From Leptolyngbyaceae cyanobacterium RU_5_1 (lineage in GTDB: Bacteria; Cyanobacteriota; Cyanobacteriia; Leptolyngbyales; Leptolyngbyaceae), in the NCBI GenBank assembly GCA_012034055.1, contig JAAUSG010000004.1:1-64000 (forward strand): DNA of 64,000 bases. The letters are read 5' to 3'. Below, in pieces: positions 1 to 64,000 of the stretch (within the stretch, counting starts at the first letter, position 1; each line of letters opens with the position of its first letter). The position numbers and the translations under genes were made by a program. The notes under the pieces are model-generated. The model searched no databases and was not told the DNA's origin. It saw only the letters and a list, made by a program, of their open reading frames with translations.

Positions 1-126
1 AGCGATCCCCCCTAGCCCCCCTTAATAAGGGGGGAAATTAGCTCAAAGTCCCCCTTATTAAGGGGGACTTAGGGGGATCTTGCACGCTTTGCTACAAACA
101 GGAGGACTTTTAAAACATCCTCTTAG
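1..126. repeat. Partial copy of palindromic MITE-like repeat (TTAGAGGATG family)
   Basis: This is the inverse of most of the element at 17958-18126: two nested C/G-rich palindromes (CCCCCTTAATAAGGGGG type), then a tail reading GCACGCTTTGCTACAAA and an end matching CATCCTCTTAG. The window edge cuts it, so only one terminal inverted repeat is visible. It has no coding capacity. Confidence 0.8.
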
Positions 127-268
127 AAACACAGGAAGCTGCGGAAGTTTACCTTGAAGAAATCCGATTCTGGAGTTGGTTAGCAGTAACGACTCTAGCT
201 TGGCTATTTTAAGCTGCGGTGATGGATAGATTAAGTTGCTTAAAAGGATGATTAAAAATGCATAATAT

Positions 269-1018
269 TCAGGCCGCGATCGCCCGTACCGCATCCTCAG
301 CCTCCAAGCGCAGTCCCTTGGCAATTCGGAACAGCTCCTGCCCGGTGTGCAGATAATATTCGTCGTAGTTGGTGGTGAAAAACTCGAGCTGCTCAATTCC
401 ATCACCCACTTGACTCAAACAGTAGAAGAGACTGGCGGCCGCTCCAGCAACATTGGGCGGGTTGGGAACGGAGCAAAAGATAGTCTCAGCCTGGTTTAAC
501 CAGTCGCGACAGTCCTCCAGGTAGTCCAGAAAGTTCTGCATCAGTTCATCATCAAAGGGATCAGCCGCTAGCTCATCAACCTGGTCAGTGAGCGAATCAA
601 GGATCTTGTGCAGCAAGCGATTGACAGGAGTATAAACCTGCTTCAGCCATTGCTGCAGGTGCTCATCTGCCTGCTGAGCGGCTTGCTGATGGGTACGATG
701 ACGAGATTGAGCAGCGGCTGAACGGCGCTGACGTTGGCGTAACCGGTCTTCTGGAGAACCGCGATCGCCATCCACCGTAAATCCCGCTGCTTCCAACTCA
801 GCCCGATAATGCCGCTGTTGGTCATAAGACTGGCGACTCTGTGGATCACCCAAAACCTCGTATGCCGCGTTGACTTTGGCGATCTTGTCGTGATTCGCCG
901 TATCGCGGTTGCTATCTGGATGGAACAGCTTTGCCAATCGGCGGTATGCTTGCTTGATTTCTGCCTGAGTTGCCGTTGGACTGATTTCGAGGGTGCGGTA
1001 GTGATCGGTATTAGCCAT
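269..1018 (-). CDS. DnaJ-domain (J-domain) protein
   Basis: A 249-residue protein with an N-terminal J domain (about residues 4-70) that carries the HPD tripeptide (LFHPDSNRD) needed to stimulate the ATPase of Hsp70/DnaK. There is no Gly/Phe-rich segment, no CXXCXGXG zinc centre and no C-terminal substrate-binding domain, so it is a type III (DnaJC-like) co-chaperone and not DnaJ itself. The middle (about 85-115) is rich in Arg, Gln and Ala, and the rest is predicted helical without a recognised family. Client and location are unknown; no signal peptide or membrane segment is visible. It is transcribed alone on the minus strand and bordered by repeats on both sides. Confidence 0.85.
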   Translation of the reverse strand: MANTDHYRTLEISPTATQAEIKQAYRRLAKLFHPDSNRDTANHDKIAKVNAAYEVLGDPQSRQSYDQQRHYRAELEAAGFTVDGDRGSPEDRLRQRQRRSAAAQSRHRTHQQAAQQADEHLQQWLKQVYTPVNRLLHKILDSLTDQVDELAADPFDDELMQNFLDYLEDCRDWLNQAETIFCSVPNPPNVAGAAASLFYCLSQVGDGIEQLEFFTTNYDEYYLHTGQELFRIAKGLRLEAEDAVRAIAA

Positions 1019-1041
1019 GAGGCTATTTTACCGGTTGGTCA

Positions 1042-1140
1042 TTGAACGAAGTGCGAAGTGCGAAGTGTAGAAATTACGAAGTGCGAAGTGCGAAGTGGCG
1101 AATTGTAGTCAACTCCATAATTCGTCATTCGTCATTCATC
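1042..1140. repeat. Heptanucleotide tandem repeat (STRR) tracts
   Basis: Two tracts lie back to back: degenerate (CGAAGTG)n at about 1042-1105 and (ATTCGTC)n at about 1120-1140. They fill the gap between the J-domain gene and the 3' end of cysK. The same CGAAGTG-type unit recurs near 5555. Confidence 0.85.
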
Positions 1141-1153
1141 ATTCGCAATTCCT

Positions 1154-2112
1154 CTAAGTTGGATTTGCCGTCAGCAGTTCTGAATCTTGGAAAAGTGGGG
1201 TGCTTAAATAGCGTTCGCCAAAGCTGGGTTGAATCATCACAATCAGCTTGCCGTCGTTTTCAGGGCGACGGGCAACTTGGAGGGCTGCGCCAAGGGCTGC
1301 ACCGCTGGAAATGCCGGATAATAATCCTTCTTCGCGGGCTAAACGGCGTCCATAGGCGATCGCGTCCTCATCTGAAACACTGATCACCTCATCAATTAGA
1401 TCCACGTTCAAAACAGGTGGAATAAAGCCTGCACCGATACCCTGAATCTTGTGCGGACCAGGGCGTCCTCCAGACAATACGGGGCTGTTGGCGGGTTCAA
1501 CGGCGATCGCCTTAAATTCCGGCTTACGCGGCTTGATCACCTCCGCCACACCGGTAATCGTTCCGCCCGTCCCAACTCCAGCAATCACAATATCGACCTG
1601 TCCATCTGTGTCTTCCCAAATTTCTTCTGCAGTGGTTTCACGGTGGATTTGAGGATTTGCCGGATTACGGAACTGCTGCAACATGTAGGTGTTGGGCATT
1701 GTATCCACAATTTGCTGGGCCCGCTGAATACAGCCGCTCATGCCCTCAATTCCTGGCGTCAGCTCCAATTCTGCACCATAGGCCCGCAGCATTGCCCGCC
1801 GTTCAGCACTCATCGTTTCCGGCATGGTTAGAATCAACCGGTAGCCCTTAGCGGCCGCTGCCATTGCCAACGCGATCCCGGTGTTTCCAGAGGTTGGCTC
1901 AACCAGTACTGTTTTCCAGGCGAAATCAAGCCTTCTCGCTCAGCGGCGTTGATCATGCTAATCCCAATCCGGTCTTTCACAGACGCAGATGGATTCATAC
2001 TTTCTAGTTTCACTAAAATTCGGGCTACACAGCCTTCTACTGACGGAATCCGGTTCAACTGCACTAACGGAGTGCGCCCAATCAGTTCGGTAATGTCGTG
2101 AGCAACGCGCAT
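1154..2112 (-). CDS. cysK: Cysteine synthase A (O-acetylserine sulfhydrylase), one frameshift
   Basis: This PLP enzyme makes cysteine from O-acetylserine and sulfide. The N-terminal part begins [20 protein letters not shown] and holds the PLP lysine in SASVKDR; the C-terminal part has the conserved GTGGTITG phosphate-binding loop. The two parts lie in different frames, joined near 1918. Adding one A to the AAAA run after the SPG codons restores [12 protein letters not shown] and a normal 319-residue protein. The start is taken at the ATG at 2112 because the residues upstream (to 2172) are STRR-derived. It lies downstream of the Rrf2 regulator gene on the same strand, with a 140-bp repeat-filled gap. 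The broken frame is probably an assembly error, since the rest is fully conserved. Confidence 0.9.
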
Positions 2113-2154
2113 GGCTGGAAATGGAAGGTAAAGAGATAAAGGGATGAAGAGGTG

Positions 2155-2250
2155 AAGGGAGTGGGAGGTCAAGAGCAGAGGGTAGGGAGTGAAGAGTAGA
2201 GAGTTTACCCTTACCCTTTACCCACTACCCTCGTTCCTCTAGCTCCTAGT
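2155..2250. repeat. STRR tract between rrf2 and cysK
   Basis: Degenerate heptamers of the types GAGTAGA, TACCCTT and CCTAGTC fill the rrf2-cysK spacer. A cotranscript of the two genes would have to cross this tract. Confidence 0.7.
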
Positions 2251-2252
2251 CC

Positions 2253-2690
2253 CTAAATGTAATACATAATATCAAGCTGTCGTCTGGCATTCCGTTTTTC
2301 GCAGAGGTCTTGCAAGGTATATCGCTGCAATACTGACTGTGCTGCTTGATGGGCTTCGTTCCAGAGATCACAAATGACACCACTTTCGACCGTTTTTGCA
2401 GAAACGTCGCGATCTACGGGTTGTGAATCAGCACCTTCTAAGCAGTTCATGACTTCGAGCAAATTAATCTTCCAGGGTTCACGCGCCAAGACATACCCGC
2501 CTTTCGCACCCCGCAGGGAGCGCACCAAACCGCCGCGTCTGAGGGTTGCCAGGAGTTGTTCAAGGTAGCGATCGGGAATGTGCTGAATCGCAGAAATCTG
2601 ACGAATTTGGAGCGGGTCACCATTGGTGTAATGGGCAGCTAATTCAATCAGAGCTAGGAGGGCATACTCGTTTTTACAAGAAAGTTCCAC
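2253..2690 (-). CDS. Rrf2-family transcriptional regulator
   Basis: A 145-residue protein with the Rrf2 winged helix: MELSCKNEYALLALIELA at the start, then a recognition-helix region around IPDRYLEQLLATLRRGGLV and the wing SLRGAKGGYVLA. Rrf2 proteins include the Fe-S sensor IscR and the cysteine regulator CymR. The three-cysteine cluster of IscR is incomplete here (only NCLEG and VICDLW cysteines in that region), so it may not bind an Fe-S cluster in the IscR manner. It lies directly upstream of cysK on the same strand, so control of cysteine synthesis, as by CymR, is the natural inference. Confidence 0.88.
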   Translation of the reverse strand: MELSCKNEYALLALIELAAHYTNGDPLQIRQISAIQHIPDRYLEQLLATLRRGGLVRSLRGAKGGYVLAREPWKINLLEVMNCLEGADSQPVDRDVSAKTVESGVICDLWNEAHQAAQSVLQRYTLQDLCEKRNARRQLDIMYYI

Positions 2691-2778
2691 AGGTACAACC
2701 AGGCTAGGGAATAGGAATCAAAATACGTCTTCATTCAGTATACTCCGGTTTACCACTAGGGTTTTGCTGGTTTTGCAC

Positions 2779-2808
2779 AAAAAAACGGCTCTGTGTATTG
2801 CAGAGCCG
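2779..2808 (-). terminator. Rho-independent terminator of the porin gene
   Basis: The stem CGGCTCTG/CAGAGCCG (2786-2793 with 2801-2808) encloses a 7-base loop. On the minus strand it is followed by seven U. It lies about 90 bp past the stop codon of the porin gene. Confidence 0.85.
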
Positions 2809-2898
2809 CCTATTCACAGGTTACTAACTTGGTGTGTGAGGCTTTAATGAAGCCGCTAGATCCCCAACTTTTTGGAGAAGTCGGGGGATCTGGAGTGC

Positions 2899-4611
2899 CT
2901 AGAATGTGAAGGTTGTGCGAACAACTCCAACGAATTGAGTGTCGTTCAAATCATTGCCTTCAGGATTGATCAGCACAAATGCACCAGGTGTGATCGAAAT
3001 GTTGTCAGTCACCCGGAAGCGATAAAACGCTTCGATGTGAAGGGTGCTCTCTTCATCTAAGCGACGACGCGCGGCTGCATTCGCCCGGAAATCCGTATCA
3101 GTCACCTTCGGTGGCGAACCTACCAGGAACCCTAACAGATTACCTTTGCGTCCAAAGTCAGGTAACGCCAGGAATGCTGCCCAGTTCAAGATTTCAGCTT
3201 CATCACTGTTTGTCTTGCGATAAGCGCGGGTATAACCTCCCCAGCCACCAATCGTGATTTTGGGGGTTAAACGCCACTGCAACTGCAGCCCGAAACTATC
3301 AGTAGACATGGCTGAACCGAGGAAGGGGTTAGCAGCATAGCCACTACCGGTGCTGCCCGTGATGTTGGTTGCATCATTACCTGGATAGTAAGAGCGCGCA
3401 TAGGTCAAGCCAACATCAATGGTGCGAGTAGGACGGAAGACGAGTTGTCCGATCGCAGTGTACTGACCGTTGAAGATGCCATTTGTGCGACCAGGGTCAT
3501 TGCTGTTGGGATCCGCCAGGTATCCACCCTGCAACAATAGAGCATCGCTAAATTTGTACTCAAACGTAACTCCGGCTGAACCGGTAGTGCCAGGGTTGTT
3601 GAGACGGTAAATGGGGTTGAAACGTCCGAAGCGGGAAACAGCTCCCTGACCGCTACTCTCAAACGGGCTTAAGGGGTTGACATAGCCGTCGTAGACTTCG
3701 TCGTTGATCGCATCGATTTGAATCCGCAGTTTGTCGCCAATCGGGAAGCGGTAGTACAACTTGTCGAGGCGAACCGAGTTGTCGGCCGCATCGCCAGCCC
3801 CACTACCCCCGTCGAAGGCAAGGCGAGTTTCGTTGGTGCCAGTGAAACCTCTGCGGAAAGGTTCGATGTTCTTGGCTTCTAAGCGAGTGCGCAACCGATC
3901 TTTGCCAGAGAAGCTAGTGTCAAGGGAGAGGCGAACCCGATCCGCGAAAATAGTTTCGGTTTCGTCTTCGAAGGAACCTTCGTTGGCCGCGTTGACACCC
4001 GCGAGAAAGCTGTCATTGCCAGTACGGGTGGCGCGATCGCCAAAGGTGTCGGCAACCGCGAAGATCACTTCTCCACTGAGTTTGGTGGTGGTAGAGAATT
4101 GCTGCTTCTCAAGAGTGGCAGTACGCACTTCGAGAGCATCGACCCGTCCTCGCAGAACGGCGAGTTCGGCTGCAAATTCTTCCTGAAGCTTCTTCATGAC
4201 TTCCAGGTCTTCTTTCCTGACAAAGTCAGATGTAGCCGCTGCAATCAGCTCTTGAATTTTGTCCAAGCAGGCGTTTAGACCAGCTGCAAACTCGTATCGG
4301 GTTGTCGCACGGTTGCCGCGATAGGTTTTATCGGGATAACCCACAATACAGCCATAGCGTTCAACCAACGACTGCAATGCCTGGAATGCCCAATCGGTGG
4401 GACGTACATCCGAAAATTGGGAAACAGAGGTGACCTGCCCAAAACTATCACCTTGACCTTCAGCCCCATAGGCACCGACCTGCTGAAGCGTAGAACTGTT
4501 ATCGGCTGGCCGATTTGCCGATGGAACTGACTGAGCGTTTGCAGAGGTTGCCCAAGCGGCACCTAGAATAGCTGGGGATGCCAGCAAGAGTTTCCAGAGG
4601 ATTTTTGGCAT
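2899..4611 (-). CDS. SLH-domain OprB-family outer-membrane (iron uptake) porin
   Basis: A 570-residue outer-membrane protein. It has a signal peptide (AILGAAWATSANA, cleavage about residue 26), an SLH domain at about 60-125 (FSDVRPTDWAFQALQSLVER, then GYPDKTYRGNRATTRYEFA) that anchors to the peptidoglycan layer, a short coiled coil at about 130-170, then an OprB-type beta-barrel from about 175 that ends in an aromatic residue (TTFTF). Close cyanobacterial relatives are annotated as iron uptake or carbohydrate-selective porins. Solute specificity cannot be read from the sequence. It has its own terminator and an upstream intergenic region of about 200 bp, so it is probably monocistronic. Confidence 0.92.
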   Translation of the reverse strand: MPKILWKLLLASPAILGAAWATSANAQSVPSANRPADNSSTLQQVGAYGAEGQGDSFGQVTSVSQFSDVRPTDWAFQALQSLVERYGCIVGYPDKTYRGNRATTRYEFAAGLNACLDKIQELIAAATSDFVRKEDLEVMKKLQEEFAAELAVLRGRVDALEVRTATLEKQQFSTTTKLSGEVIFAVADTFGDRATRTGNDSFLAGVNAANEGSFEDETETIFADRVRLSLDTSFSGKDRLRTRLEAKNIEPFRRGFTGTNETRLAFDGGSGAGDAADNSVRLDKLYYRFPIGDKLRIQIDAINDEVYDGYVNPLSPFESSGQGAVSRFGRFNPIYRLNNPGTTGSAGVTFEYKFSDALLLQGGYLADPNSNDPGRTNGIFNGQYTAIGQLVFRPTRTIDVGLTYARSYYPGNDATNITGSTGSGYAANPFLGSAMSTDSFGLQLQWRLTPKITIGGWGGYTRAYRKTNSDEAEILNWAAFLALPDFGRKGNLLGFLVGSPPKVTDTDFRANAAARRRLDEESTLHIEAFYRFRVTDNISITPGAFVLINPEGNDLNDTQFVGVVRTTFTF

Positions 4612-4824
4612 AATTTAATCTCACTCACACCTGACATTGCTTACTGAATTCGGTAGACCGATAGGTTTTCATTAGACCTCCAGTACAAAACTAGAGGGTT
4701 TGAATTCACCAGTCAATATCCTGTCCAAGTATACAATGCCTCATTTCAAAAAGCTGTATAGCAGAGATATATGGGTTGAGTTTCTTTCAAGTGGCACTGG
4801 GGAGTGGGGAGTAGGAAAGAACGA

Positions 4825-5514
4825 TCAAGCGGGGTTTGGGGAACGGTTTAACGCTTTTGGGAAGGGAAATTTTAGCAATTCATCCAATCCTGGGTCGGCG
4901 AAGTTTGCAACGGTTAATGTTGCGCCTAGTGTATGGAGGTTCTGGGGAGGGTGAGTGGACGCGATCGCCACTGTTAAAATTCCAGCACCGACTGCGGAGC
5001 GAATCCCCGACGGAGAGTCCTCGAAGGCTATGGCTGCCTTGCAAGACACACCCAAACGCTCTAAGGCAACCTGGTAAGGCATGGGATCAGGTTTACCGCG
5101 CTCTAGTTCTTCTGCCAAAACAACGGTATCAAAGTGGTCTGCCAATCCCAACACCTGCAGCATGAATTGGGCGTTTTCCGCAGGCGCATTGGTAACAACC
5201 GCTTGCTTCAACTGCTGTCGATTGGACCATGTCAACAGCTCAGGCAGTCCCGCTAGAGGTTGCAGCTCTCCAGCCGCACGTTTACGAAACTCAGCTTCCT
5301 TTCGCCAACTCAACTGTTGACCTTCCTCCCTAGACAGGTGAGGCAGAAGATCTCGAACAATTGCGGCATTCAAACGGCCGCTGAAATGCTTCTCATAGAA
5401 GGGGCGATCGATTGTCAAACCGTAGTCCCGCAGCATGTCCTGCCAGGTGCGAAAGTGAATTGGGTCAGTATTAGCCAGCGTTCCATCCAGATCAAACAGT
5501 AGCGCTGTCAGCAT
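4825..5514 (-). CDS. HAD-superfamily phosphatase/phosphoglucomutase-like hydrolase
   Basis: A 229-residue HAD hydrolase of subclass IA. Motif I is FDLDGTLANTD with the nucleophilic Asp, motif II is VVTNAPAE, motif III is the Lys in RGKPDPMPY, and motif IV is FEDSPSGIRSA. The helical cap between motifs I and II resembles beta-phosphoglucomutase and sugar-phosphate phosphatases. The start is the ATG at 5514, which puts motif I at residue 7; the open frame upstream to 5616 is STRR-derived. Substrate is unknown. It follows the ABC permease gene on the same strand, with an STRR tract between them. Confidence 0.87.
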   Translation of the reverse strand: MLTALLFDLDGTLANTDPIHFRTWQDMLRDYGLTIDRPFYEKHFSGRLNAAIVRDLLPHLSREEGQQLSWRKEAEFRKRAAGELQPLAGLPELLTWSNRQQLKQAVVTNAPAENAQFMLQVLGLADHFDTVVLAEELERGKPDPMPYQVALERLGVSCKAAIAFEDSPSGIRSAVGAGILTVAIASTHPPQNLHTLGATLTVANFADPGLDELLKFPFPKALNRSPNPA

Positions 5515-5554
5515 AAGGACTTGCAGGTACGTCGGGACTAGTTTAGCAGGAGTG

Positions 5555-5597
5555 TAACGAAGTGCGAGGTGCGAAGTGCGAGGTGCGAAGTAAAGGT
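5555..5597. repeat. STRR tract (GCGAAGT/GCGAGGT)n
   Basis: Alternating heptamers GCGAAGT and GCGAGGT fill the gap between the HAD gene and the ABC permease gene. Confidence 0.85.
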
Positions 5598-5612
5598 ATT
5601 TCTCGTCCTTCG

Positions 5613-6452
5613 TCACCCTTTCACTCCACTACCCGCTTCAGACGGGACGATGTAGCGCTGCATGGCGACGAAGAAGAGCAGGATGGGAGCGATCGAGATT
5701 ACGGCTCCGGCAGCGACTAAGCGAAAGTCTGTGGCACCGAGTGCTCCTTCTAAATCTTTCACGCCTAAGGGCAGTGTGTAGTACTCAGAATCGGGGTTGA
5801 GGACGATCAGAGGCCAGAGAAAGTCGCTCCAGGAGCCGATGAAAACAAAAATTGCCAGGGTAATCAGTGCTGGACGAATGGATGGGATCATGACATACCA
5901 CCACAGCCCTAGCTCTGAGCAGCCATCCATGCGGGCAGCTTCTTCCAACTCCTTGGGTACACCTTGAAAGGCCTGGCGCAGCAGGAAGATGCCAAACGCA
6001 GAGGCGATCGCTGGAAAAAGGACTCCCCAGTAGGTGTTGTGCAGTTTCAATTGCACGGTGAGGATGTAGAGCGGAATCATCACAATTTGAAACGGGATCA
6101 TGATCGTGGTCACGATCGCGGTGAAAATCGCTTCCCGTCCCCGAAAGCGAAGCCGTGCCAGTGGATAGGCTGCCAGCGCACAGAACAGCAGGTTTAAGCA
6201 AACGGTGAGGACGGCAATTAGCGTGCTGTTAAATAGGTAGCGTCCTAGCGGAATGGTCTGCCAAACGCGGGCGAAATTTTGCAGGGTTGGCTCCTGGGGA
6301 AGAAGCTGAGGTGGAAACTGGAGGATATTTTCATTAGGAGACTTCAGAGCGGTGCTGGTCAACCAAAGTAAGGGAATCAACATGGCGATCGCGATCGTCC
6401 CTAATAAGGCATAAGTGCCAAGCAATTTCCAAACGCGGGGACGCAATTTCAT
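5613..6452 (-). CDS. Carbohydrate ABC transporter permease (MalG/UgpE type)
   Basis: A 279-residue inner-membrane permease with six predicted membrane segments and the EAA loop (EAARMDGCSELGLWWYVMIP) that docks on the ABC ATPase. The N-terminal part (PLLWLTSTALKSPNENI) is typical of the second permease of CUT1 sugar importers. No binding protein, first permease or ATPase gene is adjacent, so the rest of the transporter must be encoded elsewhere, as is common in cyanobacteria. Substrate is not predictable. Confidence 0.9.
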   Translation of the reverse strand: MKLRPRVWKLLGTYALLGTIAIAMLIPLLWLTSTALKSPNENILQFPPQLLPQEPTLQNFARVWQTIPLGRYLFNSTLIAVLTVCLNLLFCALAAYPLARLRFRGREAIFTAIVTTIMIPFQIVMIPLYILTVQLKLHNTYWGVLFPAIASAFGIFLLRQAFQGVPKELEEAARMDGCSELGLWWYVMIPSIRPALITLAIFVFIGSWSDFLWPLIVLNPDSEYYTLPLGVKDLEGALGATDFRLVAAGAVISIAPILLFFVAMQRYIVPSEAGSGVKG

Positions 6453-6457
6453 TGGTT

Positions 6458-6510
6458 GTTGGGCTAGAGATTAGAGGCTAGGGATTAGGGGCTAGGGGTT
6501 AGGGGGATGA
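6458..6510. repeat. STRR tract (GGGCTAG/GGGATTA)n
   Basis: Degenerate heptamers of the GGGCTAG and GGGATTA types lie upstream of the permease gene. The same units recur near 10110, 36495, 58775 and 62190. Confidence 0.8.
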
Positions 6511-6577
6511 AGAGAATTCAGACCACATTCGCACTATAGCCCTATCGGGCATTCAAGAAACGCACTTCGCACTTCAT

Positions 6578-7381
6578 TCATTTCGTTGCCACAACGGACA
6601 GATTCCATGCCATGCGCTTCAGTCCAGGAAGCTGTTTAAGCAGTCCGTCTAGCTTTTCGAGACGGGAATAGGTCGGTGCAAGTCGGTGATGTTCGAAGAT
6701 GATCTTTTTCCAGTAGCGTTCGTCGTTGGGATTGATTTTTTCAATCAGGTAGAAGCGCAGGAAAATCCACAGGGTAGCAATCCAAAAGGTGTCGTAGCAG
6801 GTATCGGAGAACTGCGATCGCACAAAATTCACAATCTCGATATCCAGCGGTGTTTCATCTTCAGTCCGCACTGCGGTGGCAATGCGGCGATACACATTAA
6901 TCACAGGGTTGTGCTTGAGGGGATCCCAGAAACAGACTTTTCCACCCGGTTTCAACACCCGATGCATTTCTCGAATCGTCACAGTGGGATCAGGAATGTG
7001 GTGCAGCAGGTTAGACGCATAAACGATGTCAAAGGTATTGTCGGGAACGTCGATCGCCATTGCGTTGATCACACGACCCTCAATCTGCACCTGGTGCTTG
7101 TCGGCCAACTGGAGGGCAATATCCACCATCCCCGGTGAGTAATCGGAGGCAACACACCGTGCCCCCTGCGTAGCAAAGTAAACGCTGTTTTCTCCCGCAC
7201 CACAGCCCAAATCCAACAGATATTTGCCACGGATATCGCCGAGCTGTTTCAGGATGAAGCGATTTTCAGGGGCTGTGCAAGCTTCAAAATAATCTGCCAC
7301 GCGAATCCCTGCTACATCAATAATTGATGCCCATTGGTCGTGGAATTCCTGCTCCTTGCGTAAAACCTCATTCTGCATCAT
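6578..7381 (-). CDS. Class I SAM-dependent methyltransferase
   Basis: A 267-residue protein with the Rossmann methyltransferase motifs: motif I LLDLGCGAGENSVYFA, an acidic residue after strand 2 (VASDYSPGM), and post-I motifs FDIVYASNLLHHIPDP and REMHRVLKPGGKVCFWDPL. This is the methyltransf_11/UbiE-like fold, which acts on small molecules or lipids. The C-terminal 80 residues are rich in aromatic and basic residues (YLIEKINPNDERYWKK) and have no known domain. It is a single gene; substrate unknown. Confidence 0.85.
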   Translation of the reverse strand: MMQNEVLRKEQEFHDQWASIIDVAGIRVADYFEACTAPENRFILKQLGDIRGKYLLDLGCGAGENSVYFATQGARCVASDYSPGMVDIALQLADKHQVQIEGRVINAMAIDVPDNTFDIVYASNLLHHIPDPTVTIREMHRVLKPGGKVCFWDPLKHNPVINVYRRIATAVRTEDETPLDIEIVNFVRSQFSDTCYDTFWIATLWIFLRFYLIEKINPNDERYWKKIIFEHHRLAPTYSRLEKLDGLLKQLPGLKRMAWNLSVVATK

Positions 7382-7583
7382 TGCCTGGTAATCCTTCTGC
7401 TGTTCTCACTAACGCTTGCAAGAATCTAGCTCATCATGTCATTTCATCGAAATTCACTCAAGGTGATCAGCAGAAGTTGGCTGATACAGATGTACGTCAC
7501 GGGGTTGGTGCGGTGTAACCCTATCTCAGGACGGTCTTGAGTTGCCTGAGTTGGTGAGTGATGTGTGGCGATCGCTCCCTTCC

Positions 7584-8441
7584 TCAAGTCTCAAACGGTG
7601 CAGACCGACTGAACAGGGGAGACAAGTAGGCAACCAATGCACCAATCAGAAAACCTGAAACATTGCGGAACAGCGGTAACCAGTCTGATGTACGGGAAAC
7701 AACTGGGCCAATTCCGAAGGCGATGAACAAAATGCCCCATAGGGGAGAAAACAACAGCGCCCATTGCCAGGCAACGATCTGACCCTGTTTGCGAGGGTGA
7801 GCAGCAAACCCACAGATTACACCGCCAACAATCGACGTGACCAATGTCAGAATCCACTGTTCTCTGGGCAATCCTGGCACAACCTGGCAGCCACCTCGAC
7901 GGAGGCATGTTTTAATCGATTCAAGTGCTTCAATAATTGCTTGATCCTCACCATTCTCACGGACGAAGAACTGGTTACCAAAGCGGGTTTGGAGTTCAAT
8001 CCAGAATACTCTTGGCATCAGCGGATAAAAGTCATCCCCCACACTGAAGTTGAGAATGTTGCCACCCCGAGGATCGGCAACTAGCAAAACGCTATGGTCA
8101 TTCAGTCCCCAGTAGTTCTTCACCGCCAGTCCAGGCGTCTGGTCAAACTGGGTCAGAACTCGCAGCTTCCAGCCGGTCTCCTGCTCAAACTGGGCCAGAT
8201 TTTCTGACAGAGATACTTCCTGGTCGCTGGTCAGGAACTTCGCCAAATCTATTACGTTAGTTCTCGTATTTGGCAGAAGCTCTGGATTGTCGAAGGCGTG
8301 GGCGATCGATGAGTTGGCAAATAGTCCAACCGGACTCACCCAGGTAAGTAGCGCCAGGACGCAAGCAAGGGCGTATACAAGCCATTTCTGAGAGAATCGA
8401 TGCTGCGATCGCCCCTCTATAACAGGTTCAATGTTTGGCAT
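7584..8441 (-). CDS. TPM-domain thylakoid protein, Psb32-like
   Basis: A protein of about 285 residues. An N-terminal hydrophobic segment (WLVYALACVLALLTWV) acts as signal or anchor. A TPM domain follows (about NVIDLAKFLTSDQEVSL to QAIIEALESI). The C-terminal part has two or three membrane helices around FSPLWGILFIAFGIG. The TPM domain is that of plant TLP18.3 and cyanobacterial Psb32, which support photosystem II repair, and this is the likely role. The ATG at 8441 is preferred to the upstream one at 8507 because it places the hydrophobic segment close to the N-terminus. A paired-cysteine stretch (CLRRGGC) lies between the TPM domain and the membrane helices. Confidence 0.75.
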   Translation of the reverse strand: MPNIEPVIEGRSQHRFSQKWLVYALACVLALLTWVSPVGLFANSSIAHAFDNPELLPNTRTNVIDLAKFLTSDQEVSLSENLAQFEQETGWKLRVLTQFDQTPGLAVKNYWGLNDHSVLLVADPRGGNILNFSVGDDFYPLMPRVFWIELQTRFGNQFFVRENGEDQAIIEALESIKTCLRRGGCQVVPGLPREQWILTLVTSIVGGVICGFAAHPRKQGQIVAWQWALLFSPLWGILFIAFGIGPVVSRTSDWLPLFRNVSGFLIGALVAYLSPLFSRSAPFET

Positions 8442-8567
8442 AAGTAGGCTGGATAAGCGATGAAGAGTGAATGCAAGATGAGTACAAGAAACAATGTTTC
8501 TTAACACTTGTTAAACGTGATCTAATACTAAGGATCCAGCCTTGTTACCGTCAATCATCACTCCTGT

Positions 8568-8635
8568 ACAGACACGATTCAGAGTTCTGTAGACACGCAG
8601 CGCGTTTCTTTGATGCCGGAGGCTATAGGCGTCTC
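8568..8635. repeat. Short dispersed repeat (~68 bp), intergenic copy
   Basis: It begins ACAGACACGATTCAGAGT and ends GGAGGCTATAGGCGTCTC. A near-identical copy lies in inverse orientation inside the sensor-kinase gene at 34391-34459. It has no coding capacity. Confidence 0.8.
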
Positions 8636-8723
8636 TCCCTCGCTGAAATGTTGCCAATAGTTCGCTATCCTGAGATCGGAACATCTTTGCAGAACTTTAC
8701 AAATTTCCTCTTCCACACCGTTT

Positions 8724-9593
8724 ATGAACTGCATCATCAATCGCCGTGCCCAGTTCTCCGCCAGTCACCGTTACTGGTTACCCGAGCTGAGTGTAGGGGA
8801 AAACAATCAACGATTTGGTGCCTGCACTCGTGCTCCAGGACATGGGCATAATTATGTGCTTTACGTCTCGATGGTTGGCGAGCTAGATGAGTACGGCATG
8901 GTGCTGAACCTGTCTGATGTGAAGCACATCATTAAGCGGGAAGTGACTAGTCAACTTGACTTCTCCTACCTGAATGAGGCTTGGCAGGAATTCGACCAGA
9001 CTCTGCCGACCACTGAAAACATTGCACGAGTTATCTGGAAGCGACTAGCACCACATCTTCCACTTGTTCGTATTCAGTTATTTGAACATCCAGACCTTTG
9101 GTCAAACTACTACGGAAACAACATGGAAGCCTATCTCACGATTAGCACTCATTTCAGTGCCGCGCATCGGCTTGCTCGTCCTGATCTCAGCTATGAAGAA
9201 AATTGCGAAATTTACGGCAAGTGTGCTCGTCCAAATGGGCATGGACACAATTACCACCTGGAAGTCACTATCAAGGGCGAAATCGATCCGCGCACGGGGA
9301 TGATTGCCGATTTAGTTGCCTTTCAAAAGGCGGTAGATGATTACGTGGTTGAGCCATTCGATCACACGTTTTTGAATAAGGACGTTGCCTATTTTGCAGA
9401 CGTTGTGCCAACGGCAGAACATATTGCCATTCATATTCGAGATTTGCTGTGTGGTCCAATTCAAGAGATTGGGGCGCAGTTGTACAAAGTAAAGCTGATT
9501 GAAAGTCCAAATAACTCCTGTGAGGTCTACTGCACAGAGCCTGAGAAAATGAGCAGCGTTGCTCAAGTCCGAGAAGCTACATTGGTGGGCTAA
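8724..9593 (+). CDS. Tandem 6-pyruvoyl/6-carboxy-tetrahydropterin synthase (two PTPS/QueD domains)
   Basis: A 289-residue protein made of two PTPS/QueD-type domains (about 1-135 and 136-280). Each has the zinc-binding pattern: SASHRY then GHGHNY in the first, SAAHRL then NGHGHNY in the second. Each also has a Cys five residues before the HGH (GACTRAPGHGH and GKCARPNGHGH), the position of the catalytic Cys in PTPS. The second domain, including the stretch GEIDPRTGMIADL, is closest to classical PTPS, which makes 6-pyruvoyl-tetrahydropterin from dihydroneopterin triphosphate; QueD in queuosine synthesis is the alternative. It is a single gene on the plus strand. Confidence 0.85.
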   Translation: MNCIINRRAQFSASHRYWLPELSVGENNQRFGACTRAPGHGHNYVLYVSMVGELDEYGMVLNLSDVKHIIKREVTSQLDFSYLNEAWQEFDQTLPTTENIARVIWKRLAPHLPLVRIQLFEHPDLWSNYYGNNMEAYLTISTHFSAAHRLARPDLSYEENCEIYGKCARPNGHGHNYHLEVTIKGEIDPRTGMIADLVAFQKAVDDYVVEPFDHTFLNKDVAYFADVVPTAEHIAIHIRDLLCGPIQEIGAQLYKVKLIESPNNSCEVYCTEPEKMSSVAQVREATLVG

Positions 9594-9616
9594 TTATCAT
9601 GCGGTTTTCGGGGACT

Positions 9617-9733
9617 AAGGTGACTTCCAGCAAACAAAAGACCCGTAGGGGAGGTTTTGCAGTCAATCTACCGATAAAACAGTTTAACCTCGGCAAAACC
9701 TGCCCCTACAACAGGGGATCTTTTTTCTCAGAA
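9617..9733. repeat. MITE-like element, CTAAGG-end family (copy A)
   Basis: The outer ends are CTAAGGTGACTTCC and, inverted, CTTAGGAAATTTTC. The inner inverted repeats are GTAGGGGAGGTTTTG and CAAAACCTGCCCCTAC. Relatives lie at 13353-13479, 28935-28994 and 62040-62182. Confidence 0.7.
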
Positions 9734-9825
9734 AATTTCCTAAGCTCATGAAAACCAATTCCTAGCTCGACACTTCCCAGGTGTCTGATGCGATCGCCTT
9801 ATTTGCAGTGCAACGACTTTTCGAT

Positions 9826-10116
9826 CTACTCAGGATTAATAATTTTCGGAACTTTGAAGAATTCACCATCGAGATCAGGAGCGCTGTCCAAAATACTCTC
9901 GCGATCGCGGTAGGGTTGCAGCGTATCGGTGCGAACGACATTGCTGACATCGATCGCCCGTGTTGTGGGTGGTACGTCTGTCACATCCAGCTCACTCAAC
10001 TGCTGGAAGTACTCCAGGATGTCACTCAACTGCGTCGTAAATTTTTCTTCTTCTTCAGGAGACAGCTCTAGACGAGCCAGATGAGCAACTTTGCGGACTT
10101 GGTCACGATCAAGCAT
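9826..10116 (-). CDS. gatC: Aspartyl/glutamyl-tRNA amidotransferase subunit C
   Basis: A 96-residue GatC, the small subunit that stabilises the GatAB transamidosome making Gln-tRNA(Gln) and/or Asn-tRNA(Asn). The family signature is clear: VRKVAHLARLELSPEEEEKFTTQL at the start, TRAIDVSNVVRTDT in the middle and FFKVPKIINPE at the end. gatA and gatB are not nearby. It is encoded downstream of ycf3 on the same strand. Confidence 0.95.
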   Translation of the reverse strand: MLDRDQVRKVAHLARLELSPEEEEKFTTQLSDILEYFQQLSELDVTDVPPTTRAIDVSNVVRTDTLQPYRDRESILDSAPDLDGEFFKVPKIINPE

Positions 10117-10180
10117 AGGGGATAGGGGATAGGGATAGGGATAGGGAAGTAACTACGCTCTAGTTCCTAGTCCCTAGCCC
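10117..10180. repeat. STRR tract (GGGATAG)n / (CCTAGTC)n
   Basis: GGGATAG heptamers followed by CCTAGTCC-type units fill the gatC-ycf3 spacer. Confidence 0.8.
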
Positions 10181-10702
10181 CTAGAAATACACATCTATTT
10201 GAGAGCGACCGGTGGTCTTTAGCCAGTTCTGGGCTTCGATGTAATTGTTGGGAGCTAAACGGATTGCGCGTTTCCAGTATTCGGCGGCCTGGTCGAATAG
10301 TGATTCGGATTCGTCGTCGTTACCGGCTTCCCTGGCTCGTTCGCCCTGGTAGTGAAAAATAACCGCAACGTTGTTGAGTGCTTGGGGAAGACGGGGGTTC
10401 AAGTCGATCGCTTGATGGTAATAATCTAGTGCGTTCTCGTGTTCACCATTGCTGGCATGAATTAGACCGATGTTGTAGAGGATATAGCTGCGATCGTACT
10501 CGTCTTCCTCTAGCTTGAGTGCTTCGTAGTAGTTGTCTAACGCTTCAGCATACTCGCCGTCTGCCTGCGCGGCCATACCGTCCCGGTAGTATGCAAAGGC
10601 TTCTTTCTCTTTTTTGCTGGCAGGCATCAGCCTGAGAATGATGTCTGCCATGACGGTAAAACTTTTGTCAATAAAATTGTCGTTGCGTTGAGTTCTAGGC
10701 AT
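10181..10702 (-). CDS. ycf3: Photosystem I assembly protein Ycf3
   Basis: A 173-residue protein with three tetratricopeptide repeats (about [40 protein letters not shown] and [16 protein letters not shown]) that scaffold subunit addition during photosystem I assembly at the thylakoid. The start is the ATG at 10702 ([15 protein letters not shown]), the conserved Ycf3 N-terminus; the open frame upstream is spurious. It is divergent from btpA, another PSI biogenesis gene, across a shared 290-bp region that holds a copy of the 73-bp repeat. Confidence 0.95.
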
Positions 10703-10782
10703 AGCAGCGATGGGGTAACGGCAAGGTGTCGATGTCGGCGCGATGGCGAAGCATTGCTTGCAAAGCATCATGGAACGTATTC

Positions 10783-10855
10783 TAAACCACGTTCAGCTCG
10801 GAATCTGTAGCTTTCTTTTAAGAAAAACTCCAGGTCTGGACGTGGACAACGTTTA
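10783..10855 (+). repeat. 73-bp dispersed repeat, copy 1
   Basis: It begins TAAACCACGTTCAGCTCGG and ends GACGTGGACAACGTTTA, so the outer TAAACC/GGTTTA-type ends are inverted. Conserved inner blocks are ATCTGTAGCTTT and AAAAACTCCAGGTCTGGA. It lies in the divergent ycf3-btpA intergenic region. Confidence 0.9.
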
Positions 10856-10990
10856 GTTTAACGCTCGGATAAAACGGCGCGATCGCCAAATCAGCGCGGG
10901 GCTGTTGGAAAGATGACACAAATCAGAGGGCACTAATGACGTTATGATCTGGATACTGATCCTTGCAGGTGAGTCCGAATTGAGAAGCTC

Positions 10991-11839
10991 GTGGACTTAA
11001 TCCAGATTTTTAAGACTCCAAATCCAATTATTGGTGTTGTTCATCTTCTACCCCTACCCACCTCCCCTCGTTGGGGAGGCAATTTGAAAGCAGTTATCGA
11101 TCGCGCAGAGCAGGAAGCGGTGGCGCTGGCATCCGGTGGCGTGGATGGCATCATTGTGGAAAATTTCTTTGATGCGCCGTTTACAAAAGACCAGGTTGAT
11201 CCAGCCGTCGTCACCGCGATGAGCCTGATTGTGCAGCGACTCATGACGATGGTGACGTTGCCGATTGGGGTGAATGTGTTGCGGAATGATGCGCAGAGTG
11301 CAATGGCGATCGCACCTGTACTCGCGCTCAGTTCATTCGCGTGAATGTGCTCACAGGGGTTATGGCAACCGATCAAGGTTTGATTGAGGGGCGTGCTCAT
11401 GAACTGCTGCGTTATCGACGGGAACTGGGCAGCAATGTAAAGATTTTTGCCGATGTATTGGTTAAGCACGCCCGTCCGCTCAGTTCCCCAAACCTGACCG
11501 TTGCCGTCCAGGATACGATCGAGCGGGGTCTGGCCGATGCCGTGATCCTTTCGGGTTGGGCAACCGGTAGTCCTCCCAGCCTGGAAGATTTAGAGCTGGC
11601 CAAGACCGCCGCCATTGGCACACCGGTGTTCATTGGCAGTGGCGCAGACTGGGAAAATATCTCAACCCTGATGCAGGGGGCTGATGGAGTGATTACCTGT
11701 AGTTCTCTAAAACGACACGGTCGTCGCGACCAACCCACTTGATCCGATTCGAGTGAGTCGGTTTGTGGAGGCTGCTCGTCGCAGTTACGCTGCTAAGATG
11801 GAGCCTCAATCTGTTTCATCTGTCACGCTGCATTCCTGA
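10991..11839 (+). CDS. btpA: BtpA-family photosystem I biogenesis protein, two frameshifts
   Basis: BtpA is a thylakoid-associated TIM-barrel protein needed for stable accumulation of PSI reaction-centre proteins in Synechocystis. Three frames together give the family sequence: IIGVVHLLPLPTSPRWGG up to VLRNDAQSAMAIA; then RVNVLTGVMATDQGLIEGRA through CSSLKRHGRRDQP; then DPIRVSRFVEAARRSYAAKM. The first shift (near 11310-11330) is a net loss of one base, the second (near 11738) a net gain of one, so the total, 849 nt, is divisible by three (282 residues). The start is a GTG at 10991. The frame breaks are probably assembly errors. The next gene begins 8 bp downstream, so the genes may be cotranscribed. 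Confidence 0.85.
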
Positions 11840-11847
11840 GTCAAGAA

Positions 11848-12330
11848 ATGATGAATCGAGTCGTTCAGTGGCTGCGCCGGAACCCTTTAACTGCAGTATT
11901 TGCGATCGTGCTTACGAGTACCGGAGTGGCAGCGTCTGCCATTAGCCTGCGCCCACCCACGGCGGACGCTGAGTTGACCCAACCTGCCGTAGCCCCCCTC
12001 TCGGTTGGCGATCGGGTGGCTGATAATGCTGCCGATAGTCGTGCCGTGCTGTCCTTAGCCCGGCATCTCAAAAAAGTGGGCGCTAAAATGTATGGGGCTT
12101 ACTGGTGTCCGCATTGCAAGCATCAGCAGGAGATGTTTGGTGAAGCGTTCAAGCATATCAACTACATTGAGTGTGATCCCAAAGGCGCGAATGCTAAACC
12201 CGCGCTCTGCAAAGCTGCCAAAGTCACTGGTTATCCGACCTGGGAGATTAAAGGCAAGTTCTATGTCGGGACGCAATCCCTGGACGAGCTGGCAACCTCA
12301 TCTAACTACAAGGGATCTCGCAGCTTTTGA
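11848..12330 (+). CDS. Membrane-anchored thioredoxin-like protein (CPHC), paralogue of the VKOR C-terminal domain
   Basis: A 160-residue protein. The N-terminal hydrophobic segment (TAVFAIVLTSTGVAASAI) is a signal anchor, followed by a Pro/Ala-rich linker and a thioredoxin-like domain with the active site YWCPHCKHQQEMFG and the cis-Pro region GYPTWEIKGK. It matches the C-terminal domain of the downstream VKOR fusion almost residue for residue around LKKxGAKMYGAYWCPHC, so the two arose by duplication. It is predicted to face the thylakoid lumen or periplasm and to pass disulfides. It lies between btpA and the VKOR gene on the same strand. Confidence 0.82.
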   Translation: MMNRVVQWLRRNPLTAVFAIVLTSTGVAASAISLRPPTADAELTQPAVAPLSVGDRVADNAADSRAVLSLARHLKKVGAKMYGAYWCPHCKHQQEMFGEAFKHINYIECDPKGANAKPALCKAAKVTGYPTWEIKGKFYVGTQSLDELATSSNYKGSRSF

Positions 12331-12401
12331 TTTTGGCACTTTTGATTTTGGCACAATGGAACGTGGTATTCATTACCAGACCACCCCACTGAGAATAGTC
12401 T

Positions 12402-13355
12402 ATGTCTAGCCTCGTCAGTCGTCGCCGCAATACTCCGTGGATTCATCGCTGGTCGCGTCAGATCATTGGGGCGATCGCCATCCTGGGTATTCTGAACACG
12501 GCCTATATCACCCTCACTAAACTGGCAAAAACGGCAGCCGCTTGCCCAACCAGTGGCTGCGAACAGGTCTTAGAAAGCCCTTATGCAACGGTTTTTGGGC
12601 TGCCGCTGTCGCTGTTTGGCTTGCTGGCATACCTGGCGATGGCAGTGCTGGCCCTTGCTCCCTTAGCGGTTAAGCCAGAGCAAAACAAACCGCTGCGGAC
12701 AACCCTGGAGAAGTGGACCTGGCTGCCCCTGTTTGTTGGTGCAACGGCAATGACCGTCTTTAGTGGATACCTGATGTACATCATGGTGTCCCAGTTTGTC
12801 TCCAAGTTTGGAGCGGGAGGCGTTTGCTACTACTGTGTAGCGTCTGCCCTGTTTGCCCTCGGCATGTTGGTGGTGATCCTGATTGGTCGCGATTGGGAAG
12901 ATATTGGACAACTGTTGATGGTGGGCGCGATCGTGGTCATGGTGACGCTAATTGGCACACTGGCAATTTATGCCCCAATCAATCCACAAACTCCTCGAGC
13001 GACTACCTCCAGTACTTCCTCAAAGGCTGAGATTGAGCTGGCACAGCATTTAAAGAAAATTGGGGCGAAGATGTATGGAGCTTACTGGTGTCCTCACTGC
13101 CAGGACCAGAAAGAACTTTTTGGGAAAGAAGCCGCCAAAATCATGCCTTACATCGAATGTGCCTCGGATACCGCGAACTCTCAAACAGCTCTTTGCCAGG
13201 AAATCTTGCCCAAGGTTGAAGCCCAAACCGGACAAAAGTTCGGCTTCCCAACCTGGGAGATCAACGGCAAGTTCTATACCGGCACCCAAAAGTTGACTGA
13301 TCTCGCCAATGCATCAGGTTATCAAGGTCCACGCAACTTTAAAAATGGAGTTTAG
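12402..13355 (+). CDS. Vitamin K epoxide reductase-thioredoxin fusion (VKOR/LTO1-like)
   Basis: A 317-residue membrane protein. The N-terminal VKOR domain has four or five membrane helices, the loop cysteine pair in AAACPTSGCEQVL and the redox CXXC in GGVCYYCVAS that works with quinone. The C-terminal lumenal thioredoxin-like domain has YWCPHCQDQKELFG and the cis-Pro segment FPTWEINGK. Such fusions in cyanobacteria and chloroplasts (LTO1) form disulfides in lumenal or periplasmic proteins. The stop codon TAG at 13353 is also the first bases of the repeat element that follows. Confidence 0.92.
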   Translation: MSSLVSRRRNTPWIHRWSRQIIGAIAILGILNTAYITLTKLAKTAAACPTSGCEQVLESPYATVFGLPLSLFGLLAYLAMAVLALAPLAVKPEQNKPLRTTLEKWTWLPLFVGATAMTVFSGYLMYIMVSQFVSKFGAGGVCYYCVASALFALGMLVVILIGRDWEDIGQLLMVGAIVVMVTLIGTLAIYAPINPQTPRATTSSTSSKAEIELAQHLKKIGAKMYGAYWCPHCQDQKELFGKEAAKIMPYIECASDTANSQTALCQEILPKVEAQTGQKFGFPTWEINGKFYTGTQKLTDLANASGYQGPRNFKNGV

Positions 13356-13479
13356 GTGATTTCTAGCAATAAAACATCTGTAAGGGCAGGTTTGACATTA
13401 AAGCGATCGGGCTTGATGCAGAGACTCTGACAAAACCTGCCCCTACCAAACGGTGTGTTTTCTCTCAGAAATCTCCTTA
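13353..13479. repeat. MITE-like element, CTAAGG-end family (copy B)
   Basis: The ends are TTAGGTGATTTCTAGCAA and, inverted, CTAAGGAGATTTCTGAGAG. The inner repeats are GGGCAGGTTTGAC and CAAAACCTGCCCCTACC. It exactly fills the space between two convergent genes and supplies both stop codons. Confidence 0.75.
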
Positions 13480-14395
13480 GTCCACTCGCTCCAATTGCCA
13501 AAGAATCTGGTTCCCTTCTCGGCGAACGCGCGACACCACCCAATTGCGCCAGACCCAATGATCCCCACGACTGGTGACAGCGCTGGCATTTACATCCATC
13601 AGGTCTGCCAGCTCTGAGCTAGTGATCAGATAACCCTTGTCAGCGATTTCATCGGCAATTCGCAGGGTTTTCACCATGTCGCGCAGATGAGCGACTTTAA
13701 TCTCGCGGGGAATCCCATCAAGGGAATCGGTTGATGAAGGGGGGTGCACTTCCGTCATGAGACTACCAGATGTGGAGGAGGATTCAGGGGGCATGAGATT
13801 GGATTGTATCGTTCCCGGCTCTGGATTTCTGTCACCTGTTTGCTCCTGTAAAGATTGATGCGGGGACGCGGAGAATTCTTCTGATACATTCTCCGCGTCC
13901 CCGCGTCCCGGCGTCCCCATGTCTTCTTTCTGTATGAGTTTCAGGGTTTTACCGAGGGAGAACGACCGGGCGATCGCGTCACAGCGTTCGTTCCCTTCAT
14001 CTCCGGCATGTCCGCGCACGTAGCGCCACTGTACAGTTGACGTGTTCAAATCATCTAATTTTTGCCACAGATCCTGGTTCAGCACTGGTTTGCCGGTCGA
14101 GGTTTTCCACCCTTTTTTTTCCAGCCATGCACCCACTGAGTGATGCCGTTTTTGAGGTACTCGCTGTCGGTGTATAGCTCGACGGGGTCTGGCTGTCCAG
14201 ATGCGGCAAGGAATTCGAGGGCGCGATCGCGGCTTGCATTTCCATCCGGTTATTGGTGGTTTGCGCCTCTGCTCCACCCAGTTCGTGGCGGGTATTGTCA
14301 CCCAAATAAATCACCACGCCCCAGCCACCCGGACCCGGATTGCCACTACAGGCTCCATCGGTGTAAATGCGTTGGATTTTGAGAGAATTGGACAT
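13477..14395 (-). CDS. rnhA: Ribonuclease HI with a C-terminal extension, two frameshifts
   Basis: RNase HI cuts the RNA strand of RNA-DNA hybrids. The N-terminal part shows [17 protein letters not shown] with the first catalytic Asp and the Glu in NNRMEMQAA; after two indels the frame resumes with [18 protein letters not shown] and [14 protein letters not shown] (catalytic region). The first shift near 14224 is a lost G after the GCGATCGC; the second near 14119 is a run of eight A where nine are needed. With both restored the length is 306 residues. A linker of about 75 residues (from [10 protein letters not shown]) is partly STRR-derived and joins a C-terminal helical domain ([20 protein letters not shown] to WQLERVD) found in other cyanobacterial RNases H as I recall. 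Confidence 0.85.
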
Positions 14396-14505
14396 GAAAT
14401 TAGGAAAAGTGAGGAATGAGCGATCGCACAGCTTAGATTACCAGGAAGCTGAACCTGTGAGATTGCGCCCATGCTACTCTAGACGCTGAAATCCCCTTTC
14501 GCCCT

Positions 14506-14802
14506 TCAGCTTGCCGTCGAAGCTACAGTTTCCGTACAACCTGCTTGGCGGGATATTGCACCGATCAGGTAGTCAGAAAAATCAGCCTTGCCCTGCTTAT
14601 ATCGTCGTCGAGCTTGGTCAACAGTTGAGCAGTTTTCAAACTCAGAGGCTGCACTGTGTAACATGGACTCTAGGACATTGATGATCTCATCTTTACGAAA
14701 TTTGTAGCTTGCCCCCCTAAGCACCCAAACTAGCTCACACAAAACGGTATTGGTGATGAAGCAAGGCTGCTTATGTTGAATGACATCAACAGTTTGTTGC
14801 CA
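14506..14802 (-). pseudogene. VapC-like PIN-domain toxin remnant (5' truncated)
   Basis: The C-terminal part of a PIN-domain ribonuclease is readable: PCFITNTVLCELVWVLRGA, then GKADFSDYLIGAISRQAGC with the late acidic cluster. The first 30-40 residues, including the first catalytic Asp of PIN toxins, are missing: the frame is closed by a TAA at 14803-14805 just before repeat sequence. No antitoxin gene is found next to it. An ATG at 14742 gives a 78-residue frame, which would lack part of the active site. It is likely a decayed toxin gene. Confidence 0.7.
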
Positions 14803-14844
14803 TTAATGGTGATCAAATTGCACTGCTCAGAGGGCAAAAACTGA

Positions 14845-14999
14845 ATCGCGATCGCATTTTTGGACAGTGCTGCGAGGAGAAAGCAATTTTGAGTTTCCTG
14901 TCGTCAAGTCAACCTACGATAATGGGCGATCGCACTGCGAGGAGAGAGTAATTCTGGGTTTCCTATCGTCAACCCAGCCTACGACGATGGGCGATCGCA
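14845..14999. repeat. Two tandem copies of a 70-90 bp GCGATCGC-bounded repeat
   Basis: Copy a (about 14845-14934) and copy b (about 14930-14999) share the blocks TGCGAGGAGA, GTTTCCTATCGTCAA and CCTACGACGATGGGCGATCG. A third copy lies at 15745-15831. They occupy the gap between the vapC remnant and the aspartic-protease gene. Confidence 0.8.
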
Positions 15000-15028
15000 T
15001 TTGACACGGCCGATGTGCAACGGGATTG

Positions 15029-15406
15029 TTAGACCGTACTGACTTTGCAGAGTTCGACCTGTCCACCCTCAAAGACCTGAATCGTTAGCTGGTAGCCCTC
15101 CATCAGTGACATTCCAACGAGTGGTTCTGAATCCGCTTCGTCTACTGGAATTTTTACCAGCGCTCCATCCCATACGACAACCGCTTCGTACACGTCGAAA
15201 ACGCACTCACTACCATCTCCAAGAACTGCTCGTCCTCGCCTTTTCCATGTCAAATTTAACTGAGTGATTAAGTCTGGAGGTAGGGAAAGCCAGCCATTGA
15301 AACCTGTATCTACGATCGCATCTTGCGTAAAGACTTTGCCATCAGCGCGACGAATTGAGAGTGGAATAATCGGTTCAAACTCAACGTTAATCAACCCAGT
15401 TATCAT
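15029..15406 (-). CDS. Clan AA (retropepsin-like) aspartic protease family protein
   Basis: A 125-residue protein with one aspartic-protease half: the motif AIVDTGFNGWLSLP (Asp33-Thr34-Gly35), then the flap region GDGSECVFDVYEAVV and the second conserved block PLVGMSLMEGYQLTIQ. Retropepsin-like enzymes of this size act as dimers. The start at 15406 overlaps the stop of the upstream gene by four bases (ATGA), so the two are translationally coupled. Function in cyanobacteria is not known. Confidence 0.8.
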   Translation of the reverse strand: MITGLINVEFEPIIPLSIRRADGKVFTQDAIVDTGFNGWLSLPPDLITQLNLTWKRRGRAVLGDGSECVFDVYEAVVVWDGALVKIPVDEADSEPLVGMSLMEGYQLTIQVFEGGQVELCKVSTV

Positions 15407-15675
15407 GCAGTTTTCCGAGAGCGTCCGCCAAATCGACGAACATGACGAGAACCAATGCGAACGATCCAAATTTGGGCATCGGGGTGACGAGCTTCGAGGC
15501 GATCGCAAGCCGCAATTTCGCTCTTATCGACTTCAAAATCTCCGGTTTCAATATCGATCGCCGCTATCTTTCCATAATTGCTTTCCTCGATTTGGGGGCG
15601 CACCTGAGTCTCATAAATCTCATCACCACGTCGGGCAAACTCTTCTTTGGGATAGCGGGGTTGTCGAACTGTCAT
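15403..15675 (-). CDS. Small hypothetical protein coupled to the aspartic protease gene
   Basis: A 90-residue protein that I do not recognise as a named family. It begins MTVRQPRYPKEEFARRGDEI, has a predicted beta-alpha core (KIAAIDIETGDFEVDKSEIAACDRL) and ends in a basic tail (HVRRFGGRSRKTA). There is no signal peptide or membrane segment. Its stop overlaps the start of the aspartic-protease gene, which implies a functional pair, as partner, substrate or regulator. The acidic centre and basic C-terminus would suit a small binding protein. Confidence 0.7.
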   Translation of the reverse strand: MTVRQPRYPKEEFARRGDEIYETQVRPQIEESNYGKIAAIDIETGDFEVDKSEIAACDRLEARHPDAQIWIVRIGSRHVRRFGGRSRKTA

Positions 15676-15740
15676 AAATTTGACTTTGTCTCAGCAATTG
15701 CCCCTTTATCTTAACTTGGCGATCGCCCCACGTCACAGTC

Positions 15741-16454
15741 CTAACCGCGATCGCGTTTTTGGACAGTGCTGCGAGGAGACAGAAATTCTGGTTTCCTATC
15801 GTTAACCCAGTCTACGGCGATGAGCTGGCTACTCGTTGCTACCAAAATTTGCTCCAAACTGAGTTGTAACTCCGGAAAGACCAATGATTCAATCGGCTGT
15901 TGGCTGCGGAATTGTTGAACTTGATATTCTCCGGCTTCGTTGAGTTGATAAACCGAAAACGTCGGCTGCTTGGGAGAGCCGATATAGCGTCTGCCCCCTA
16001 ACCCTAAATAATGTTCGCAAATCCAATATTCTGGGATGCCGAACACTTCGTACTCTTCCAGCTTCATGGCATAATCATCTCTCCAGTTGGTGCTGACGAC
16101 TTCAACCACTAATATTGCCGATCGCCCTGGTGTAATAGTCGATTCCTTCTCCCAACGCGAGTCCGCTGCAATTGCTTGGCTGTTCAACACAATCACGTCG
16201 GGTTCATAGCCAGATTCACCGCATTTAACCACACATTCTTTCGGGATGAAGTAAGGCAATTTCAGTCGCAAAATCTCAACGAACAGACTGCCATTAATAA
16301 AACCAGCAACTTCTGAGTGCTTACCAGTCGGTTTGGGCATTTCGATGATTTCTCCATCATGCAACTCGTAACGATGCTCTGAGTGCTCTGGATACCAGGC
16401 AATGAACTGATCAAACGTGACGCGTGTGGGTGCGGCTTGAACCATCGTGTTCAT
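15741..16454 (-). CDS. Uma2-family (DUF820) restriction-endonuclease-like protein
   Basis: A 237-residue protein of the Uma2 family, expanded in cyanobacteria. It has a PD-(D/E)XK-like core: the conserved start [20 protein letters not shown] with HDGEIIEMP, then [10 protein letters not shown] (Asp) and [15 protein letters not shown] (Glu). Biological function is not established for the family. The last 25 or so residues (after [13 protein letters not shown]) are encoded by the 15745-15831 repeat, so the C-terminus seems extended by a repeat insertion. The start overlaps the ccs1 stop by four bases. Confidence 0.82.
15745..15831. repeat. Third copy of the GCGATCGC-bounded repeat, inside the 3' end of the Uma2 gene
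   Basis: It shares TTTTTGGACAGTGCTGCGAG and GTTTCCTATCGTTAACCCAG with the tandem pair at 14845-14999, and it supplies the last codons and stop of the Uma2 gene. Confidence 0.75.
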
Positions 16455-17857
16455 CTCGAATCGGTCACTAACTCTGGATGGGTTGTTTGCTGCGGTTGAT
16501 TGGCACTCAACTGATCCAGCACTGCCAGTATTTCCCGCTCAAAGGTAACCTGGGCGCGGTTGGTTCTGCCACCCACGTAGAGCTTTCCATCCGTCTGTAG
16601 TGCCCAGATTTGTGAATGGGAGACGTAGCTGATCATGACACCCAGCATCAGGAGTCCAAAACCAGCGTAGACAAGGGGAATGCCGGGATCAGCTTTGATT
16701 TGCAAACCGGTGCTGCCGACCAGTTCCAGCACTTTCAAGGTAATCCCGTTCACCTCGGTAGACATGCCGGTTCGCAGGGTGGTCAGGAGTTTGCCGGAGG
16801 TGTTGTAGAGCAGTACCATACCTTGCAGGTCTTTGGTGACCAGGGACACACCAGTGCTCAAGTCAGGTTTGGTGGGAATCCAGGTACCCCAGAGGCGTCC
16901 TCTGCCACCCGTATCGAGTTGGGCCATGGGCAGTTGGAAGATGGGACTGTTGTTGAGGCGGACTCGAACGGCCGCGATCGCCCAATCGGCCTGGTACAGC
17001 GTCACCCCTCGATGACGCAGGGGTTCATTGACGTGAATCGTTTTCCGCTGCACTTCCTGGTTGTCTTGATCCAGCACGGACAGATCGGAGTAGAACTGGT
17101 TGATCGTGCCATCGGGTGTGTAGTCAATCCAGAAGCGGTTGACTTTGACGGACCAATCCTTAGGAAACTGCGGTTCTGCCAACGGCCCAGCATCGGTAAT
17201 GTTGTGAATCTGAAAGGTTTCGCCGCTGGGAACCAGCTCCTGGGCAATAAATCCGGTCAAGGCTCCGCCGATGCCACCCAGCAGAATGATCAGGATACCA
17301 ACATGGACAATGATCGGACCGATGCGTCCTGCCAGTCCTTTGTGAGCGTAGAGGGAGTCTCCCTGACGAAACAGGCGATAGCGGCGGTGTTCCAGCAATG
17401 GCACCAATTCCTCTAGGGAGCCGCGATCGCACTCGGCACTGAGGGCAAATTTCTGAAACTGACGCGGCTGGGTATAGAAATTCCAAGTGCGCGAAAACCA
17501 GCGCAGGGCAGGAAGCTGGCGCTTGAAGGTACATGCCGTCAAACTGGAGCCGAATAGGATCAGCAATGCCAGAAACCACCAAGTGCGATAAACGTGATCC
17601 AAGCCCAAGATCAGCAAGACTTTCCAGGTTAAGAACCCAAATAGAGCCGGATCTTCTGGGTAATTCGCTTGATAGAACGCAATCGGTTGTCCTTGCTCGA
17701 TGACGGTGCCGGAGATGCTGAACAGGGCGATCAGGAGCAGGAGGGCGATCGCCAACCGCAAATCTGCCAGCAGCGGCACTAACTCTCGCTTGAAAAAATA
17801 CTGAGAAGCTGTTTTCCAGCTTGAATGTTTTGCGGATAGGGAGTCGTTGATTGCCAT
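16451..17857 (-). CDS. ccs1: System II cytochrome c biogenesis protein Ccs1/CcsB (ResB)
   Basis: A 468-residue ResB-family membrane protein. It has three N-terminal membrane helices ([61 protein letters not shown]), a large lumenal domain containing [20 protein letters not shown] and [18 protein letters not shown], and a last helix near [17 protein letters not shown]. With CcsA it forms the haem-handling synthetase that attaches haem to apocytochromes c. ccdA lies upstream on the same strand, separated by a MITE-like repeat. ccsA is not in the window. Confidence 0.93.
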
Positions 17858-17957
17858 TGAGTCAGGGGTTGTTGGTGATTGGTTGTTGGTTGTTGGCTAT
17901 ATTGAATTCCTTGGTATGACCACAAATCCCTTACGGGCAAAGCATTTGGGCAAGAGC

Positions 17958-18126
17958 TTAGAGGATGTTTTAAAGGTCCTACCGTTTGTAGCAAAGCGTG
18001 CAAGATCCCCCTAAATCCCCCTTAATAAGGGGGACTTTGAGCCAATTTCCCCCCTTATTAAGGGGGGCTAGGGGGGATCGCTGGGTGCTTAACATCACAG
18101 ACCATACCTTTTCAAACATCCTCTTA
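17958..18126. repeat. Full-length MITE-like element with TTAGAGGATG inverted ends
   Basis: The left end TTAGAGGATGTTT and the right end (inverted) TAAGAGGATGTTT are near-perfect terminal inverted repeats. The inside holds nested GGGGG/CCCCC palindromes around TTAATAA. It is the inverse of the partial copy at 1-126. It fills most of the roughly 310-bp gap between ccdA and ccs1; the rest of that gap shows only TTGGTTGTTGG-type short repeats. Confidence 0.85.
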
Positions 18127-18167
18127 CGGTCAAGGGCTAAAGTTATTTTCCAAATGTTTCGCCCCTC

Positions 18168-18926
18168 CTAAAAACTAACAACTCTGGAAAGCAGCGAAAA
18201 TACTCCAAACCCAATGAGCAGGACGCCGCTGGCGGGAGTGATCCAACCCGACCAACGTCGGACTTCCAACAATTTCTTAATTGACGCCGTAAAGGTTCCT
18301 GCCAGAATTAGCGGAGCGACGTAACCGGCGGTATACGACAGGAGCAGCGCCGCTCCTAACACGGGATCCTGGGTGGATGAGATCCAGGCCAGCAGTGTGG
18401 CCAGAACAGGAGTGCTGCAGGGCGAGGCAACTAAGCCAAAGGTCAGCCCAATCAGATAGGCCTTGACGCCGTCGGGCAGCTCTTTTGAAATCCAGTCCAG
18501 TCCACCATAGGACGGCAACCTGAACGGCAATGCTTCCAACAGATTCAGTCCCATCAGGATGGCAACCACGCTGACGATGATCGGGAGTCCTAACCCGATT
18601 TGCCCATAAATTCGCCCCAGTACGGCTGCCAAAATCCCTAGAATAGCTAGAGTCGTTGCCAGTCCTAGAGCAAACCAGGTGGACTGAGTGGCCGCTTGTA
18701 GCCGGGTTTTGGTTTCGTAGCCGCCGATGTAGCCAATCGTGATCGGCAGCATCGAGAGCATACAGGGCGTCAGACTGGTCAGTAAGCCAGTCACAAAAAT
18801 GATGCCAACACTAATAATGGTCAAATGATCAAGTTGTCCAGAGACCAACCGATTGGCGTACTGCGACAGTTGATAGAGTTCGGTTTGAAGGATTTCGAGC
18901 ATTTTAGGGAGAGCGATCGCACACAA
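18168..18926 (-). CDS. ccdA: Cytochrome c biogenesis protein CcdA (thiol:disulfide transporter)
   Basis: A 252-residue membrane protein with six predicted helices. The two conserved redox cysteines are present in the Pro-rich contexts TSLTPCMLSMLP (helix 1) and VASPCSTPVLATLLA (helix 4). CcdA carries electrons across the membrane to keep apocytochrome CXXCH cysteines reduced for Ccs1/CcsA. It lies between ftsW (upstream) and ccs1 (downstream) on the same strand. Two short Gly/Pro-rich loops and a long second loop match the cyanobacterial type. Confidence 0.93.
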   Translation of the reverse strand: MCAIALPKMLEILQTELYQLSQYANRLVSGQLDHLTIISVGIIFVTGLLTSLTPCMLSMLPITIGYIGGYETKTRLQAATQSTWFALGLATTLAILGILAAVLGRIYGQIGLGLPIIVSVVAILMGLNLLEALPFRLPSYGGLDWISKELPDGVKAYLIGLTFGLVASPCSTPVLATLLAWISSTQDPVLGAALLLSYTAGYVAPLILAGTFTASIKKLLEVRRWSGWITPASGVLLIGFGVFSLLSRVVSF

Positions 18927-18984
18927 ACACCTCCCTTAATCTTAGAAGGTGTTGAGAAGTATCCGAATTTCAGTGAAGGGTGGG

Positions 18985-19060
18985 GAGATAATTAAAAATT
19001 CAAAATGCAAAATTAAAAATTGGGATGCTCTTAGTTGATAAGCATTTTTAATTTTTAATT
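18985..19060. repeat. STRR tract (AAAATTA/AATTTTT)n
   Basis: AT-rich heptamers (AAATTAAAAATTCAAAATGC-like, then TTTTTAATTTTTAATT) lie between ftsW and ccdA and can pair with each other as an imperfect hairpin. Confidence 0.65.
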
Positions 19061-20251
19061 GGCACGGCGAGGAAGACCCGCAATGGAGTCGCTGGGTTGG
19101 CGATCGCTCAATTGCACTACCCTGGCTTCGCTGCTTTCCCGTGCAACTCGAATCAACAACCCGGCGGAAATTAAGCTGGAAATCATGGAGCTGCCACCGT
19201 AGCTCAGGAGCGGAAAGGGCAAGCCAGTGGTGGGCAGCGCACCAGTCGCGACGCCGATGTTAAGCAGAGACTGCCCAACCAGTAGCACCATCACCCCGAT
19301 CGCCACCAGTCGATGCGCATTGTGCTTAGCCCTCAGCGCCACCAGTAGGCAGAGCGTTGCATAGGCGACCAGCATCAGCATCAGTACCATACACCCGACA
19401 AACCCAAACTCCTCGGCAAACACGGCAAAGATAAAATCCGTGTATTGAATCGGCAAATAGAACAGCTTTTGTTGAGATAGCCCAAAGCCTGTACCCCAGA
19501 GTCCGCCAGAGGCAACGGCCAGAATACTTTGAATCAACTGATAGCCATTTCCGGTTGGATCAGCCCAGGGATTCAGGAACGACAGGATGCGGCGCAATTG
19601 GTAGGAACGCAGACTGACGCTGACGGCAGCCACCAGGAACCCCGCCAATGCCGTTGCACCCAACTGGCTGTAGGGCAACCCTGCTCCCAGTGCAATCAGC
19701 CACAGCATCATGCCACAGAGCGCTGCCGTACTCAGATTTGGCTGCAGCAAAATCGCAGCGACGACAATTGCAAAAACACCTAGCCAGGTAAGGCGGACTT
19801 TCCAGCGCAGACGATCCCATTGAGAAAAAATCCGCGCACTTTGCAACACCAGAAAGGGCTTGATCAGCTCTGATGGCTGCAGCGGAATTGGACCAATAAA
19901 TAGCCAGCGAGTTGAACCGTTTACCAGAATGCCAACGCCCGGAATCAGCGTCACCAGAATCAGCGCCAGAATTAGCAGTAAGAACCAGTCGGCAATACTC
20001 AAAATAAAGCGGATCGGAGTATGGACGATCAGGTTGAAGCCAACCAGTCCAACCAGCACCCAAAAAATCTGCAGTTTAAAATAGTACAGCCCGTCTCCCT
20101 GCTCGGCATGGGCGATCGCGTAAGATGCCGAAAATACCATTGCCAGACCAACGAACAACCAGACAAATGTCAGCCAGCGGAGCAGCCTGGCTTCGATCGC
20201 CCAATCTTGAGCGGTCGTATCAAAAAACGGGATCAGTCGGCGTAGGTTCAC
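19055..20251 (-). CDS. ftsW: Lipid II glycosyltransferase FtsW (SEDS family)
   Basis: A 398-residue SEDS-family membrane protein with ten predicted helices. Family blocks seen are VFSASYAIAHAEQGDGLYYF, GSTRWLFIGPIPLQPSELIK, a long loop with FLNPWADPTGNGYQLIQS, FAVFAEEFGFVGC, and PTTGLPFPLLSYGGSSM. SEDS proteins polymerise lipid II in septal or elongation peptidoglycan; FtsW is preferred to RodA by the PTTGLPFPLLSYGGSS block and overall similarity, without certainty. It is the first gene of a same-strand set with ccdA and ccs1, although repeats lie between them. Confidence 0.93.
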   Translation of the reverse strand: MNLRRLIPFFDTTAQDWAIEARLLRWLTFVWLFVGLAMVFSASYAIAHAEQGDGLYYFKLQIFWVLVGLVGFNLIVHTPIRFILSIADWFLLLILALILVTLIPGVGILVNGSTRWLFIGPIPLQPSELIKPFLVLQSARIFSQWDRLRWKVRLTWLGVFAIVVAAILLQPNLSTAALCGMMLWLIALGAGLPYSQLGATALAGFLVAAVSVSLRSYQLRRILSFLNPWADPTGNGYQLIQSILAVASGGLWGTGFGLSQQKLFYLPIQYTDFIFAVFAEEFGFVGCMVLMLMLVAYATLCLLVALRAKHNAHRLVAIGVMVLLVGQSLLNIGVATGALPTTGLPFPLLSYGGSSMISSLISAGLLIRVARESSEARVVQLSDRQPSDSIAGLPRRAN

Positions 20252-20436
20252 AGGGTATAGATATAGAGACGCTCAGAGCAAAACGGGATAATTGTTTCTC
20301 CCGCATTAAGCACATCAGTCTAGGACAGCTTCTCCCCACAGGCAAGTTTTGTGAACAACTTCAAAGTATGGATTTGTAAAAACGTAGCCCATCCTGCTTC
20401 GGATACCAGTTCACAGTCGTTAAGATACGAAGAAAC

Positions 20437-20509
20437 TAAACCCCATTCAGCTCGAAATCTGTAGCTTTCCCTGAAGAAAAACTCCAGGTCTGGAGGTGGA
20501 CACGGTTTA
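20437..20509 (+). repeat. 73-bp dispersed repeat, copy 2
   Basis: It begins TAAACCCCATTCAGCTCGA and ends GAGGTGGACACGGTTTA. It sits in the 329-bp divergent region between ftsW and the Zn-ribbon gene, where I see nothing else recognisable. Confidence 0.9.
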
Positions 20510-20580
20510 GTCGGCTTTTCCTGTCCGTACATTCTGGATAAGCCTGGAGATGCCCTTAATCAGCTCTCACAAATGGTTGA

Positions 20581-21612
20581 ATGAGACTTTCACTCTACTG
20601 CCCATCCTGCTCTCGCCCCATCGGGGATCTTCACCACAGCTCTTCACAGGCACAGGTGACGTGCTCCTCGTGCAACACTCAGTATGGCGTTGTGTATGGC
20701 AAACTTTCGCGGTGCTCTTCGATCGCTGAAGCCTTGCTGTATCTAACGTCAAAATTTCCCAGCTTCTACAAGCGCTACTACACGTTCCAAATCACAACCG
20801 CCGATCGCACCCTCAAGAACCTGCAATTTTCGATCGCGGGCAAAGCCGATCCGGTTCCCGTCCATCGGGGCGATATTGTGTCGGTGTTGTACACGATGCA
20901 GGGCTGTGTGATGAAACGGTTGGTCGCGATCGCCAATCACACCACTGGCAAACATTACGTGCTGCCCACCCCGATTCCTAGCGCTAGCCAACATGCAATC
21001 ACCCTCAGCACTGTGGTGACTGGCTTCGTGGTTGGTTCCTTCCTCAGTGGCGTTAATCTTGTTTTGCCCTCCATCTTGAGTGCATTGGGCGTTCTGGCTT
21101 ATTTGAAGCTTACCCACAGCGCTCAACTGACCAGCCCGCCCTTAGAACACCAGGAACACCACAGCAAACGCCTGCTTGCCGATCAGCAGCTGATGGCGCA
21201 ACAGCGCAAAATTGAGCAGCGCATTCAGGAGCTGAACCATGAATGCAAGTCCAATCAACTGTTGATTGAGCAGTTAGAGACGTTGAAGCAGAAGATGTCT
21301 CAGGTAGACCAGACCCTCTATTCCGCGCGAATCTACCGGGCAACATCAGCGGTCAATATCTTGAAAAAACAAATTGCCAACAACCAGCGCTTAGTGCGGG
21401 AGTATGCACGCACCTTGAAGATGATCGAGATTGAAATCGATACCTCCTGGATTGCCGAGCAGTTGCCCGACGCAGAGAACTTTACCCGTAAAATTCTGGA
21501 ACGACTCGATGAGCTGAAAACGATTGAAGACCAAAACCAATCCCTCAAACTTCAGCTCACAGCCTATGAGGAGGTTCGGTACGAGGGAATTCAGGAGTAT
21601 AGGAAGGGATGA
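20581..21612 (+). CDS. Zn-ribbon, membrane and coiled-coil hypothetical protein
   Basis: A 343-residue protein of no family I can name. The N-terminus has a zinc-ribbon (CPSCSRPIG, then CSSCNTQYG). Residues 45-130 form a probable beta-rich region (KRYYTFQITTADRTLKNLQ). A hydrophobic segment of about 40 residues follows (ITLSTVVTGFVVGSFLSGVN to SALGVLAYLKL), likely a membrane hairpin. Residues 190-335 are a long coiled coil (MAQQRKIEQRIQELNHECKS and onwards). This suggests a membrane-tethered scaffold with a cytoplasmic rod. It is a single gene convergent with the sensor kinase. Confidence 0.75.
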   Translation: MRLSLYCPSCSRPIGDLHHSSSQAQVTCSSCNTQYGVVYGKLSRCSSIAEALLYLTSKFPSFYKRYYTFQITTADRTLKNLQFSIAGKADPVPVHRGDIVSVLYTMQGCVMKRLVAIANHTTGKHYVLPTPIPSASQHAITLSTVVTGFVVGSFLSGVNLVLPSILSALGVLAYLKLTHSAQLTSPPLEHQEHHSKRLLADQQLMAQQRKIEQRIQELNHECKSNQLLIEQLETLKQKMSQVDQTLYSARIYRATSAVNILKKQIANNQRLVREYARTLKMIEIEIDTSWIAEQLPDAENFTRKILERLDELKTIEDQNQSLKLQLTAYEEVRYEGIQEYRKG

Positions 21613-21660
21613 AGGGGTATTTAATCTCACAACTCTTCATCTCTTTACTTCTTCATCTCT

Positions 21661-23218
21661 TCACTCTTTTTGCGGTAGCACCACAGTGACCGTTGTCCCC
21701 AAATTAACGGTGCTGTCAATCTGGATCTGCCCCTGGTGATTCTCAACGATCGCTTTGGCGATCGCTAACCCTAAGCCTGAACCAGTTGATGAATTTTGGC
21801 TACGAGCTGGATCAACTCGGTAAAAGCGATCGAACAGGTGCGGCAAGGCTTCAGGGGGAATCCCAATACCTGTATCGCTGATTGCTACTTGCAAAGAGTA
21901 GTTGCCAGGACGGCCAACTCGCTGCAGCACTAACCCAACCGTTCCAGCGGACGGCGTATGTTGTACCGCATTGCTAATCAAGTTTGTAAACAAGCGCGCA
22001 AGCTGATCGCGATCAGCTTGCAGGGTTGTCCAAGGTTCGGGTGGTACTGCCTGAGATACCATGCTGACTTGCCCTGGCAATCTTGAGTCAGTTGAAGCTG
22101 GCAGGGCTGTTGCTGAATATCCTGTTGCCCCTGCAGAGTTTGGTTTCACCAGGTTGAGCGAAATCTGAACGCCTTTGTCGGATGCCAGGGACTGCTGTTC
22201 TTCAATTACCTCATTGAGTAAGGCATCCAGCCCAATCGACATCCACTGAGGTTGCACGATGCCGCTGTCTTGTCGTGCTAGAAACAGCAAATCGTCCACG
22301 AGCCGCCCCAGTCGCCGAGTCAGGCGCTCAATCACTTGCAAGTGCTGCTGTTGGATCTGAGGATTTGGATTGGGGTCTGCCAGTGCGACCTGAACGTTCG
22401 TTTGAATCACCGCGATCGGGCTTCTCAATTCATGGGAGGCGTCTGCTGTAAACTGCTTCAAACGCTGATAGGACTCGCGTACAGGCTCCATTGCCAGCCC
22501 AGAAAGAAACCAGCCGATCGCCCCTACCGCACCTACCATTAATCCTGTTCCCAGAATCAGATCAAAAACCAACTGGCGGCTAGGCTTGGTCACCTCAAAC
22601 CAGGGGTGACTGACGCGCAGATAGCCCAGCACCTGGCGGCCGATTTCAACTCGATGGTGATTGGCGCAGAATGAGGGGAGTAGGGGGAGATGAGGGGGTG
22701 AGGGGACGAGGGGGTGATTTTGAATTTTGAATTTTGAATTTTGAATTTTGAATTGCCTCCGCGTCTCCGTGTCCCCGTGTCCCCATGTCTCTCCCTGCTT
22801 CTCCCACCTCCCCACCCTCCTCATCTTCCCCATACCCATCCTTCTCCACCCGCACCGTCTCGCCACTAGTGTTAGGATGTAGCGGCACGTTCAACGGCTC
22901 TAACAGCGTTGACCACAGCAATTTCCCTGTTGGGCTAAACCATTCAATGTCGATGTGGTCGTCCTCGTCTGTCGCGGCGTTATCTCGAAAACTGACTTCA
23001 ACGTTGACGCGCAGTGAACCCCCTTCGGTGTGAGGGTTGATAGGTTCAATCACGAGCGATCGCCGCATCACTTCCACCACATGATTGAGCGTATCGTCAA
23101 TTCGTTCGATCAGCGTGCTGCGAACATATAGGTAAACTCCACTGGCAAACAGCAGCAATAGTACAGCTGTGACAGTCGTATACCACAATGCCAGGCGACG
23201 GCGAGTTGTTTGAAACAT
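21661..23218 (-). CDS. Two-component sensor histidine kinase, split by a repeat-filled frame shift
   Basis: The N-terminal frame (23218 to about 22830) has a membrane helix (LALWYTTVTAVLLLLFASGV) and an extracytoplasmic sensor region (LIERIDDTLNHVVEVMRRS, then IEWFSPTGKLLWSTLLEPL). The C-terminal frame (22670 down to 21661) continues VEIGRQVLGYLRVSHPWFEV, a second membrane helix, the HisKA box FTADASHELRSPIAVIQTNV, the N box LARLFTNLISNAVQHTPSAG and the G boxes DTGIGIPPEA and STGSGLGLAIAKAIVE. Between them, both frames read through about 160 bp of STRR and are offset by one base. Either the STRR insertion killed the gene or a G-run miscount hides a long in-frame insertion. No response regulator gene is adjacent. 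Confidence 0.85.
22672..22832. repeat. Composite STRR inside the sensor-kinase gene
   Basis: A G-rich tract (GAGGGGG-type), then about six TTTGAAT heptamers, then (CCCCGTGT)-type units ending CCCCATGTCTCTCC, and CTCCCACC units. The CGTGTCCCCATGTC segment also occurs in the rnhA linker near 13910. Confidence 0.85.
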
Positions 23219-23661
23219 AAAAAAAATGTGCTCAATTTCCTAAATTGTGTGTACCATCGCTGATAAGTAGGCTAATTAAATTCATAGGGAAATACTTCTC
23301 AGGTAAACACTTCCTAACGTGATTATCGGGTGCAAGTATTTTTGGTATTGGATTTTTTTAGGGTAGTCTCAGATGGTTAACTCGTGGCTTGCGATTCGTC
23401 AGGTGAATCAAACTCCTAATTCATGAGAACTTTCTCTTCAGAGGTGATTCAATATGATGAAATGCTTCTATAATTCTCCTTTCTCTCAAAGAGAAATGAC
23501 TTGATGGAGGATTTGATGGCTAAGAGTTACATATTTCGTTTAACGTGGTTATTCTGAAGCAAAACTGAGTACCATGCGTTAGCGTCTAGATGATTTCGAT
23601 AAGTCCGTAAATTATCTATAGATTTTTGTCTTTCTAAACCTCTAGTTGGGCAAGCAGTATC
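23219..23661. other. 443-bp intergenic region upstream of pilMNOQ
   Basis: There is no gene here. It separates the divergent sensor kinase and pil operon and so must hold both promoters. A TATAAT hexamer is at 23469-23474 on the pil strand but without a good -35 element, so it is only a candidate. No repeat family member is present, which is unusual in this window. Confidence 0.4.
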
Positions 23662-24780
23662 GTGGTTAAAAGTTTAAGCAATCTACTGTCCGGAAAGTCG
23701 AAGGGTGTCGGTGTCGAATTAGCCCCAGACCGAGTTAGCATCGCTCAGATCCGTAAGCAGGGACAGGGGCTTAAGCTGACCACGCTGGCATCAGCTCAAG
23801 TTCCAGAGGGAATGTTTCAAGAGGGGCAGATTCTCGACCCGCCGGGTATGGCAGAGATAGTTCAATCACTGCTCCTTGAAAACAAGATCAAAACGAAGCA
23901 TGTTTCCACAGCCGTGATGGGTGGACGAGATACGGTCACTCGAATTATTCCGGTTCCGGCTGAGCTTGATGATAGCGAACTGCGAGAAATGGTCTTGAAT
24001 CAGGAGGCAGGACTTTACTTGCCATTTCCGCGTGAAGAAGCCGATGTTGACTATCAAAAACTTGGGCTATTTGTTGACGAAGATGGCATCGAAAAGGTGC
24101 AAGTTTTATTGGTAGCAACTCGGAAGGAAATTACAGATGCTTACATTCGCACATTTGAAGCGGCTGGATTGCGTCTTAATGTTCTGGAAATTGCAAGCTT
24201 CGCATTAATTCGCACCATTCGAGAGCAGTTGCGCCAATTTTCAGCGCAAGAAGCGGTTGCGATCGTGGATATTGAGTTTGAGAGCACCGAAATTTCGATC
24301 GCGGTGGATGGGGTTCCCCAATTCTCGCGCACGGTTCCAATCGGCACCTTTCAAATCCAAAGCGCGTTGTCGCGGGCAATGAATTTACCCCCCTCCCGTG
24401 GCACTGATCTTTTGCAAGGGATGACGATTCCGATTATCCAAACCGATACCATCGGTAGCACCAGCAAGATAACCGGGACAAACAATCCGGGTTCTGCAGC
24501 TATGCTCCGGATTATTGGTGAACTGGCTGACGAGCTACGCCGTTCAATTGATTTTTATTTGAATCAAGGGGAAAACCTGGAAGTCGCACAACTGCTGCTA
24601 GCCGGTCCTGGAGCGGCAATTGGGCAGTTAGATGAGTTTTTTACTCAACGGTTGAGTTTGCCCTGTAGCCAGGTTGATCCGATTTCGGCGTTGGGGCTGG
24701 AGGTGAGTCAAGAAATTCCTCCGACTCAACGGCCAGGATTGAGTGTGGTACTGGGTCTGGGATTGCGGGAGGCTTTATAG
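23662..24780 (+). CDS. pilM: Type IV pilus assembly protein PilM
   Basis: A 372-residue actin-like cytoplasmic ATPase. The first strand GVGVELAPDRVSIAQIRKQG, the phosphate-2 region AIVDIEFESTEISIAVDGVP and the adenosine-side segment LLLAGPGAAIGQLDEFFTQR follow the PilM/FtsA-like fold. It binds the cytoplasmic tail of PilN and links the inner-membrane pilus ring to the motor. The start is a GTG (23662), which gives the family N-terminus VKSLSNLLSGK. It is the first gene of pilMNOQ; pilN starts one base after its stop. Confidence 0.95.
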   Translation: MVKSLSNLLSGKSKGVGVELAPDRVSIAQIRKQGQGLKLTTLASAQVPEGMFQEGQILDPPGMAEIVQSLLLENKIKTKHVSTAVMGGRDTVTRIIPVPAELDDSELREMVLNQEAGLYLPFPREEADVDYQKLGLFVDEDGIEKVQVLLVATRKEITDAYIRTFEAAGLRLNVLEIASFALIRTIREQLRQFSAQEAVAIVDIEFESTEISIAVDGVPQFSRTVPIGTFQIQSALSRAMNLPPSRGTDLLQGMTIPIIQTDTIGSTSKITGTNNPGSAAMLRIIGELADELRRSIDFYLNQGENLEVAQLLLAGPGAAIGQLDEFFTQRLSLPCSQVDPISALGLEVSQEIPPTQRPGLSVVLGLGLREAL

Positions 24781-24781
24781 C

Positions 24782-25609
24782 ATGTACAGTCTTGATATTA
24801 ATTTTCTCAATGATCGCCCAGAGTACCGACCAGAACCGACGGAGCGGCGGCGGGGGCGGCGGACAGCAACGGAGAGCAAGCAGCCTCTAGTCTTGGGATT
24901 GCTGGCGGCTCTCATCCTAACTGGAGGAGCGGCCGGTACGTGGCTGTTTCTGCAAGCCCAAAATGCTCAACTCCGCGATCGCCAGGCACAGTTAGACGCT
25001 GAGTTGGGCACCTTGAAGGCAGAGCAAGCCAGGCTATCTCAGGTTATTGCTCAAACCAAGCAGGCTAGAGATGAAACGGATGCCCTGGCGAGTGTGTTTA
25101 ATAACGTGAAACCCTGGTCTGCGCTTTTCAATGACATAACTGGACGCACTCCACCGCGAGTTCGGGTTGTCTCGATCAGTGATGTTTTGCCAACTGAGGT
25201 AACGCAGTTGCCACCGTCACTGCGTCCGTCTCCAAGTCCCGCTCCGACCGGAGGCGCGAGTACAACAAGTTCCGCTCAGGATAATTTTGTTGAGATTATC
25301 GGACGGGCAACCACATTTAATGACTTGAATGACTTTCTACTGAATCTGCAGCAGTCAAAGTTTTTTAAGCCTGAGCTAACGAAGATCGTGACATCGGAAC
25401 TTGGTCAGCCTCGACAACTGTTGCTGCCTGAGCAGTTTCAGGGTTCCTCCACTCAGGTCAAACTGCCTCCGGAGGTGGAGTTCACGATTATTGCTGGATT
25501 GACAGATTTACCAGCTTCAGAACTGTTGCCCGAGCTGGAACGGAGAAAAGCAACTGGATTGGTTACTCGAATTGAGACACTGCAACAGAAGGGGATAATT
25601 AAGCCATGA
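24782..25609 (+). CDS. pilN: Type IV pilus inner-membrane protein PilN
   Basis: A 275-residue bitopic protein. The N-terminal motif MYSLDINFLNDRPEYRP is the PilM-binding tail (INLL-type). A basic stretch, one membrane helix (LGLLAALILTGGAAGTWLFL), a coiled coil to about residue 110 and a periplasmic ferredoxin-like domain follow. The start at 24782 is preferred because an upstream in-frame start would overlap pilM and displace the PilM-binding motif. It dimerises with PilO. A Pro/Ser/Ala linker (SLRPSPSPAPTGGASTTSS) splits the periplasmic part. Confidence 0.93.
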   Translation: MYSLDINFLNDRPEYRPEPTERRRGRRTATESKQPLVLGLLAALILTGGAAGTWLFLQAQNAQLRDRQAQLDAELGTLKAEQARLSQVIAQTKQARDETDALASVFNNVKPWSALFNDITGRTPPRVRVVSISDVLPTEVTQLPPSLRPSPSPAPTGGASTTSSAQDNFVEIIGRATTFNDLNDFLLNLQQSKFFKPELTKIVTSELGQPRQLLLPEQFQGSSTQVKLPPEVEFTIIAGLTDLPASELLPELERRKATGLVTRIETLQQKGIIKP

Positions 25610-26484
25610 CTGTGGGTGGAGACTTCATTCCTAATGATCCAGCATATTCAGAGCCAGACTACCCTGTGGTCTTTGGGATTCGTCTAACTCCAACGGTGAG
25701 TGGTGTTTTGCTGGCACTCCTTGGGTTGGCGGGTGCTGGAGCGATTTTTGCTTACCTCTTGTCTCCAGAGTGGGAAACCTACCAGCAGTTAAAAGCCAAG
25801 GTGGAGCAGACGGAGGCTGAACTTCAACAGAAGGCGGCGATCGCCCAGCAAATTGAAGCCGCTAAACGGGATTTAGAGAATGCTAGGCGGCAGCGGGGCG
25901 AGGTGTTAACCCTGTTTGCTACCGAGTCGGCGATGGACACCTTGCCGCTGGATCTCAACCGCCAAATTAATGCCCGCAATGCCGATTTGGCAAGACGCAG
26001 AGAGCAACAGCTGGCGAACTGTCCTGCGGTGGTGCGCCAGAACCTACGGGAGTTTGAAGATCGGTTTGGTGAGGTGGCAGCCAAGGCAGAGCTGAAAAAG
26101 TTTGAACGACCCAAGAGTGGGGCCACCGGAGCACCTACCGAAGGTATCATTACAGACGGAGCTTACGGTCCATTAGTTGATAACAAGCTGAAGCGTCAGG
26201 TCTTTACGGTTGAGCTGGCCGGTAACTACGAACAGACGGCAGCGATTTTGGAAAACATCGAACGACTTCAACCCATGCTCGTGTTGAGGGGGTTTGACTC
26301 TGGCTTGACTGACAAGATTAAAAACACCGTATTTTACTCGCTGACAGGAGATCGGCTCTCTCCCTGTCAGATCGATACCAAAATTAACACCAAGTTTTAT
26401 TTAGAAGCGCTGTTGCCGTTGACTGCAGCAGAATCGGCGCAAGCCAGCCAGGCGCAACAAGCTGCGGCTAGCACACCGAAATAG
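25606..26484 (+). CDS. pilO: Type IV pilus inner-membrane protein PilO
   Basis: A 292-residue partner of PilN. It has a short cytoplasmic N-terminus, one membrane helix (VSGVLLALLGLAGAGAIFAY), a coiled coil of about 80 residues (YQQLKAKVEQTEAELQQKAA and on) and a periplasmic alpha/beta domain. The start overlaps the pilN stop by four bases, so the pair is translationally coupled. The last 20 residues are Ala/Gln-rich. No separate pilP is present, as is usual in cyanobacteria. Confidence 0.92.
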   Translation: MTVGGDFIPNDPAYSEPDYPVVFGIRLTPTVSGVLLALLGLAGAGAIFAYLLSPEWETYQQLKAKVEQTEAELQQKAAIAQQIEAAKRDLENARRQRGEVLTLFATESAMDTLPLDLNRQINARNADLARRREQQLANCPAVVRQNLREFEDRFGEVAAKAELKKFERPKSGATGAPTEGIITDGAYGPLVDNKLKRQVFTVELAGNYEQTAAILENIERLQPMLVLRGFDSGLTDKIKNTVFYSLTGDRLSPCQIDTKINTKFYLEALLPLTAAESAQASQAQQAAASTPK

Positions 26485-26524
26485 CATTCACGCTTTAGTT
26501 ACTTAACGATGTGAGGAGGGAACC

Positions 26525-28900
26525 GTGAAACCGGCTCAGGGACTAATTGGAATCTGGATGAGTGGAATAGTGGGCAGTGCAGCTGTATTGATCGGAGCAC
26601 AGCCGACGTCGGCAGCCGCACAGGTGACGGCGGTACGGCTTAATCCTACTGCGGCTGGAGTTAATATTCTGTTGCAAACAAAAGGCAGCGATCGCCCCCA
26701 AGTCTTCTCTGTGAACCGGGGCAAAAGCTGGACGGCTGACATTGTTAACACTCAATTGCAAATTCCAGGTGGCACGTTTCGTCAGACTAACCCCACGCCT
26801 GGAATTGCTTTAATTGAAGTCGTTCCGCTCGATCGCAACAGCGTCCGAGTCACCGTTACTGGCCAATCAGCCGCGCCAGTTGGGCAAGTCAGCCGTGACA
26901 ATGGCAGTTTGCTCTTCAGCCTCAGCCGTTCCAGTGGTAAACAGGCAAAGAACGCTGCTCCAGTCGCTGCCAAGCCATCCGCCAAGGCAGCTCCCCTGCG
27001 CAGTCAAAAACCTGCATCCCAGGCACCTACACTGCCTCCGGTTCCTTCCGTCGCGGCTAAACCGGCTCCCGCGCCTGCTGCTCGGAACTCTCTTCCGGTT
27101 GTTCAACCATCGGCGACTCCAACCACCCGTACACCGTCCGCAGTACCTGCCAATCCATCTGCGATCGCTCAAAACGTACCCAGTCCAATGCCCCCCTTTA
27201 AAGGGGGAACACCCCTGGTTCAAAATCCAGAAGTCAGGATTGAAGGAGGGACTCAGGTTCCTGTCCCGACCCCGCCTGTAGTTCCTAATCCGCTGCCAAG
27301 GGCTGTTGCACCGCCCGTTGGAGATATTGCGGTTGGTCAAATCGATGCCTCTCCTAGCTTCATTGACCTGGCGACAGCCGAGCGAGTGCCCCGCTTAGTT
27401 CTGCGCGACGCCTCCTCGCGTGAAGTTCTCTCCCTACTAGCTCGGTCAGCTGGTCTCAACATCGTCTTCACCGCTGACCAGTCCGGCCCACCGGGACAAC
27501 AGCAGCAACAACAGCAACCCGGACAAGCTCCGCTCAGCGATGGCCCCAGAGTCACGCTAGATATTGAAAATGAGCCGGTCCAGAATGTGTTCAACTACGT
27601 GCTGCAAATTGCCGGACTGGAAGCCAATCGTCGCGGAAATACTGTCTTTGTCGGACCCAGGCTACCCAACTCTGCTCGCAATCTGGTATCTCGTAGCCTG
27701 CGTCTGAATCAAATCCCCATTACAGGAGCGCTCAACTTCCTGGTTGCTCTGGGGGCAGAAGCCGCTGTCAGCCGCGAGCGTCAGGTGGTTAGCTTGACCG
27801 CAATTCCAGTCACCCAGCTACAAGGAGCGGCGCAGCAAACCGCTGGTACCCAAGCGTTAACAACGACTGAAACACGGGTAGAAGTCCAGCGAGTAAACTT
27901 CTTAGATTCCATTCCACTGTTGCGCGGCTTGCAGGTGGCTGGCGATGAACGCACTAACACAATTACGATCACAGGTGAATCTCGCAAGGTAGACATTGCG
28001 ATCGCGCAGCTGACTCAGCTTGATGTCCGCCGACGTCAGGTGGCTGTCAATGTGCGAGTCATTGATGTTGACCTGCGGGCACTGGATGCGCTTGGCACGA
28101 GCTTCTCCTTTGGCGTTGGCGATACTCAAGTTGTCAGCGAGGGAGGAATCGGGTTAGTCAACATCGGTCGGCGTGCTCCATCAAGCTCAGGAATCTCAGC
28201 CAATTTTACAAATAATACTGTTGGTGCCAGTATCCAAACACCGAATAGCGGAAATCTAATCAGCAATTTTGCCAGAGGCTTCTTTCTACAGTTACAGGCC
28301 GCCGTTACTAACGGAAACGCCAAAATTCTTACCGATCCGACCCTGGTCATTCAGGAAGGTCAGACCGCTCAAGTGAGGCTAACCGAAGAGGTTGTAACGA
28401 ATGTTCGGCAACAGGTTACCGCAACCGAAAATTCTTCTCAGATCACGGTTGAAGTTGAAAAAGCTGCGGCGGGCTTAATCCTGCCGGTTAGGGTTGAACG
28501 GATTGATGACAATGGATTCATTGCGCTTTCGGTCGCTCCCTCCATTGCTCGTCCAGCCAGTCAGTTTCAGGTTAATTTTGGAGATTCAAGTAACATCATT
28601 ACGTTGTTGAATGAGCGACGGGTTGAATCAGGGCAGTTCCGCCTTAGAGATGGTCAAACGCTTGTGCTGGCAGGGATTATTCAGGACGAAGATCGTTCCG
28701 AAGTCACCAAAATTCCAATTCTGGGAGATATCCCAATTTTGGGAGCACTGTTCCGTAGAACGCAGCGATCGAACCAACGGCGAGAGGTGATTGTGCTGGT
28801 CACGCCGCGAGTTTTAGATGACACTGATCGCAGCGCTTTTGGCTATAGTTACACCCCCGGATCTGAAATCAATAAAGTGCTTGAGCGAAATCAGAGATAA
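26525..28900 (+). CDS. pilQ: Type IV pilus secretin PilQ
   Basis: A 791-residue outer-membrane secretin. It has a signal peptide (IGAQPTSAAAQ), an AMIN domain at about 35-135 that binds peptidoglycan, a Pro/Ala-rich linker (about 140-280) with a GGTPLVQNP insertion encoded over a perfect CCCCCTTTAAAGGGGG palindrome (27191-27206), secretin N domains (about 285-520) and the secretin pore domain ending GDIPILGALFRRTQRSNQRR and VIVLVTPRVLDDT. The start is a GTG at 26525, fixed by a strong Shine-Dalgarno GAGGAGGG at 26513-26520. It is the last gene of the operon. Confidence 0.95.
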   Translation: MKPAQGLIGIWMSGIVGSAAVLIGAQPTSAAAQVTAVRLNPTAAGVNILLQTKGSDRPQVFSVNRGKSWTADIVNTQLQIPGGTFRQTNPTPGIALIEVVPLDRNSVRVTVTGQSAAPVGQVSRDNGSLLFSLSRSSGKQAKNAAPVAAKPSAKAAPLRSQKPASQAPTLPPVPSVAAKPAPAPAARNSLPVVQPSATPTTRTPSAVPANPSAIAQNVPSPMPPFKGGTPLVQNPEVRIEGGTQVPVPTPPVVPNPLPRAVAPPVGDIAVGQIDASPSFIDLATAERVPRLVLRDASSREVLSLLARSAGLNIVFTADQSGPPGQQQQQQQPGQAPLSDGPRVTLDIENEPVQNVFNYVLQIAGLEANRRGNTVFVGPRLPNSARNLVSRSLRLNQIPITGALNFLVALGAEAAVSRERQVVSLTAIPVTQLQGAAQQTAGTQALTTTETRVEVQRVNFLDSIPLLRGLQVAGDERTNTITITGESRKVDIAIAQLTQLDVRRRQVAVNVRVIDVDLRALDALGTSFSFGVGDTQVVSEGGIGLVNIGRRAPSSSGISANFTNNTVGASIQTPNSGNLISNFARGFFLQLQAAVTNGNAKILTDPTLVIQEGQTAQVRLTEEVVTNVRQQVTATENSSQITVEVEKAAAGLILPVRVERIDDNGFIALSVAPSIARPASQFQVNFGDSSNIITLLNERRVESGQFRLRDGQTLVLAGIIQDEDRSEVTKIPILGDIPILGALFRRTQRSNQRREVIVLVTPRVLDDTDRSAFGYSYTPGSEINKVLERNQR

Positions 28901-28934
28901 TGGTTTGGAATTTACACAAATCGGTGATTGGTCG

Positions 28935-28994
28935 TTAGGTGATTTCTGAGAAAGATTATACTCTTGTAGGGACGAACGGCCGTTCTCCCTACAA
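28935..28994. repeat. Hairpin with a CTAAGG-family left end (copy C)
   Basis: The left end TTAGGTGATTTCTGAGAAA matches copies A and B. A perfect palindrome with arms TTGTAGGGA and TCCCTACAA (28964-28994) follows. There is no T-run, so it is not a typical terminator, though it may stop pilQ transcripts. Confidence 0.6.
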
Positions 28995-29087
28995 CACAAA
29001 TTGGTTGTTTCAGAGCGGGATTAAACAGCCAACAGCCTTACTTGATAACCCATTACTATTCCATTAATAGTCTTACGCCGCCGCTTA

Positions 29088-30269
29088 CTAGCCTTCTGAA
29101 TCACCAGGAACGGCTGGGGCGATGTAGGCATCCAGTGCAGCCGTAATAGCTTGCTTTACTGTTGTGCTAACAGTGCTTTGAGCCTTGTCCTCAAAAGGGC
29201 GACTTAGGATGGGATCGTTGTCCGGATGTGGCTGCTTTGTTTCAACATTCATTGATCTAGTAGCTTGAAATTTAACTATCTCTATCAGGTTTGTACTTTG
29301 CTGCCAGTAATCTGCCAAATCTTCAGGTGTAATTTGCAACTTTTCACAATATTCGGCTTCTAAAGCAGCCAGGTGAGTTTCGTATAACTCCCTGACCTGA
29401 TTTTCAAGCTCTGCTGTATTGATCTCAATAGGAGCAGTGAACCGAATCATGAACCCATTGTTGGGATGATTCTCAAGGGCTTGAATCATGATGCTTTGCG
29501 CACTGTATACAAGTTGCAGATCTTGAAGCGATCGCACAAAAGCTTGCCAGTCAATACCTTTGTTAAAACTCAACTCAACAACTGTTGAAGTTTTTGCGAA
29601 GTCATCCTCTAAGGAGGACGACTCTATCGGGTTACTTTCTAGATCATCACAAATTGCGCCATCAAACTTAGTCTCACTGTTGATACTCCAATCCTTTAAA
29701 CAGGCTGTAGTGAGTACTGCCTGGGTGAAGTTAGTTCCTAGAGCTTGAGCTTTGAGTAAGTTAGCACTGGTCAGATCAGCTCCGGTCAGGTTGGACTGAT
29801 TTAGATTTGCCCCAGTCAAGTTGGCACCGCTGAGGTTTGCCTCGGTCAGATCAGCGCCACTCAAATCTGCCAGGCTGAGGTCAGCATTCCGGAGGTCAGC
29901 TTTGATGAAAGTAGCCTGACTGAGGTTCGTCTGACTCAGATCAACCAGCACCAGGTTCGCTTGACTCAGGTTCGCTTGACTGAGATCGGTCCACTTGAGG
30001 TTGGACTGACTCAGATTTGCCTGACTCAGATTTGCCCACTTAAGGTTAGTTTGACTGAAAGTCGCCCACTTAAGGTTAGCCTGACTCAGATTTGCCCACT
30101 TGAGGTTGGACTGACTCAGGTTTACTCGCTCGAAATCGGCTAAACTGAGATTTACTGAGCTGAGATTTGCTCCAGTGAGGTCAGGTCTTAACTCAGGATC
30201 GTTTCTCCGCCATTGATTCCAGGCATCTACCCCTTGTCTAATCAGAGCAAGATGTTCTTCGTTTGCCAT
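29088..30269 (-). CDS. Pentapeptide-repeat protein with a C-terminal domain
   Basis: A 393-residue protein. Residues 1-25 hold the segment IRQGVDAWNQWRR common in cyanobacterial members. About 30 pentapeptides follow (A(D/N)LSx type, with a run of NLSQANLKWA variants), which should form a right-handed quadrilateral beta-helix. The C-terminal 170 residues (from about 210) carry a conserved region around FNKGIDWQAFVRSLQDLQLV and an acidic tail. No signal peptide is visible. Function is unknown. The gene lies just downstream of the actin-like operon, separated by a 73-bp repeat. Confidence 0.85.
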   Translation of the reverse strand: MANEEHLALIRQGVDAWNQWRRNDPELRPDLTGANLSSVNLSLADFERVNLSQSNLKWANLSQANLKWATFSQTNLKWANLSQANLSQSNLKWTDLSQANLSQANLVLVDLSQTNLSQATFIKADLRNADLSLADLSGADLTEANLSGANLTGANLNQSNLTGADLTSANLLKAQALGTNFTQAVLTTACLKDWSINSETKFDGAICDDLESNPIESSSLEDDFAKTSTVVELSFNKGIDWQAFVRSLQDLQLVYSAQSIMIQALENHPNNGFMIRFTAPIEINTAELENQVRELYETHLAALEAEYCEKLQITPEDLADYWQQSTNLIEIVKFQATRSMNVETKQPHPDNDPILSRPFEDKAQSTVSTTVKQAITAALDAYIAPAVPGDSEG

Positions 30270-30307
30270 TGCGCCGCCTTTCAGCTAATCTCACGAGAGT
30301 TTCATAC

Positions 30308-30380
30308 TAAACCTTGTCCACGTCCAGACCTGGAGTTTTTCTGAAGGGAACACTACAGATTCCAAGCTGGACGTAGTTTA
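30308..30380 (-). repeat. 73-bp dispersed repeat, copy 3
   Basis: Inverse orientation: it begins TAAACCTTGTCCACGTCC and ends AAGCTGGACGTAGTTTA. Its last three bases are the stop codon of the 124-residue gene. Confidence 0.9.
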
Positions 30381-30752
30381 GATTGGCGATCGCACCCTTG
30401 CCAGACTTCGTTGCTGTCTACGTTGAATTTGATGGCTTGCTTGCACAACCGTTCCCCTAGCGTACTGGCTCATGGCAAAAACAGGTATCTGCTTCACATG
30501 AACCTGATACTGAACATAGGGACCCTGGTGCAACATATAAACGGACTCTTTTGGGGCTATTCCAGCTTTAAGAGCTGCTGCTGCCACTGCTTCATCAAGT
30601 TTGATCGCAGCCCAATCATTTTCAGCAAAGCGTTGATAGAGTGTTCGGTAATCTAGGTCGGCTTCTCCAATCACTTGCCTGGCTTGGATTAGATACTGCT
30701 GCCGCGCCTCACGGCCCAACTCTTTGGCCGGTTCTTTTGGATCAAGCGTCAT
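30378..30752 (-). CDS. Hypothetical protein, third gene of the actin-like operon
   Basis: A 124-residue, mainly helical protein that I do not recognise. It starts with a charged region (DPKEPAKELGREARQQYLIQ), has a helical core (LDYRTLYQRFAENDWAAIKL) with an Ala-rich helix, and ends in a strongly basic tail (QIQRRQQRSLARVRSPI). The basic tail could bind nucleic acid. The stop codon is supplied by the end of a 73-bp repeat, so the C-terminus may have been trimmed by its insertion. It starts 12 bp after the preceding gene, clearly in the same operon. Confidence 0.7.
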   Translation of the reverse strand: MTLDPKEPAKELGREARQQYLIQARQVIGEADLDYRTLYQRFAENDWAAIKLDEAVAAAALKAGIAPKESVYMLHQGPYVQYQVHVKQIPVFAMSQYARGTVVQASHQIQRRQQRSLARVRSPI

Positions 30753-30764
30753 CGTAGTAAGCGG

Positions 30765-31277
30765 TTAGGCTGCCGCCTCAGCGCTGCTGCACAAATCCCC
30801 TAGTAGTGCATCTATATCGCAATTAATTTCCTCATTGATGTCCATATCGGTTGGCGGCAGCACGTTGGGAATTGTGTCTACGGATGATAGACCTGGAATT
30901 TCTGGATGCACTCTGACCAACTCGGCTATCAGTAGCTCTGATAGCATTTGCTTAATTTCAGTTTTGACATCATGGGCGATCGCGGCAGGACGTTCAATTC
31001 CAAACGTGCTACACAGCAGGTCGATTTGGCGGCAGAGCGCTTCCACCGCATCTCGTGCGATCGTCTGAAGTTCGTCCTCACTCACGTCTGCTTGGGCTTG
31101 ATAGGCAAAGGGCTTGTAGAACGCCACGATCGCATCGACCCCTTTGCGTTTCCCCTCTCGGCTACTAAAGTGCTGGTCTTTCAGCAAATACTGAAAGACA
31201 CACCCGACCACCGAATCCGAATCAGCATTAAAGGCAAACTGAATTCGTTGACGAACCGCTTCCTGTTTGGTAGCCAT
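30765..31277 (-). CDS. Hypothetical protein, second gene of the actin-like operon (ParR-like position)
   Basis: A 170-residue protein with no family I can name. The N-terminal 60 residues are basic and amphipathic (MATKQEAVRQRIQFAFNADS, SSREGKRKGVDAIVAFYKPF). A helical middle with two Cys (ALCRQIDLLCSTFG) and a long acidic C-terminus (MDINEEINCDIDALLGD) follow. The gene starts 14 bp after the ParM-like gene. In ParMRC plasmid systems the second gene is the DNA-binding adaptor ParR, so that role is a reasonable guess from position and the basic N-terminus only; I see no ribbon-helix-helix signature. Confidence 0.7.
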   Translation of the reverse strand: MATKQEAVRQRIQFAFNADSDSVVGCVFQYLLKDQHFSSREGKRKGVDAIVAFYKPFAYQAQADVSEDELQTIARDAVEALCRQIDLLCSTFGIERPAAIAHDVKTEIKQMLSELLIAELVRVHPEIPGLSSVDTIPNVLPPTDMDINEEINCDIDALLGDLCSSAEAAA

Positions 31278-31291
31278 TGCACCGACCTGAA

Positions 31292-32413
31292 TTAAGCTAA
31301 GACTTCAGTATACTTGCTCACTACTCCCTGAAATAAACCATAGCAATCTGCCATGCGCATCACCAGGGATGGATTATCTGCGGCATCGGGTAGTTCGTTC
31401 ACTACATCTTCTAATTTCTCTTGCCGTCCATCCGCAAATATCACCTGTTCAGTCAGCCGCAGCCCATCAAAGTATTGTTTGATAGTTTGGAACATCACAT
31501 AAGCCGCTCCACCGCTAATCAGAATATCGGCAGGCCCGTCTAGTTGCCCTAACAGATTATCTTGTAGATAAAGTTTAGCGGCCTTCCAGTAAGCTTGCCT
31601 GACCGCCTCAGCCGCCCCTGTAAAATCATACAGTTCTCCTCTAGCCTGGGAGATTTGCGTTGTCTTTCCGGTTGCCAGTGCGGCCATTAATGCCGGGTAA
31701 TCGGCAGGGGTTACCCCACAGCTCCGTGACACCCTCTCAAACACAGGCCAGAATCCGGGTCCATCTGAATTGGACTTAGCACTCTTCAGGCTGCCCTGTT
31801 CAAAACACAGCACCGACAAGTTGCGATGACCCAGCATCAGAATGAAGGTTCGTCGCTGGCTGATCGAAATTCCCATTCCATCGAGCTGTGCCATCCGATT
31901 CAGATAGAGACCAAACCCCTCTGGACAGAACTTGAGGTTCGCCCGAACCTGTTGAGCCATTCCCCGAAACCGGAAGCTTTGAGAAATCTGAGCGAGTTTC
32001 GCCGCAATCTCATCTTTCGTGCTCATTTCCGTGAGCGGTAGTGACATCCAGATGACTGCCTCATACTGGCTGGGCAGCCGTTCTCGCTCTGCAATCACGC
32101 CTAAGGCGGCAATGATTTTATAAACTGCCAGATTCGCCTTGTTTTCAGCGAAGCTATTCCCTTCGATAAAGGTCTTCGCTGCATCTCCGACGAGAATCAC
32201 CTCGTTGCCCACTTGTAACCAGGAATGATCTTGAGGTCGCCCTCCGGCATTCAGGGTCGATATGGCTAACGTTGTCAATCCATCGGCTACCCCCGATCCC
32301 ATCCAGAGGGGTTGTTTTTGTCCTTCCCGAACTCGGTAGAAGAACTTGGAACCAGACGTGCCAAGATCTCCAGCCAAATAAAGGACTGAGTTGGCAATTG
32401 TTGCCTGAGTCAT
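31292..32413 (-). CDS. ParM/StbA-like actin-family protein
   Basis: A 373-residue actin-fold ATPase. The phosphate-1 loop is AGDLGTSGSKFF (residues about 14-25), the phosphate-2 region is the divergent LMLGHRNLSVLCF (about 200) and the adenosine motif is ILISGGAAYVM (about 305). The spacing fits bacterial actins of the ParM/Alp group rather than MreB or FtsA. Such proteins form filaments that move DNA. Chromosomal relatives in cyanobacteria have been linked to cell shape. The gene heads a tight three-gene operon (14- and 12-bp gaps) and has paired GGTTA repeats in its upstream region. No plasmid replication gene is nearby. Confidence 0.8.
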   Translation of the reverse strand: MTQATIANSVLYLAGDLGTSGSKFFYRVREGQKQPLWMGSGVADGLTTLAISTLNAGGRPQDHSWLQVGNEVILVGDAAKTFIEGNSFAENKANLAVYKIIAALGVIAERERLPSQYEAVIWMSLPLTEMSTKDEIAAKLAQISQSFRFRGMAQQVRANLKFCPEGFGLYLNRMAQLDGMGISISQRRTFILMLGHRNLSVLCFEQGSLKSAKSNSDGPGFWPVFERVSRSCGVTPADYPALMAALATGKTTQISQARGELYDFTGAAEAVRQAYWKAAKLYLQDNLLGQLDGPADILISGGAAYVMFQTIKQYFDGLRLTEQVIFADGRQEKLEDVVNELPDAADNPSLVMRMADCYGLFQGVVSKYTEVLA

Positions 32414-32453
32414 GAGTATTGAGGAAAACGCTACAGCCTTTACTCTATGAAAT

Positions 32454-32533
32454 TTGGTTAGAAATGGTTAGAGAATAGTGCTCTTCTTCGTAAAGTCTTT
32501 AAATACGATGCCACTTTGGTTAAATATGGTTAG
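32454..32533. promoter_or_regulatory. Paired GGTTA direct repeats upstream of the actin-like operon
   Basis: Two copies of a pattern TTTGGTTAnAnATGGTTAG occur: GGTTA at 32456 and 32466, and at 32518 and 32528. Within each pair the repeats are exactly 10 bp apart, one helical turn; the pairs are 62 bp apart. This layout suits an operator or a parC-like centromere. It is 40-120 bp before the start of the ParM-like gene. Confidence 0.5.
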
Positions 32534-32730
32534 CGATCGCGTAAATTAGGGAATATCAGTGCCCAAATTGTTTTATCCTGCAGTCTGGGGGTGCTCTTAC
32601 TCAAAACCGCAAAGATTGCGATAACTCGGACAACTCTATAGCTTTGGAGCTTTGGTGGTCGATCGCTCAAAACCATTTCCAAAAGACCAGTCTGAGTCTA
32701 GTTAATTATTTCGAGCCTAATTTTTTTGGA

Positions 32731-32803
32731 TAAACCATGTTCAGCTCGAAATCTGTAGCCTTCCCTTCAGAAAAACGCCAGGTCTGCATGTGGACAAAGT
32801 TTA
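32731..32803 (+). repeat. 73-bp dispersed repeat, copy 4
   Basis: It begins TAAACCATGTTCAGCTCG and ends CATGTGGACAAAGTTTA. With copy 5 it forms a direct pair in the 660-bp gap between the actin-like operon and the membrane pentapeptide gene; apart from these and the GGTTA repeats I see nothing in that gap. Confidence 0.9.
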
Positions 32804-32882
32804 AATCGGACAAGTAACCATGCTTCACCTTTGGGTAAGGACGCTGTACAAATTCTTCAAGCTTTTTGAGCAAAATCAGGAA

Positions 32883-32955
32883 TAAACCACGTCCAACTCG
32901 GAATCTGTAGCGTTTCCTTAAGAAAAACTTCAGGTCTAGATATGAACAAGGTTTA
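32883..32955 (+). repeat. 73-bp dispersed repeat, copy 5
   Basis: It begins TAAACCACGTCCAACTCGG and ends TATGAACAAGGTTTA, in the same direction as copy 4, 80 bp after it. It is the most diverged copy at the right end. Confidence 0.9.
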
Positions 32956-33073
32956 ACTACAGGATTGGTTCTTACAGAATGGGTTTGGGTGCTGCTGCTG
33001 CAGGTTTCAACATCAAAGATGCAACTGAATCTGTTAGTCTTTTGCCAACTACTGACAGAAAAGATAGGCAACC

Positions 33074-34096
33074 ATGAACAGCTCAGCGAAGACTAAATCG
33101 TCCCCACAGCATTTACTTCTATTAAGTTTATGGACTGGGTTGACGCTTCTATTTTTATATATTGGACTGCTACATAATGAGCTACCGAATAATGAGCTAC
33201 CGAGGAATGAATTTGAGAAGGATAAACCCATAAAGCAAATCTCATTGTTTTGGTCAGGAATCAGTAGTTTTCTGGTTTTTAAGATGGCTTATAAACTGGC
33301 TAAACGTAAGATTAAACACGAAATTCAGTATGAGGCTGAACAAGAGATTCAGCACCAGATTCAACATGAAACTCAACATGAAACTCAACATGAAACTCAA
33401 CATGAAACTCAACATGAAACTCAGTATGAAATTGAACATGAAACACAACACGAAATTCAATACGAACCAATAGCTCCTATCGAGCAGGTTTCGCAGCTCC
33501 TGTCGAGCAAGAGTATCCTAGATCGTCAAGCAGGAATTACACTTCTACAAGAGCTAATCAGTGATGGCGAAGATTTGACGGGACTGCATTTATCTGAGCT
33601 GAACTTAACCAGGGTTAATTTAGCGGGAGCCAGTTTATTTGGCACTGATTTAAGCAATACTGACTTGAGTGGTGCTGATTTGAGTGGTGCTGATTTGAGT
33701 GGTGCGATTCTTAGTAGCGCTAATCTTGATAGTGCTAACTTGAGTGAGGCTGATTTAAGTGAAGCCAAACTGAATGATGCGAATCTCCATAGAGCTAATC
33801 TTGGTAATGCCAAACTCAGGCAATCTGATCTGAGTGGTGCAAATTTGGACGGGGCAAATTTGGACGGGGCTAACCTGAATGGTGCCAATCTTTATGAAAC
33901 TAACCTGAATAATGCCAATCTAATTGGGGCTAGTCTTCTTGATATCAATTTCTGTAAAACTAACCTCAGAAAAGCAAATCTTTGGAAGGCATTTCTGGAT
34001 AGAGACAGCCTCAGTGAAGCATTTTTGGGCGGTACTACGATGCCTAACGGCGAACTTGTAAACGGAAGCCGTTCAGACGAATTGAGTGACGAGTAG
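33074..34096 (+). CDS. Membrane-anchored pentapeptide-repeat protein with an HETQ tandem repeat
   Basis: A 340-residue protein. Two membrane segments (HLLLLSLWTGLTLLFLYIGL and SLFWSGISSFLVFKMAYKLA) form a hairpin. A low-complexity region of about 45 residues follows, built of HETQ/YEIE-type tetrapeptides (12-bp DNA units CATGAAACTCAA at about 33366-33420), which should be helical. A short linker with GITLLQELISDGEDLTGLHL leads into about 25 pentapeptides (A(D/N)LSG type). It would display a beta-helix from the membrane through a rod. Function is unknown. Confidence 0.85.
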   Translation: MNSSAKTKSSPQHLLLLSLWTGLTLLFLYIGLLHNELPNNELPRNEFEKDKPIKQISLFWSGISSFLVFKMAYKLAKRKIKHEIQYEAEQEIQHQIQHETQHETQHETQHETQHETQYEIEHETQHEIQYEPIAPIEQVSQLLSSKSILDRQAGITLLQELISDGEDLTGLHLSELNLTRVNLAGASLFGTDLSNTDLSGADLSGADLSGAILSSANLDSANLSEADLSEAKLNDANLHRANLGNAKLRQSDLSGANLDGANLDGANLNGANLYETNLNNANLIGASLLDINFCKTNLRKANLWKAFLDRDSLSEAFLGGTTMPNGELVNGSRSDELSDE

Positions 34097-34116
34097 TACA
34101 GTGTCTACTCAAATCT

Positions 34117-36375
34117 TCATGCTGACGTTGATCGAATCGCTAGATTCTGGCGAACGGGGATCTCAATCCAGAATTCTGCACCTTGTCCAGGTACAGAAAG
34201 GCACTTGAGCACTCCACGATGTCTTTCCACCACGATTTGATAGCTGATCGATAGTCCTAAGCCCGTTCCCTTGCCAACGGGTTTTGTCGTAAAAAAGGGA
34301 TCAAACAGGCGGGAATGATATTCAGATGGAATGCCTGGACCGTTATCACGAATGCGAATGAGGACAGAGTGGGGAGTGGGGAGTGGGGCAGAGACGCGTA
34401 TAGCCTCCGGTCTCGAAGAAACATGTAGCCTGTCCACAGGACTCTGAATCGCGTCTGTCCGAGGAGTGGGGAGAGCGTGACTTGAGGATTGATGGCTGAT
34501 GGCTTCTGTATGAATTGTGATCGTGAGGGGGTTCGCTTGAATTTCTGCGGGCGATCGCCGCTGATTGTAAATATCCAACGCATCGATCGCATTACTCAAA
34601 ATATTCATGAATACCTGATTAAGCTGTCCGACGTAGCATTCGACCAGTGGCAGGTTGCCGTACTCCTTGACTATCTCAATGCCCGGATGGGCGGGGCTGG
34701 CTTTAAGGCGATTTTGCAAAATCAATAGCGTGTTATCAATGCCCTCATGAATGTCTACACGCTTCATCTCCGCTTCGTCCAGGCGAGAAAAGTTGCGCAA
34801 CGACAACACAATTTCGCGAATCCGGTCTGCCCCAATCTGCATCGATTCCAGCATTTGCGGCAAATCGTCTACCAGAAAATCCAGGTCAATTTGCCTGCGA
34901 TATCGCTGGATTGCCGCGTCGGTGTTGGCATAGGTTTGGTCGTAGAGTTTGACCAAATTCAGCAAATCCCGGGTGTAGTCTGAGGCATGGGGTAAGTTGC
35001 CATAGATGAAATTAATTGGATTATTGATTTCATGGGCAATTCCCGCTACTAACTGTCCTAGGCTGGACATTTTTTCGGTCTGGATTAGCTGGGCCTGGGT
35101 TCGTTGGAGTGCTTGTAGGGCTTGAGCAGATTTTGCCATTTCCTGGCGTAAGCGCCGCTCGTTGACCGTTACCTGTCCCAGTAGGGCATAGAACGAAATT
35201 GTCAAGCGCCCCAGTTCATCCTCCCGGTTCATCAATTCTTCACTCTTGGCGTTCATTTCGGCCAGCCGATTACATTCATCCATGATCGGTTGGATGCGCT
35301 GATTCAACCGCTTCACGAATAGAAATACAACAATCCCCTGGACGATGGATGCCCCTATCACCGCTCCCAGAACACCTGCAGCAATGAATCGCCAAACCGA
35401 GCCCAGCACGACCACCTCCGGTACGGACGCCATCAAGACCCAATTGTTATTCGAAATTTGTTGGTATGCCCAATATTCAGACTGGCCGTTGTTATCTCGC
35501 CATTTCACAACCCCCATTTTCGCCCCACCCTGAATGTTGGTTTGAATCTGCTCCCATAAGCCTTGGTAGTTATTGAGTTCGGGAAACGGCTTTAAACTTA
35601 GGGCTTGCTGAGGATTGGGTGGATAAGCAATCAGATTGCCCTTGGAACTCACCAGGCTAAAGTAACCCGCTTCCCGCATCACTGTTACTCCCAGTTTTTT
35701 ACTAAGAAAGCCCAGCTCCAGATCCTGGCTCAAAACTCCAAGCAGCCGTCTACGCTTGTCATAGAACGGCAGGGAGTAACTGGTACTGACTAAGGTTTGG
35801 GGCGGAGTCAGTGACGTTTCGACATACTGTACCGGCTCAATCCAAATTGGCTTGCCAGCTGCGATCGGCTCAGTAAAATAACCAGCCGTGTAATTTTCTG
35901 GGCTGGCATCTCCCAACTTAGGCGGTTCAACCGTGCCGCTTTTCTTATCGCGGGCGACATAGGGGTAGGCAAACTTGAGGGCTGGGATGATCAGGCGGTT
36001 ATCGGGAGGTTGCCCAAATCCTAAGCCCGTTCCCAGGGATGAGGTTTGTAACGCACGGTACATCAGGTCGCTGTAGACCCTCTCCTGGCGTTCTCCGGCA
36101 TCGTAGAGGGTTTTTACAGCGTCAGCAACGGTTTTGGTGGAATGTTCGAGGGTGTTGAAGTCACCTTCCAAACTCTCGGTTTTGACTTGCAGACTAGAGA
36201 GTAATTCTGCTTCGGACTGCCTGACCAGTTCCTGGTAAGACCAGTAGGTGGTACCTAGCAAACCAATCAGAGAGCCGCCCACAATTGAGAGAAACAACCG
36301 CGACCCAACCGATCGCAGCAGGGAAAATTTTGGTTTGCGGCGAGGTAGTGCAGAGTCCGAGGTAGTGGACTGCAT
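34117..36375 (-). CDS. Cache-domain sensor histidine kinase
   Basis: A 752-residue membrane kinase. It has a first helix (LFLSIVGGSLIGLLGTTYWS), a periplasmic double-Cache sensor at about 55-320 (ISNNNWVLMASVPEVVVLGS is its end), a second helix with a HAMP domain (LNQRIQPIMDECNRLAEMNA), a coiled coil, the H box TEKMSSLGQLVAGIAHEINN, the N box LNQVFMNILSNAIDALDIYN and the G boxes IRIRDNGPGIPSEYH and GKGTGLGLSISYQ. Between the N and G1 boxes lies an extra segment of about 45 residues (SHALPTPRTDAIQSPVDRLH and on) encoded by an inserted repeat, in frame. The kinase is probably soluble-ligand sensing; its partner regulator is not adjacent. Confidence 0.9.
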   Translation of the reverse strand: MQSTTSDSALPRRKPKFSLLRSVGSRLFLSIVGGSLIGLLGTTYWSYQELVRQSEAELLSSLQVKTESLEGDFNTLEHSTKTVADAVKTLYDAGERQERVYSDLMYRALQTSSLGTGLGFGQPPDNRLIIPALKFAYPYVARDKKSGTVEPPKLGDASPENYTAGYFTEPIAAGKPIWIEPVQYVETSLTPPQTLVSTSYSLPFYDKRRRLLGVLSQDLELGFLSKKLGVTVMREAGYFSLVSSKGNLIAYPPNPQQALSLKPFPELNNYQGLWEQIQTNIQGGAKMGVVKWRDNNGQSEYWAYQQISNNNWVLMASVPEVVVLGSVWRFIAAGVLGAVIGASIVQGIVVFLFVKRLNQRIQPIMDECNRLAEMNAKSEELMNREDELGRLTISFYALLGQVTVNERRLRQEMAKSAQALQALQRTQAQLIQTEKMSSLGQLVAGIAHEINNPINFIYGNLPHASDYTRDLLNLVKLYDQTYANTDAAIQRYRRQIDLDFLVDDLPQMLESMQIGADRIREIVLSLRNFSRLDEAEMKRVDIHEGIDNTLLILQNRLKASPAHPGIEIVKEYGNLPLVECYVGQLNQVFMNILSNAIDALDIYNQRRSPAEIQANPLTITIHTEAISHQSSSHALPTPRTDAIQSPVDRLHVSSRPEAIRVSAPLPTPHSVLIRIRDNGPGIPSEYHSRLFDPFFTTKPVGKGTGLGLSISYQIVVERHRGVLKCLSVPGQGAEFWIEIPVRQNLAIRSTSA
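34391..34459. repeat. Short dispersed repeat (~69 bp) inserted in the sensor-kinase gene
   Basis: Inverse copy of 8568-8635: it begins GAGACGCGTATAGCCTCCGG and ends TCTGAATCGCGTCTGTC. Heptamers GAGTGGG flank it on both sides (34365-34390 and 34462-34475), so the whole insertion is about 110 bp. Confidence 0.8.
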
Positions 36376-36489
36376 GATGATTCTCCTGGAACTGAACGAG
36401 GCAAAGGCACCTGGATAGGGTGTGTGACAGTCCGCTGCTACAAGTTACTCCAGGCAAGTGGCGAGAGACAAGAGGTAAATAGTGTAGTG

Positions 36490-36540
36490 AGGCGCTGGGA
36501 ACTAGGGGCTAGGGCTAGGGATTAGGGGCTAGGGACGGGT
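36490..36540. repeat. STRR tract (GGGGCTA/GGGATTA)n
   Basis: GGGCTAG and GGGATTA heptamers lie in the gap between the SET-domain gene and the sensor kinase. Confidence 0.75.
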
Positions 36541-36583
36541 TAATCACCTCATCCTTGACCTTTTATCCTTGGTTTGCGGAAAA

Positions 36584-37195
36584 CTAGCTGGCGGCTTTTA
36601 GCGTGCTGGAGCGATCGTAGTAGCAGGACAGTAGAGAGTCCATTTTTTCGTGACCGGCAGCGATCGCGCTTACTTTACCGGCCAGTGTTGGATCAATTAG
36701 ATGTTTGAGGGGTTGCTCAACGCGGTTGAAGTGTTGCATGGCTTCGGCTGCGGTGCGATCCCACTCTGGGTAGTAGTGGAGAATATCATCCGGCATCACT
36801 TTGATTCGGGTGGTGCCGATTTCTGGGAAGCAGTAGAAGGGTTTGTCCAGATTAAAATAGCCATAATCATCTGTGATTTCGTCACCAGGGTAGAGGTCCC
36901 GAGCGGCCAACTCAAATTTGTAGGGGGTGGCAATGAGCGTTGAGTTGAAGCTGTGGTTGACGTAGCGGGCGATATCCCAACAGAGGATGTATTGCCCGTG
37001 CTCATCGCGGAAGCAGTATTTCAGGAGGCGATCGCGCAGAATCGAATCCAGCGAAGCGATATACCCCTCATCAAATTTCTGATCCAACTCGTCCAAAATC
37101 CAGGTAATTGTTCCCTTAGGAATAAATTTTGTTGCAAACACACCATAACCAATGGATTCATTGATGAATCGAAGTTCTGTGTGCGGATGCATCAT
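36584..37195 (-). CDS. SET-domain protein
   Basis: A 203-residue protein whose first 125 residues form a SET domain: the N-terminal INESIGYGVFATKFIPKGT, the knot motif YVNHSFNSTL (residues RYVNHS) and the second motif YPGDEITDDYGYFN with the catalytic Tyr region. SET proteins are protein-lysine methyltransferases using S-adenosylmethionine. The C-terminal 75 residues are helical (TAAEAMQHFNRVEQPLKHLI) and have no known domain. It lies alone; target unknown. No post-SET cysteine cluster is present. Confidence 0.82.
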   Translation of the reverse strand: MMHPHTELRFINESIGYGVFATKFIPKGTITWILDELDQKFDEGYIASLDSILRDRLLKYCFRDEHGQYILCWDIARYVNHSFNSTLIATPYKFELAARDLYPGDEITDDYGYFNLDKPFYCFPEIGTTRIKVMPDDILHYYPEWDRTAAEAMQHFNRVEQPLKHLIDPTLAGKVSAIAAGHEKMDSLLSCYYDRSSTLKAAS

Positions 37196-37292
37196 TGCTC
37201 AGTTGGGAACTGTCTTACAGTGAAAGCGCGATGATAGCATGTGGCTAACCAACTCTCTTTAAAGTTCCCATGATGCGACGATCAATGATTAT

Positions 37293-37502
37293 TCACGGCC
37301 GAGATTCAAACTTGGCTTTTGCAGCTTGAAGTTTTGCTCGAAGAGTTTCTTGTCCAGGTTTCGGGGGTTAGGCTGCAAGCCGAGCAATGAGATCACGATT
37401 TCTTTCTTCGTAGTATTGACGAAGCTCTTCAGCTTCTTTGAGGACGATCTGATACTCGGCTTCAACGGCAGTACGATTTGCCTCAATGTAAGCTAATAAG
37501 TT
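37293..37502 (-). pseudogene. Remnant of a small charged protein with an internal stop
   Basis: One frame reads NLLAYIEANRTAVEAEYQIV through ERNRDLIARLAA, stops at TAA (37378-37380), and continues in the same frame PPKPGQETLRAKLQAAKAKF to a stop at 37293. The two parts read as the C-terminal half of one small helical protein, perhaps an antitoxin-type family, broken by a nonsense mutation. The N-terminal half is missing. I am not sure of the family. Confidence 0.45.
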
Positions 37503-37512
37503 TCATCTAAAC

Positions 37513-38505
37513 TCAATAACCTTCCTCTTCGTACTCTGGAGTTTTCGTTTTTTCAGGAATATTGATGCGGGGTGCTTGATAGGACTTGGGTTCCTGGTCT
37601 GCCCAAACATCCTCCTCAATATCTTCGTATTTATCGTCGTACTGGTTGTCGTAATCGTCGCTGTATTCCCCTGGCTTGTAGGGTTGGGGTTCCTCTACAT
37701 AGTCGCGCTGGTATTTATCCCGTGTGGTTTTCTCGCTCCAGTTTTCCTCTTCGTCCTCTTCGTCGTAGTAAAGCGGCTCTGCACGACGTTCCTGTTGCCG
37801 CAACTGGCGAGGTTCAGGCTCTCCCCAATTGTCATCATCCCAGGTTTCTTGAACGACAGGTTCCTTCTGCCGAATGGGAGTGTTGACCGGAGTGCGCAGT
37901 CCCGTCCCAAGCTGATTGTCGGTTCGGATGGGAACCACGTACTCGTCTTCGCCATCCCGCTCCCAGGGTGCTTTGCCAATCCCTAAGCGTTCCAGGACGC
38001 CCACTGAGAGCTGCACCAGACGCTCTTCGGCTCCTTCAAACACAATCAAGCGATCGGGACCACTGCTGACAATTTCATCGATCGGCAACTCATAGGTGCT
38101 GACCACCTGGTCGGGAATTAGCGGGATCCCAAAGGAGGCAATGATCAGCGAGGCCACACGGCCGTCGTCCACATCAAATTTGAACCCGCGCACTTTACCG
38201 AGCAGGTCACCCGTTTCGGTAATCACCTCGCAGTTGATTAGATTGCTGTAGGACTCGGTGTCCAGGTCTTCAATCACATCTTCATCGTCTACCAGGATGA
38301 CATCGCCAATTTGGCGGATGCTGCTCAGGAGCATGGGCTGGGGAGTGCCATAGAACAGACTTGGGCGAAGGCTCAACGCCACAACTTTCTGCTGATCAAT
38401 ATCAACCCAGAGCTGGCTGACCACCCCCAATTTTCTGCCAGTGTTGCGGGTGACAACCAGGGTGCCAAGGAGGTCTGAGCGTTGGCGGATTTCTTCAGAT
38501 GCCAT
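37513..38505 (-). CDS. PRC-barrel domain protein with an acidic C-terminal tail
   Basis: A 330-residue protein with two PRC-barrels (about 5-75, starting RQRSDLLGTLVVTRNTGRKL, and about 85-155, starting LINCEVITETGDLLGKVRGF). The C-terminal half (from about 200) is very acidic and aromatic (LYYDEEDEEENWSEK, YSDDYDNQYDDKYEDIEED) and likely disordered. PRC-barrels occur in RNA-processing and photosynthetic-complex proteins, and this class is conserved in cyanobacteria; a precise role is unknown. It lies just downstream of smc (45-bp gap), so it may be cotranscribed. Confidence 0.87.
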   Translation of the reverse strand: MASEEIRQRSDLLGTLVVTRNTGRKLGVVSQLWVDIDQQKVVALSLRPSLFYGTPQPMLLSSIRQIGDVILVDDEDVIEDLDTESYSNLINCEVITETGDLLGKVRGFKFDVDDGRVASLIIASFGIPLIPDQVVSTYELPIDEIVSSGPDRLIVFEGAEERLVQLSVGVLERLGIGKAPWERDGEDEYVVPIRTDNQLGTGLRTPVNTPIRQKEPVVQETWDDDNWGEPEPRQLRQQERRAEPLYYDEEDEEENWSEKTTRDKYQRDYVEEPQPYKPGEYSDDYDNQYDDKYEDIEEDVWADQEPKSYQAPRINIPEKTKTPEYEEEGY

Positions 38506-38550
38506 TATGTTCCGAATCCTGATTCGTGAATCCTGCTAGATGATATCAAA

Positions 38551-41500
38551 TCATACTGACGCACTCTGGGGTGTTAAATCTATCCCCAAAACCTGAGTGA
38601 ACGCACCACGAGCTTGGGTAACGCCGATTTGACGTTGAGCACATTCAATCATCGGTCGCCGGAGGCTGACAACAATAAATTGGGCCTGCTGCGATTGCTG
38701 TTTGATCATTCTAGCTAATCGCTCTACGTTTGCCCCATCCAGGAACATATCGACCTCATCGAACGCATAGAACGGCGAGGGGCGGTAGCGCTGCAGGGCA
38801 AAGATGAAGCTGAGTGCCGTGAGGGATTTTTCTCCTCCGGACATGGAAGCCAGTCGCTGCACAGGTTTGCCTTTAGGATGGGCAATCAGGGTCAGCCCAC
38901 CATTGAAAGGGTCTTGGGGATCATCGAGTTGGAGACGCCCATCACCCTCGGAGAGGGTGGCGAAAATTGACTGGAAGTTCTCGTTGACGGCATCGAAGGC
39001 TTCTTTGAATGCCCGTTGTCGCAGGGTGGTGAAGTTCTCGATCCGCAGCAGCAGTTCAGTGCGTTCTTCTTCCAGCGTGCGCAGTTTTTCGCTCAGTTCT
39101 TCCAGTCGAGCTTGAGTGCGCTCGTATTCTTCGAGGGCCAGCATATTGACCGGTTCCATTGCCTGCAGGCGTTTTTGCAGCGATCGCAGTTCCTGCTGTA
39201 GCTGCTCCAGTCCAACCGTATCCGGCACTTCGGGAAGGGGATCGGGCAGATCTACTTGCTGGGTTTGCACCTGCTCCTGTAAGGCAGCTAGCTGATTTCG
39301 ACGGGTGTGTTGAGTTTCCTGAATTTTTTGGCGATCCCATTCCCGCTGCTGCTGTTGAGTTTGACGTTCGCGGTGCTGACGTTCGGCGCGATCGCGGTGC
39401 TCCTTCTCAGCTCCCAGACGGTGTTCGAGTTCTGCCAGTCCCGTTCGAGTTTCTGAAATCTGAGTGTTGATTGCGGATTGTTGATTGCGGATTGTGGATT
39501 GCTGTTGCAGTTGGCTGGTCTGTTGCGATCGCTGCTCTTGCTGCCGATCGTGCCACTGGTGAATTTTCTCTTGTAGCCGTTGGTGTTGGTTTTCCAAATC
39601 TTGTCGGCGTTGCTCAACGGTACGCACGGCCAGTTCTTTCTGGTTCAGGTCGGCTTCCTGTTCCCGTAGTGTGGTTTGCAGTTGCTGCCACTCGCTGTGG
39701 GCGTGGGACTGTTCCAGCTCTGCCAGCGCTTGCCGAAGGGACTGTAATTGCTCTTCCTGGGTGGGAATTTCGTGATCTAAGGCTTGAAGCCGAGCCTGGG
39801 CGGTGCTCAGTTCTTGAGTGTTCTGGTCGAGCTGAGTGCGAATTTGAGTCAGGCTAGTATTCAGGTTTTGGAGTTCTTTAGCCAACTGGTCTGCCTGGAG
39901 CTGGCTTTCCCGGTGCTGTTGGCGGGTTTCAGTAAGTTCCTGCGTGCGTCTCTTGACCAGGTTGGTGGCGCGGAAAATGCTGTTTTCGCAGTGGTTCAGG
40001 ATGCGCTCAATTTCCTGGAGGCGATCGCGCAGCGCCACAACTTCCGCCGATTCGCTGGTGTCTGCGGTGCCGAAGTGGAGAGACTGGCGGGTGTTGCTAC
40101 TGCCGCCCATCATGGCTCCGGAGGTTTCCAGCAGTTCGCCGTCCACCGTCACCATGCGATAATCGCCCAGATAGCGACGGGCATCGCTGAGGGTCTCGAA
40201 CACCAGCGTGGAGCCGAAGACGTAGGCGAACACATCTCGATAGCGATCGTCGAACTCAATCAGGTCATAGGCATACCCTACGCAGCCAGTCAGCGATCGC
40301 AGGGTGTTTCTGGAAAGACTGCGTCCGGGCTGAATTTTGTTCAAGGGCAGAAACGTGGCTCTTCCTGCCTTGCGCTGCTTCAACAGCTCAATCCCCGCCG
40401 CTGCGACGCCGTCATCTTCCACGACGAGATTTCCCAGCCGCGCTCCCGCTGCCGTTTCTAGCGCTACTTGATAGCGGGGATCGACGCGACCCAGTTGCGC
40501 AACCAGTCCGCACACACCCGGTAGATCCATCTGCAAAATGAGCTGGGTGGCGTGGGTTCCCTGTGCTTCCTGTAATGCCTGGGTCTGGGCTTCCAGCTTA
40601 TCGAGCCGCCGCTGTTTGTCCCGCTGCTCACCCAGAAGGCGAGTTTGGGTTTCCTGCTGAATTTGCAGCTCTTGTTCGGCTGCCAATAGAGCAGTTGCAA
40701 GGGATTGGATGTCTTGCTGAGACTCAATTAATCGCGTCTGTACGTCGGTTTGTTGAGTTTGTTTTTCGGTGAGTTGCTGCTCCAGGGTCTGTTGGGATTG
40801 GGTCTGCTCTTGGAGCTGGCGATCGAGTTGGCGGGTGCGTTCCCGCAGTTGAGCCTGTTCGGTGCGCTGCGGTTCCAGGGTTCCCAGCAACGCATCAATC
40901 TGATGGCGCAAGCCGGTTTGCTCCTGCACCCAGGCTTCAGCACTGGCCGCAGAAGCGTTTGCCGCTTCTCGACTCTGCTCCAGGAGCTGTTGAGCGTGAT
41001 CCCGTTCTTGCCGTAGAGAGACGAAATCGTGGGACTCTAGACGATGCTTCTCCTGGGCGATCGCCTCTAGTTGCTGCTGATAGTCCTGAAGTTCCTGTTG
41101 AGTCCGTGCCACGTTGGTGACCAACTCACGACTGGCAGTTTGTAAGTCCTGTTCTTGACGCTGAAGCTGGCGCAGTTCGGCTTCGCGGGTTGCCAACGTT
41201 GCCTGCAGAGCCAATAGCTCCTCTTCTCCCAGAGCTTTGACACGGGCGTTGAGCTGTTCCAGTTCTGCTGTGGATTGCTGGATCTCGGTTGCCAGGGTTG
41301 CCAGTTGGTCGTTGAGAGTCGCGATCGCCCGCTCATCCGCCGCAATCTGCTCCCGCAGGTGCTGCATCGCCTGAACTGACTGCCGATGCTGGATTACTGC
41401 TTCCCACTGCTCTTTAGTTTGCAGTTCCCGACGCAGCTTCTGGTATTTCTCGGCTTTGATCCGATCCTGAGCCAGGCGATCGCGCTGATCGATCAGCTCC

Positions 41501-42258
41501 CGCTCGACAATGTGATACTTGTCCTCCCAGTCTTTGACGGCATCCAGTTTTTCTTTGGCCTGAGAAATCTTGCGATCGAAGGTCGCCACCCCGGCCAGCT
41601 CATCAATAATCTCGCGCCGCTCCCGCGAGTTCATCGAAATAATTCGGGTTACATCCCCCTGCAACACAACGTTGTAGCCCTCTGGGTAAACGCGCAGGCG
41701 GTTTAACGCTTCATGCAGGTCTGTGAGCGTGCAGGGATCCCCATTGATGTAGTAGTTGGAGGTATAGGTTCCTTGCTGAGTTACACGCAGTTTACGGGTC
41801 ACGCTCCACTCGCGGATCCCGTTGGGTTGCCCCTGCTGACCAGACCCGTTCGGAGTCGCGCCGTTACCCAAATGACCATTCGATTCTGCAAGTTTCGATT
41901 CTGCAGATTCAAGTGCCCCCGGTTCAGTTGCCTGAAGTGAGCCATTGCCGGCCACCGCGCTTTCAATCTCGTCTTCAAGCGCCGGTGGCTCATCCGTAAG
42001 ATCAAAGGTAACAGTGACGCTGGCTTCAACCGTGGATCGATTTCGCGCCGCCTGGGTTTGATTGACCAGGTCTGGCAATCGCTCTGCCCGCATTCCCTTG
42101 GAACCTGCTAACCCCAAGCAAAACAGCAACGCATCAATCAGATTGGACTTTCCAGAACCATTGGGTCCTGAAATCACAGTAAAACCTGGCAGCAAGGGAA
42201 CTGCCACCTTGCCGCCAAAGGACTTGAAATTAGAAAGTTCCAGGCGCTTGATGTACAC
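38551..42258 (-). CDS. smc: Chromosome segregation ATPase SMC
   Basis: A 1235-residue SMC. It has Walker A GPNGSGKSNLIDALLF at about residue 32, two long coiled coils (about 190-540 and 720-1060), a hinge at about 560-690 (QMDLPGVCGLVAQLGRVDPR and TVDGELLETSGAMMGGSSNT), the signature SGGEKSLTALSFIFAL and Walker B FYAFDEVDMFLDGA. It compacts and separates the chromosome with ScpA/ScpB. Two oddities: a low-complexity Gly/Asn/Ser insertion of about 50 residues (NGHLGNGATPNGSGQQGQPN) in the N-terminal head, and an STRR in the second coiled coil (39463-39505, GGATTGT-type heptamers encoding TIRNQQSAINTQI). Confidence 0.96.
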   Translation of the reverse strand: MYIKRLELSNFKSFGGKVAVPLLPGFTVISGPNGSGKSNLIDALLFCLGLAGSKGMRAERLPDLVNQTQAARNRSTVEASVTVTFDLTDEPPALEDEIESAVAGNGSLQATEPGALESAESKLAESNGHLGNGATPNGSGQQGQPNGIREWSVTRKLRVTQQGTYTSNYYINGDPCTLTDLHEALNRLRVYPEGYNVVLQGDVTRIISMNSRERREIIDELAGVATFDRKISQAKEKLDAVKDWEDKYHIVERELIDQRDRLAQDRIKAEKYQKLRRELQTKEQWEAVIQHRQSVQAMQHLREQIAADERAIATLNDQLATLATEIQQSTAELEQLNARVKALGEEELLALQATLATREAELRQLQRQEQDLQTASRELVTNVARTQQELQDYQQQLEAIAQEKHRLESHDFVSLRQERDHAQQLLEQSREAANASAASAEAWVQEQTGLRHQIDALLGTLEPQRTEQAQLRERTRQLDRQLQEQTQSQQTLEQQLTEKQTQQTDVQTRLIESQQDIQSLATALLAAEQELQIQQETQTRLLGEQRDKQRRLDKLEAQTQALQEAQGTHATQLILQMDLPGVCGLVAQLGRVDPRYQVALETAAGARLGNLVVEDDGVAAAGIELLKQRKAGRATFLPLNKIQPGRSLSRNTLRSLTGCVGYAYDLIEFDDRYRDVFAYVFGSTLVFETLSDARRYLGDYRMVTVDGELLETSGAMMGGSSNTRQSLHFGTADTSESAEVVALRDRLQEIERILNHCENSIFRATNLVKRRTQELTETRQQHRESQLQADQLAKELQNLNTSLTQIRTQLDQNTQELSTAQARLQALDHEIPTQEEQLQSLRQALAELEQSHAHSEWQQLQTTLREQEADLNQKELAVRTVEQRRQDLENQHQRLQEKIHQWHDRQQEQRSQQTSQLQQQSTIRNQQSAINTQISETRTGLAELEHRLGAEKEHRDRAERQHRERQTQQQQREWDRQKIQETQHTRRNQLAALQEQVQTQQVDLPDPLPEVPDTVGLEQLQQELRSLQKRLQAMEPVNMLALEEYERTQARLEELSEKLRTLEEERTELLLRIENFTTLRQRAFKEAFDAVNENFQSIFATLSEGDGRLQLDDPQDPFNGGLTLIAHPKGKPVQRLASMSGGEKSLTALSFIFALQRYRPSPFYAFDEVDMFLDGANVERLARMIKQQSQQAQFIVVSLRRPMIECAQRQIGVTQARGAFTQVLGIDLTPQSASV
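39463..39505. repeat. STRR inside smc
   Basis: GATTGCG/GATTGTT-type heptamers, in frame, encode TIRNQQSAIN in the second coiled coil. Confidence 0.7.
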
Positions 42259-42410
42259 AGGCTACCCAGGTTGGGTCTAAAAGGGTGGTCTAGAAAATCA
42301 GAGTTCAGTGTAACCGCTAGGGAATGGCTTGAATAGAATTTTCGCCATTCCTTCAACTTATAGCCTTTCGACTTATAGCACAGGTGCGAACAAGTGTTCT
42401 AAGTTGGTGA

Positions 42411-43569
42411 TTTTCTTTTTTAGGACTGGGCCCCGATGCCAATGATATTGCGGCGATTCCCGATCCCAACTCCCTGATTGTGCTGCCCTGGCAACCGAAT
42501 GTGGCCTGGGTCGCCAGCGATGTCTATCTCGACGGCAAACCCTTTGCTTCAGCACCTCGAATCATTTTTAAGCAAGTCTTGCAACATTGTGAAAGCTTAG
42601 GCTATCGCTACAAGACCGGCGTAGAAGCCGAGTTCATGTTGCTCAAGCAGGGCGACAACGGCGGCTATCAGATCGCCGATTCGCTAGATGTGGCAGTCCG
42701 GCCGTGCTACGACCAGCTCAACCTGATGCGTCAGTTTGACTTGATTGCCACTGTTGTCCGCTACCTGGAGCAGCTTGGCTGGGAACCCTACCAGTGCGAC
42801 CATGAAGACGCCAATGGGCAGTTTGAAATTAACTGGACTTATAGTGATGCGCTGACGACCAGCGATCGCCACGTTTTCTTCAAGTACCTGGTCAAGACCC
42901 TGGCAGAACAGCGCGGGTTGACAGCCACCTTCATGCCCAAACCGTTCAGTCATTTGACGGGTAACGGCGCACACCTGCACATGAGCCTATGGGCGAATGG
43001 TTCCAATGCCTTTGCCGATCCCAACGGTGAAATGGGGCGTATCGGACATCGGCTACGAGTTTATGGCTGGGGTAATGACCCATGCGCGGGGACTGACGGC
43101 ACTCTGCAATCCAACCATCAACTCCTACCGCCGTTTAGGAGCTACGACGACTACCTCTGGCAGCACCTGGAGTCCCCGCTATGTGTCCTATGGCGGCAAC
43201 AACCGTACCCACATGATCCGCATCCCAGAAGGGGGCAGGTTTGAGTGTCGCCTGATCGATGGATCGGTCAACCTGTACTTAGCTCAAGCAGGACTGCTTG
43301 CTGCCGGACTAGACGGGATTACAGAGCATCGCCAGGCGGGTAAACGAATTGACACCAATATGTTTGTGCATGGCTCCGAGTTTACGGATTTGCCAATCCT
43401 ACCCACCAGCTTGCTCGAAGCGCTGCACAGTCTGGAACACGATGAACTGCTGATGGCAACGCTGGGCGAACAAGCCGCAAAGACCTATCTCGATTTCAAG
43501 TTTCAAGAGTGGGATGAGCACAATGCTGAAATTACCAATTGGGAACTGCAGCAGTATGTGAATTGTTGA
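42411..43569 (+). pseudogene. Type III (GlnT-like) glutamine synthetase, 5' truncated and frameshifted
   Basis: The readable part begins LGLGPDANDIAAIPDPNSLI and runs through TGVEAEFMLLKQ (metal-binding Glu), GQFEINWTYSDAL, GNGAHLHMSLW (His of the active site), YGGNNRTHMIRIPEGGRFEC (ATP and metal binding) to the C-terminus KTYLDFKFQEWDEHNAE. The first 50-60 residues of the family are missing: the frame is closed by TGA at 42408 and no related sequence lies upstream. A second defect is one extra G in a GGGG run near 43035, which shifts the frame before VSDIGYEFMAG. The truncation is real in this sequence; the extra G may be an assembly error. A GTG at 42480 would give a shorter frame. It is divergent from smc. 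Confidence 0.8.
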
Positions 43570-43641
43570 AGCTAGCGTGCGGTCTCCTTACCAACCGAAA
43601 ACCTTACCAACCGAAAACAGAGTAGAACGATCTGGCTTCAA

Positions 43642-44231
43642 TCATCTCCTGCAGCTGCATAGCAGGCACCTGTGGCGAACTGGAGGTTTTGGGATGGCTT
43701 CTGAGGCAGCTCCAACACGCGTTTCAGTACAGAGAGCTGTGTTGCTAAACCCACCATACAATTTCACAACGCTGAGTCGCATTCGTATATCAGGGCTGAC
43801 GAACCAAAACCGTTCAATGGCGCTCATAATTTCATAATCTGTGGTTAGCAACAGTCCGCCTGCATCGTTCATTTGGTAGCGACCCACAACTGGCATAATT
43901 TCGGCATAGCCTCGTTCTCGCAACAGCCTGCCCCGGCAGGGAGTGTCGGCATCGGGCACGATCGCAAACACGGTTTTACCCTCGTGGATATCATCCTCTC
44001 GATAGTCCCACTGCATCGTGCCCTTCCATGCACAAGCGAACCGCCTACAGAAAGGTTGGGATCGATCTGATGCATCTGGCATAACTCAATCACATCCGGA
44101 TGAGCGGCAGCAAGGAATTCTACCTCAATCTCGGAATCTCCCATTTCTGCTCTTTGAAAAACAAGGTGGTGGGTCATGCGATGCGATCGCCACTGGCCTG
44201 CACTAAATTGAAAAAACTCAATTATATCCAT
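43642..44231 (-). CDS. cpcS: CpcS/CpeS-type phycobiliprotein chromophore lyase, one frameshift
   Basis: A lipocalin-fold lyase that attaches phycobilins to phycobiliprotein cysteines. The N-terminal frame gives MDIIEFFQFSAGQWRSHRMT, HHLVFQRAEMGDSEIEVEFL and PNLSVGG; the next frame continues ACAWKGTMQWDYREDDIHEG, GRLLRERGYAEIMPVVGRYQ and ERFWFVSPDIRMRLSVVKLY. Adding one T to the TT near 44041 joins them (GGFACAWKG) and gives 196 residues. The last 20 residues (IPKPPVRHRCLLCSCRR) lie beyond the usual end of the family. The shift is probably an assembly error. Adjacent genes do not belong to the phycobilisome. Confidence 0.85.
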
Positions 44232-44356
44232 TGAATAAACCTCTAAATAAACCTTACAGACGTTTCACATCGGCGTTGCTGATTCTGGGTATGAAAAAGT
44301 GCTGTATGCTCGAAACTTCATTTCGATTCATACTGCTTTTCAGCAATGCTTTCACA

Positions 44357-45843
44357 TCAGACCCCGTGGGTAACTTTTTCCAAAAAGATTTCACTGTTGT
44401 AATCGTAGGCATGCCAAACCTGTAGCTTCAACAGATCACACGTTGAGGAGCCATCCGCTAAACAATAAGCAACGCCATGACCTGGGCAGTAGATATACTG
44501 CTCATCATGAAATCCATCGATCAAATTAATTTCCATATGGGGACAAATTGCACTCACCGCTTGTAGCCCACTTGCATTTCTAATCACAATAACGCTTTCA
44601 TTTTGCAAATTAACCAACATCTTTTCGCCCAGGTTAATAGTGTCAGAGCTGCACAGAGCAATAGGCGTTCTATCCGAAATATCAGAATTTAACTTAACGG
44701 ATATGCGCTTCTCCACATGAGGTTTTTGTTTGCCTTTATGCAACACGTCGAAATGATCTCGCATTGAAACCTTGATCAGATTTTCCCAGTCTCCTTTTGC
44801 AATATCTCTAGATGAGTGAAATCCTGTTCCTCTTTCATGAAGAGCATCAGAATTAAACTTAAGCTGAAGATAGATTTGGGAAATGACTGCAATTCTTGTG
44901 TAGCCAGAAATATTTAAGTGACTGCTGTGCAGCATGTCATAGTTAAAGAGCAAAATGCTTCCATCTGGAACATTTATTTTATGAGGCTTTGTGACGGTGA
45001 TTCCAAAAGGAAGGTAGCTAGAGCTAGCTGCAATATTCCGATAATCAATCGCTTGTCCAAAAAAATCAGGATACAAAACGACACCATTATCTTCTCTGGC
45101 ACCTTCAATTGCCCACCAAAGAGTGATTCCACCTAAGGGTGCTCCATACCAACTGTCTACATGCGGTTGGTGAAATCTGGCGGCATACGGTTGCTTCGCG
45201 ATGCGCTCAAAGCCTTTGTAGGTTTCTAAAATTTGCTTCTGACGAGATTGAATAAATGTTTGAATCTTGCCAACTACAACTTTCGCCAATGACTTAACTG
45301 TCTTTGCAAAGACATCAATCTTCAAGCCCCCTGGCTTCATTTTCACTTGCCTTAATTGCCAGTTGCGCTCTTCTTCTGAAACTATTTTTTTTCTTAGCTC
45401 ACTGTACTTCTGATGGTAGTCTTCATTAGTAACTTTCGATCGAATTGCCACTTTATAGGGATAGCTTATTTTGAAGGCAAACGGATTTTTTCCATGAAGA
45501 ATTCATCCGAAATCTTCAAATTATTTTTACCGACAGAGAAAGTCAGCTGAAGCACAATTTCTTTGATATGGTGACTTCCCTTAATCAACAAATCCAGATC
45601 AGCAAGTTTGTCTGCAGGAAAGTACTCGTGCAGTTTACACAAGCCATGCTTCTCAACCAACTGACGACACTTAGCCCCCTCCAATTTTTCGATTCCGTCT
45701 AGCATGACTTGTTTGACAGCATCATGTAATTCCTTTTTGTTCTTAAAGTCATTGAGAACAAAGTAGTGTTCCCCATCAAGTAGATCTTCTAAGATCTGAT
45801 TAGAACTCTGAGTCTTTTCAGAAATTTCAACTGTTGTTTTCAT
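44357..45843 (-). CDS. Fe(II)/2OG (phytanoyl-CoA dioxygenase-like) oxygenase fused to a C-terminal Rieske domain, one frameshift
   Basis: Two frames read as one protein of 495 residues if one T is added to the TTT near 45482: the 125-residue upstream frame ends ISDEFFMEKIR and continues FAFKISYPYKVAIRSKVTNE. The middle holds a PhyH-type iron site: HQPHVDSWYG (His-X-Asp) and a distal His in MLHSSHLNISGYTR followed by Arg. The C-terminal 95 residues form a Rieske [2Fe-2S] domain with AICPHMEI (CPH) and YIYCPGHGVAY (CPGH). A Rieske domain on this oxygenase fold is unusual, since Rieske oxygenases use a different catalytic fold. The substrate is unknown; neighbours give no pathway. The GTG at 45451 would be the start if the frames were really separate genes. 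Confidence 0.72.
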
Positions 45844-46218
45844 AGGTAGCTCAACTTAGCTAGTACAATTTTTCCAGCAAAAACTTCGACCTCGGCTTGA
45901 CCGAATTCGTTACAGGAGAATCTCACATTTCTGTTTTATTTTCTGGGTTGGATCGGCAATACTTGTCCAATTCAGAACACAGGAATATGACTGTTCGTTA
46001 CCAATTTAGCAACGAAATTAAACAAGGGTTTAAGCCCTCGTTGGATAAACGCTGACTCTCAGCAAAATCAAATTGATTGGTTTACAACGAGGACTTTTAA
46101 ACCCTTTTATCTAAACAGAGGGATTGAACCTTAAAAAAACATTTTAGAGGTTAGATATAAAGAAGTTCTGAAGAGATCGAACATCTTATCCTTGCAACAA
46201 CCCTGGGGAAAATAGCGG
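45844..46218. other. 375-bp intergenic region with an inverted repeat
   Basis: There is no gene. It holds an inverted repeat at 46024-46107, with arms AAGGGTTTAAGCCCTCGTT and (inverted) AAGGGTTTAAAAGTCCTCG about 40 bp apart. Upstream of that lies only AT-rich sequence that must contain the oxygenase promoter. Confidence 0.5.
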
Positions 46219-46943
46219 TTACTGTGTGGGTTGTGCCTCAGCAGGAGTTACTTGAGACTCTGTAGAGGTTGGCTGAGTTTCTACGGTAACGCGCTTATAG
46301 CCAGCAGTATTCAGGAGTTGAGTGACAACGAGTTTGGCGCGATCGCTGGCTCGCTCCAGCAACCTCTGTTCGTGGGCAGCCGCTTCAATTTTTTTGAGGG
46401 CTCTTGCTGCGCCAGGGATTGCAATTCGGGCCCGGTATCGGGGCCCAATCCCAGGAAGCCGCGATCGTAGTCGTAGACCTGGGATCGATTCACATCAATT
46501 TTGCTGTTTAAAATGCGCGGGGGCGGCAATTGAATGCGAATGCTGTCGCCTGCGACCTGCACATTGTTCGTTGTCAACTGGCTCAGGTCAACGCCTGCCT
46601 GCACTTCCCCATAGGCAATGTAGAGCAGTTTAGTTTTGCCGATCACTATCCCGCTCAATGCCGCATTTTGCTCTGTCGGCACAACGGCTTGCATGGTAAA
46701 CGCAGCAGTGGTCAGTTCACTCGCATCCCGCACCTGTTGCACGACCAGGGATTGCACATCGATTTGGGGTTCGGGTTGAGGTGGATTGAGCAGGGTGCTG
46801 AACGAGGTGAGCAGGCGATCGGACAGTTGCCCAGTTCCAAACCCAATCAGCAGCGCGGCTGCAAAGGCTCCTCCCGTCACCATCCACATCAGGCTTCTAA
46901 ACAAACCGTTGCCCCCTTGTTGCCTGTAGTTTTCCTCTCTCAC
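46219..46943 (-). CDS. DUF4230 domain protein, one frameshift
   Basis: A protein of 241 residues once one G is restored near 46408 (QQEPSKK becomes QQEALKKIEAAAHEQRLLERA). It has one N-terminal membrane helix (WMVTGGAFAAALLIGFGTGQ) and a DUF4230 domain: VVQQVRDASELTTAAFTMQA, GKTKLLYIAYGEVQAGVDLS, then RIQLPPPRILNSKIDVNRSQ and YDYDRGFLGLGPD. The family is common in cyanobacteria and resembles an anchored beta-domain; its function is unknown. The C-terminus (TVETQPTSTESQVTPAEAQP) is low complexity. Confidence 0.82.
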
Positions 46944-46982
46944 ATTTTTGCCCTCGTCATGACAACTTGAATCCGAACAAAT

Positions 46983-47055
46983 TAAACCTTGTCCACATCC
47001 AGACCTGGAGTTTTTCTGAAGGGAAAGCTACAGATTCTGAGCTGGACGCGGTTTA
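46983..47055 (-). repeat. 73-bp dispersed repeat, copy 6
   Basis: Inverse orientation: it begins TAAACCTTGTCCACATCC and ends GAGCTGGACGCGGTTTA. It lies in the divergent region between the DUF4230 gene and the PD-(D/E)XK-like gene. Confidence 0.9.
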
Positions 47056-47134
47056 CCTGGGTTTAGACAGATTAGCATAGTAGATAAGACGGGTTTGGAC
47101 GCTTCGTGTCGTTATAGATGGCTTTGGGGGACTG

Positions 47135-47758
47135 ATGGCATACAGCGATTTCAAAACGATTGAACAAGCGGTTACGATCCTGGACTTGATAGTTGAGGAT
47201 ATTCCTCATCTGTTTAGTCAAGTTCCTCCCATCGAGCCTTCAGAACGTCTTAAAGAAACATTAAACGAAACCTTAGATCTGGCATCTAGCATCAGCACTG
47301 AAAAAGCGCGTTCTGAATTAATTCTTACACCAATTTTACTAGAAATACGTCGTATTTTTGATAGCCAAATCGGTTATTTTTCAGGCAATACATTCAATGT
47401 CGAAGAATCAAAAGGGCTGACTGGAGCCTGTGATTTTATTTTGAGCGCATCGGCTAACCAATCCCTGGTGACTGCTCCAATCTTGACAGTAGTAGAAGCA
47501 AAAGATAACGACATTCGGATTGGACTGGGGCAATGTATTGCACAAATGGTTGCGGCTGATTTATTTAATACTCGGAAAGGGCAAGAAGAGCTGGTTGTCT
47601 ATGGGGCCGTTTCAACGGGCACAAATTGGAAGTTTCTAATGCTACAAAATAAACTAGTCAAAATCGATCTGACTGAATATTTTGTTACTCAGCTAAATCA
47701 AATTCTAGGCATTCTGGCTGAACCATTTAAGCTTTATTTCGCTGGCTCTCCACTCTAA
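47135..47758 (+). CDS. PD-(D/E)XK nuclease-like hypothetical protein
   Basis: A 207-residue protein with no family I can name. The centre resembles a restriction-endonuclease fold: GACDFILSAS (Asp), ILTVVEAKDNDI (the E-x-K pair) and the helix GLGQCIAQMVAADLFN. The N-terminal 70 residues are helical and acidic (ERLKETLNETLDLASSIS). No methyltransferase or antitoxin gene is adjacent, so a restriction system is unlikely; it may be an orphan nuclease-like protein. It lies 46 bp upstream of the Mg-chelatase H gene on the same strand. Confidence 0.7.
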   Translation: MAYSDFKTIEQAVTILDLIVEDIPHLFSQVPPIEPSERLKETLNETLDLASSISTEKARSELILTPILLEIRRIFDSQIGYFSGNTFNVEESKGLTGACDFILSASANQSLVTAPILTVVEAKDNDIRIGLGQCIAQMVAADLFNTRKGQEELVVYGAVSTGTNWKFLMLQNKLVKIDLTEYFVTQLNQILGILAEPFKLYFAGSPL

Positions 47759-47804
47759 CGTAAAATCACCTTAAAATCGGGGTGAAAGATACATTGTGGG
47801 TAGC

Positions 47805-50800
47805 ATGAAGCGGATTGTTTTGATTGCTGGGTTTGAGTCCTTCAATGCCGATTTGTATCGACAATCAGCTCAGTTGGCACAATCGCGCTGTCCGGAGTTG
47901 GACATTCGCGTGTTTAGCGATCGCGACCTTGCTGCCGACCCTGCCATTATAGAAGCCGCACTCCAGGATACTCAGGTCTTTTTTGCCAGCCTGCTATTCG
48001 ACTATGACCAGGTGATTTGGCTGCGCGATCGCGTCCAGCACATCCCCATCCGGCTGATCTTCGAGTCTGCCCTGGAACTGATGAGCCTGACCCAACTGGG
48101 CAAATTCGCGATCGGCGACAAACCCAAAGGGATGCCCAAGCCGATTCAATTCATCCTCAGCAAATTCAGCAGCGGTCGCGAAGAGGACAAACTGGCAGGC
48201 TACCTCAGCTTCCTCAAAACCGGCCCCAAGCTACTCAAATTTGTGCCCGTCCAGAAAGTCCAGGATCTGCGCAACTGGCTAATTATCTACGGCTACTGGA
48301 ACGCTGGTGGCTGCGAGAATGTTGCTGCTCTCTTCTGGACCCTGGCAGAGCACTATCTCAACCTGACCGTCGGCGACATCCCCCCACCCCTGGAAACCCC
48401 CAACATCGGACTCCTGCATCCTGATTACATCGGCTACTTTGAATCGCCACGAGAGTATTTGGAATGGTATCGGAGCAGAGGTCAGGGACCAGGGGTCAGG
48501 GGTCAGGGGCCAGAATCTCCTCACTCCTCACTCCTCACTCCTCACTCCTACGTTGCCATTCTCCTCTACCGCAAACACGTCATCACCAAGCAATCCTACA
48601 TCCCGCAACTGATTCGTGCATTTGAGCAGGCTGGACTGATTCCGTTGCCGATTTTCATCAATGGCGTGGAAGGACATGTTGCTGTGCGGGATTTGATCAC
48701 GACGGAGTACGAGCAGCAGCAACGACAGCAGGGGATGAACGAAATGCCGTCGTTGTCGAGTGCAGCGGTGCGGGTAGACGCGATCGTCTCCACGATTGGG
48801 TTTCCCCTCGTCGGCGGGCCAGCCGGATCGATGGAAGCCGGACGCCAGGTGGAAGTTGCCAAGCGGATCCTGAGCGCCAAAAATGTGCCGTACATCGTCG
48901 CCGCCCCGCTGCTGATTCAAGATATTCACTCCTGGACCCGGCAGGGAATCGGCGGACTACAGAGCGTCGTGCTGTATGCCTTGCCAGAACTGGATGGCGC
49001 GATCGACACCATTCCCCTCGGCGGTTTAGTCGGCGAAACCATTTACCTGATTCCCGATCGCGTCAAACGTCTCACCGAACGCCTCAAACACTGGATTGCC
49101 CTGCGTCGCGCCCCTGCCGCCGATCGCCGCATTGCCATCATCCTGTATGGGTTCCCACCCGGCTACGGAGCCACCGGAACCGCTGCCCTGCTGAACGTAC
49201 CGCGATCGCTGCTCAACCTCCTGCACGCCCTCAAAGACCAGGGCTACACCGTCAGCGACCTGCCTGAAGATGGAGAAGCGTTGATTGAATGGGTGAAGCA
49301 AGCAGATGAGGAGATGGGAAGACGGGGGGATAAGGGGGATGAGGGGAATGAGGGGGATGAGGAGATTTCTCAATCTAAAATCCAAAATCTACAATCTAAA
49401 ATCGCCGCGTCTGCCACAGTCAACGTTCGCACCTTAGAGGACTGGCTCGGCTACCTGCGCACCTCCTGGATTGAGCGCTGCTGGAAATCGCTCACGGATA
49501 CTGGCATCAAAACCCTGGGCGATGAATTCCTGATCGGGGGCATACAACTGGGTAATATCTGGATTGGCGTGCAGCCACCCTTGGGCATTTCTGGTGATCC
49601 GATGCGGTTGATGTTTGAGCGAGATCTCACGCCCCACCCGCAGTATGCTGCCTTCTATAAGTGGTTGCAGGAGAAGTTTCAAGCGAATGCGATCGTTCAC
49701 TTCGGGATGCACGGTACGGTGGAATGGCTGCCCGGCTCCCCCCTCGGCAACACTGGCTACTCCTGGTCAGACATTCTGCTCGGCAACCTTCCCAACCTGT
49801 ATATCTATGCGGCAAACAACCCCTCCGAATCCATCCTGGCAAAGCGACGCGGTTACGGAGTATTGATTTCTCATAACGTACCGCCCTACGGTCGTGCCGG
49901 ACTCTACAAAGAATTAGTCGCACTACGAGAGTTAATTGCTGAATATCGAGAAGACCCAGACAAGAACTACACCCTCAAAGCAGCCATCTGCAAGAAAATC
50001 GTCGATTCCGGCTTAGATGCTGACTGCCCCTTTACAGATGCCAAACGCTTAGGAATTGAATTCACCCCCGAAAACGCCAACTTGTTCAGTGCAGACGTGT
50101 TCAACCGTTACCTGGTCAAGCTCTACGAATATCTGCAAATCCTAGAAAATCGCCTCTTTTCATCGGGATTACATGTGTTAGGCGAACCCCCTACCTCAGA
50201 GGAGCTAGAAAACTACCTCGAAGCCTACTTTAGCAACGGATGGGAAACGGATGAAACGGATAGGTTAACTTCATCCGCTTCATCCGTTAGCGAATCCGCT
50301 GCCAATATTCGCGACCTCCTGCTCCGCAACACCGACGAACTCACCAACCTGCTGCGCGGACTCAACGGTGAATACATTCCTCCCGCTCCCGGCGGCGACT
50401 TGCTCCGCGATGGTTCCGGTGTACTGCCGACCGGACGCAATATCCATGCCCTTGACCCCTACCGAATGCCGTCGCCTGCCGCCTATGAACGGGGACGAGT
50501 GATCGCCCAAAAAATCATTGCTCAACACCTCCAGGAACACCGCACGTACCCCGAAACCGTTGCCGTCATGCTCTGGGGCTTAGATGCCATTAAGACCAAA
50601 GGGGAATCTCTGGGCATTCTACTGGAGTTAGTGGGTGCAGAACCGGTCAAAGAAGGCACCGGACGCATCGTTCGCTATGAGCTAAAACCTCTGGAGGAGG
50701 TGGGACATCCCCGCATCGACGTGCTGGCCAATCTTTCTGGCATCTTCCGCGACAGCTTTGTGAACATCATTGAGCTGTTGGATGACCTGTTTCGGCGTGC

Positions 50801-51605
50801 CGCTGAAGCCGATGAGCCAGATGACCAAAACTCCATTCGCAAGCATGCCTTAGCACTGCAATCCCAGGGCATCGAGAATGTTTCCGCTCGTCTGTTCTCC
50901 AATCCGGCTGGGGACTTTGGCTCGCTCGTCAATGATCAGGTCGTCGCCTCGAATTGGGAATCCAGCGACGAACTGGCCCAAACCTGGCAGGGGCGTAATG
51001 CCTTCAGCTTCGGCAGGCAGGATAAAGGACAGTCCCGGCCCGAAGTGTTGCAAACTTTGCTGAAAAGCTGCGATCGCATCGTCCAGGAAATTGACTCCGT
51101 AGAATACGGTCTCACTGATATCCAGGAGTATTACGCCAACACGGGCGGCTTGAAAAAGGCTGCTGAACAGCAACGGGGCAAGAAGGTAACCGCCAGTTTT
51201 GTGGAAAGCTTCTCCAAAGACACCACCCCCCGCAACTTGGAAGACCTCCTGCGCATGGAATATCGCACCAAATTGCTCAATCCTAAATGGGCTGAGGCAA
51301 TGGCCGCTCAAGGATCTGGCGGTGCTTACGAAATCTCTCAACGAATGACGGCGCTAATCGGCTGGGGCGGCACAACCGATTTCCAGGAATCCTGGGTGTA
51401 TGACCAGGCCGCCGATACCTACGCCCTTGATCCAGCCCTGGCCGAACAACTCCGCAAAGCTAACCCCGAAGCCTTCCGCAATATCATTGGCAGAATGCTT
51501 GAGGGCCACGGTCGCGGTTTCTGGAATGCCAACCCAGAAAGGCTAGAAAAACTGCGACAACTCTATGATTTAACCGATGAGGAACTCGAAGGTGTGAACG
51601 TTTAG
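47805..51605 (+). CDS. chlH: Magnesium chelatase subunit H (BchH/ChlH/CobN family)
   Basis: A 1266-residue H subunit, which binds protoporphyrin IX and, with the I and D subunits, inserts Mg2+ at the first step of chlorophyll synthesis. Family blocks seen are MKRIVLIAGFESFNADLYR, WGLDAIKTKGESLGILLELV, GVQPPLGISGDPMRLMFERD, IVHFGMHGTVEWLPGSPLGN and the C-terminal GHGRGFWNANPERLEKLRQL. The N-terminus differs from the longer ChlH typical of cyanobacteria as I remember it, so this may be the second H-subunit paralogue. Three in-frame STRR insertions interrupt it (at 48475, 49303, 50237). The ATG at 47805 is preferred to the GTG at 47796. Confidence 0.88.
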   Translation: MKRIVLIAGFESFNADLYRQSAQLAQSRCPELDIRVFSDRDLAADPAIIEAALQDTQVFFASLLFDYDQVIWLRDRVQHIPIRLIFESALELMSLTQLGKFAIGDKPKGMPKPIQFILSKFSSGREEDKLAGYLSFLKTGPKLLKFVPVQKVQDLRNWLIIYGYWNAGGCENVAALFWTLAEHYLNLTVGDIPPPLETPNIGLLHPDYIGYFESPREYLEWYRSRGQGPGVRGQGPESPHSSLLTPHSYVAILLYRKHVITKQSYIPQLIRAFEQAGLIPLPIFINGVEGHVAVRDLITTEYEQQQRQQGMNEMPSLSSAAVRVDAIVSTIGFPLVGGPAGSMEAGRQVEVAKRILSAKNVPYIVAAPLLIQDIHSWTRQGIGGLQSVVLYALPELDGAIDTIPLGGLVGETIYLIPDRVKRLTERLKHWIALRRAPAADRRIAIILYGFPPGYGATGTAALLNVPRSLLNLLHALKDQGYTVSDLPEDGEALIEWVKQADEEMGRRGDKGDEGNEGDEEISQSKIQNLQSKIAASATVNVRTLEDWLGYLRTSWIERCWKSLTDTGIKTLGDEFLIGGIQLGNIWIGVQPPLGISGDPMRLMFERDLTPHPQYAAFYKWLQEKFQANAIVHFGMHGTVEWLPGSPLGNTGYSWSDILLGNLPNLYIYAANNPSESILAKRRGYGVLISHNVPPYGRAGLYKELVALRELIAEYREDPDKNYTLKAAICKKIVDSGLDADCPFTDAKRLGIEFTPENANLFSADVFNRYLVKLYEYLQILENRLFSSGLHVLGEPPTSEELENYLEAYFSNGWETDETDRLTSSASSVSESAANIRDLLLRNTDELTNLLRGLNGEYIPPAPGGDLLRDGSGVLPTGRNIHALDPYRMPSPAAYERGRVIAQKIIAQHLQEHRTYPETVAVMLWGLDAIKTKGESLGILLELVGAEPVKEGTGRIVRYELKPLEEVGHPRIDVLANLSGIFRDSFVNIIELLDDLFRRAAEADEPDDQNSIRKHALALQSQGIENVSARLFSNPAGDFGSLVNDQVVASNWESSDELAQTWQGRNAFSFGRQDKGQSRPEVLQTLLKSCDRIVQEIDSVEYGLTDIQEYYANTGGLKKAAEQQRGKKVTASFVESFSKDTTPRNLEDLLRMEYRTKLLNPKWAEAMAAQGSGGAYEISQRMTALIGWGGTTDFQESWVYDQAADTYALDPALAEQLRKANPEAFRNIIGRMLEGHGRGFWNANPERLEKLRQLYDLTDEELEGVNV
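48475..48549. repeat. STRR insertion 1 in the chelatase H gene
   Basis: GGTCAGGG/ACCAGGGG-type units, then four CTCCTCA heptamers, all in frame. They encode GQGPGVRGQGPESPHSSLLT in a loop between YLEWYRS and YVAILLYR. Confidence 0.85.
49303..49402. repeat. STRR insertion 2 in the chelatase H gene
   Basis: GATGAGG/GGGGGAT-type heptamers, then AATCTAAAATCC-type units, in frame. They encode an acidic, Gly-rich stretch (MGRRGDKGDEGNEGDEE) and QSKIQNLQSKI. Confidence 0.85.
50237..50289. repeat. STRR insertion 3 in the chelatase H gene
   Basis: GGATGAAACGGATGGG-type units followed by their inverse CTTCATCCG, in frame, encode GWETDETDRLTSSASSVS. The DNA can fold as a hairpin. Confidence 0.75.
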
Positions 51606-51674
51606 AGGCAACTTAATAAAGGGAATTCTGTATGCGCAATTCTCAACTTTCAACTTTCAATTCTCACCTTCTGC

Positions 51675-53021
51675 CTACTGCCATTCCTTGGAAACAATTT
51701 TCTTACTTTGCTCTAACTTCTGTTCAACTGTGCGGATTAACGTATACAAATCTCTGTACTCAGATAGTCTGTCACTTTCCGCCAGTGTGACATCCACCAG
51801 TTCACCTTTTCGAGAAATCGGTTGAATGGTTGGATCGTTTGACGTTTCTTCAGCTTTAGATGTAGAAGAAACCAGAGATTGTAAGTCTTCGTGTTCCAAT
51901 AGTTTTTCCAGTTCAGTCAGTGCTGCTTTCGCCCGCGAAACTTTTTGCACCAGAACCTGAACCACCCCTGCTTCTCCTTGTGCCAGTTTTACCAGGTCTT
52001 CAATACAGGATCTGAGCCGGTTTGCTGTATCGCTCATACGGCGACCTGCCTCAAGGGTTTGATTGCTCAACTGTGCAACCTCAGAAGCAACCCGACTAAA
52101 CCCGTCTAATTCACTACTGTTGAACCGGTTTGCCAAAATGGCCGTATGTAATCCCAAAAATTGACTTTGCTTACCAACTTGTTTAATTAAGTCGGAGGCA
52201 TTGTGCATCGTCTCTAATTCCTTTGCCATCATTTTGCTAATTGCAACCAGATGATCCGTGTTGTAATGAATCGCGTTGACCATTTCCTGAGTTGCTTGAA
52301 AAACATGGGTGCCCTCTGATGAGAGGAGTTGCCCAACTTGAGTAAAACGTTGATTGATCTGAGCAAATTTTTCAGCCTGTTGGCGTAATTCAGTTTGCTG
52401 ACTTTCTGAGAGCTGGTTGTGTTCCTGAACACTATTCTTTTGAGTTTCTAGAGCTTGATAATATCGTTTAGCTTTTGTATGTTCCTGCTGAAATTTTTCC
52501 AAATAACCTTGGAGTTGAAGTTGTTGTCGTTGAACAGTTTTATTGACTAAAGTAAAGATCTGAGAATAGGCTAGAAGTAAAACTTGTAAATCTAATAAAC
52601 GTTTATCTGCATTTTTAAAAGTAATCACAACCGGCTCATAAACGATTTCTCGAGGACGACGAAGTGCCCGTTCAACAGCTTCATGGATCTTGCAACTTTC
52701 TGGTAACTCTAATGGTTTTACTTTGACCCAATTTAGAAGTGCCTGAATAATAGGACGGTGGAGATACGCTTCAGATTCATGAGAAAGTCTGATTCGTTCA
52801 ATAAACTTCTTGCGGGAAATCATACCCACAACTCGTGAGTTGTCTGTAATGATCACTCCTGGCAGGTTTTGCTCTCGTCTAAACTTTTCCGCAACAGCAC
52901 GACATAAGGTAGTGTAGTGAACTTGGCAGTCATAGAGGGGAAGATTTCCCACAGTAGACTGGGGTGTCAATGGGAACCGATTGATCATTTGTTTATACAC
53001 CCTATGAAGCGAACAAAGCAA
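51675..53021 (-). CDS. CBS-like domain protein with a degenerate MCP signalling domain
   Basis: A 448-residue soluble protein. The N-terminal 140 residues form a CBS-pair-like region (LCRAVAEKFRREQNLPGVII, VVGMISRKKFIERIRLSHES) common in cyanobacterial signalling proteins. A coiled coil (about 160-235) leads to an MCP-like helical hairpin whose tip, normally LNAAIEAARAGE, reads FLGLHTAILANRFNSSELDG followed by FSRVASEVAQLSNQT. The changed tip suggests it may not couple to CheA in the standard way. There is no membrane segment. The start at 53021 has alternatives downstream (Met at residue 12). No che genes are nearby. Confidence 0.82.
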   Translation of the reverse strand: MLCSLHRVYKQMINRFPLTPQSTVGNLPLYDCQVHYTTLCRAVAEKFRREQNLPGVIITDNSRVVGMISRKKFIERIRLSHESEAYLHRPIIQALLNWVKVKPLELPESCKIHEAVERALRRPREIVYEPVVITFKNADKRLLDLQVLLLAYSQIFTLVNKTVQRQQLQLQGYLEKFQQEHTKAKRYYQALETQKNSVQEHNQLSESQQTELRQQAEKFAQINQRFTQVGQLLSSEGTHVFQATQEMVNAIHYNTDHLVAISKMMAKELETMHNASDLIKQVGKQSQFLGLHTAILANRFNSSELDGFSRVASEVAQLSNQTLEAGRRMSDTANRLRSCIEDLVKLAQGEAGVVQVLVQKVSRAKAALTELEKLLEHEDLQSLVSSTSKAEETSNDPTIQPISRKGELVDVTLAESDRLSEYRDLYTLIRTVEQKLEQSKKIVSKEWQ

Positions 53022-53077
53022 AGTAGCTCTTCACAATTTTCTGTAGAAATGTATCCTACCGATTTCTGCATGCTACT

Positions 53078-53151
53078 TAAACCTTAGTCCACGTCCAGAC
53101 CCGAAGTTTTTCTTAAGGGAAAGCTACAGATTCCGAGCTGGACACGGTTTA
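53078..53151 (-). repeat. 73-bp dispersed repeat, copy 7 (74 bp)
   Basis: Inverse orientation: it begins TAAACCTTAGTCCACGTCC and ends GAGCTGGACACGGTTTA, with one extra base near the left end. Confidence 0.9.
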
Positions 53152-53417
53152 GAAATACTTTGTACAGTATGTTCATTAGGTCACTTAAGAAGACGGAGTT
53201 TTCAGGCACACATTTCAAACTAGAAATTGAGGTAGGGAAAACTTCCTACAATGCCTATAGCTACAATGCCTATAGAAAGATTACCGCTGACTTTTATTTA
53301 GCACATTAACTGAAACAAGAATGAAGCGGAGTAGAACACGGAAGCTGTACTTTTCAAAGGTTATCAGAGTTTAAAGAAATTGGCTCTTGCGTGAAGACAC
53401 GGAAAAGCAAGAATTGC

Positions 53418-53712
53418 GTGAAGACATACGAAATTCAAAGTGGCACAGGGATTGATGCACTAGCGGTCGTTGAACAACTAAACCAGAACCCGATTGGGAG
53501 CAGGTTTTGATTCGGATGCGGGCGACTTCTTTGAATTACCGCAACCTTGTTGTGGTGCAGGGTGGGTATGGTAGTCAACAGAAATTTCCGCTAATTCCGT
53601 TGTCAGATGGTACTGGAGAGGTTGCGGCAGTGGGAGCAGGGGTAACACGCGGGTAAAGGTGGGCGATCGCGTTGCTGGTATCTTTGTGCAGGATTGGATT
53701 TCGGGTGGATGA
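53418..53712 (+). pseudogene. Zinc-type alcohol dehydrogenase/quinone oxidoreductase N-terminal remnant
   Basis: Three frames give parts of an MDR-family N-terminus: MKTYEIQSGTGIDALAVVEQ, then QVLIRMRATSLNYRNLVVVQ, PLIPLSDGTGEVAAVGAG, then VKVGDRVAGIFVQDW, after which it stops. Only about 95 of the usual 330-350 residues remain and the coenzyme-binding half is gone, so it is a real remnant with extra frame breaks. The segment GCGTGAAGACA occurs twice just before it. From 53152 to 53417 I see only a tandem TACAATGCCTATAG pair and no gene. Confidence 0.7.
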
Positions 53713-53936
53713 CGGGATGAAGAAAGTATCGTTATCAATGCCCGTCTACTTTGTTTACCCTTCCAAATCCTTGTGGTTAACTAAGACAGACTCGTTAGAA
53801 TACGGTAGAAGAGTATTGCAAACCTGATGTAGTCCAAACAAAATGCGCTATAGGGGTTGCTGTTAGGGTACTTTAGTCTAAGCCCGTAAGAATTACAACG
53901 ATTCATTTAATTTTATTGCTGACTGAGCAACTGATT

Positions 53937-55741
53937 ATGACTAACGTGCCCGTTTCCCGGATTCGCAACTTTTCGATCATTGCCCACATCGACCACGGTA
54001 AATCAACCCTGGCGGACCGGTTGCTTCAGGTAACAGGTACGGTTGCCGCACGGGAAATGAAGGAGCAGTTTCTGGACAACATGGAACTGGAACGGGAGCG
54101 GGGCATTACCATCAAGCTTCAGGCAGCCCGGATGGATTACACTGCCCGTGATGGACAGCAGTATGTTTTGAATCTAATTGACACCCCAGGGCATGTGGAT
54201 TTTTCTTATGAGGTGTCGAGATCGCTGGCCGCTTGTGAAGGCGCATTACTAGTTGTGGATGCGTCTCAAGGCGTAGAAGCTCAAACCCTGGCAAATGTCT
54301 ACCTGGCACTGGAACACAATCTGGAAATTATCCCTGTCCTGAACAAAATTGACTTGCCGGGAGCAGAACCGGATCGGGTTCGGAAAGAGATTGAAGATAT
54401 CGTTGGGCTGGATTGCAGTGGTGCGATTCTGGCATCGGCAAAAGAAGGCATCGGTGTGGATGAGATTCTGGAATCCATTGTGCATCTAGTGCCCCCCCCA
54501 AGATACGGTTGATTCGCCCTTACGAGCACTGATTTTTGACAGCTACTACGACCCTACCGGGGGGTGATTGTCTACTTCCGGGTGATGGATGGCAGGGTAC
54601 GCAAGGGCGATCGCGTTCGCCTGATGGCATCCCGCAAGGAATACGAAATTGACGAATTGGGCGTCCTCTCTCCCAACCAGGTGCAGGTTACCGATCTCCA
54701 TGCGGGTGAGGTGGGCTATCTGGCTGCCGCCATCAAAGCCGTCGAAGATGCCCGTGTTGGCGATACCATTACCCTGGCAGCCACCGCTGCCTCGGAGCCA
54801 CTGCCAGGATACGTAGAAGCCAAGCCAATGGTCTTTTGTGGCTTGTTCCCCATCGATGCCGATCAGTTTGAGGACCTGCGAGAAGCGTTGGAGAAGCTCA
54901 AGTTAAGCGATGCGGCATTGAACTATGAGCCAGAGACCTCTAGCGCGATGGGCTTTGGTTTCCGCTGCGGCTTTTTGGGCTTGCTGCACATGGAAATTGT
55001 CCAGGAGCGACTGGAGCGGGAATACGATCTGGATTTGATTACAACCGCTCCCTCCGTAGTCTATCGGGTGACAACACTCAAGGGTGAGGTGCTCCTGATC
55101 GACAATCCCAGCAAACTCCCCGATCCCCAGCACCGTGAGAAAATTGAGGAACCCTATGTCCAGGTTGATATCATTACGCCAGAGGAATACGTTGGCACCT
55201 TGATGGAGCTATGTCAGAGCCGTCGGGGCGTGTTTAAGGACATGAAGTACCTGACCACTGAGCGGACGACGCTGATCTACGAGTTGCCGCTCGCGGAAGT
55301 GGCAACAGACTTTTTGACCAGATGAAGTCGCGATCGCGCGGATACGCCAGCATGGAGTATCAGCTCATCGGCTATCGCGAAAATCCTCTCGTCCGGCTCG
55401 ACATTCTGATCAACGGCGACCCGGTTGACCCACTGGCAACCATTGTCCACCGTGACAAAGCCTACGGAGTTGGTCGTGCCCTGACCGAAAAGCTAAAAGA
55501 GCTGATTCCCCGCCATCAATTCAAAATTCCCGTTCAAGCCACGATCGGCAGCAAAGTGATTGCCAGTGAGCATATTCCCGCCCTACGCAAAGACGTGCTG
55601 GCAAAATGCTATGGCGGTGACATTTCTCGGAAGAAAAAGCTGCTGCAAAAGCAAGCAAAGGGTAAGAAACGGATGAAGGCGATCGGCACGGTTGATGTAC
55701 CCCAGGAAGCCTTTATGGCCGTACTACGCCTTGAACAGTAG
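53937..55741 (+). CDS. lepA: Elongation factor 4 (LepA), three frameshifts
   Basis: A ribosome-associated GTPase. Frame 1 has G1 [16 protein letters not shown]3 [12 protein letters not shown] and G4 NKIDLPGAE; the next parts hold [38 protein letters not shown] and the LepA C-terminal domain ([38 protein letters not shown]-like). The breaks are in homopolymers: a C run near 54492-54499 (two C short, or one too many), a CCC near 54552 (one short) and a TTTTT near 55312 (one short). Restoring them gives 602 residues, the normal size. Three breaks in a conserved gene point to sequence error. The start is the ATG at 53937. Confidence 0.92.
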
Positions 55742-56097
55742 TGCTTCACTGAATATCATTGGCTTTAAAGATCCGATGAATTTCATGGGATCGGTATCCA
55801 CGTAGAAATTCTCCTTTGTTAATTTTTATTAAGCCAATTTATCTGGAGCAACAGTTCAAGGAGTTGGAATGAAATCTTTACTTGTAACATCGGCTTCAAC
55901 GTTGCTGGTGTATTTACGGTCATAGACAAGCCAAATACGTTACTCGATCACCCGACATAAGTTTAGCTAGAGCAGAAGTGGGTTGGCTGTATCAGTTGCT
56001 GGTTAGACACCCTTAAAGGATGCGCATTGAATGACACCCAGATGGATTTACTGCTACTGAATTTGTCTGCTAAATCGTTTGGAGAGGATTTGGAATT
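55742..56097. other. 356-bp intergenic region between lepA and the UDP-xylose synthase gene
   Basis: There is no convincing gene or repeat. A small hairpin GATCCGATGAATTTCATGGGATC-like element lies near 55770. It must contain the promoter of the next gene; a GAGAGGA Shine-Dalgarno precedes the ATG at 56098. Confidence 0.4.
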
Positions 56098-57066
56098 ATG
56101 AGAATCTTGGTTACGGGCGGCGCTGGCTTTATTGGTTCCCACTTGATCGATCGCCTGATGATGGAAGGGCACGAGATCATTTGCTTAGACAATTTCTACA
56201 CAGGGAACAAACGAAACGTATTGAAATGGGTTGGGCACCCCTATTTTGAACTGGTTCGCCACGACATTACCGATCCAATCCGGCTAGAAGTTGATCAGAT
56301 ATACCATCTGGCTTGCCCGGCCTCTCCCATTCACTACCAGTATAATCCGGTCAAAACCATCAAGACGAATGTGATGGGAACGCTACACATGCTGGGATTG
56401 GCAAAGCGAGTCAAAGCCAGATTCCTGCTGGCGTCCACCTCTGAAGTGTATGGCGATCCAGACATGCATCCTCAATCGGAGGAGTATTGGGGAAACGTTA
56501 ACCCGATCGGGATTCGGAGTTGCTACGACGAAGGTAAGCGCGTTGCTGAAACCCTGGCATTTGACTATCACCGCCAGAACGACGTCGAAATTCGCGTAGT
56601 ACGGATTTTTAATACTTACGGTCCCCGGATGCTGGAAAATGATGGTCGGGTTGTCAGTAATTTTATCGTTCAGGCTCTGCAAGGAATTCCCATCACTGTT
56701 TACGGCGACGGCTCTCAAACCCGCAGCTTTTGTTACGTCTCTGATCTGGTTGATGGGTTCATTCGCCTCATGAACAGTCCCCACACAGGTCCGATTAATC
56801 TAGGTAACCCAGATGAGTACACGATTCTTCAGTTGGCCCAAACCATTCAACAAATGATTAACCCTGATGTAGACATTCGGTTTGAGCTATTGCCCCAGGA
56901 CGACCCACGACGGCGCAAACCCGACATTACGAAAGCGCGTAAGCTGCTAGATTGGGAGCCAACGATACCGCTTCTAGAAGGGTTACAGCATACGATTGAA
57001 GACTTTCGCAGCCGTCTGCTCAGTTCAAACACAGTTGCGCCAAATGATCGCGTCAGCCCTGTTTAA
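56098..57066 (+). CDS. uxs: UDP-glucuronate decarboxylase (UDP-xylose synthase)
   Basis: A 322-residue extended SDR. It has the NAD motif [16 protein letters not shown], the UXS signature [20 protein letters not shown], catalytic Ser in [12 protein letters not shown], YxxxK in CYDEGKR, and [20 protein letters not shown]. It converts UDP-glucuronate to UDP-xylose. The ugd gene 290 bp downstream makes the substrate, so the two form a UDP-xylose route for exopolysaccharide or glycan. Family and order are typical of cyanobacteria. Confidence 0.93.
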
Positions 57067-57105
57067 CTCCAGTAATTTTTTTCTAAGTAGGTCGCTTTAA
57101 TTATT

Positions 57106-57181
57106 TGTAGGATGGGTAGAGCGATCGCGAAACCCATCAATCTTCTGCCAATGTTGGGTTTCGTACCTCAACCCAACCTAC
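57106..57181. repeat. GTAGG(T/A)TGGGT-type inverted repeat
   Basis: The arms are GTAGGATGGGT with ACCCAACCTAC outside, and GCGAAACCCAT with TTGGGTTTCGT inside, around a HIP1 site. It lies between the UDP-xylose synthase gene and ugd. Confidence 0.75.
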
Positions 57182-57357
57182 TCAAAGTGTTTAGTCTAAT
57201 TGTGTCCGCTTACTTACTAGCGATAGAAGAGTAGAGTGTTTGGGAACAGCTCGTTCAGTCTCCGATTCATAACAGTAGCGACTTCAATTCACTGACTGTT
57301 GGTGTATTTGCCTCACATAGATTCCTTAGTTGTTCATTATGGCTTGAGGGTTACCCC

Positions 57358-58767
57358 ATGCGTGTTTGCGTCATTGGTACTGGGTATGTTGGTTTAGTCA
57401 CAGGGGCGTGTTTAGCTCATGTGGGTCACCAGGTTGTCTGTGTAGATAACAACGAAGAGAAAGTGAAGCTCATGAAAGCTGGGCAGTCCCCAATTTTTGA
57501 GCCGGGGCTTTCAGAGATTCTTCAGGCTGCCATTCAGGTTGGCACGATCGCGTTCACCACGGATCTGGCAGCCGGTGTGACGCATGGGCAAATTTTATTC
57601 ATTGCGGTTGGGACTCCCGCTTTGCCAGACGGCGGCAGCGACACACGCTATGTAGAAGCTGTGGCACGCGGGATTGGCAGCCATTTGGACAGCGAGTACA
57701 AGGTGATTGTGAATAAATCAACGGTGCCGATTGGGTCCGGCGATTGGGTGAGAATGTTAGTCATGGATGGCTATGCAGAGCAAAGAGTCGAAGCCGTTGC
57801 GCCAGTGCTAGCCGGTGGCGGGGGCGAAGAGATTAGACCTGCCAGTTTATTAACGCACGAACCGAAGTTTGATGTAGTCAGCAATCCTGAGTTTTTGCGG
57901 GAAGGTTCAGCGGTCTACGACACCTTCAACCCCGATCGCATTGTGTTGGGCAGCAGCAGCGAACCGGCGATCGCGCTGATGCAAGAACTCTACATCCCAA
58001 TTGTGGAGCGTCAGTATGCAGAAAATCGGTCGCTGCCGTCGGTGCCTGTTGTGGTCACAGACCTCAGTTCGGCTGAGATGATCAAGTACGCCGCCAACGC
58101 CTTTCTAGCCACCAAAATCAGCTTTATCAATGAAGTGGCGAATATCTGCGATCGTGTCGGTGCAGATGTCGTAGAAGTTGCCAAAGGAATTGGCTTGGAC
58201 TCCCGAATTGGTGGTAAGTTTTTGCAGGCCGGACTGGGCTGGGGCGGCTCCTGCTTCCCAAAAGATGTGTCTGCCCTGGTTCATACGGCTGATGACTATG
58301 GCTACGAGGCCCACCTCCTCAAAGCCGCCGTGAGTGTTAATCAGCGCCAACGGTTGATGGTGGTGGAAAAACTGCAGCAGGTGCTGAAAATTCTGAAAGG
58401 CAAAACCGTTGGGCTGTTGGGCTTAACCTTTAAGCCCAATACCGACGATTTACGGGATGCCCCCGCCCTCAACATTATTGAGCAGCTCTCCCGCCTGGGA
58501 ACAAAGGTGAAGGCTTACGACCCGATCATCTCCCAAACTGGAATGCGGCACGGAATTTCAGACGTGATTGTCGAAACTGACCCCGATCGCCTGGCAGATG
58601 GCTGTGATGCGCTGATTCTGGTAACGGACTGGCAAGAGTTCCGTAATCTGAATTACGTTCATATGGCCGGACTGATGCATTCGCCAGTGATGATTGACGG
58701 GCGCAATTTCCTCGACCAGAAGGCGCTGGAGAAAGCAGGCTTTCGGTATGTGGGGATTGGACGATAG
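57358..58767 (+). CDS. ugd: UDP-glucose 6-dehydrogenase
   Basis: A 469-residue enzyme that oxidises UDP-glucose to UDP-glucuronate with two NAD+. It has the N-terminal Rossmann motif VIGTGYVGLVTGACLAHVGH, the catalytic Cys in GLGWGGSCFPKDVSALVH, and the C-terminal domain VGLLGLTFKPNTDDLRDAPA. A short insertion (EAVAPVLAGGGGEEIRPAS) lies before VVSNPEFLREGSA. It works with the upstream decarboxylase. It is followed by an STRR and a convergent exbD. Confidence 0.96.
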   Translation: MRVCVIGTGYVGLVTGACLAHVGHQVVCVDNNEEKVKLMKAGQSPIFEPGLSEILQAAIQVGTIAFTTDLAAGVTHGQILFIAVGTPALPDGGSDTRYVEAVARGIGSHLDSEYKVIVNKSTVPIGSGDWVRMLVMDGYAEQRVEAVAPVLAGGGGEEIRPASLLTHEPKFDVVSNPEFLREGSAVYDTFNPDRIVLGSSSEPAIALMQELYIPIVERQYAENRSLPSVPVVVTDLSSAEMIKYAANAFLATKISFINEVANICDRVGADVVEVAKGIGLDSRIGGKFLQAGLGWGGSCFPKDVSALVHTADDYGYEAHLLKAAVSVNQRQRLMVVEKLQQVLKILKGKTVGLLGLTFKPNTDDLRDAPALNIIEQLSRLGTKVKAYDPIISQTGMRHGISDVIVETDPDRLADGCDALILVTDWQEFRNLNYVHMAGLMHSPVMIDGRNFLDQKALEKAGFRYVGIGR

Positions 58768-58832
58768 AGGATTAGGGATTAGGGACTAGGGGATCGGGAT
58801 TAGGGATTAGATTAAAGCCCCTAGCTCCTAGC
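58768..58832. repeat. STRR tract (GGGATTA)n
   Basis: GGGATTA/GGGACTA units, then CCCTAGCTCC units, lie between the convergent ugd and exbD genes. Confidence 0.8.
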
Positions 58833-58835
58833 CCC

Positions 58836-59240
58836 TCACTGTTGAGGAGGTTTGGCCGCGATCGCCATCCTGACCCCTGGAATCTGGCGCAGTTGATCCA
58901 TCACGGCAACCACCTGTCCGTGACTGACGCGCTGATCCGCATTTAGGACAACCAGCACGGACTGGGTGCCAACCAGGGCACGCAGGCGAGGCTGCAGCTC
59001 ATTCGGCTGTATAGGTTGTTTATTCAGGCTGAGGCGTCCCTGTTGATCAAGCGTAACGGTGAGCGGATTTGCAGTCTGATTTTGAGCGGATGCCGCTTTG
59101 GGCAGGTCCACTGGCAGTCCTGTTGAGCGACCCAGGAACAGCGACGACACAATGAAGAACGTCAGAATGGCGAAAATCACGTCAATCATCGGCACGATGT
59201 TGATCTGAAAGGGCAAATCGGGTTCGTCAGGGAGGCGCAT
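58836..59240 (-). CDS. exbD: ExbD/TolR-family biopolymer transport protein
   Basis: A 134-residue protein with one N-terminal membrane helix carrying the conserved Asp (INIVPMIDVIFAILTFFIVS) and a periplasmic domain ending MDQLRQIPGVRMAIAAKPP. With ExbB it forms a proton-driven motor that powers TonB-type uptake or envelope work. The exbB gene lies 60 bp upstream on the same strand, with a GGAGGAC STRR between them. TonB is not in the window. Confidence 0.93.
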   Translation of the reverse strand: MRLPDEPDLPFQINIVPMIDVIFAILTFFIVSSLFLGRSTGLPVDLPKAASAQNQTANPLTVTLDQQGRLSLNKQPIQPNELQPRLRALVGTQSVLVVLNADQRVSHGQVVAVMDQLRQIPGVRMAIAAKPPQQ

Positions 59241-59280
59241 GAGGATGGAGGACGGAGGATGGAGGACGGAGGACGAAGTG
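59241..59280. repeat. STRR tract (GGAGGAC/GGAGGAT)n
   Basis: GGAGGAC and GGATGGA heptamers lie in the exbB-exbD spacer. Confidence 0.8.
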
Positions 59281-59299
59281 AAAGGTCAGTTTGAATTGC

Positions 59300-59956
59300 T
59301 CAGGTAGGAGATGGGTAAGAAGATGGGATGTTGCCTCGTTCGTAGTGGCGGCGATGCAGTAGCTCCATCTGTCCGCCGTATTCTTGAATCAGGGCGATTT
59401 GGCGCAAATACAGTCCGCGAAAAGTGTTGGCAAACAGCAGGGTGACGATCGCCACAATCAGTCCAAACGCCGTTGCAATTAAGGCTTCACTGATACCGGC
59501 ACTCACTCCAACGGTGCTGCTCCCACCCAGTTCGCCAAAGCGCAGGGAACCAAAGGAGCGAATCAGTCCCAGGATTGTTCCCAACAGTCCCAATAGAGGA
59601 GAGAGGCTAATAATCGTCTCAAAAACTGTGTTGAAGCGCTTCAGCAACGGCAGTTCTGCTTGGGCTGAGCTTTCTAGTGCGATGCGGAATTCTTCAGGAT
59701 TGGGTTGATCCAGTTCCAGGGCAGCGAGAAAAATCCGGGCGATCGGCAGGTCGGCGTTTTGCTTCAGCTTCAAAAATGTGGCTTGGGGATTGTGAGCATA
59801 GAGTTTTAGAATCTCGCGCACGAAGCGGTCTTGGCGACGAACAATCCGCACCCAGAAGATAATTCGCTCCAAGATCAGCGCAACCGCCAGGATTGAAAAC
59901 CCTAGCAGGGGCACCATCACGATGCCACCCAGCGCAAACCAGTCTGCGAATGACAT
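59300..59956 (-). CDS. exbB: ExbB/TolQ/MotA proton channel family protein
   Basis: A 218-residue protein with three membrane helices: VPLLGFSILAVALILERIIF near the start, then ETIISLSPLLGLLGTILGLI and GISEALIATAFGLIVAIVTL. The conserved block from SLSPLLGLLGTILG to TAFGL is the MotA/ExbB signature. It builds the pentameric proton channel around ExbD. It is the first gene of an exbB-exbD pair. Confidence 0.92.
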   Translation of the reverse strand: MSFADWFALGGIVMVPLLGFSILAVALILERIIFWVRIVRRQDRFVREILKLYAHNPQATFLKLKQNADLPIARIFLAALELDQPNPEEFRIALESSAQAELPLLKRFNTVFETIISLSPLLGLLGTILGLIRSFGSLRFGELGGSSTVGVSAGISEALIATAFGLIVAIVTLLFANTFRGLYLRQIALIQEYGGQMELLHRRHYERGNIPSSYPSPT

Positions 59957-60077
59957 ATGAACTTAAGACACTCGAATCAATGTGCGAAATTTCAGGTTTC
60001 AGAGGCTTGGCTTTTGACCCGCCCTAGCCTAGCAGATACTCTATCAAGTAGCAATCAGCCTGATAGGATGTTTGGTT

Positions 60078-60656
60078 ATGACAATCACAATTTTCCTGGC
60101 CTATCTTCTAGTTGGCGTTTACTTTGTCATGGAACAGCTCCAGCGTAAGACCAAGCTAGCGCTCAGTCTGCAAGCCGGTCAGCGCGATCGCGGCAGCTCA
60201 CGGTTATTACTGGTCAGCGGATCAATCACCATTGTCTTTCTGTTACTGGCACCGGTGCTCAACAGTTGGAAGTTAGGGTGTTGGGGCGATCGCACCGGGA
60301 TAAACTGGTTAGGAATTCTGATGATGGTCAGCGGACTCATTCTACGGTATTTAGCCGCAAGAACTTTGGGCGAGTTTTATACGCGAACCTTATTGGTCAC
60401 CCCAGAGCAACACGTTATCGAACAGGGGCTTTATCGAATCATCCGTCATCCTGGCTATCTGGGACTATTGATTGCATCGATAGGAGTAGGATTGGCTACA
60501 GCAAACTGGATTGTAACGTTGATCATCCTGGTTACGCAGTTGATTGGGTTGGGGTATCGCATTGCTTCAGAAGAAGAAATGTTGGAAGCTGCGTTCGGCA
60601 ACCAATACAGAACTTACATGGACAAAACCTGGAGGCTAATTCCGCTGATTTATTGA
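60078..60656 (+). CDS. Isoprenylcysteine carboxyl methyltransferase-like membrane protein
   Basis: A 192-residue protein with four to five membrane helices and the ICMT/PEMT-type C-terminus: RTLGEFYTRTLLVTPEQHVI, GLYRIIRHPGYLGLLIASIG (the HPGY S-adenosylmethionine-binding region) and SEEEMLEAAFGNQYRTYMDK. Substrate in bacteria is unknown. The ATG at 60078 is preferred to the TTG at 60072. It is divergent from exbB. Confidence 0.85.
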   Translation: MTITIFLAYLLVGVYFVMEQLQRKTKLALSLQAGQRDRGSSRLLLVSGSITIVFLLLAPVLNSWKLGCWGDRTGINWLGILMMVSGLILRYLAARTLGEFYTRTLLVTPEQHVIEQGLYRIIRHPGYLGLLIASIGVGLATANWIVTLIILVTQLIGLGYRIASEEEMLEAAFGNQYRTYMDKTWRLIPLIY

Positions 60657-60668
60657 CGCGATCGCCCG

Positions 60669-61982
60669 TTAAGACTGTTCATACAGGGCCAGATCGGCTT
60701 GCAGAAAATCGATGAATTGGCGGGCCGTGCGTCCAGAGCGTCCATTGTGTCGGGTTGCCCACTGCAGTGCTCGGTGTTCTAGTTCCTCGTTGCTAAGGGA
60801 AATTCCGACTTGATGTGCCAAGTGATGGATGATTTGCAGATAGGTCGGCTGATCGGGCGGTTCAAAGGTGAGCGTCAGACCGAAGCGATCGCTGAACGAC
60901 AGCTTTTCCTGCACCGTATCCCAGGCATGAACTTCATCGCTGTCTTGAGGGCGGGGGCGATCGCCAAAGAACTCCCGAATCAGGTGCCGTCGATTCGAGG
61001 TGGCGTACACGACGACATTCTGGGGGCGTGCCGTCAGACTGCCTTCCAGGACAACTTTGAGGGCTTTGTAGGTGTCTTCGTCTTCTTCAAAGGAGAGGTC
61101 ATCCACGAACAGGATGAATTTCTGGGGCAGAGGGCGGAGTCGGTCGGCGATCGCGGGCAAATCCCTTAGATCTGACTTGGCCACTTCGATTAAGCGCAGA
61201 CCGCGATCGCCATACGGGTTCAGTAGCGCCTTCACCAGCGACGATTTGCCCGAACCGCGACTGCCATACAGCAGCACATGCAGTGCCGGATAGCCGTTGA
61301 GCAAAAACTCGGTATTCTTCAACAGTGCGTCCCGTTGGGCTTCGTAACCCATGAGATCAGCAATTTGGACGCGATCAGGGTGGGCAATTCCCACGCACTG
61401 TCCTGCCTGCCAGCGCAATGCCCGAAATTCGGCAAATAGCCCAACCCCGTGTTTGTGGTAGTGGGCGACCAGGGGTTTCAGTTCCGCTGCCCAGTCTTGA
61501 GAACTCCAGAACACAGACCAGATTGGGGCTGGGGCAATTTCTACCGGGTTTGGTTTCCAGACAACAGGGGCGGTTGGGTGTTGGGTGGCGGCCATCACCC
61601 AGGCGCTGAGTTGCGGACTATTGCAGCGGGCAAGCTGTTGCAACACTCGCAGATCATGACGAGCTGCCGCTACAAGTGCTGTAGGGATGTCCTCCAATTC
61701 GGTCAACTGAGCCTGGCGAGTGAACGGGTTGTCGTCCTGGAGGATGCTCGTAATCAAACAATCCTGCCAGCTTTGGTCGCGGTCTGCCAACAGGCTGAAC
61801 CAACGACCATAGGCATGCAGACAGTCCAACTTATCTGCCGTGAAATCTTGCCCAACGTGAGCGATCGCCGCCAGCAGTGCCAAAAACACCTGCCCAACTT
61901 CGCTGGCAAGCACTGATTGATAAACCAGCAAAGAAGCAGCTTGCTGAAGCAGGACATCGGCAGAGGTATTCGAGGTTTGCAT
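60669..61982 (-). CDS. DUF815 family AAA+ ATPase
   Basis: A 437-residue protein (452 with the alternative GTG start at 62027). An N-terminal helical region of about 200 residues is followed by an AAA+ core: GYEAQRDALLKNTEFLLNGY, Walker A LLYGSRGSGKSSLVKALL, Walker B KFILFVDDLSFEEDEDTYKA, sensor VVYATSNRRHLIREFFGDRP, and the DUF815 block EKLSFSDRFGLTLTFEPPDQ. The cellular role is unknown. It lies between the ICMT-like gene (convergent) and the K+ channel gene (same strand). Confidence 0.9.
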   Translation of the reverse strand: MQTSNTSADVLLQQAASLLVYQSVLASEVGQVFLALLAAIAHVGQDFTADKLDCLHAYGRWFSLLADRDQSWQDCLITSILQDDNPFTRQAQLTELEDIPTALVAAARHDLRVLQQLARCNSPQLSAWVMAATQHPTAPVVWKPNPVEIAPAPIWSVFWSSQDWAAELKPLVAHYHKHGVGLFAEFRALRWQAGQCVGIAHPDRVQIADLMGYEAQRDALLKNTEFLLNGYPALHVLLYGSRGSGKSSLVKALLNPYGDRGLRLIEVAKSDLRDLPAIADRLRPLPQKFILFVDDLSFEEDEDTYKALKVVLEGSLTARPQNVVVYATSNRRHLIREFFGDRPRPQDSDEVHAWDTVQEKLSFSDRFGLTLTFEPPDQPTYLQIIHHLAHQVGISLSNEELEHRALQWATRHNGRSGRTARQFIDFLQADLALYEQS

Positions 61983-62039
61983 TGATTTAACTCTCAGAAG
62001 TCGGATTTCGTCTAATAACGTTGACACGACTTCGGTACT

Positions 62040-62182
62040 CTAAGGAATGCGAATTTGATAAAACCGCAATCTTCTGTAGGGGCGGGTTTTGTTGATCGCC
62101 GTTGGTTTAAGCGTTCAATCATCTACTAAACCCGCCCCTACGCCAACGAACTTTTGCATGTTATTGAATCGACATTCCTAAG
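62040..62182. repeat. MITE-like element, CTAAGG-end family (copy D)
   Basis: Terminal inverted repeats of about 20 bp: CTAAGGAATGCGAATTTGAT and, inverted, CTTAGGAATGTCGATTCAAT. Inner arms are GTAGGGGCGGGTTTTG and AAACCCGCCCCTAC. It is 143 bp long. Confidence 0.8.
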
Positions 62183-62184
62183 AC

Positions 62185-62218
62185 AGAAACTCCAGCCCCT
62201 AGCCCCTAGCCCCTCTAT
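62185..62218. repeat. STRR tract (CCCCTAG)n
   Basis: Three CCCCTAG heptamers sit just before the 3' end of the K+ channel gene. Confidence 0.75.
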
Positions 62219-62221
62219 CAT

Positions 62222-63289
62222 CTACCTCAGCCGACTGGAGAAACTGGCTCCGCGATACATCATTTGCCGTTTCAAAGCGTGGTGCTTGGCAAACTTGGGA
62301 ATATCGCCCCGATGGCCCATCACAATTAGCGTATCGCCCGCCTCCAAAACGGTTTCGTGGCTGGGGTGAATAATCGTGGAACCATCTGATTTACGCAGGG
62401 CAACCACGATAAAGGTGCCTTTGCCACGCACCTCAACGCTACTGATGCTAGACCCGACTAAATTGGACTCAGGTAAAATGGCTAATTCGTCGATTTGGAC
62501 ATTAATTTGAGCCAGCAACTCGTTCAGGTTTTCGCGGGCGTTGTCTTGGTCAAGGAAGTCAAGTGCAGCAGGATGGGTAATCATATGGGCCATACGGAGT
62601 GCCCCGATCGCCGCTGGGGAAACCACCTTATCGGCTCCGGCTTGCCGCAGTTTCTTCTCCGTGGATGGATACTCGCCGCGTGACAGAATAAACAGATCGG
62701 GATTGAGGCTACGGGCGGTGAGCGTGATGAAGACATTGGCGGCATCATCGGGCAGCACCGTGGCCAGGTATTTAGCACGCATAATGCCGACCGATTCCAG
62801 AATTGCCTCATCGGTGGCGCTGCCGTGTCGAACCAGATACCCTTTGGCTTCGGCGGAGGCAACGCGATCGCTGCTGTTGTCAATCACCACAAAGGGCTGA
62901 TTGGCTTCCTGCATCTTCCGAGTCAGGATTTGCCCAATTCGACCATAGCCACAGATGATCACATGGTTCTCTAGAGTCTCAATTTCCCGCATCATCCGCC
63001 TGGCTCCTAACGCTTTCCGAATTTCGCCTTCTGTAATCATTTGCAGGAAGCCACCCAGAATATAGGCAACCGACGTACATCCAGCAATGATCACAAACAT
63101 CGTGAATATTCTCAATACTGGCGTCATCGGTCCAATTTCGCCGAAGCCAACGCCAAAGATGGTGATCACCACCTGATAGATGGAGTCAAGCAGATTCCAG
63201 CCAGCCAGCATATAGCCTGCTGTGGCCACCACAAAGGTGAGCGCAAAGAAGCCCACCCCGATCAACATTCGTCTTAGTGAACTTTGCAT
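62222..63289 (-). CDS. Two-helix potassium channel with RCK/TrkA domains
   Basis: A 355-residue MthK-like channel. An outer helix ([20 protein letters not shown]), a pore helix and filter TIFGVGFGE, and an inner helix (LRIFTMFVIIAGCTSVAYIL) are followed by a TrkA-N/RCK domain with the nucleotide motif VIICGYGRIGQILTRKM and a TrkA-C domain (VGSSISSVEVRGKGTFIVVA) ending EAGDTLIVMGHRGDIPKFAK. The filter is VGFGE in place of the usual VGYGD. It should be gated by a ligand bound to the RCK ring. It lies downstream of the DCC gene. Confidence 0.9.
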   Translation of the reverse strand: MQSSLRRMLIGVGFFALTFVVATAGYMLAGWNLLDSIYQVVITIFGVGFGEIGPMTPVLRIFTMFVIIAGCTSVAYILGGFLQMITEGEIRKALGARRMMREIETLENHVIICGYGRIGQILTRKMQEANQPFVVIDNSSDRVASAEAKGYLVRHGSATDEAILESVGIMRAKYLATVLPDDAANVFITLTARSLNPDLFILSRGEYPSTEKKLRQAGADKVVSPAAIGALRMAHMITHPAALDFLDQDNARENLNELLAQINVQIDELAILPESNLVGSSISSVEVRGKGTFIVVALRKSDGSTIIHPSHETVLEAGDTLIVMGHRGDIPKFAKHHALKRQMMYRGASFSSRLR

Positions 63290-63375
63290 ACCGCGATCGC
63301 TCTACTCAGAGGAATAATGAGGCAAGTGTTGGCTACAAGAGGGTAGCGATCGCTACTAGAACTGAGATTGCTTGT

Positions 63376-63786
63376 TCACAGCCGACAGTGATCTGACAAA
63401 CAGGCAGGGTAGGCTGGCTGATAGGTGCGATCGCGCTTACCGAATAGCGCGTAGCGGTTGTCACGAATTTGGGCATAGACGCGATCGCCACTCCATTTCA
63501 GTCCGGGTAGCGATCGATAAGCCTCCACAAACAGACTTCCCAGAGGCAACCGCTTGCCAATCTCCTCAGCTGCATCGCTGCCCTGCCAGCGTTGATCTAA
63601 AGCCTCGGCATCAATCAAAATCATGCCCTGCTCACAGTCTTGAGCCGTGATGCCAAGCTGATTTAAGGCTATCTCGTCTTGCATTGAAAGGTAGGAAAAC
63701 CGCTCACCTTTATCCAGGGTTTCCAAAAGCTGCACTAGCGTTACACAAAGGTTGCAGTTTCCGTCGTAGATCACGTAATAGCTCAT
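63376..63786 (-). CDS. DCC (DUF393) thiol-disulfide oxidoreductase-like protein
   Basis: A 136-residue thioredoxin-fold protein with the family start VIYDGNCNLCVTLVQLLETL; the pair NCNLC matches the C-x-x-C of the DCC family. The middle has the block YLSMQDEIALNQLGITAQDC, and the end keeps YALFGKRDRTYQP. The role is unknown; a thiol redox function is inferred. The C-terminal PACLSDHCRL is cysteine-rich. Confidence 0.87.
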   Translation of the reverse strand: MSYYVIYDGNCNLCVTLVQLLETLDKGERFSYLSMQDEIALNQLGITAQDCEQGMILIDAEALDQRWQGSDAAEEIGKRLPLGSLFVEAYRSLPGLKWSGDRVYAQIRDNRYALFGKRDRTYQPAYPACLSDHCRL

Positions 63787-63797
63787 GGTTACTCATG

Positions 63798-63971
63798 TCA
63801 ATTTTGGATTTTAGATTTTTGGACTGGTGCCAGTGTCATGGGGTTGGCAAAACCGTGCGAAGCAGTATGCAGCGATCGCATCGGTGAGAATGCTAACCGC
63901 GCCAGGTTGATGAACTGAGCGCGATCGGCGTCTTGGGCGGGGCGAAAGGTTAATCCTGATAGATGAGTCAT
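63798..63971 (-). pseudogene. Short GNAT-like N-terminal fragment with an STRR tail
   Basis: A 57-residue frame starting MTHLSGLTFRPAQDADRAQF looks like the first strand and helix of a GNAT acetyltransferase. It then runs into QKSKIQN, encoded by an ATTTTGGATTTTAG-type STRR, and stops. It may be the 5' remnant of a gene cut by repeat insertion. It is too short to assign with certainty, and an unrelated short frame is possible. Confidence 0.35.
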
Positions 63972-64000
63972 AGGCAAGTAGTAGTCTCGGTCGGCTTCAT

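Follow-up and report, generated by a model that had tools for sequence, protein, structure and literature searches.

A plasmid-type actin operon with helically phased upstream repeats in a chromosomal setting of a Leptolyngbyaceae cyanobacterium

Plasmids with a ParMRC system carry iterons, an actin gene and a small DNA-binding adaptor gene in this order. In the Leptolyngbyaceae cyanobacterium RU_5_1, an operon of this layout is located among chromosomal genes. It raises the question of whether the operon still serves the movement of DNA, has become a cytoskeletal system as reported in Anabaena, or is a remnant of an integrated plasmid. The window analyzed here is a stretch of 64 kb from one contig of the 382-contig assembly (5.6 Mb, 88% complete).

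Layout of the operon and its upstream repeats

The operon is read from the minus strand. The actin-like ATPase gene (31292..32413, 373 aa) is parM-like and of the plasmid type according to PHROG, PDB profiles, the tree and signature residues. It is followed after 14 bp by the ORF of a putative parR-like adaptor, here called R (30765..31277, 170 aa), and after a further 12 bp by the ORF of a third gene (30378..30752, 124 aa). These coordinates and gaps, given by a sequence-only reading of the same DNA, were reproduced from the ORFs. That reading had left out two flanking genes encoding pentapeptide-repeat proteins, which form a conserved block with the operon, and the relaxase connection of the third gene. 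One pentapeptide gene lies downstream in the direction of the operon (29088..30269, minus strand), while the other is divergent from it (33074..34096, plus strand) and encodes hydrophobic N-terminal segments. In the divergent gene, in-frame tandem HETQ/HEIQ-like units (33317-33472) separate the hydrophobic segment from the pentapeptide domain.

The upstream region contains the GGTTA pairs described before, with the exact spacing of 10 bp and a distance of 62 bp between the starts. The 64-kb window contains exactly two copies of the motif GGTTANNNNNGGTTA (32456-32470 and 32518-32532, plus strand), where 0.05 copies are expected, and this number was reached in 1 of 100 shuffles. In the reading direction of the actin, the pairs are TAACCATTTCTAACCA (proximal) and TAACCATATTTAACCA (distal). 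Taken as iterons on the minus strand, the proximal pair TAACCATTTCTAACC (32456..32470) is located just upstream of the start codon and of the presumed -10 region of the promoter, and the distal pair, TAACCATATTTAACC in the direction of the actin (32518..32532), consists of two half-sites 10 bp apart. Exact 6-mers repeated at a lag of 10 or 11 bp numbered four in the 250 bp upstream of the window actin, compared with a mean of 0.12 in shuffled sequences (p=0.003). A sigma-70 scan of the upstream region showed no consensus promoter beyond chance. Genome-wide, TAACCAN4TAACCA was found four times, two of them at the operon, and the backward control pattern three times; there is therefore no excess elsewhere in the genome, which suggests a local operator or centromere and not a dispersed parS.

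The sequence-only reading recognized a ParMRC-like layout on a chromosome, and both the gene order and the phased repeats are kept in relatives. The order of actin, R and third gene is retained in all four relatives L002, L003, L004 and L006, whose actins are 83, 82, 76 and 54% identical to that of the window, respectively. The idea that the GGTTA pairs would be conserved upstream of orthologues held for the proximal pair, in which both half-sites are identical in the window and its three closest independent relatives, L002, L003 and L004. It held only partly for the distal pair, which is intact in L002, has one altered half-site in L003 and does not occur at the corresponding position in L004. 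A variant pair with an unchanged period, TATCCATTTATATCCA, was observed in L006. In L012 and L013 (L072 and L073 in a second locus numbering) the repeat sequence differs (GTTCCATTCGG, ATGGTCGGATC), and the repeats clearly form two clusters with a period of 11 bp. Lags of 10 or 11 bp, and multiples of them (20-22, 33 and 44 bp), occur upstream of many plasmid ParMs as well as of the actins of the window clade, L006 and L012/L013. The top lags at other ParM-type loci were 10, 22, 33 and 11 bp, and pLBX and several other ParM-type loci showed no lag-10/11 repeats within the 250 bp tested.

A separate observation concerns L073 (G015 contig 1, 5.35 Mb). Upstream of its actin at 6517 there are two clusters, each with three near-perfect 11-bp ATGGTCGGATC repeats, and they precede an actin/R pair adjoining a TrwC relaxase on an apparent chromosome. 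This locus looks like a further chromosomal parC, stronger than that of the window.

It is reported that type II centromeres consist of tandem repeats upstream of the operon, which are 10-bp repeats in a continuous array in pSK41 and are split into two clusters with the promoter between them in R1 parC (PMC5016525). The split clusters of the window resemble R1 parC, and its 10-bp repeats resemble pSK41. By analogy with these systems, it is quite likely that the phased direct repeats upstream of the operon are the binding site of R.

R relatives are located directly downstream of most ParM-type actins, including that of plasmid pLBX, and a small adaptor adjoining the actin is present and conserved in the relatives. 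The N-terminal half of R is conserved, the middle is variable and the C-terminal tail is acidic (LLGDL). Comparison with Pfam and PDB gave no significant family match and no ribbon-helix-helix (RHH) family, and the AlphaFold model, built from a 6-row alignment, was unreliable (pLDDT 46).

Plasmid descent and the relaxase connection

The window actin matched a PHROG 'partition protein' (E=5e-9), and its profile matched CorM (E=8e-18) and clostridial ParM (E=8e-6) in the PDB. In a quick tree of 76 rows, it groups with the actins of L002-L004, L006, L012 and L013 (support 100) among cyanobacterial plasmid ParMs, while a branch with a length of 3.05 changes per site (support 100) separates CorM (PDB 9rmi) and its chromosomal orthologues from them. 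Several end branches of this tree are long, yet the split between ParM and CorM does not depend on them. The gene encodes an actin-fold ATPase of the ParM branch, and these comparisons make its origin from the partition genes of plasmids almost certain. A search for further actins of this type in the window genome found none.

The third gene points in the same direction. Its profile matched the C-termini of MOBP relaxases (E 3e-10, 8e-9 and 4e-7; weaker in others). The three matched frames have 606-609 aa and each lies beside an actin operon; one of them is annotated as a relaxase, on plasmid1 of Leptolyngbya NIES-3755. The third gene therefore encodes a stand-alone homologue of a relaxase C-terminal domain. 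The model of the protein is confident (pLDDT 92) and all-helical with six helices, and neither the fold search against PDB and viral models nor the sequence search against PDB and Pfam gave a significant match. A single-sequence search found no third gene on plasmids, but the profile search does find plasmid copies. L006 has two tandem third genes. On some plasmids two copies of the domain are fused; such tandem two-domain proteins were observed in L069 (3366-4202), L074 (1443-2252) and L070 (8019-8855), preceded in L069 by a TSP3-type calcium-binding repeat.

The three genes have the same order on plasmid pLBX of L. boryana, where a MobF relaxase gene is divergent on the other side of the intergenic region; the actin, adaptor and third gene of pLBX are 31, 24 and 25% identical to those of the window. 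A conjugative relaxase gene is divergent to the operon in most plasmid-type relatives, as verified by Pfam at 15 loci (L006, L067, L068, L070-L075, L080, L082-L085 and L126), nine with the TrwC type and six with the MobA/VirD2 type. The pairing at these loci places the centromere, and possibly oriT, in one intergenic region. The three-gene order on pLBX, the divergent relaxases and the relaxase-type third gene indicate that the window operon was once part of a partition-mobilisation region on a plasmid. Where the plasmid relatives have the relaxase, the window and three relatives carry a pentapeptide-repeat gene, and no TrwC relaxase was found in the 88%-complete window genome; the relaxase would have been lost from this position. 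Judging from its homology, the third protein is a left-over or re-used relaxase-type helical domain, which would probably be an accessory of the DNA-bound complex.

Chromosomal setting and conservation of the locus

The window contains genes for PilM, a PilQ-like secretin, SMC, magnesium chelatase H (chlH) and an FtsW/RodA-type protein, and no tRNA genes. Two points could suggest a large plasmid or chromid misread as chromosome: the contig of the window is 64 kb long in an assembly of 382 contigs, and relatives in gene order are plasmid-borne (pLBX, 505 kb). We consider this very improbable, since the window carries the marker genes named above, L003 is located beside topoisomerase I-like and alanine-dehydrogenase-like genes (named by eye) on a 338-kb contig, and L006, from Leptolyngbya PCC 7375, is on an 8.2-Mb scaffold.

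The window, L002, L003 and L004 have in common a block of five genes, consisting of the divergent pentapeptide gene, actin, R, the third gene and the second pentapeptide gene, and the block was found in three different surroundings. The downstream pentapeptide protein is 45-50% and the divergent one 39-42% identical to the relatives. The SMC proteins of these genomes are 58-68% identical to that of the window, and the actins of L002-L004 (76-83%) are therefore more strongly conserved than SMC. The dN/dS of the actin between L002 and L003 was 0.02, and synonymous sites between the window and its relatives are saturated. This strong purifying selection on the actin, together with the saturation, indicates that the operon was not inserted recently.

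The clade is rare. Besides L002-L006, the search of ~430 genomes found one further contig, which is the same as L005, and a search of IMG/VR found no relatives. L005 (RM1_1_2) was rejected as an independent genome. Its 3-kb contig is nearly identical to L002, the actin is frame-shifted, and SMC of that genome is 59% identical to that of the window, so mis-binning is likely.

The operon might also be an integrated plasmid remnant with no host role of its own, which possibly interferes with incoming plasmids bearing matching iterons. The clear plasmid descent and the relaxase-type third gene agree with this, as does L006, which still adjoins a TrwC relaxase on the large scaffold of PCC 7375. On the other hand, the selection on the actin and the saturated synonymous sites, the intact reading frames and repeats in several genomes, the lack of a relaxase near the window copy and the constancy of the five-gene block across its surroundings make this explanation rather improbable.

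Relation to the cell-shape actins and a possible role

It is reported that plasmid actins were recruited to cell shape once in cyanobacteria, and FcmBC of Nostoc punctiforme is the precedent for a cyanobacterial plasmid actin turned cytoskeleton (PMC12645912). Like FcmB/FcmC and CorM of Anabaena, the window has a chromosomal, ParM-derived actin with a small adaptor gene downstream. In the CorMR/FcmBC system, filaments are located at the membrane and cells become rounded on deletion. FcmB was assigned to the CorM clade from its published description (chromosomal, adaptor directly downstream, in heterocyst formers; PMC12645912).

The sequence-only reading had drawn a link to the Anabaena cell-shape system. 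The link stands as regards the layout and a distant descent, but the two systems are separate: the window actin lies outside the CorM/FcmB clade, and the signature residues differ. The phosphate-2 aspartate is D in 15/15 CorM-type actins, which keep it, and in 0/61 of the ParM type (56 M, 2 V, 2 I and 1 L), the window actin included; R197 is invariant across the ParM type and is Q in the CorM type. The window position is M193 (31835-31837), and the 61 ParM-type actins come from L001-L066 and L098. From this pattern, loss of the aspartate in cyanobacterial plasmid-type ParMs may lead to unusual nucleotide hydrolysis. The 12 CorM/FcmB-type loci are essentially without phased repeats, with one lag-10/11 match in total; their adaptor sequence is different and no third-gene relative was seen there. 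R lacks the FQWSKK N-terminus typical of FcmC-type proteins, and a profile comparison with FcmC-type adaptors was suggestive only (E 2e-4, probability 44%, 80 N-terminal columns). Moreover, both types occur on one scaffold in Leptolyngbya PCC 7375, which shows that the window system is not the Anabaena/Nostoc cell-shape system.

A second, independent recruitment of a plasmid actin to a membrane or cell-shape cytoskeleton could have occurred, similar to CorMR/FcmBC without being orthologous to it, with the repeats as an operator only. Besides the FcmBC precedent, it agrees with the conservation of both flanking pentapeptide genes, one of which encodes hydrophobic N-terminal segments, and with CorM being absent from the genomes of the window, L003 and L004, so that the niche may be free. 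This absence in MAGs may, however, reflect incompleteness, PCC 7375 keeps both systems, the proximal repeats are strictly conserved and R is not of the FcmC type at its N-terminus. We therefore regard such a recruitment as unlikely.

We favor, as probable on balance, a chromosomally established type II ParMRC module that came from a plasmid partition/mobilisation region, in which R would bind the TAACC pairs, repress the operon and tether actin filaments. The TAACC pairs would act as parC. The half-sites, which share one face of the DNA and form two clusters separated by about six helical turns, would be bound by small R dimers, and R bridging both clusters would close a loop and repress the operon promoter. 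The acidic R tail (LLGDL) would engage the filament end, and in this way actin filaments would be held or nucleated at the locus on the chromosome, while the pentapeptide-repeat gene would have taken the place of the lost relaxase. The window resembles the type II ParMRC systems of R1, pSK41 and cyanobacterial ParM/StbA operons such as that of pLBX in the order of actin and adaptor, the adaptor just downstream and the helically phased upstream repeats in two clusters. It is different from those plasmids in its chromosomal location, the pentapeptide gene in place of the divergent relaxase, its four half-sites and the relaxase-type third gene.

For the claim that the filaments act on DNA at the operon locus, the arguments are evenly balanced. 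The proximal repeats have been conserved along with the actin, which favors a continued DNA-bound role, and the pentapeptide neighbors leave a membrane role possible; one of them has hydrophobic segments, and they could point to such a role. Against partition, only two pairs with four half-sites remain, and L004 is without the distal pair at the usual place. The parC of plasmid R1 has ten iterons. The lack of a match between R and any recognized DNA-binding family, its poor model and the rarity of the clade also speak against this reading. The cyanobacterial chromosome is probably polyploid, and it is unproven that a single parC-like locus can serve its segregation.

Chromosome-encoded cParMR/cParCMR systems, whose role is unknown, are described in the Firmicutes Desulfitobacterium and Clostridium, and ParCMR systems are not yet implicated in chromosome segregation (PMC12270681). 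The likeness consists of a ParM and an adaptor on the chromosome, and C. botulinum also has a repeat parC; the relaxase-type third gene and pentapeptide neighbors are not described for these Firmicutes systems in the sections consulted (PMC12270681). As in cParMR (JBC 2025), to judge by its description, the chromosomal ParM and adaptor of the window are conserved among related genomes. What is new here is a separate cyanobacterial chromosomal clade with centromere-like repeats, a relaxase-type third gene, partition-relaxase pairing and a five-gene pentapeptide block.

To judge from the relaxase-type third gene and the pairing of partition operons with relaxases, partition and transfer of cyanobacterial plasmids appear to be linked; the literature searched contained no paper on such a link. 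In the lineage lacking CorM/FcmB, a domesticated and centromere-bound plasmid ParMRC, joined to pentapeptide-repeat proteins of which one is probably a membrane protein, might even tether and move a chromosomal locus as actin-driven chromosome positioning, although we hold this to be doubtful. The window locus is a candidate for a ParCMR role in chromosome segregation, for example in the isolate FACHB-471. Here a member of the same plasmid family has settled separately on a chromosome and has kept the centromere-like repeats, and a comparison of this locus with the cell-shape actin may indicate what turns a DNA-segregating actin into a cytoskeleton.
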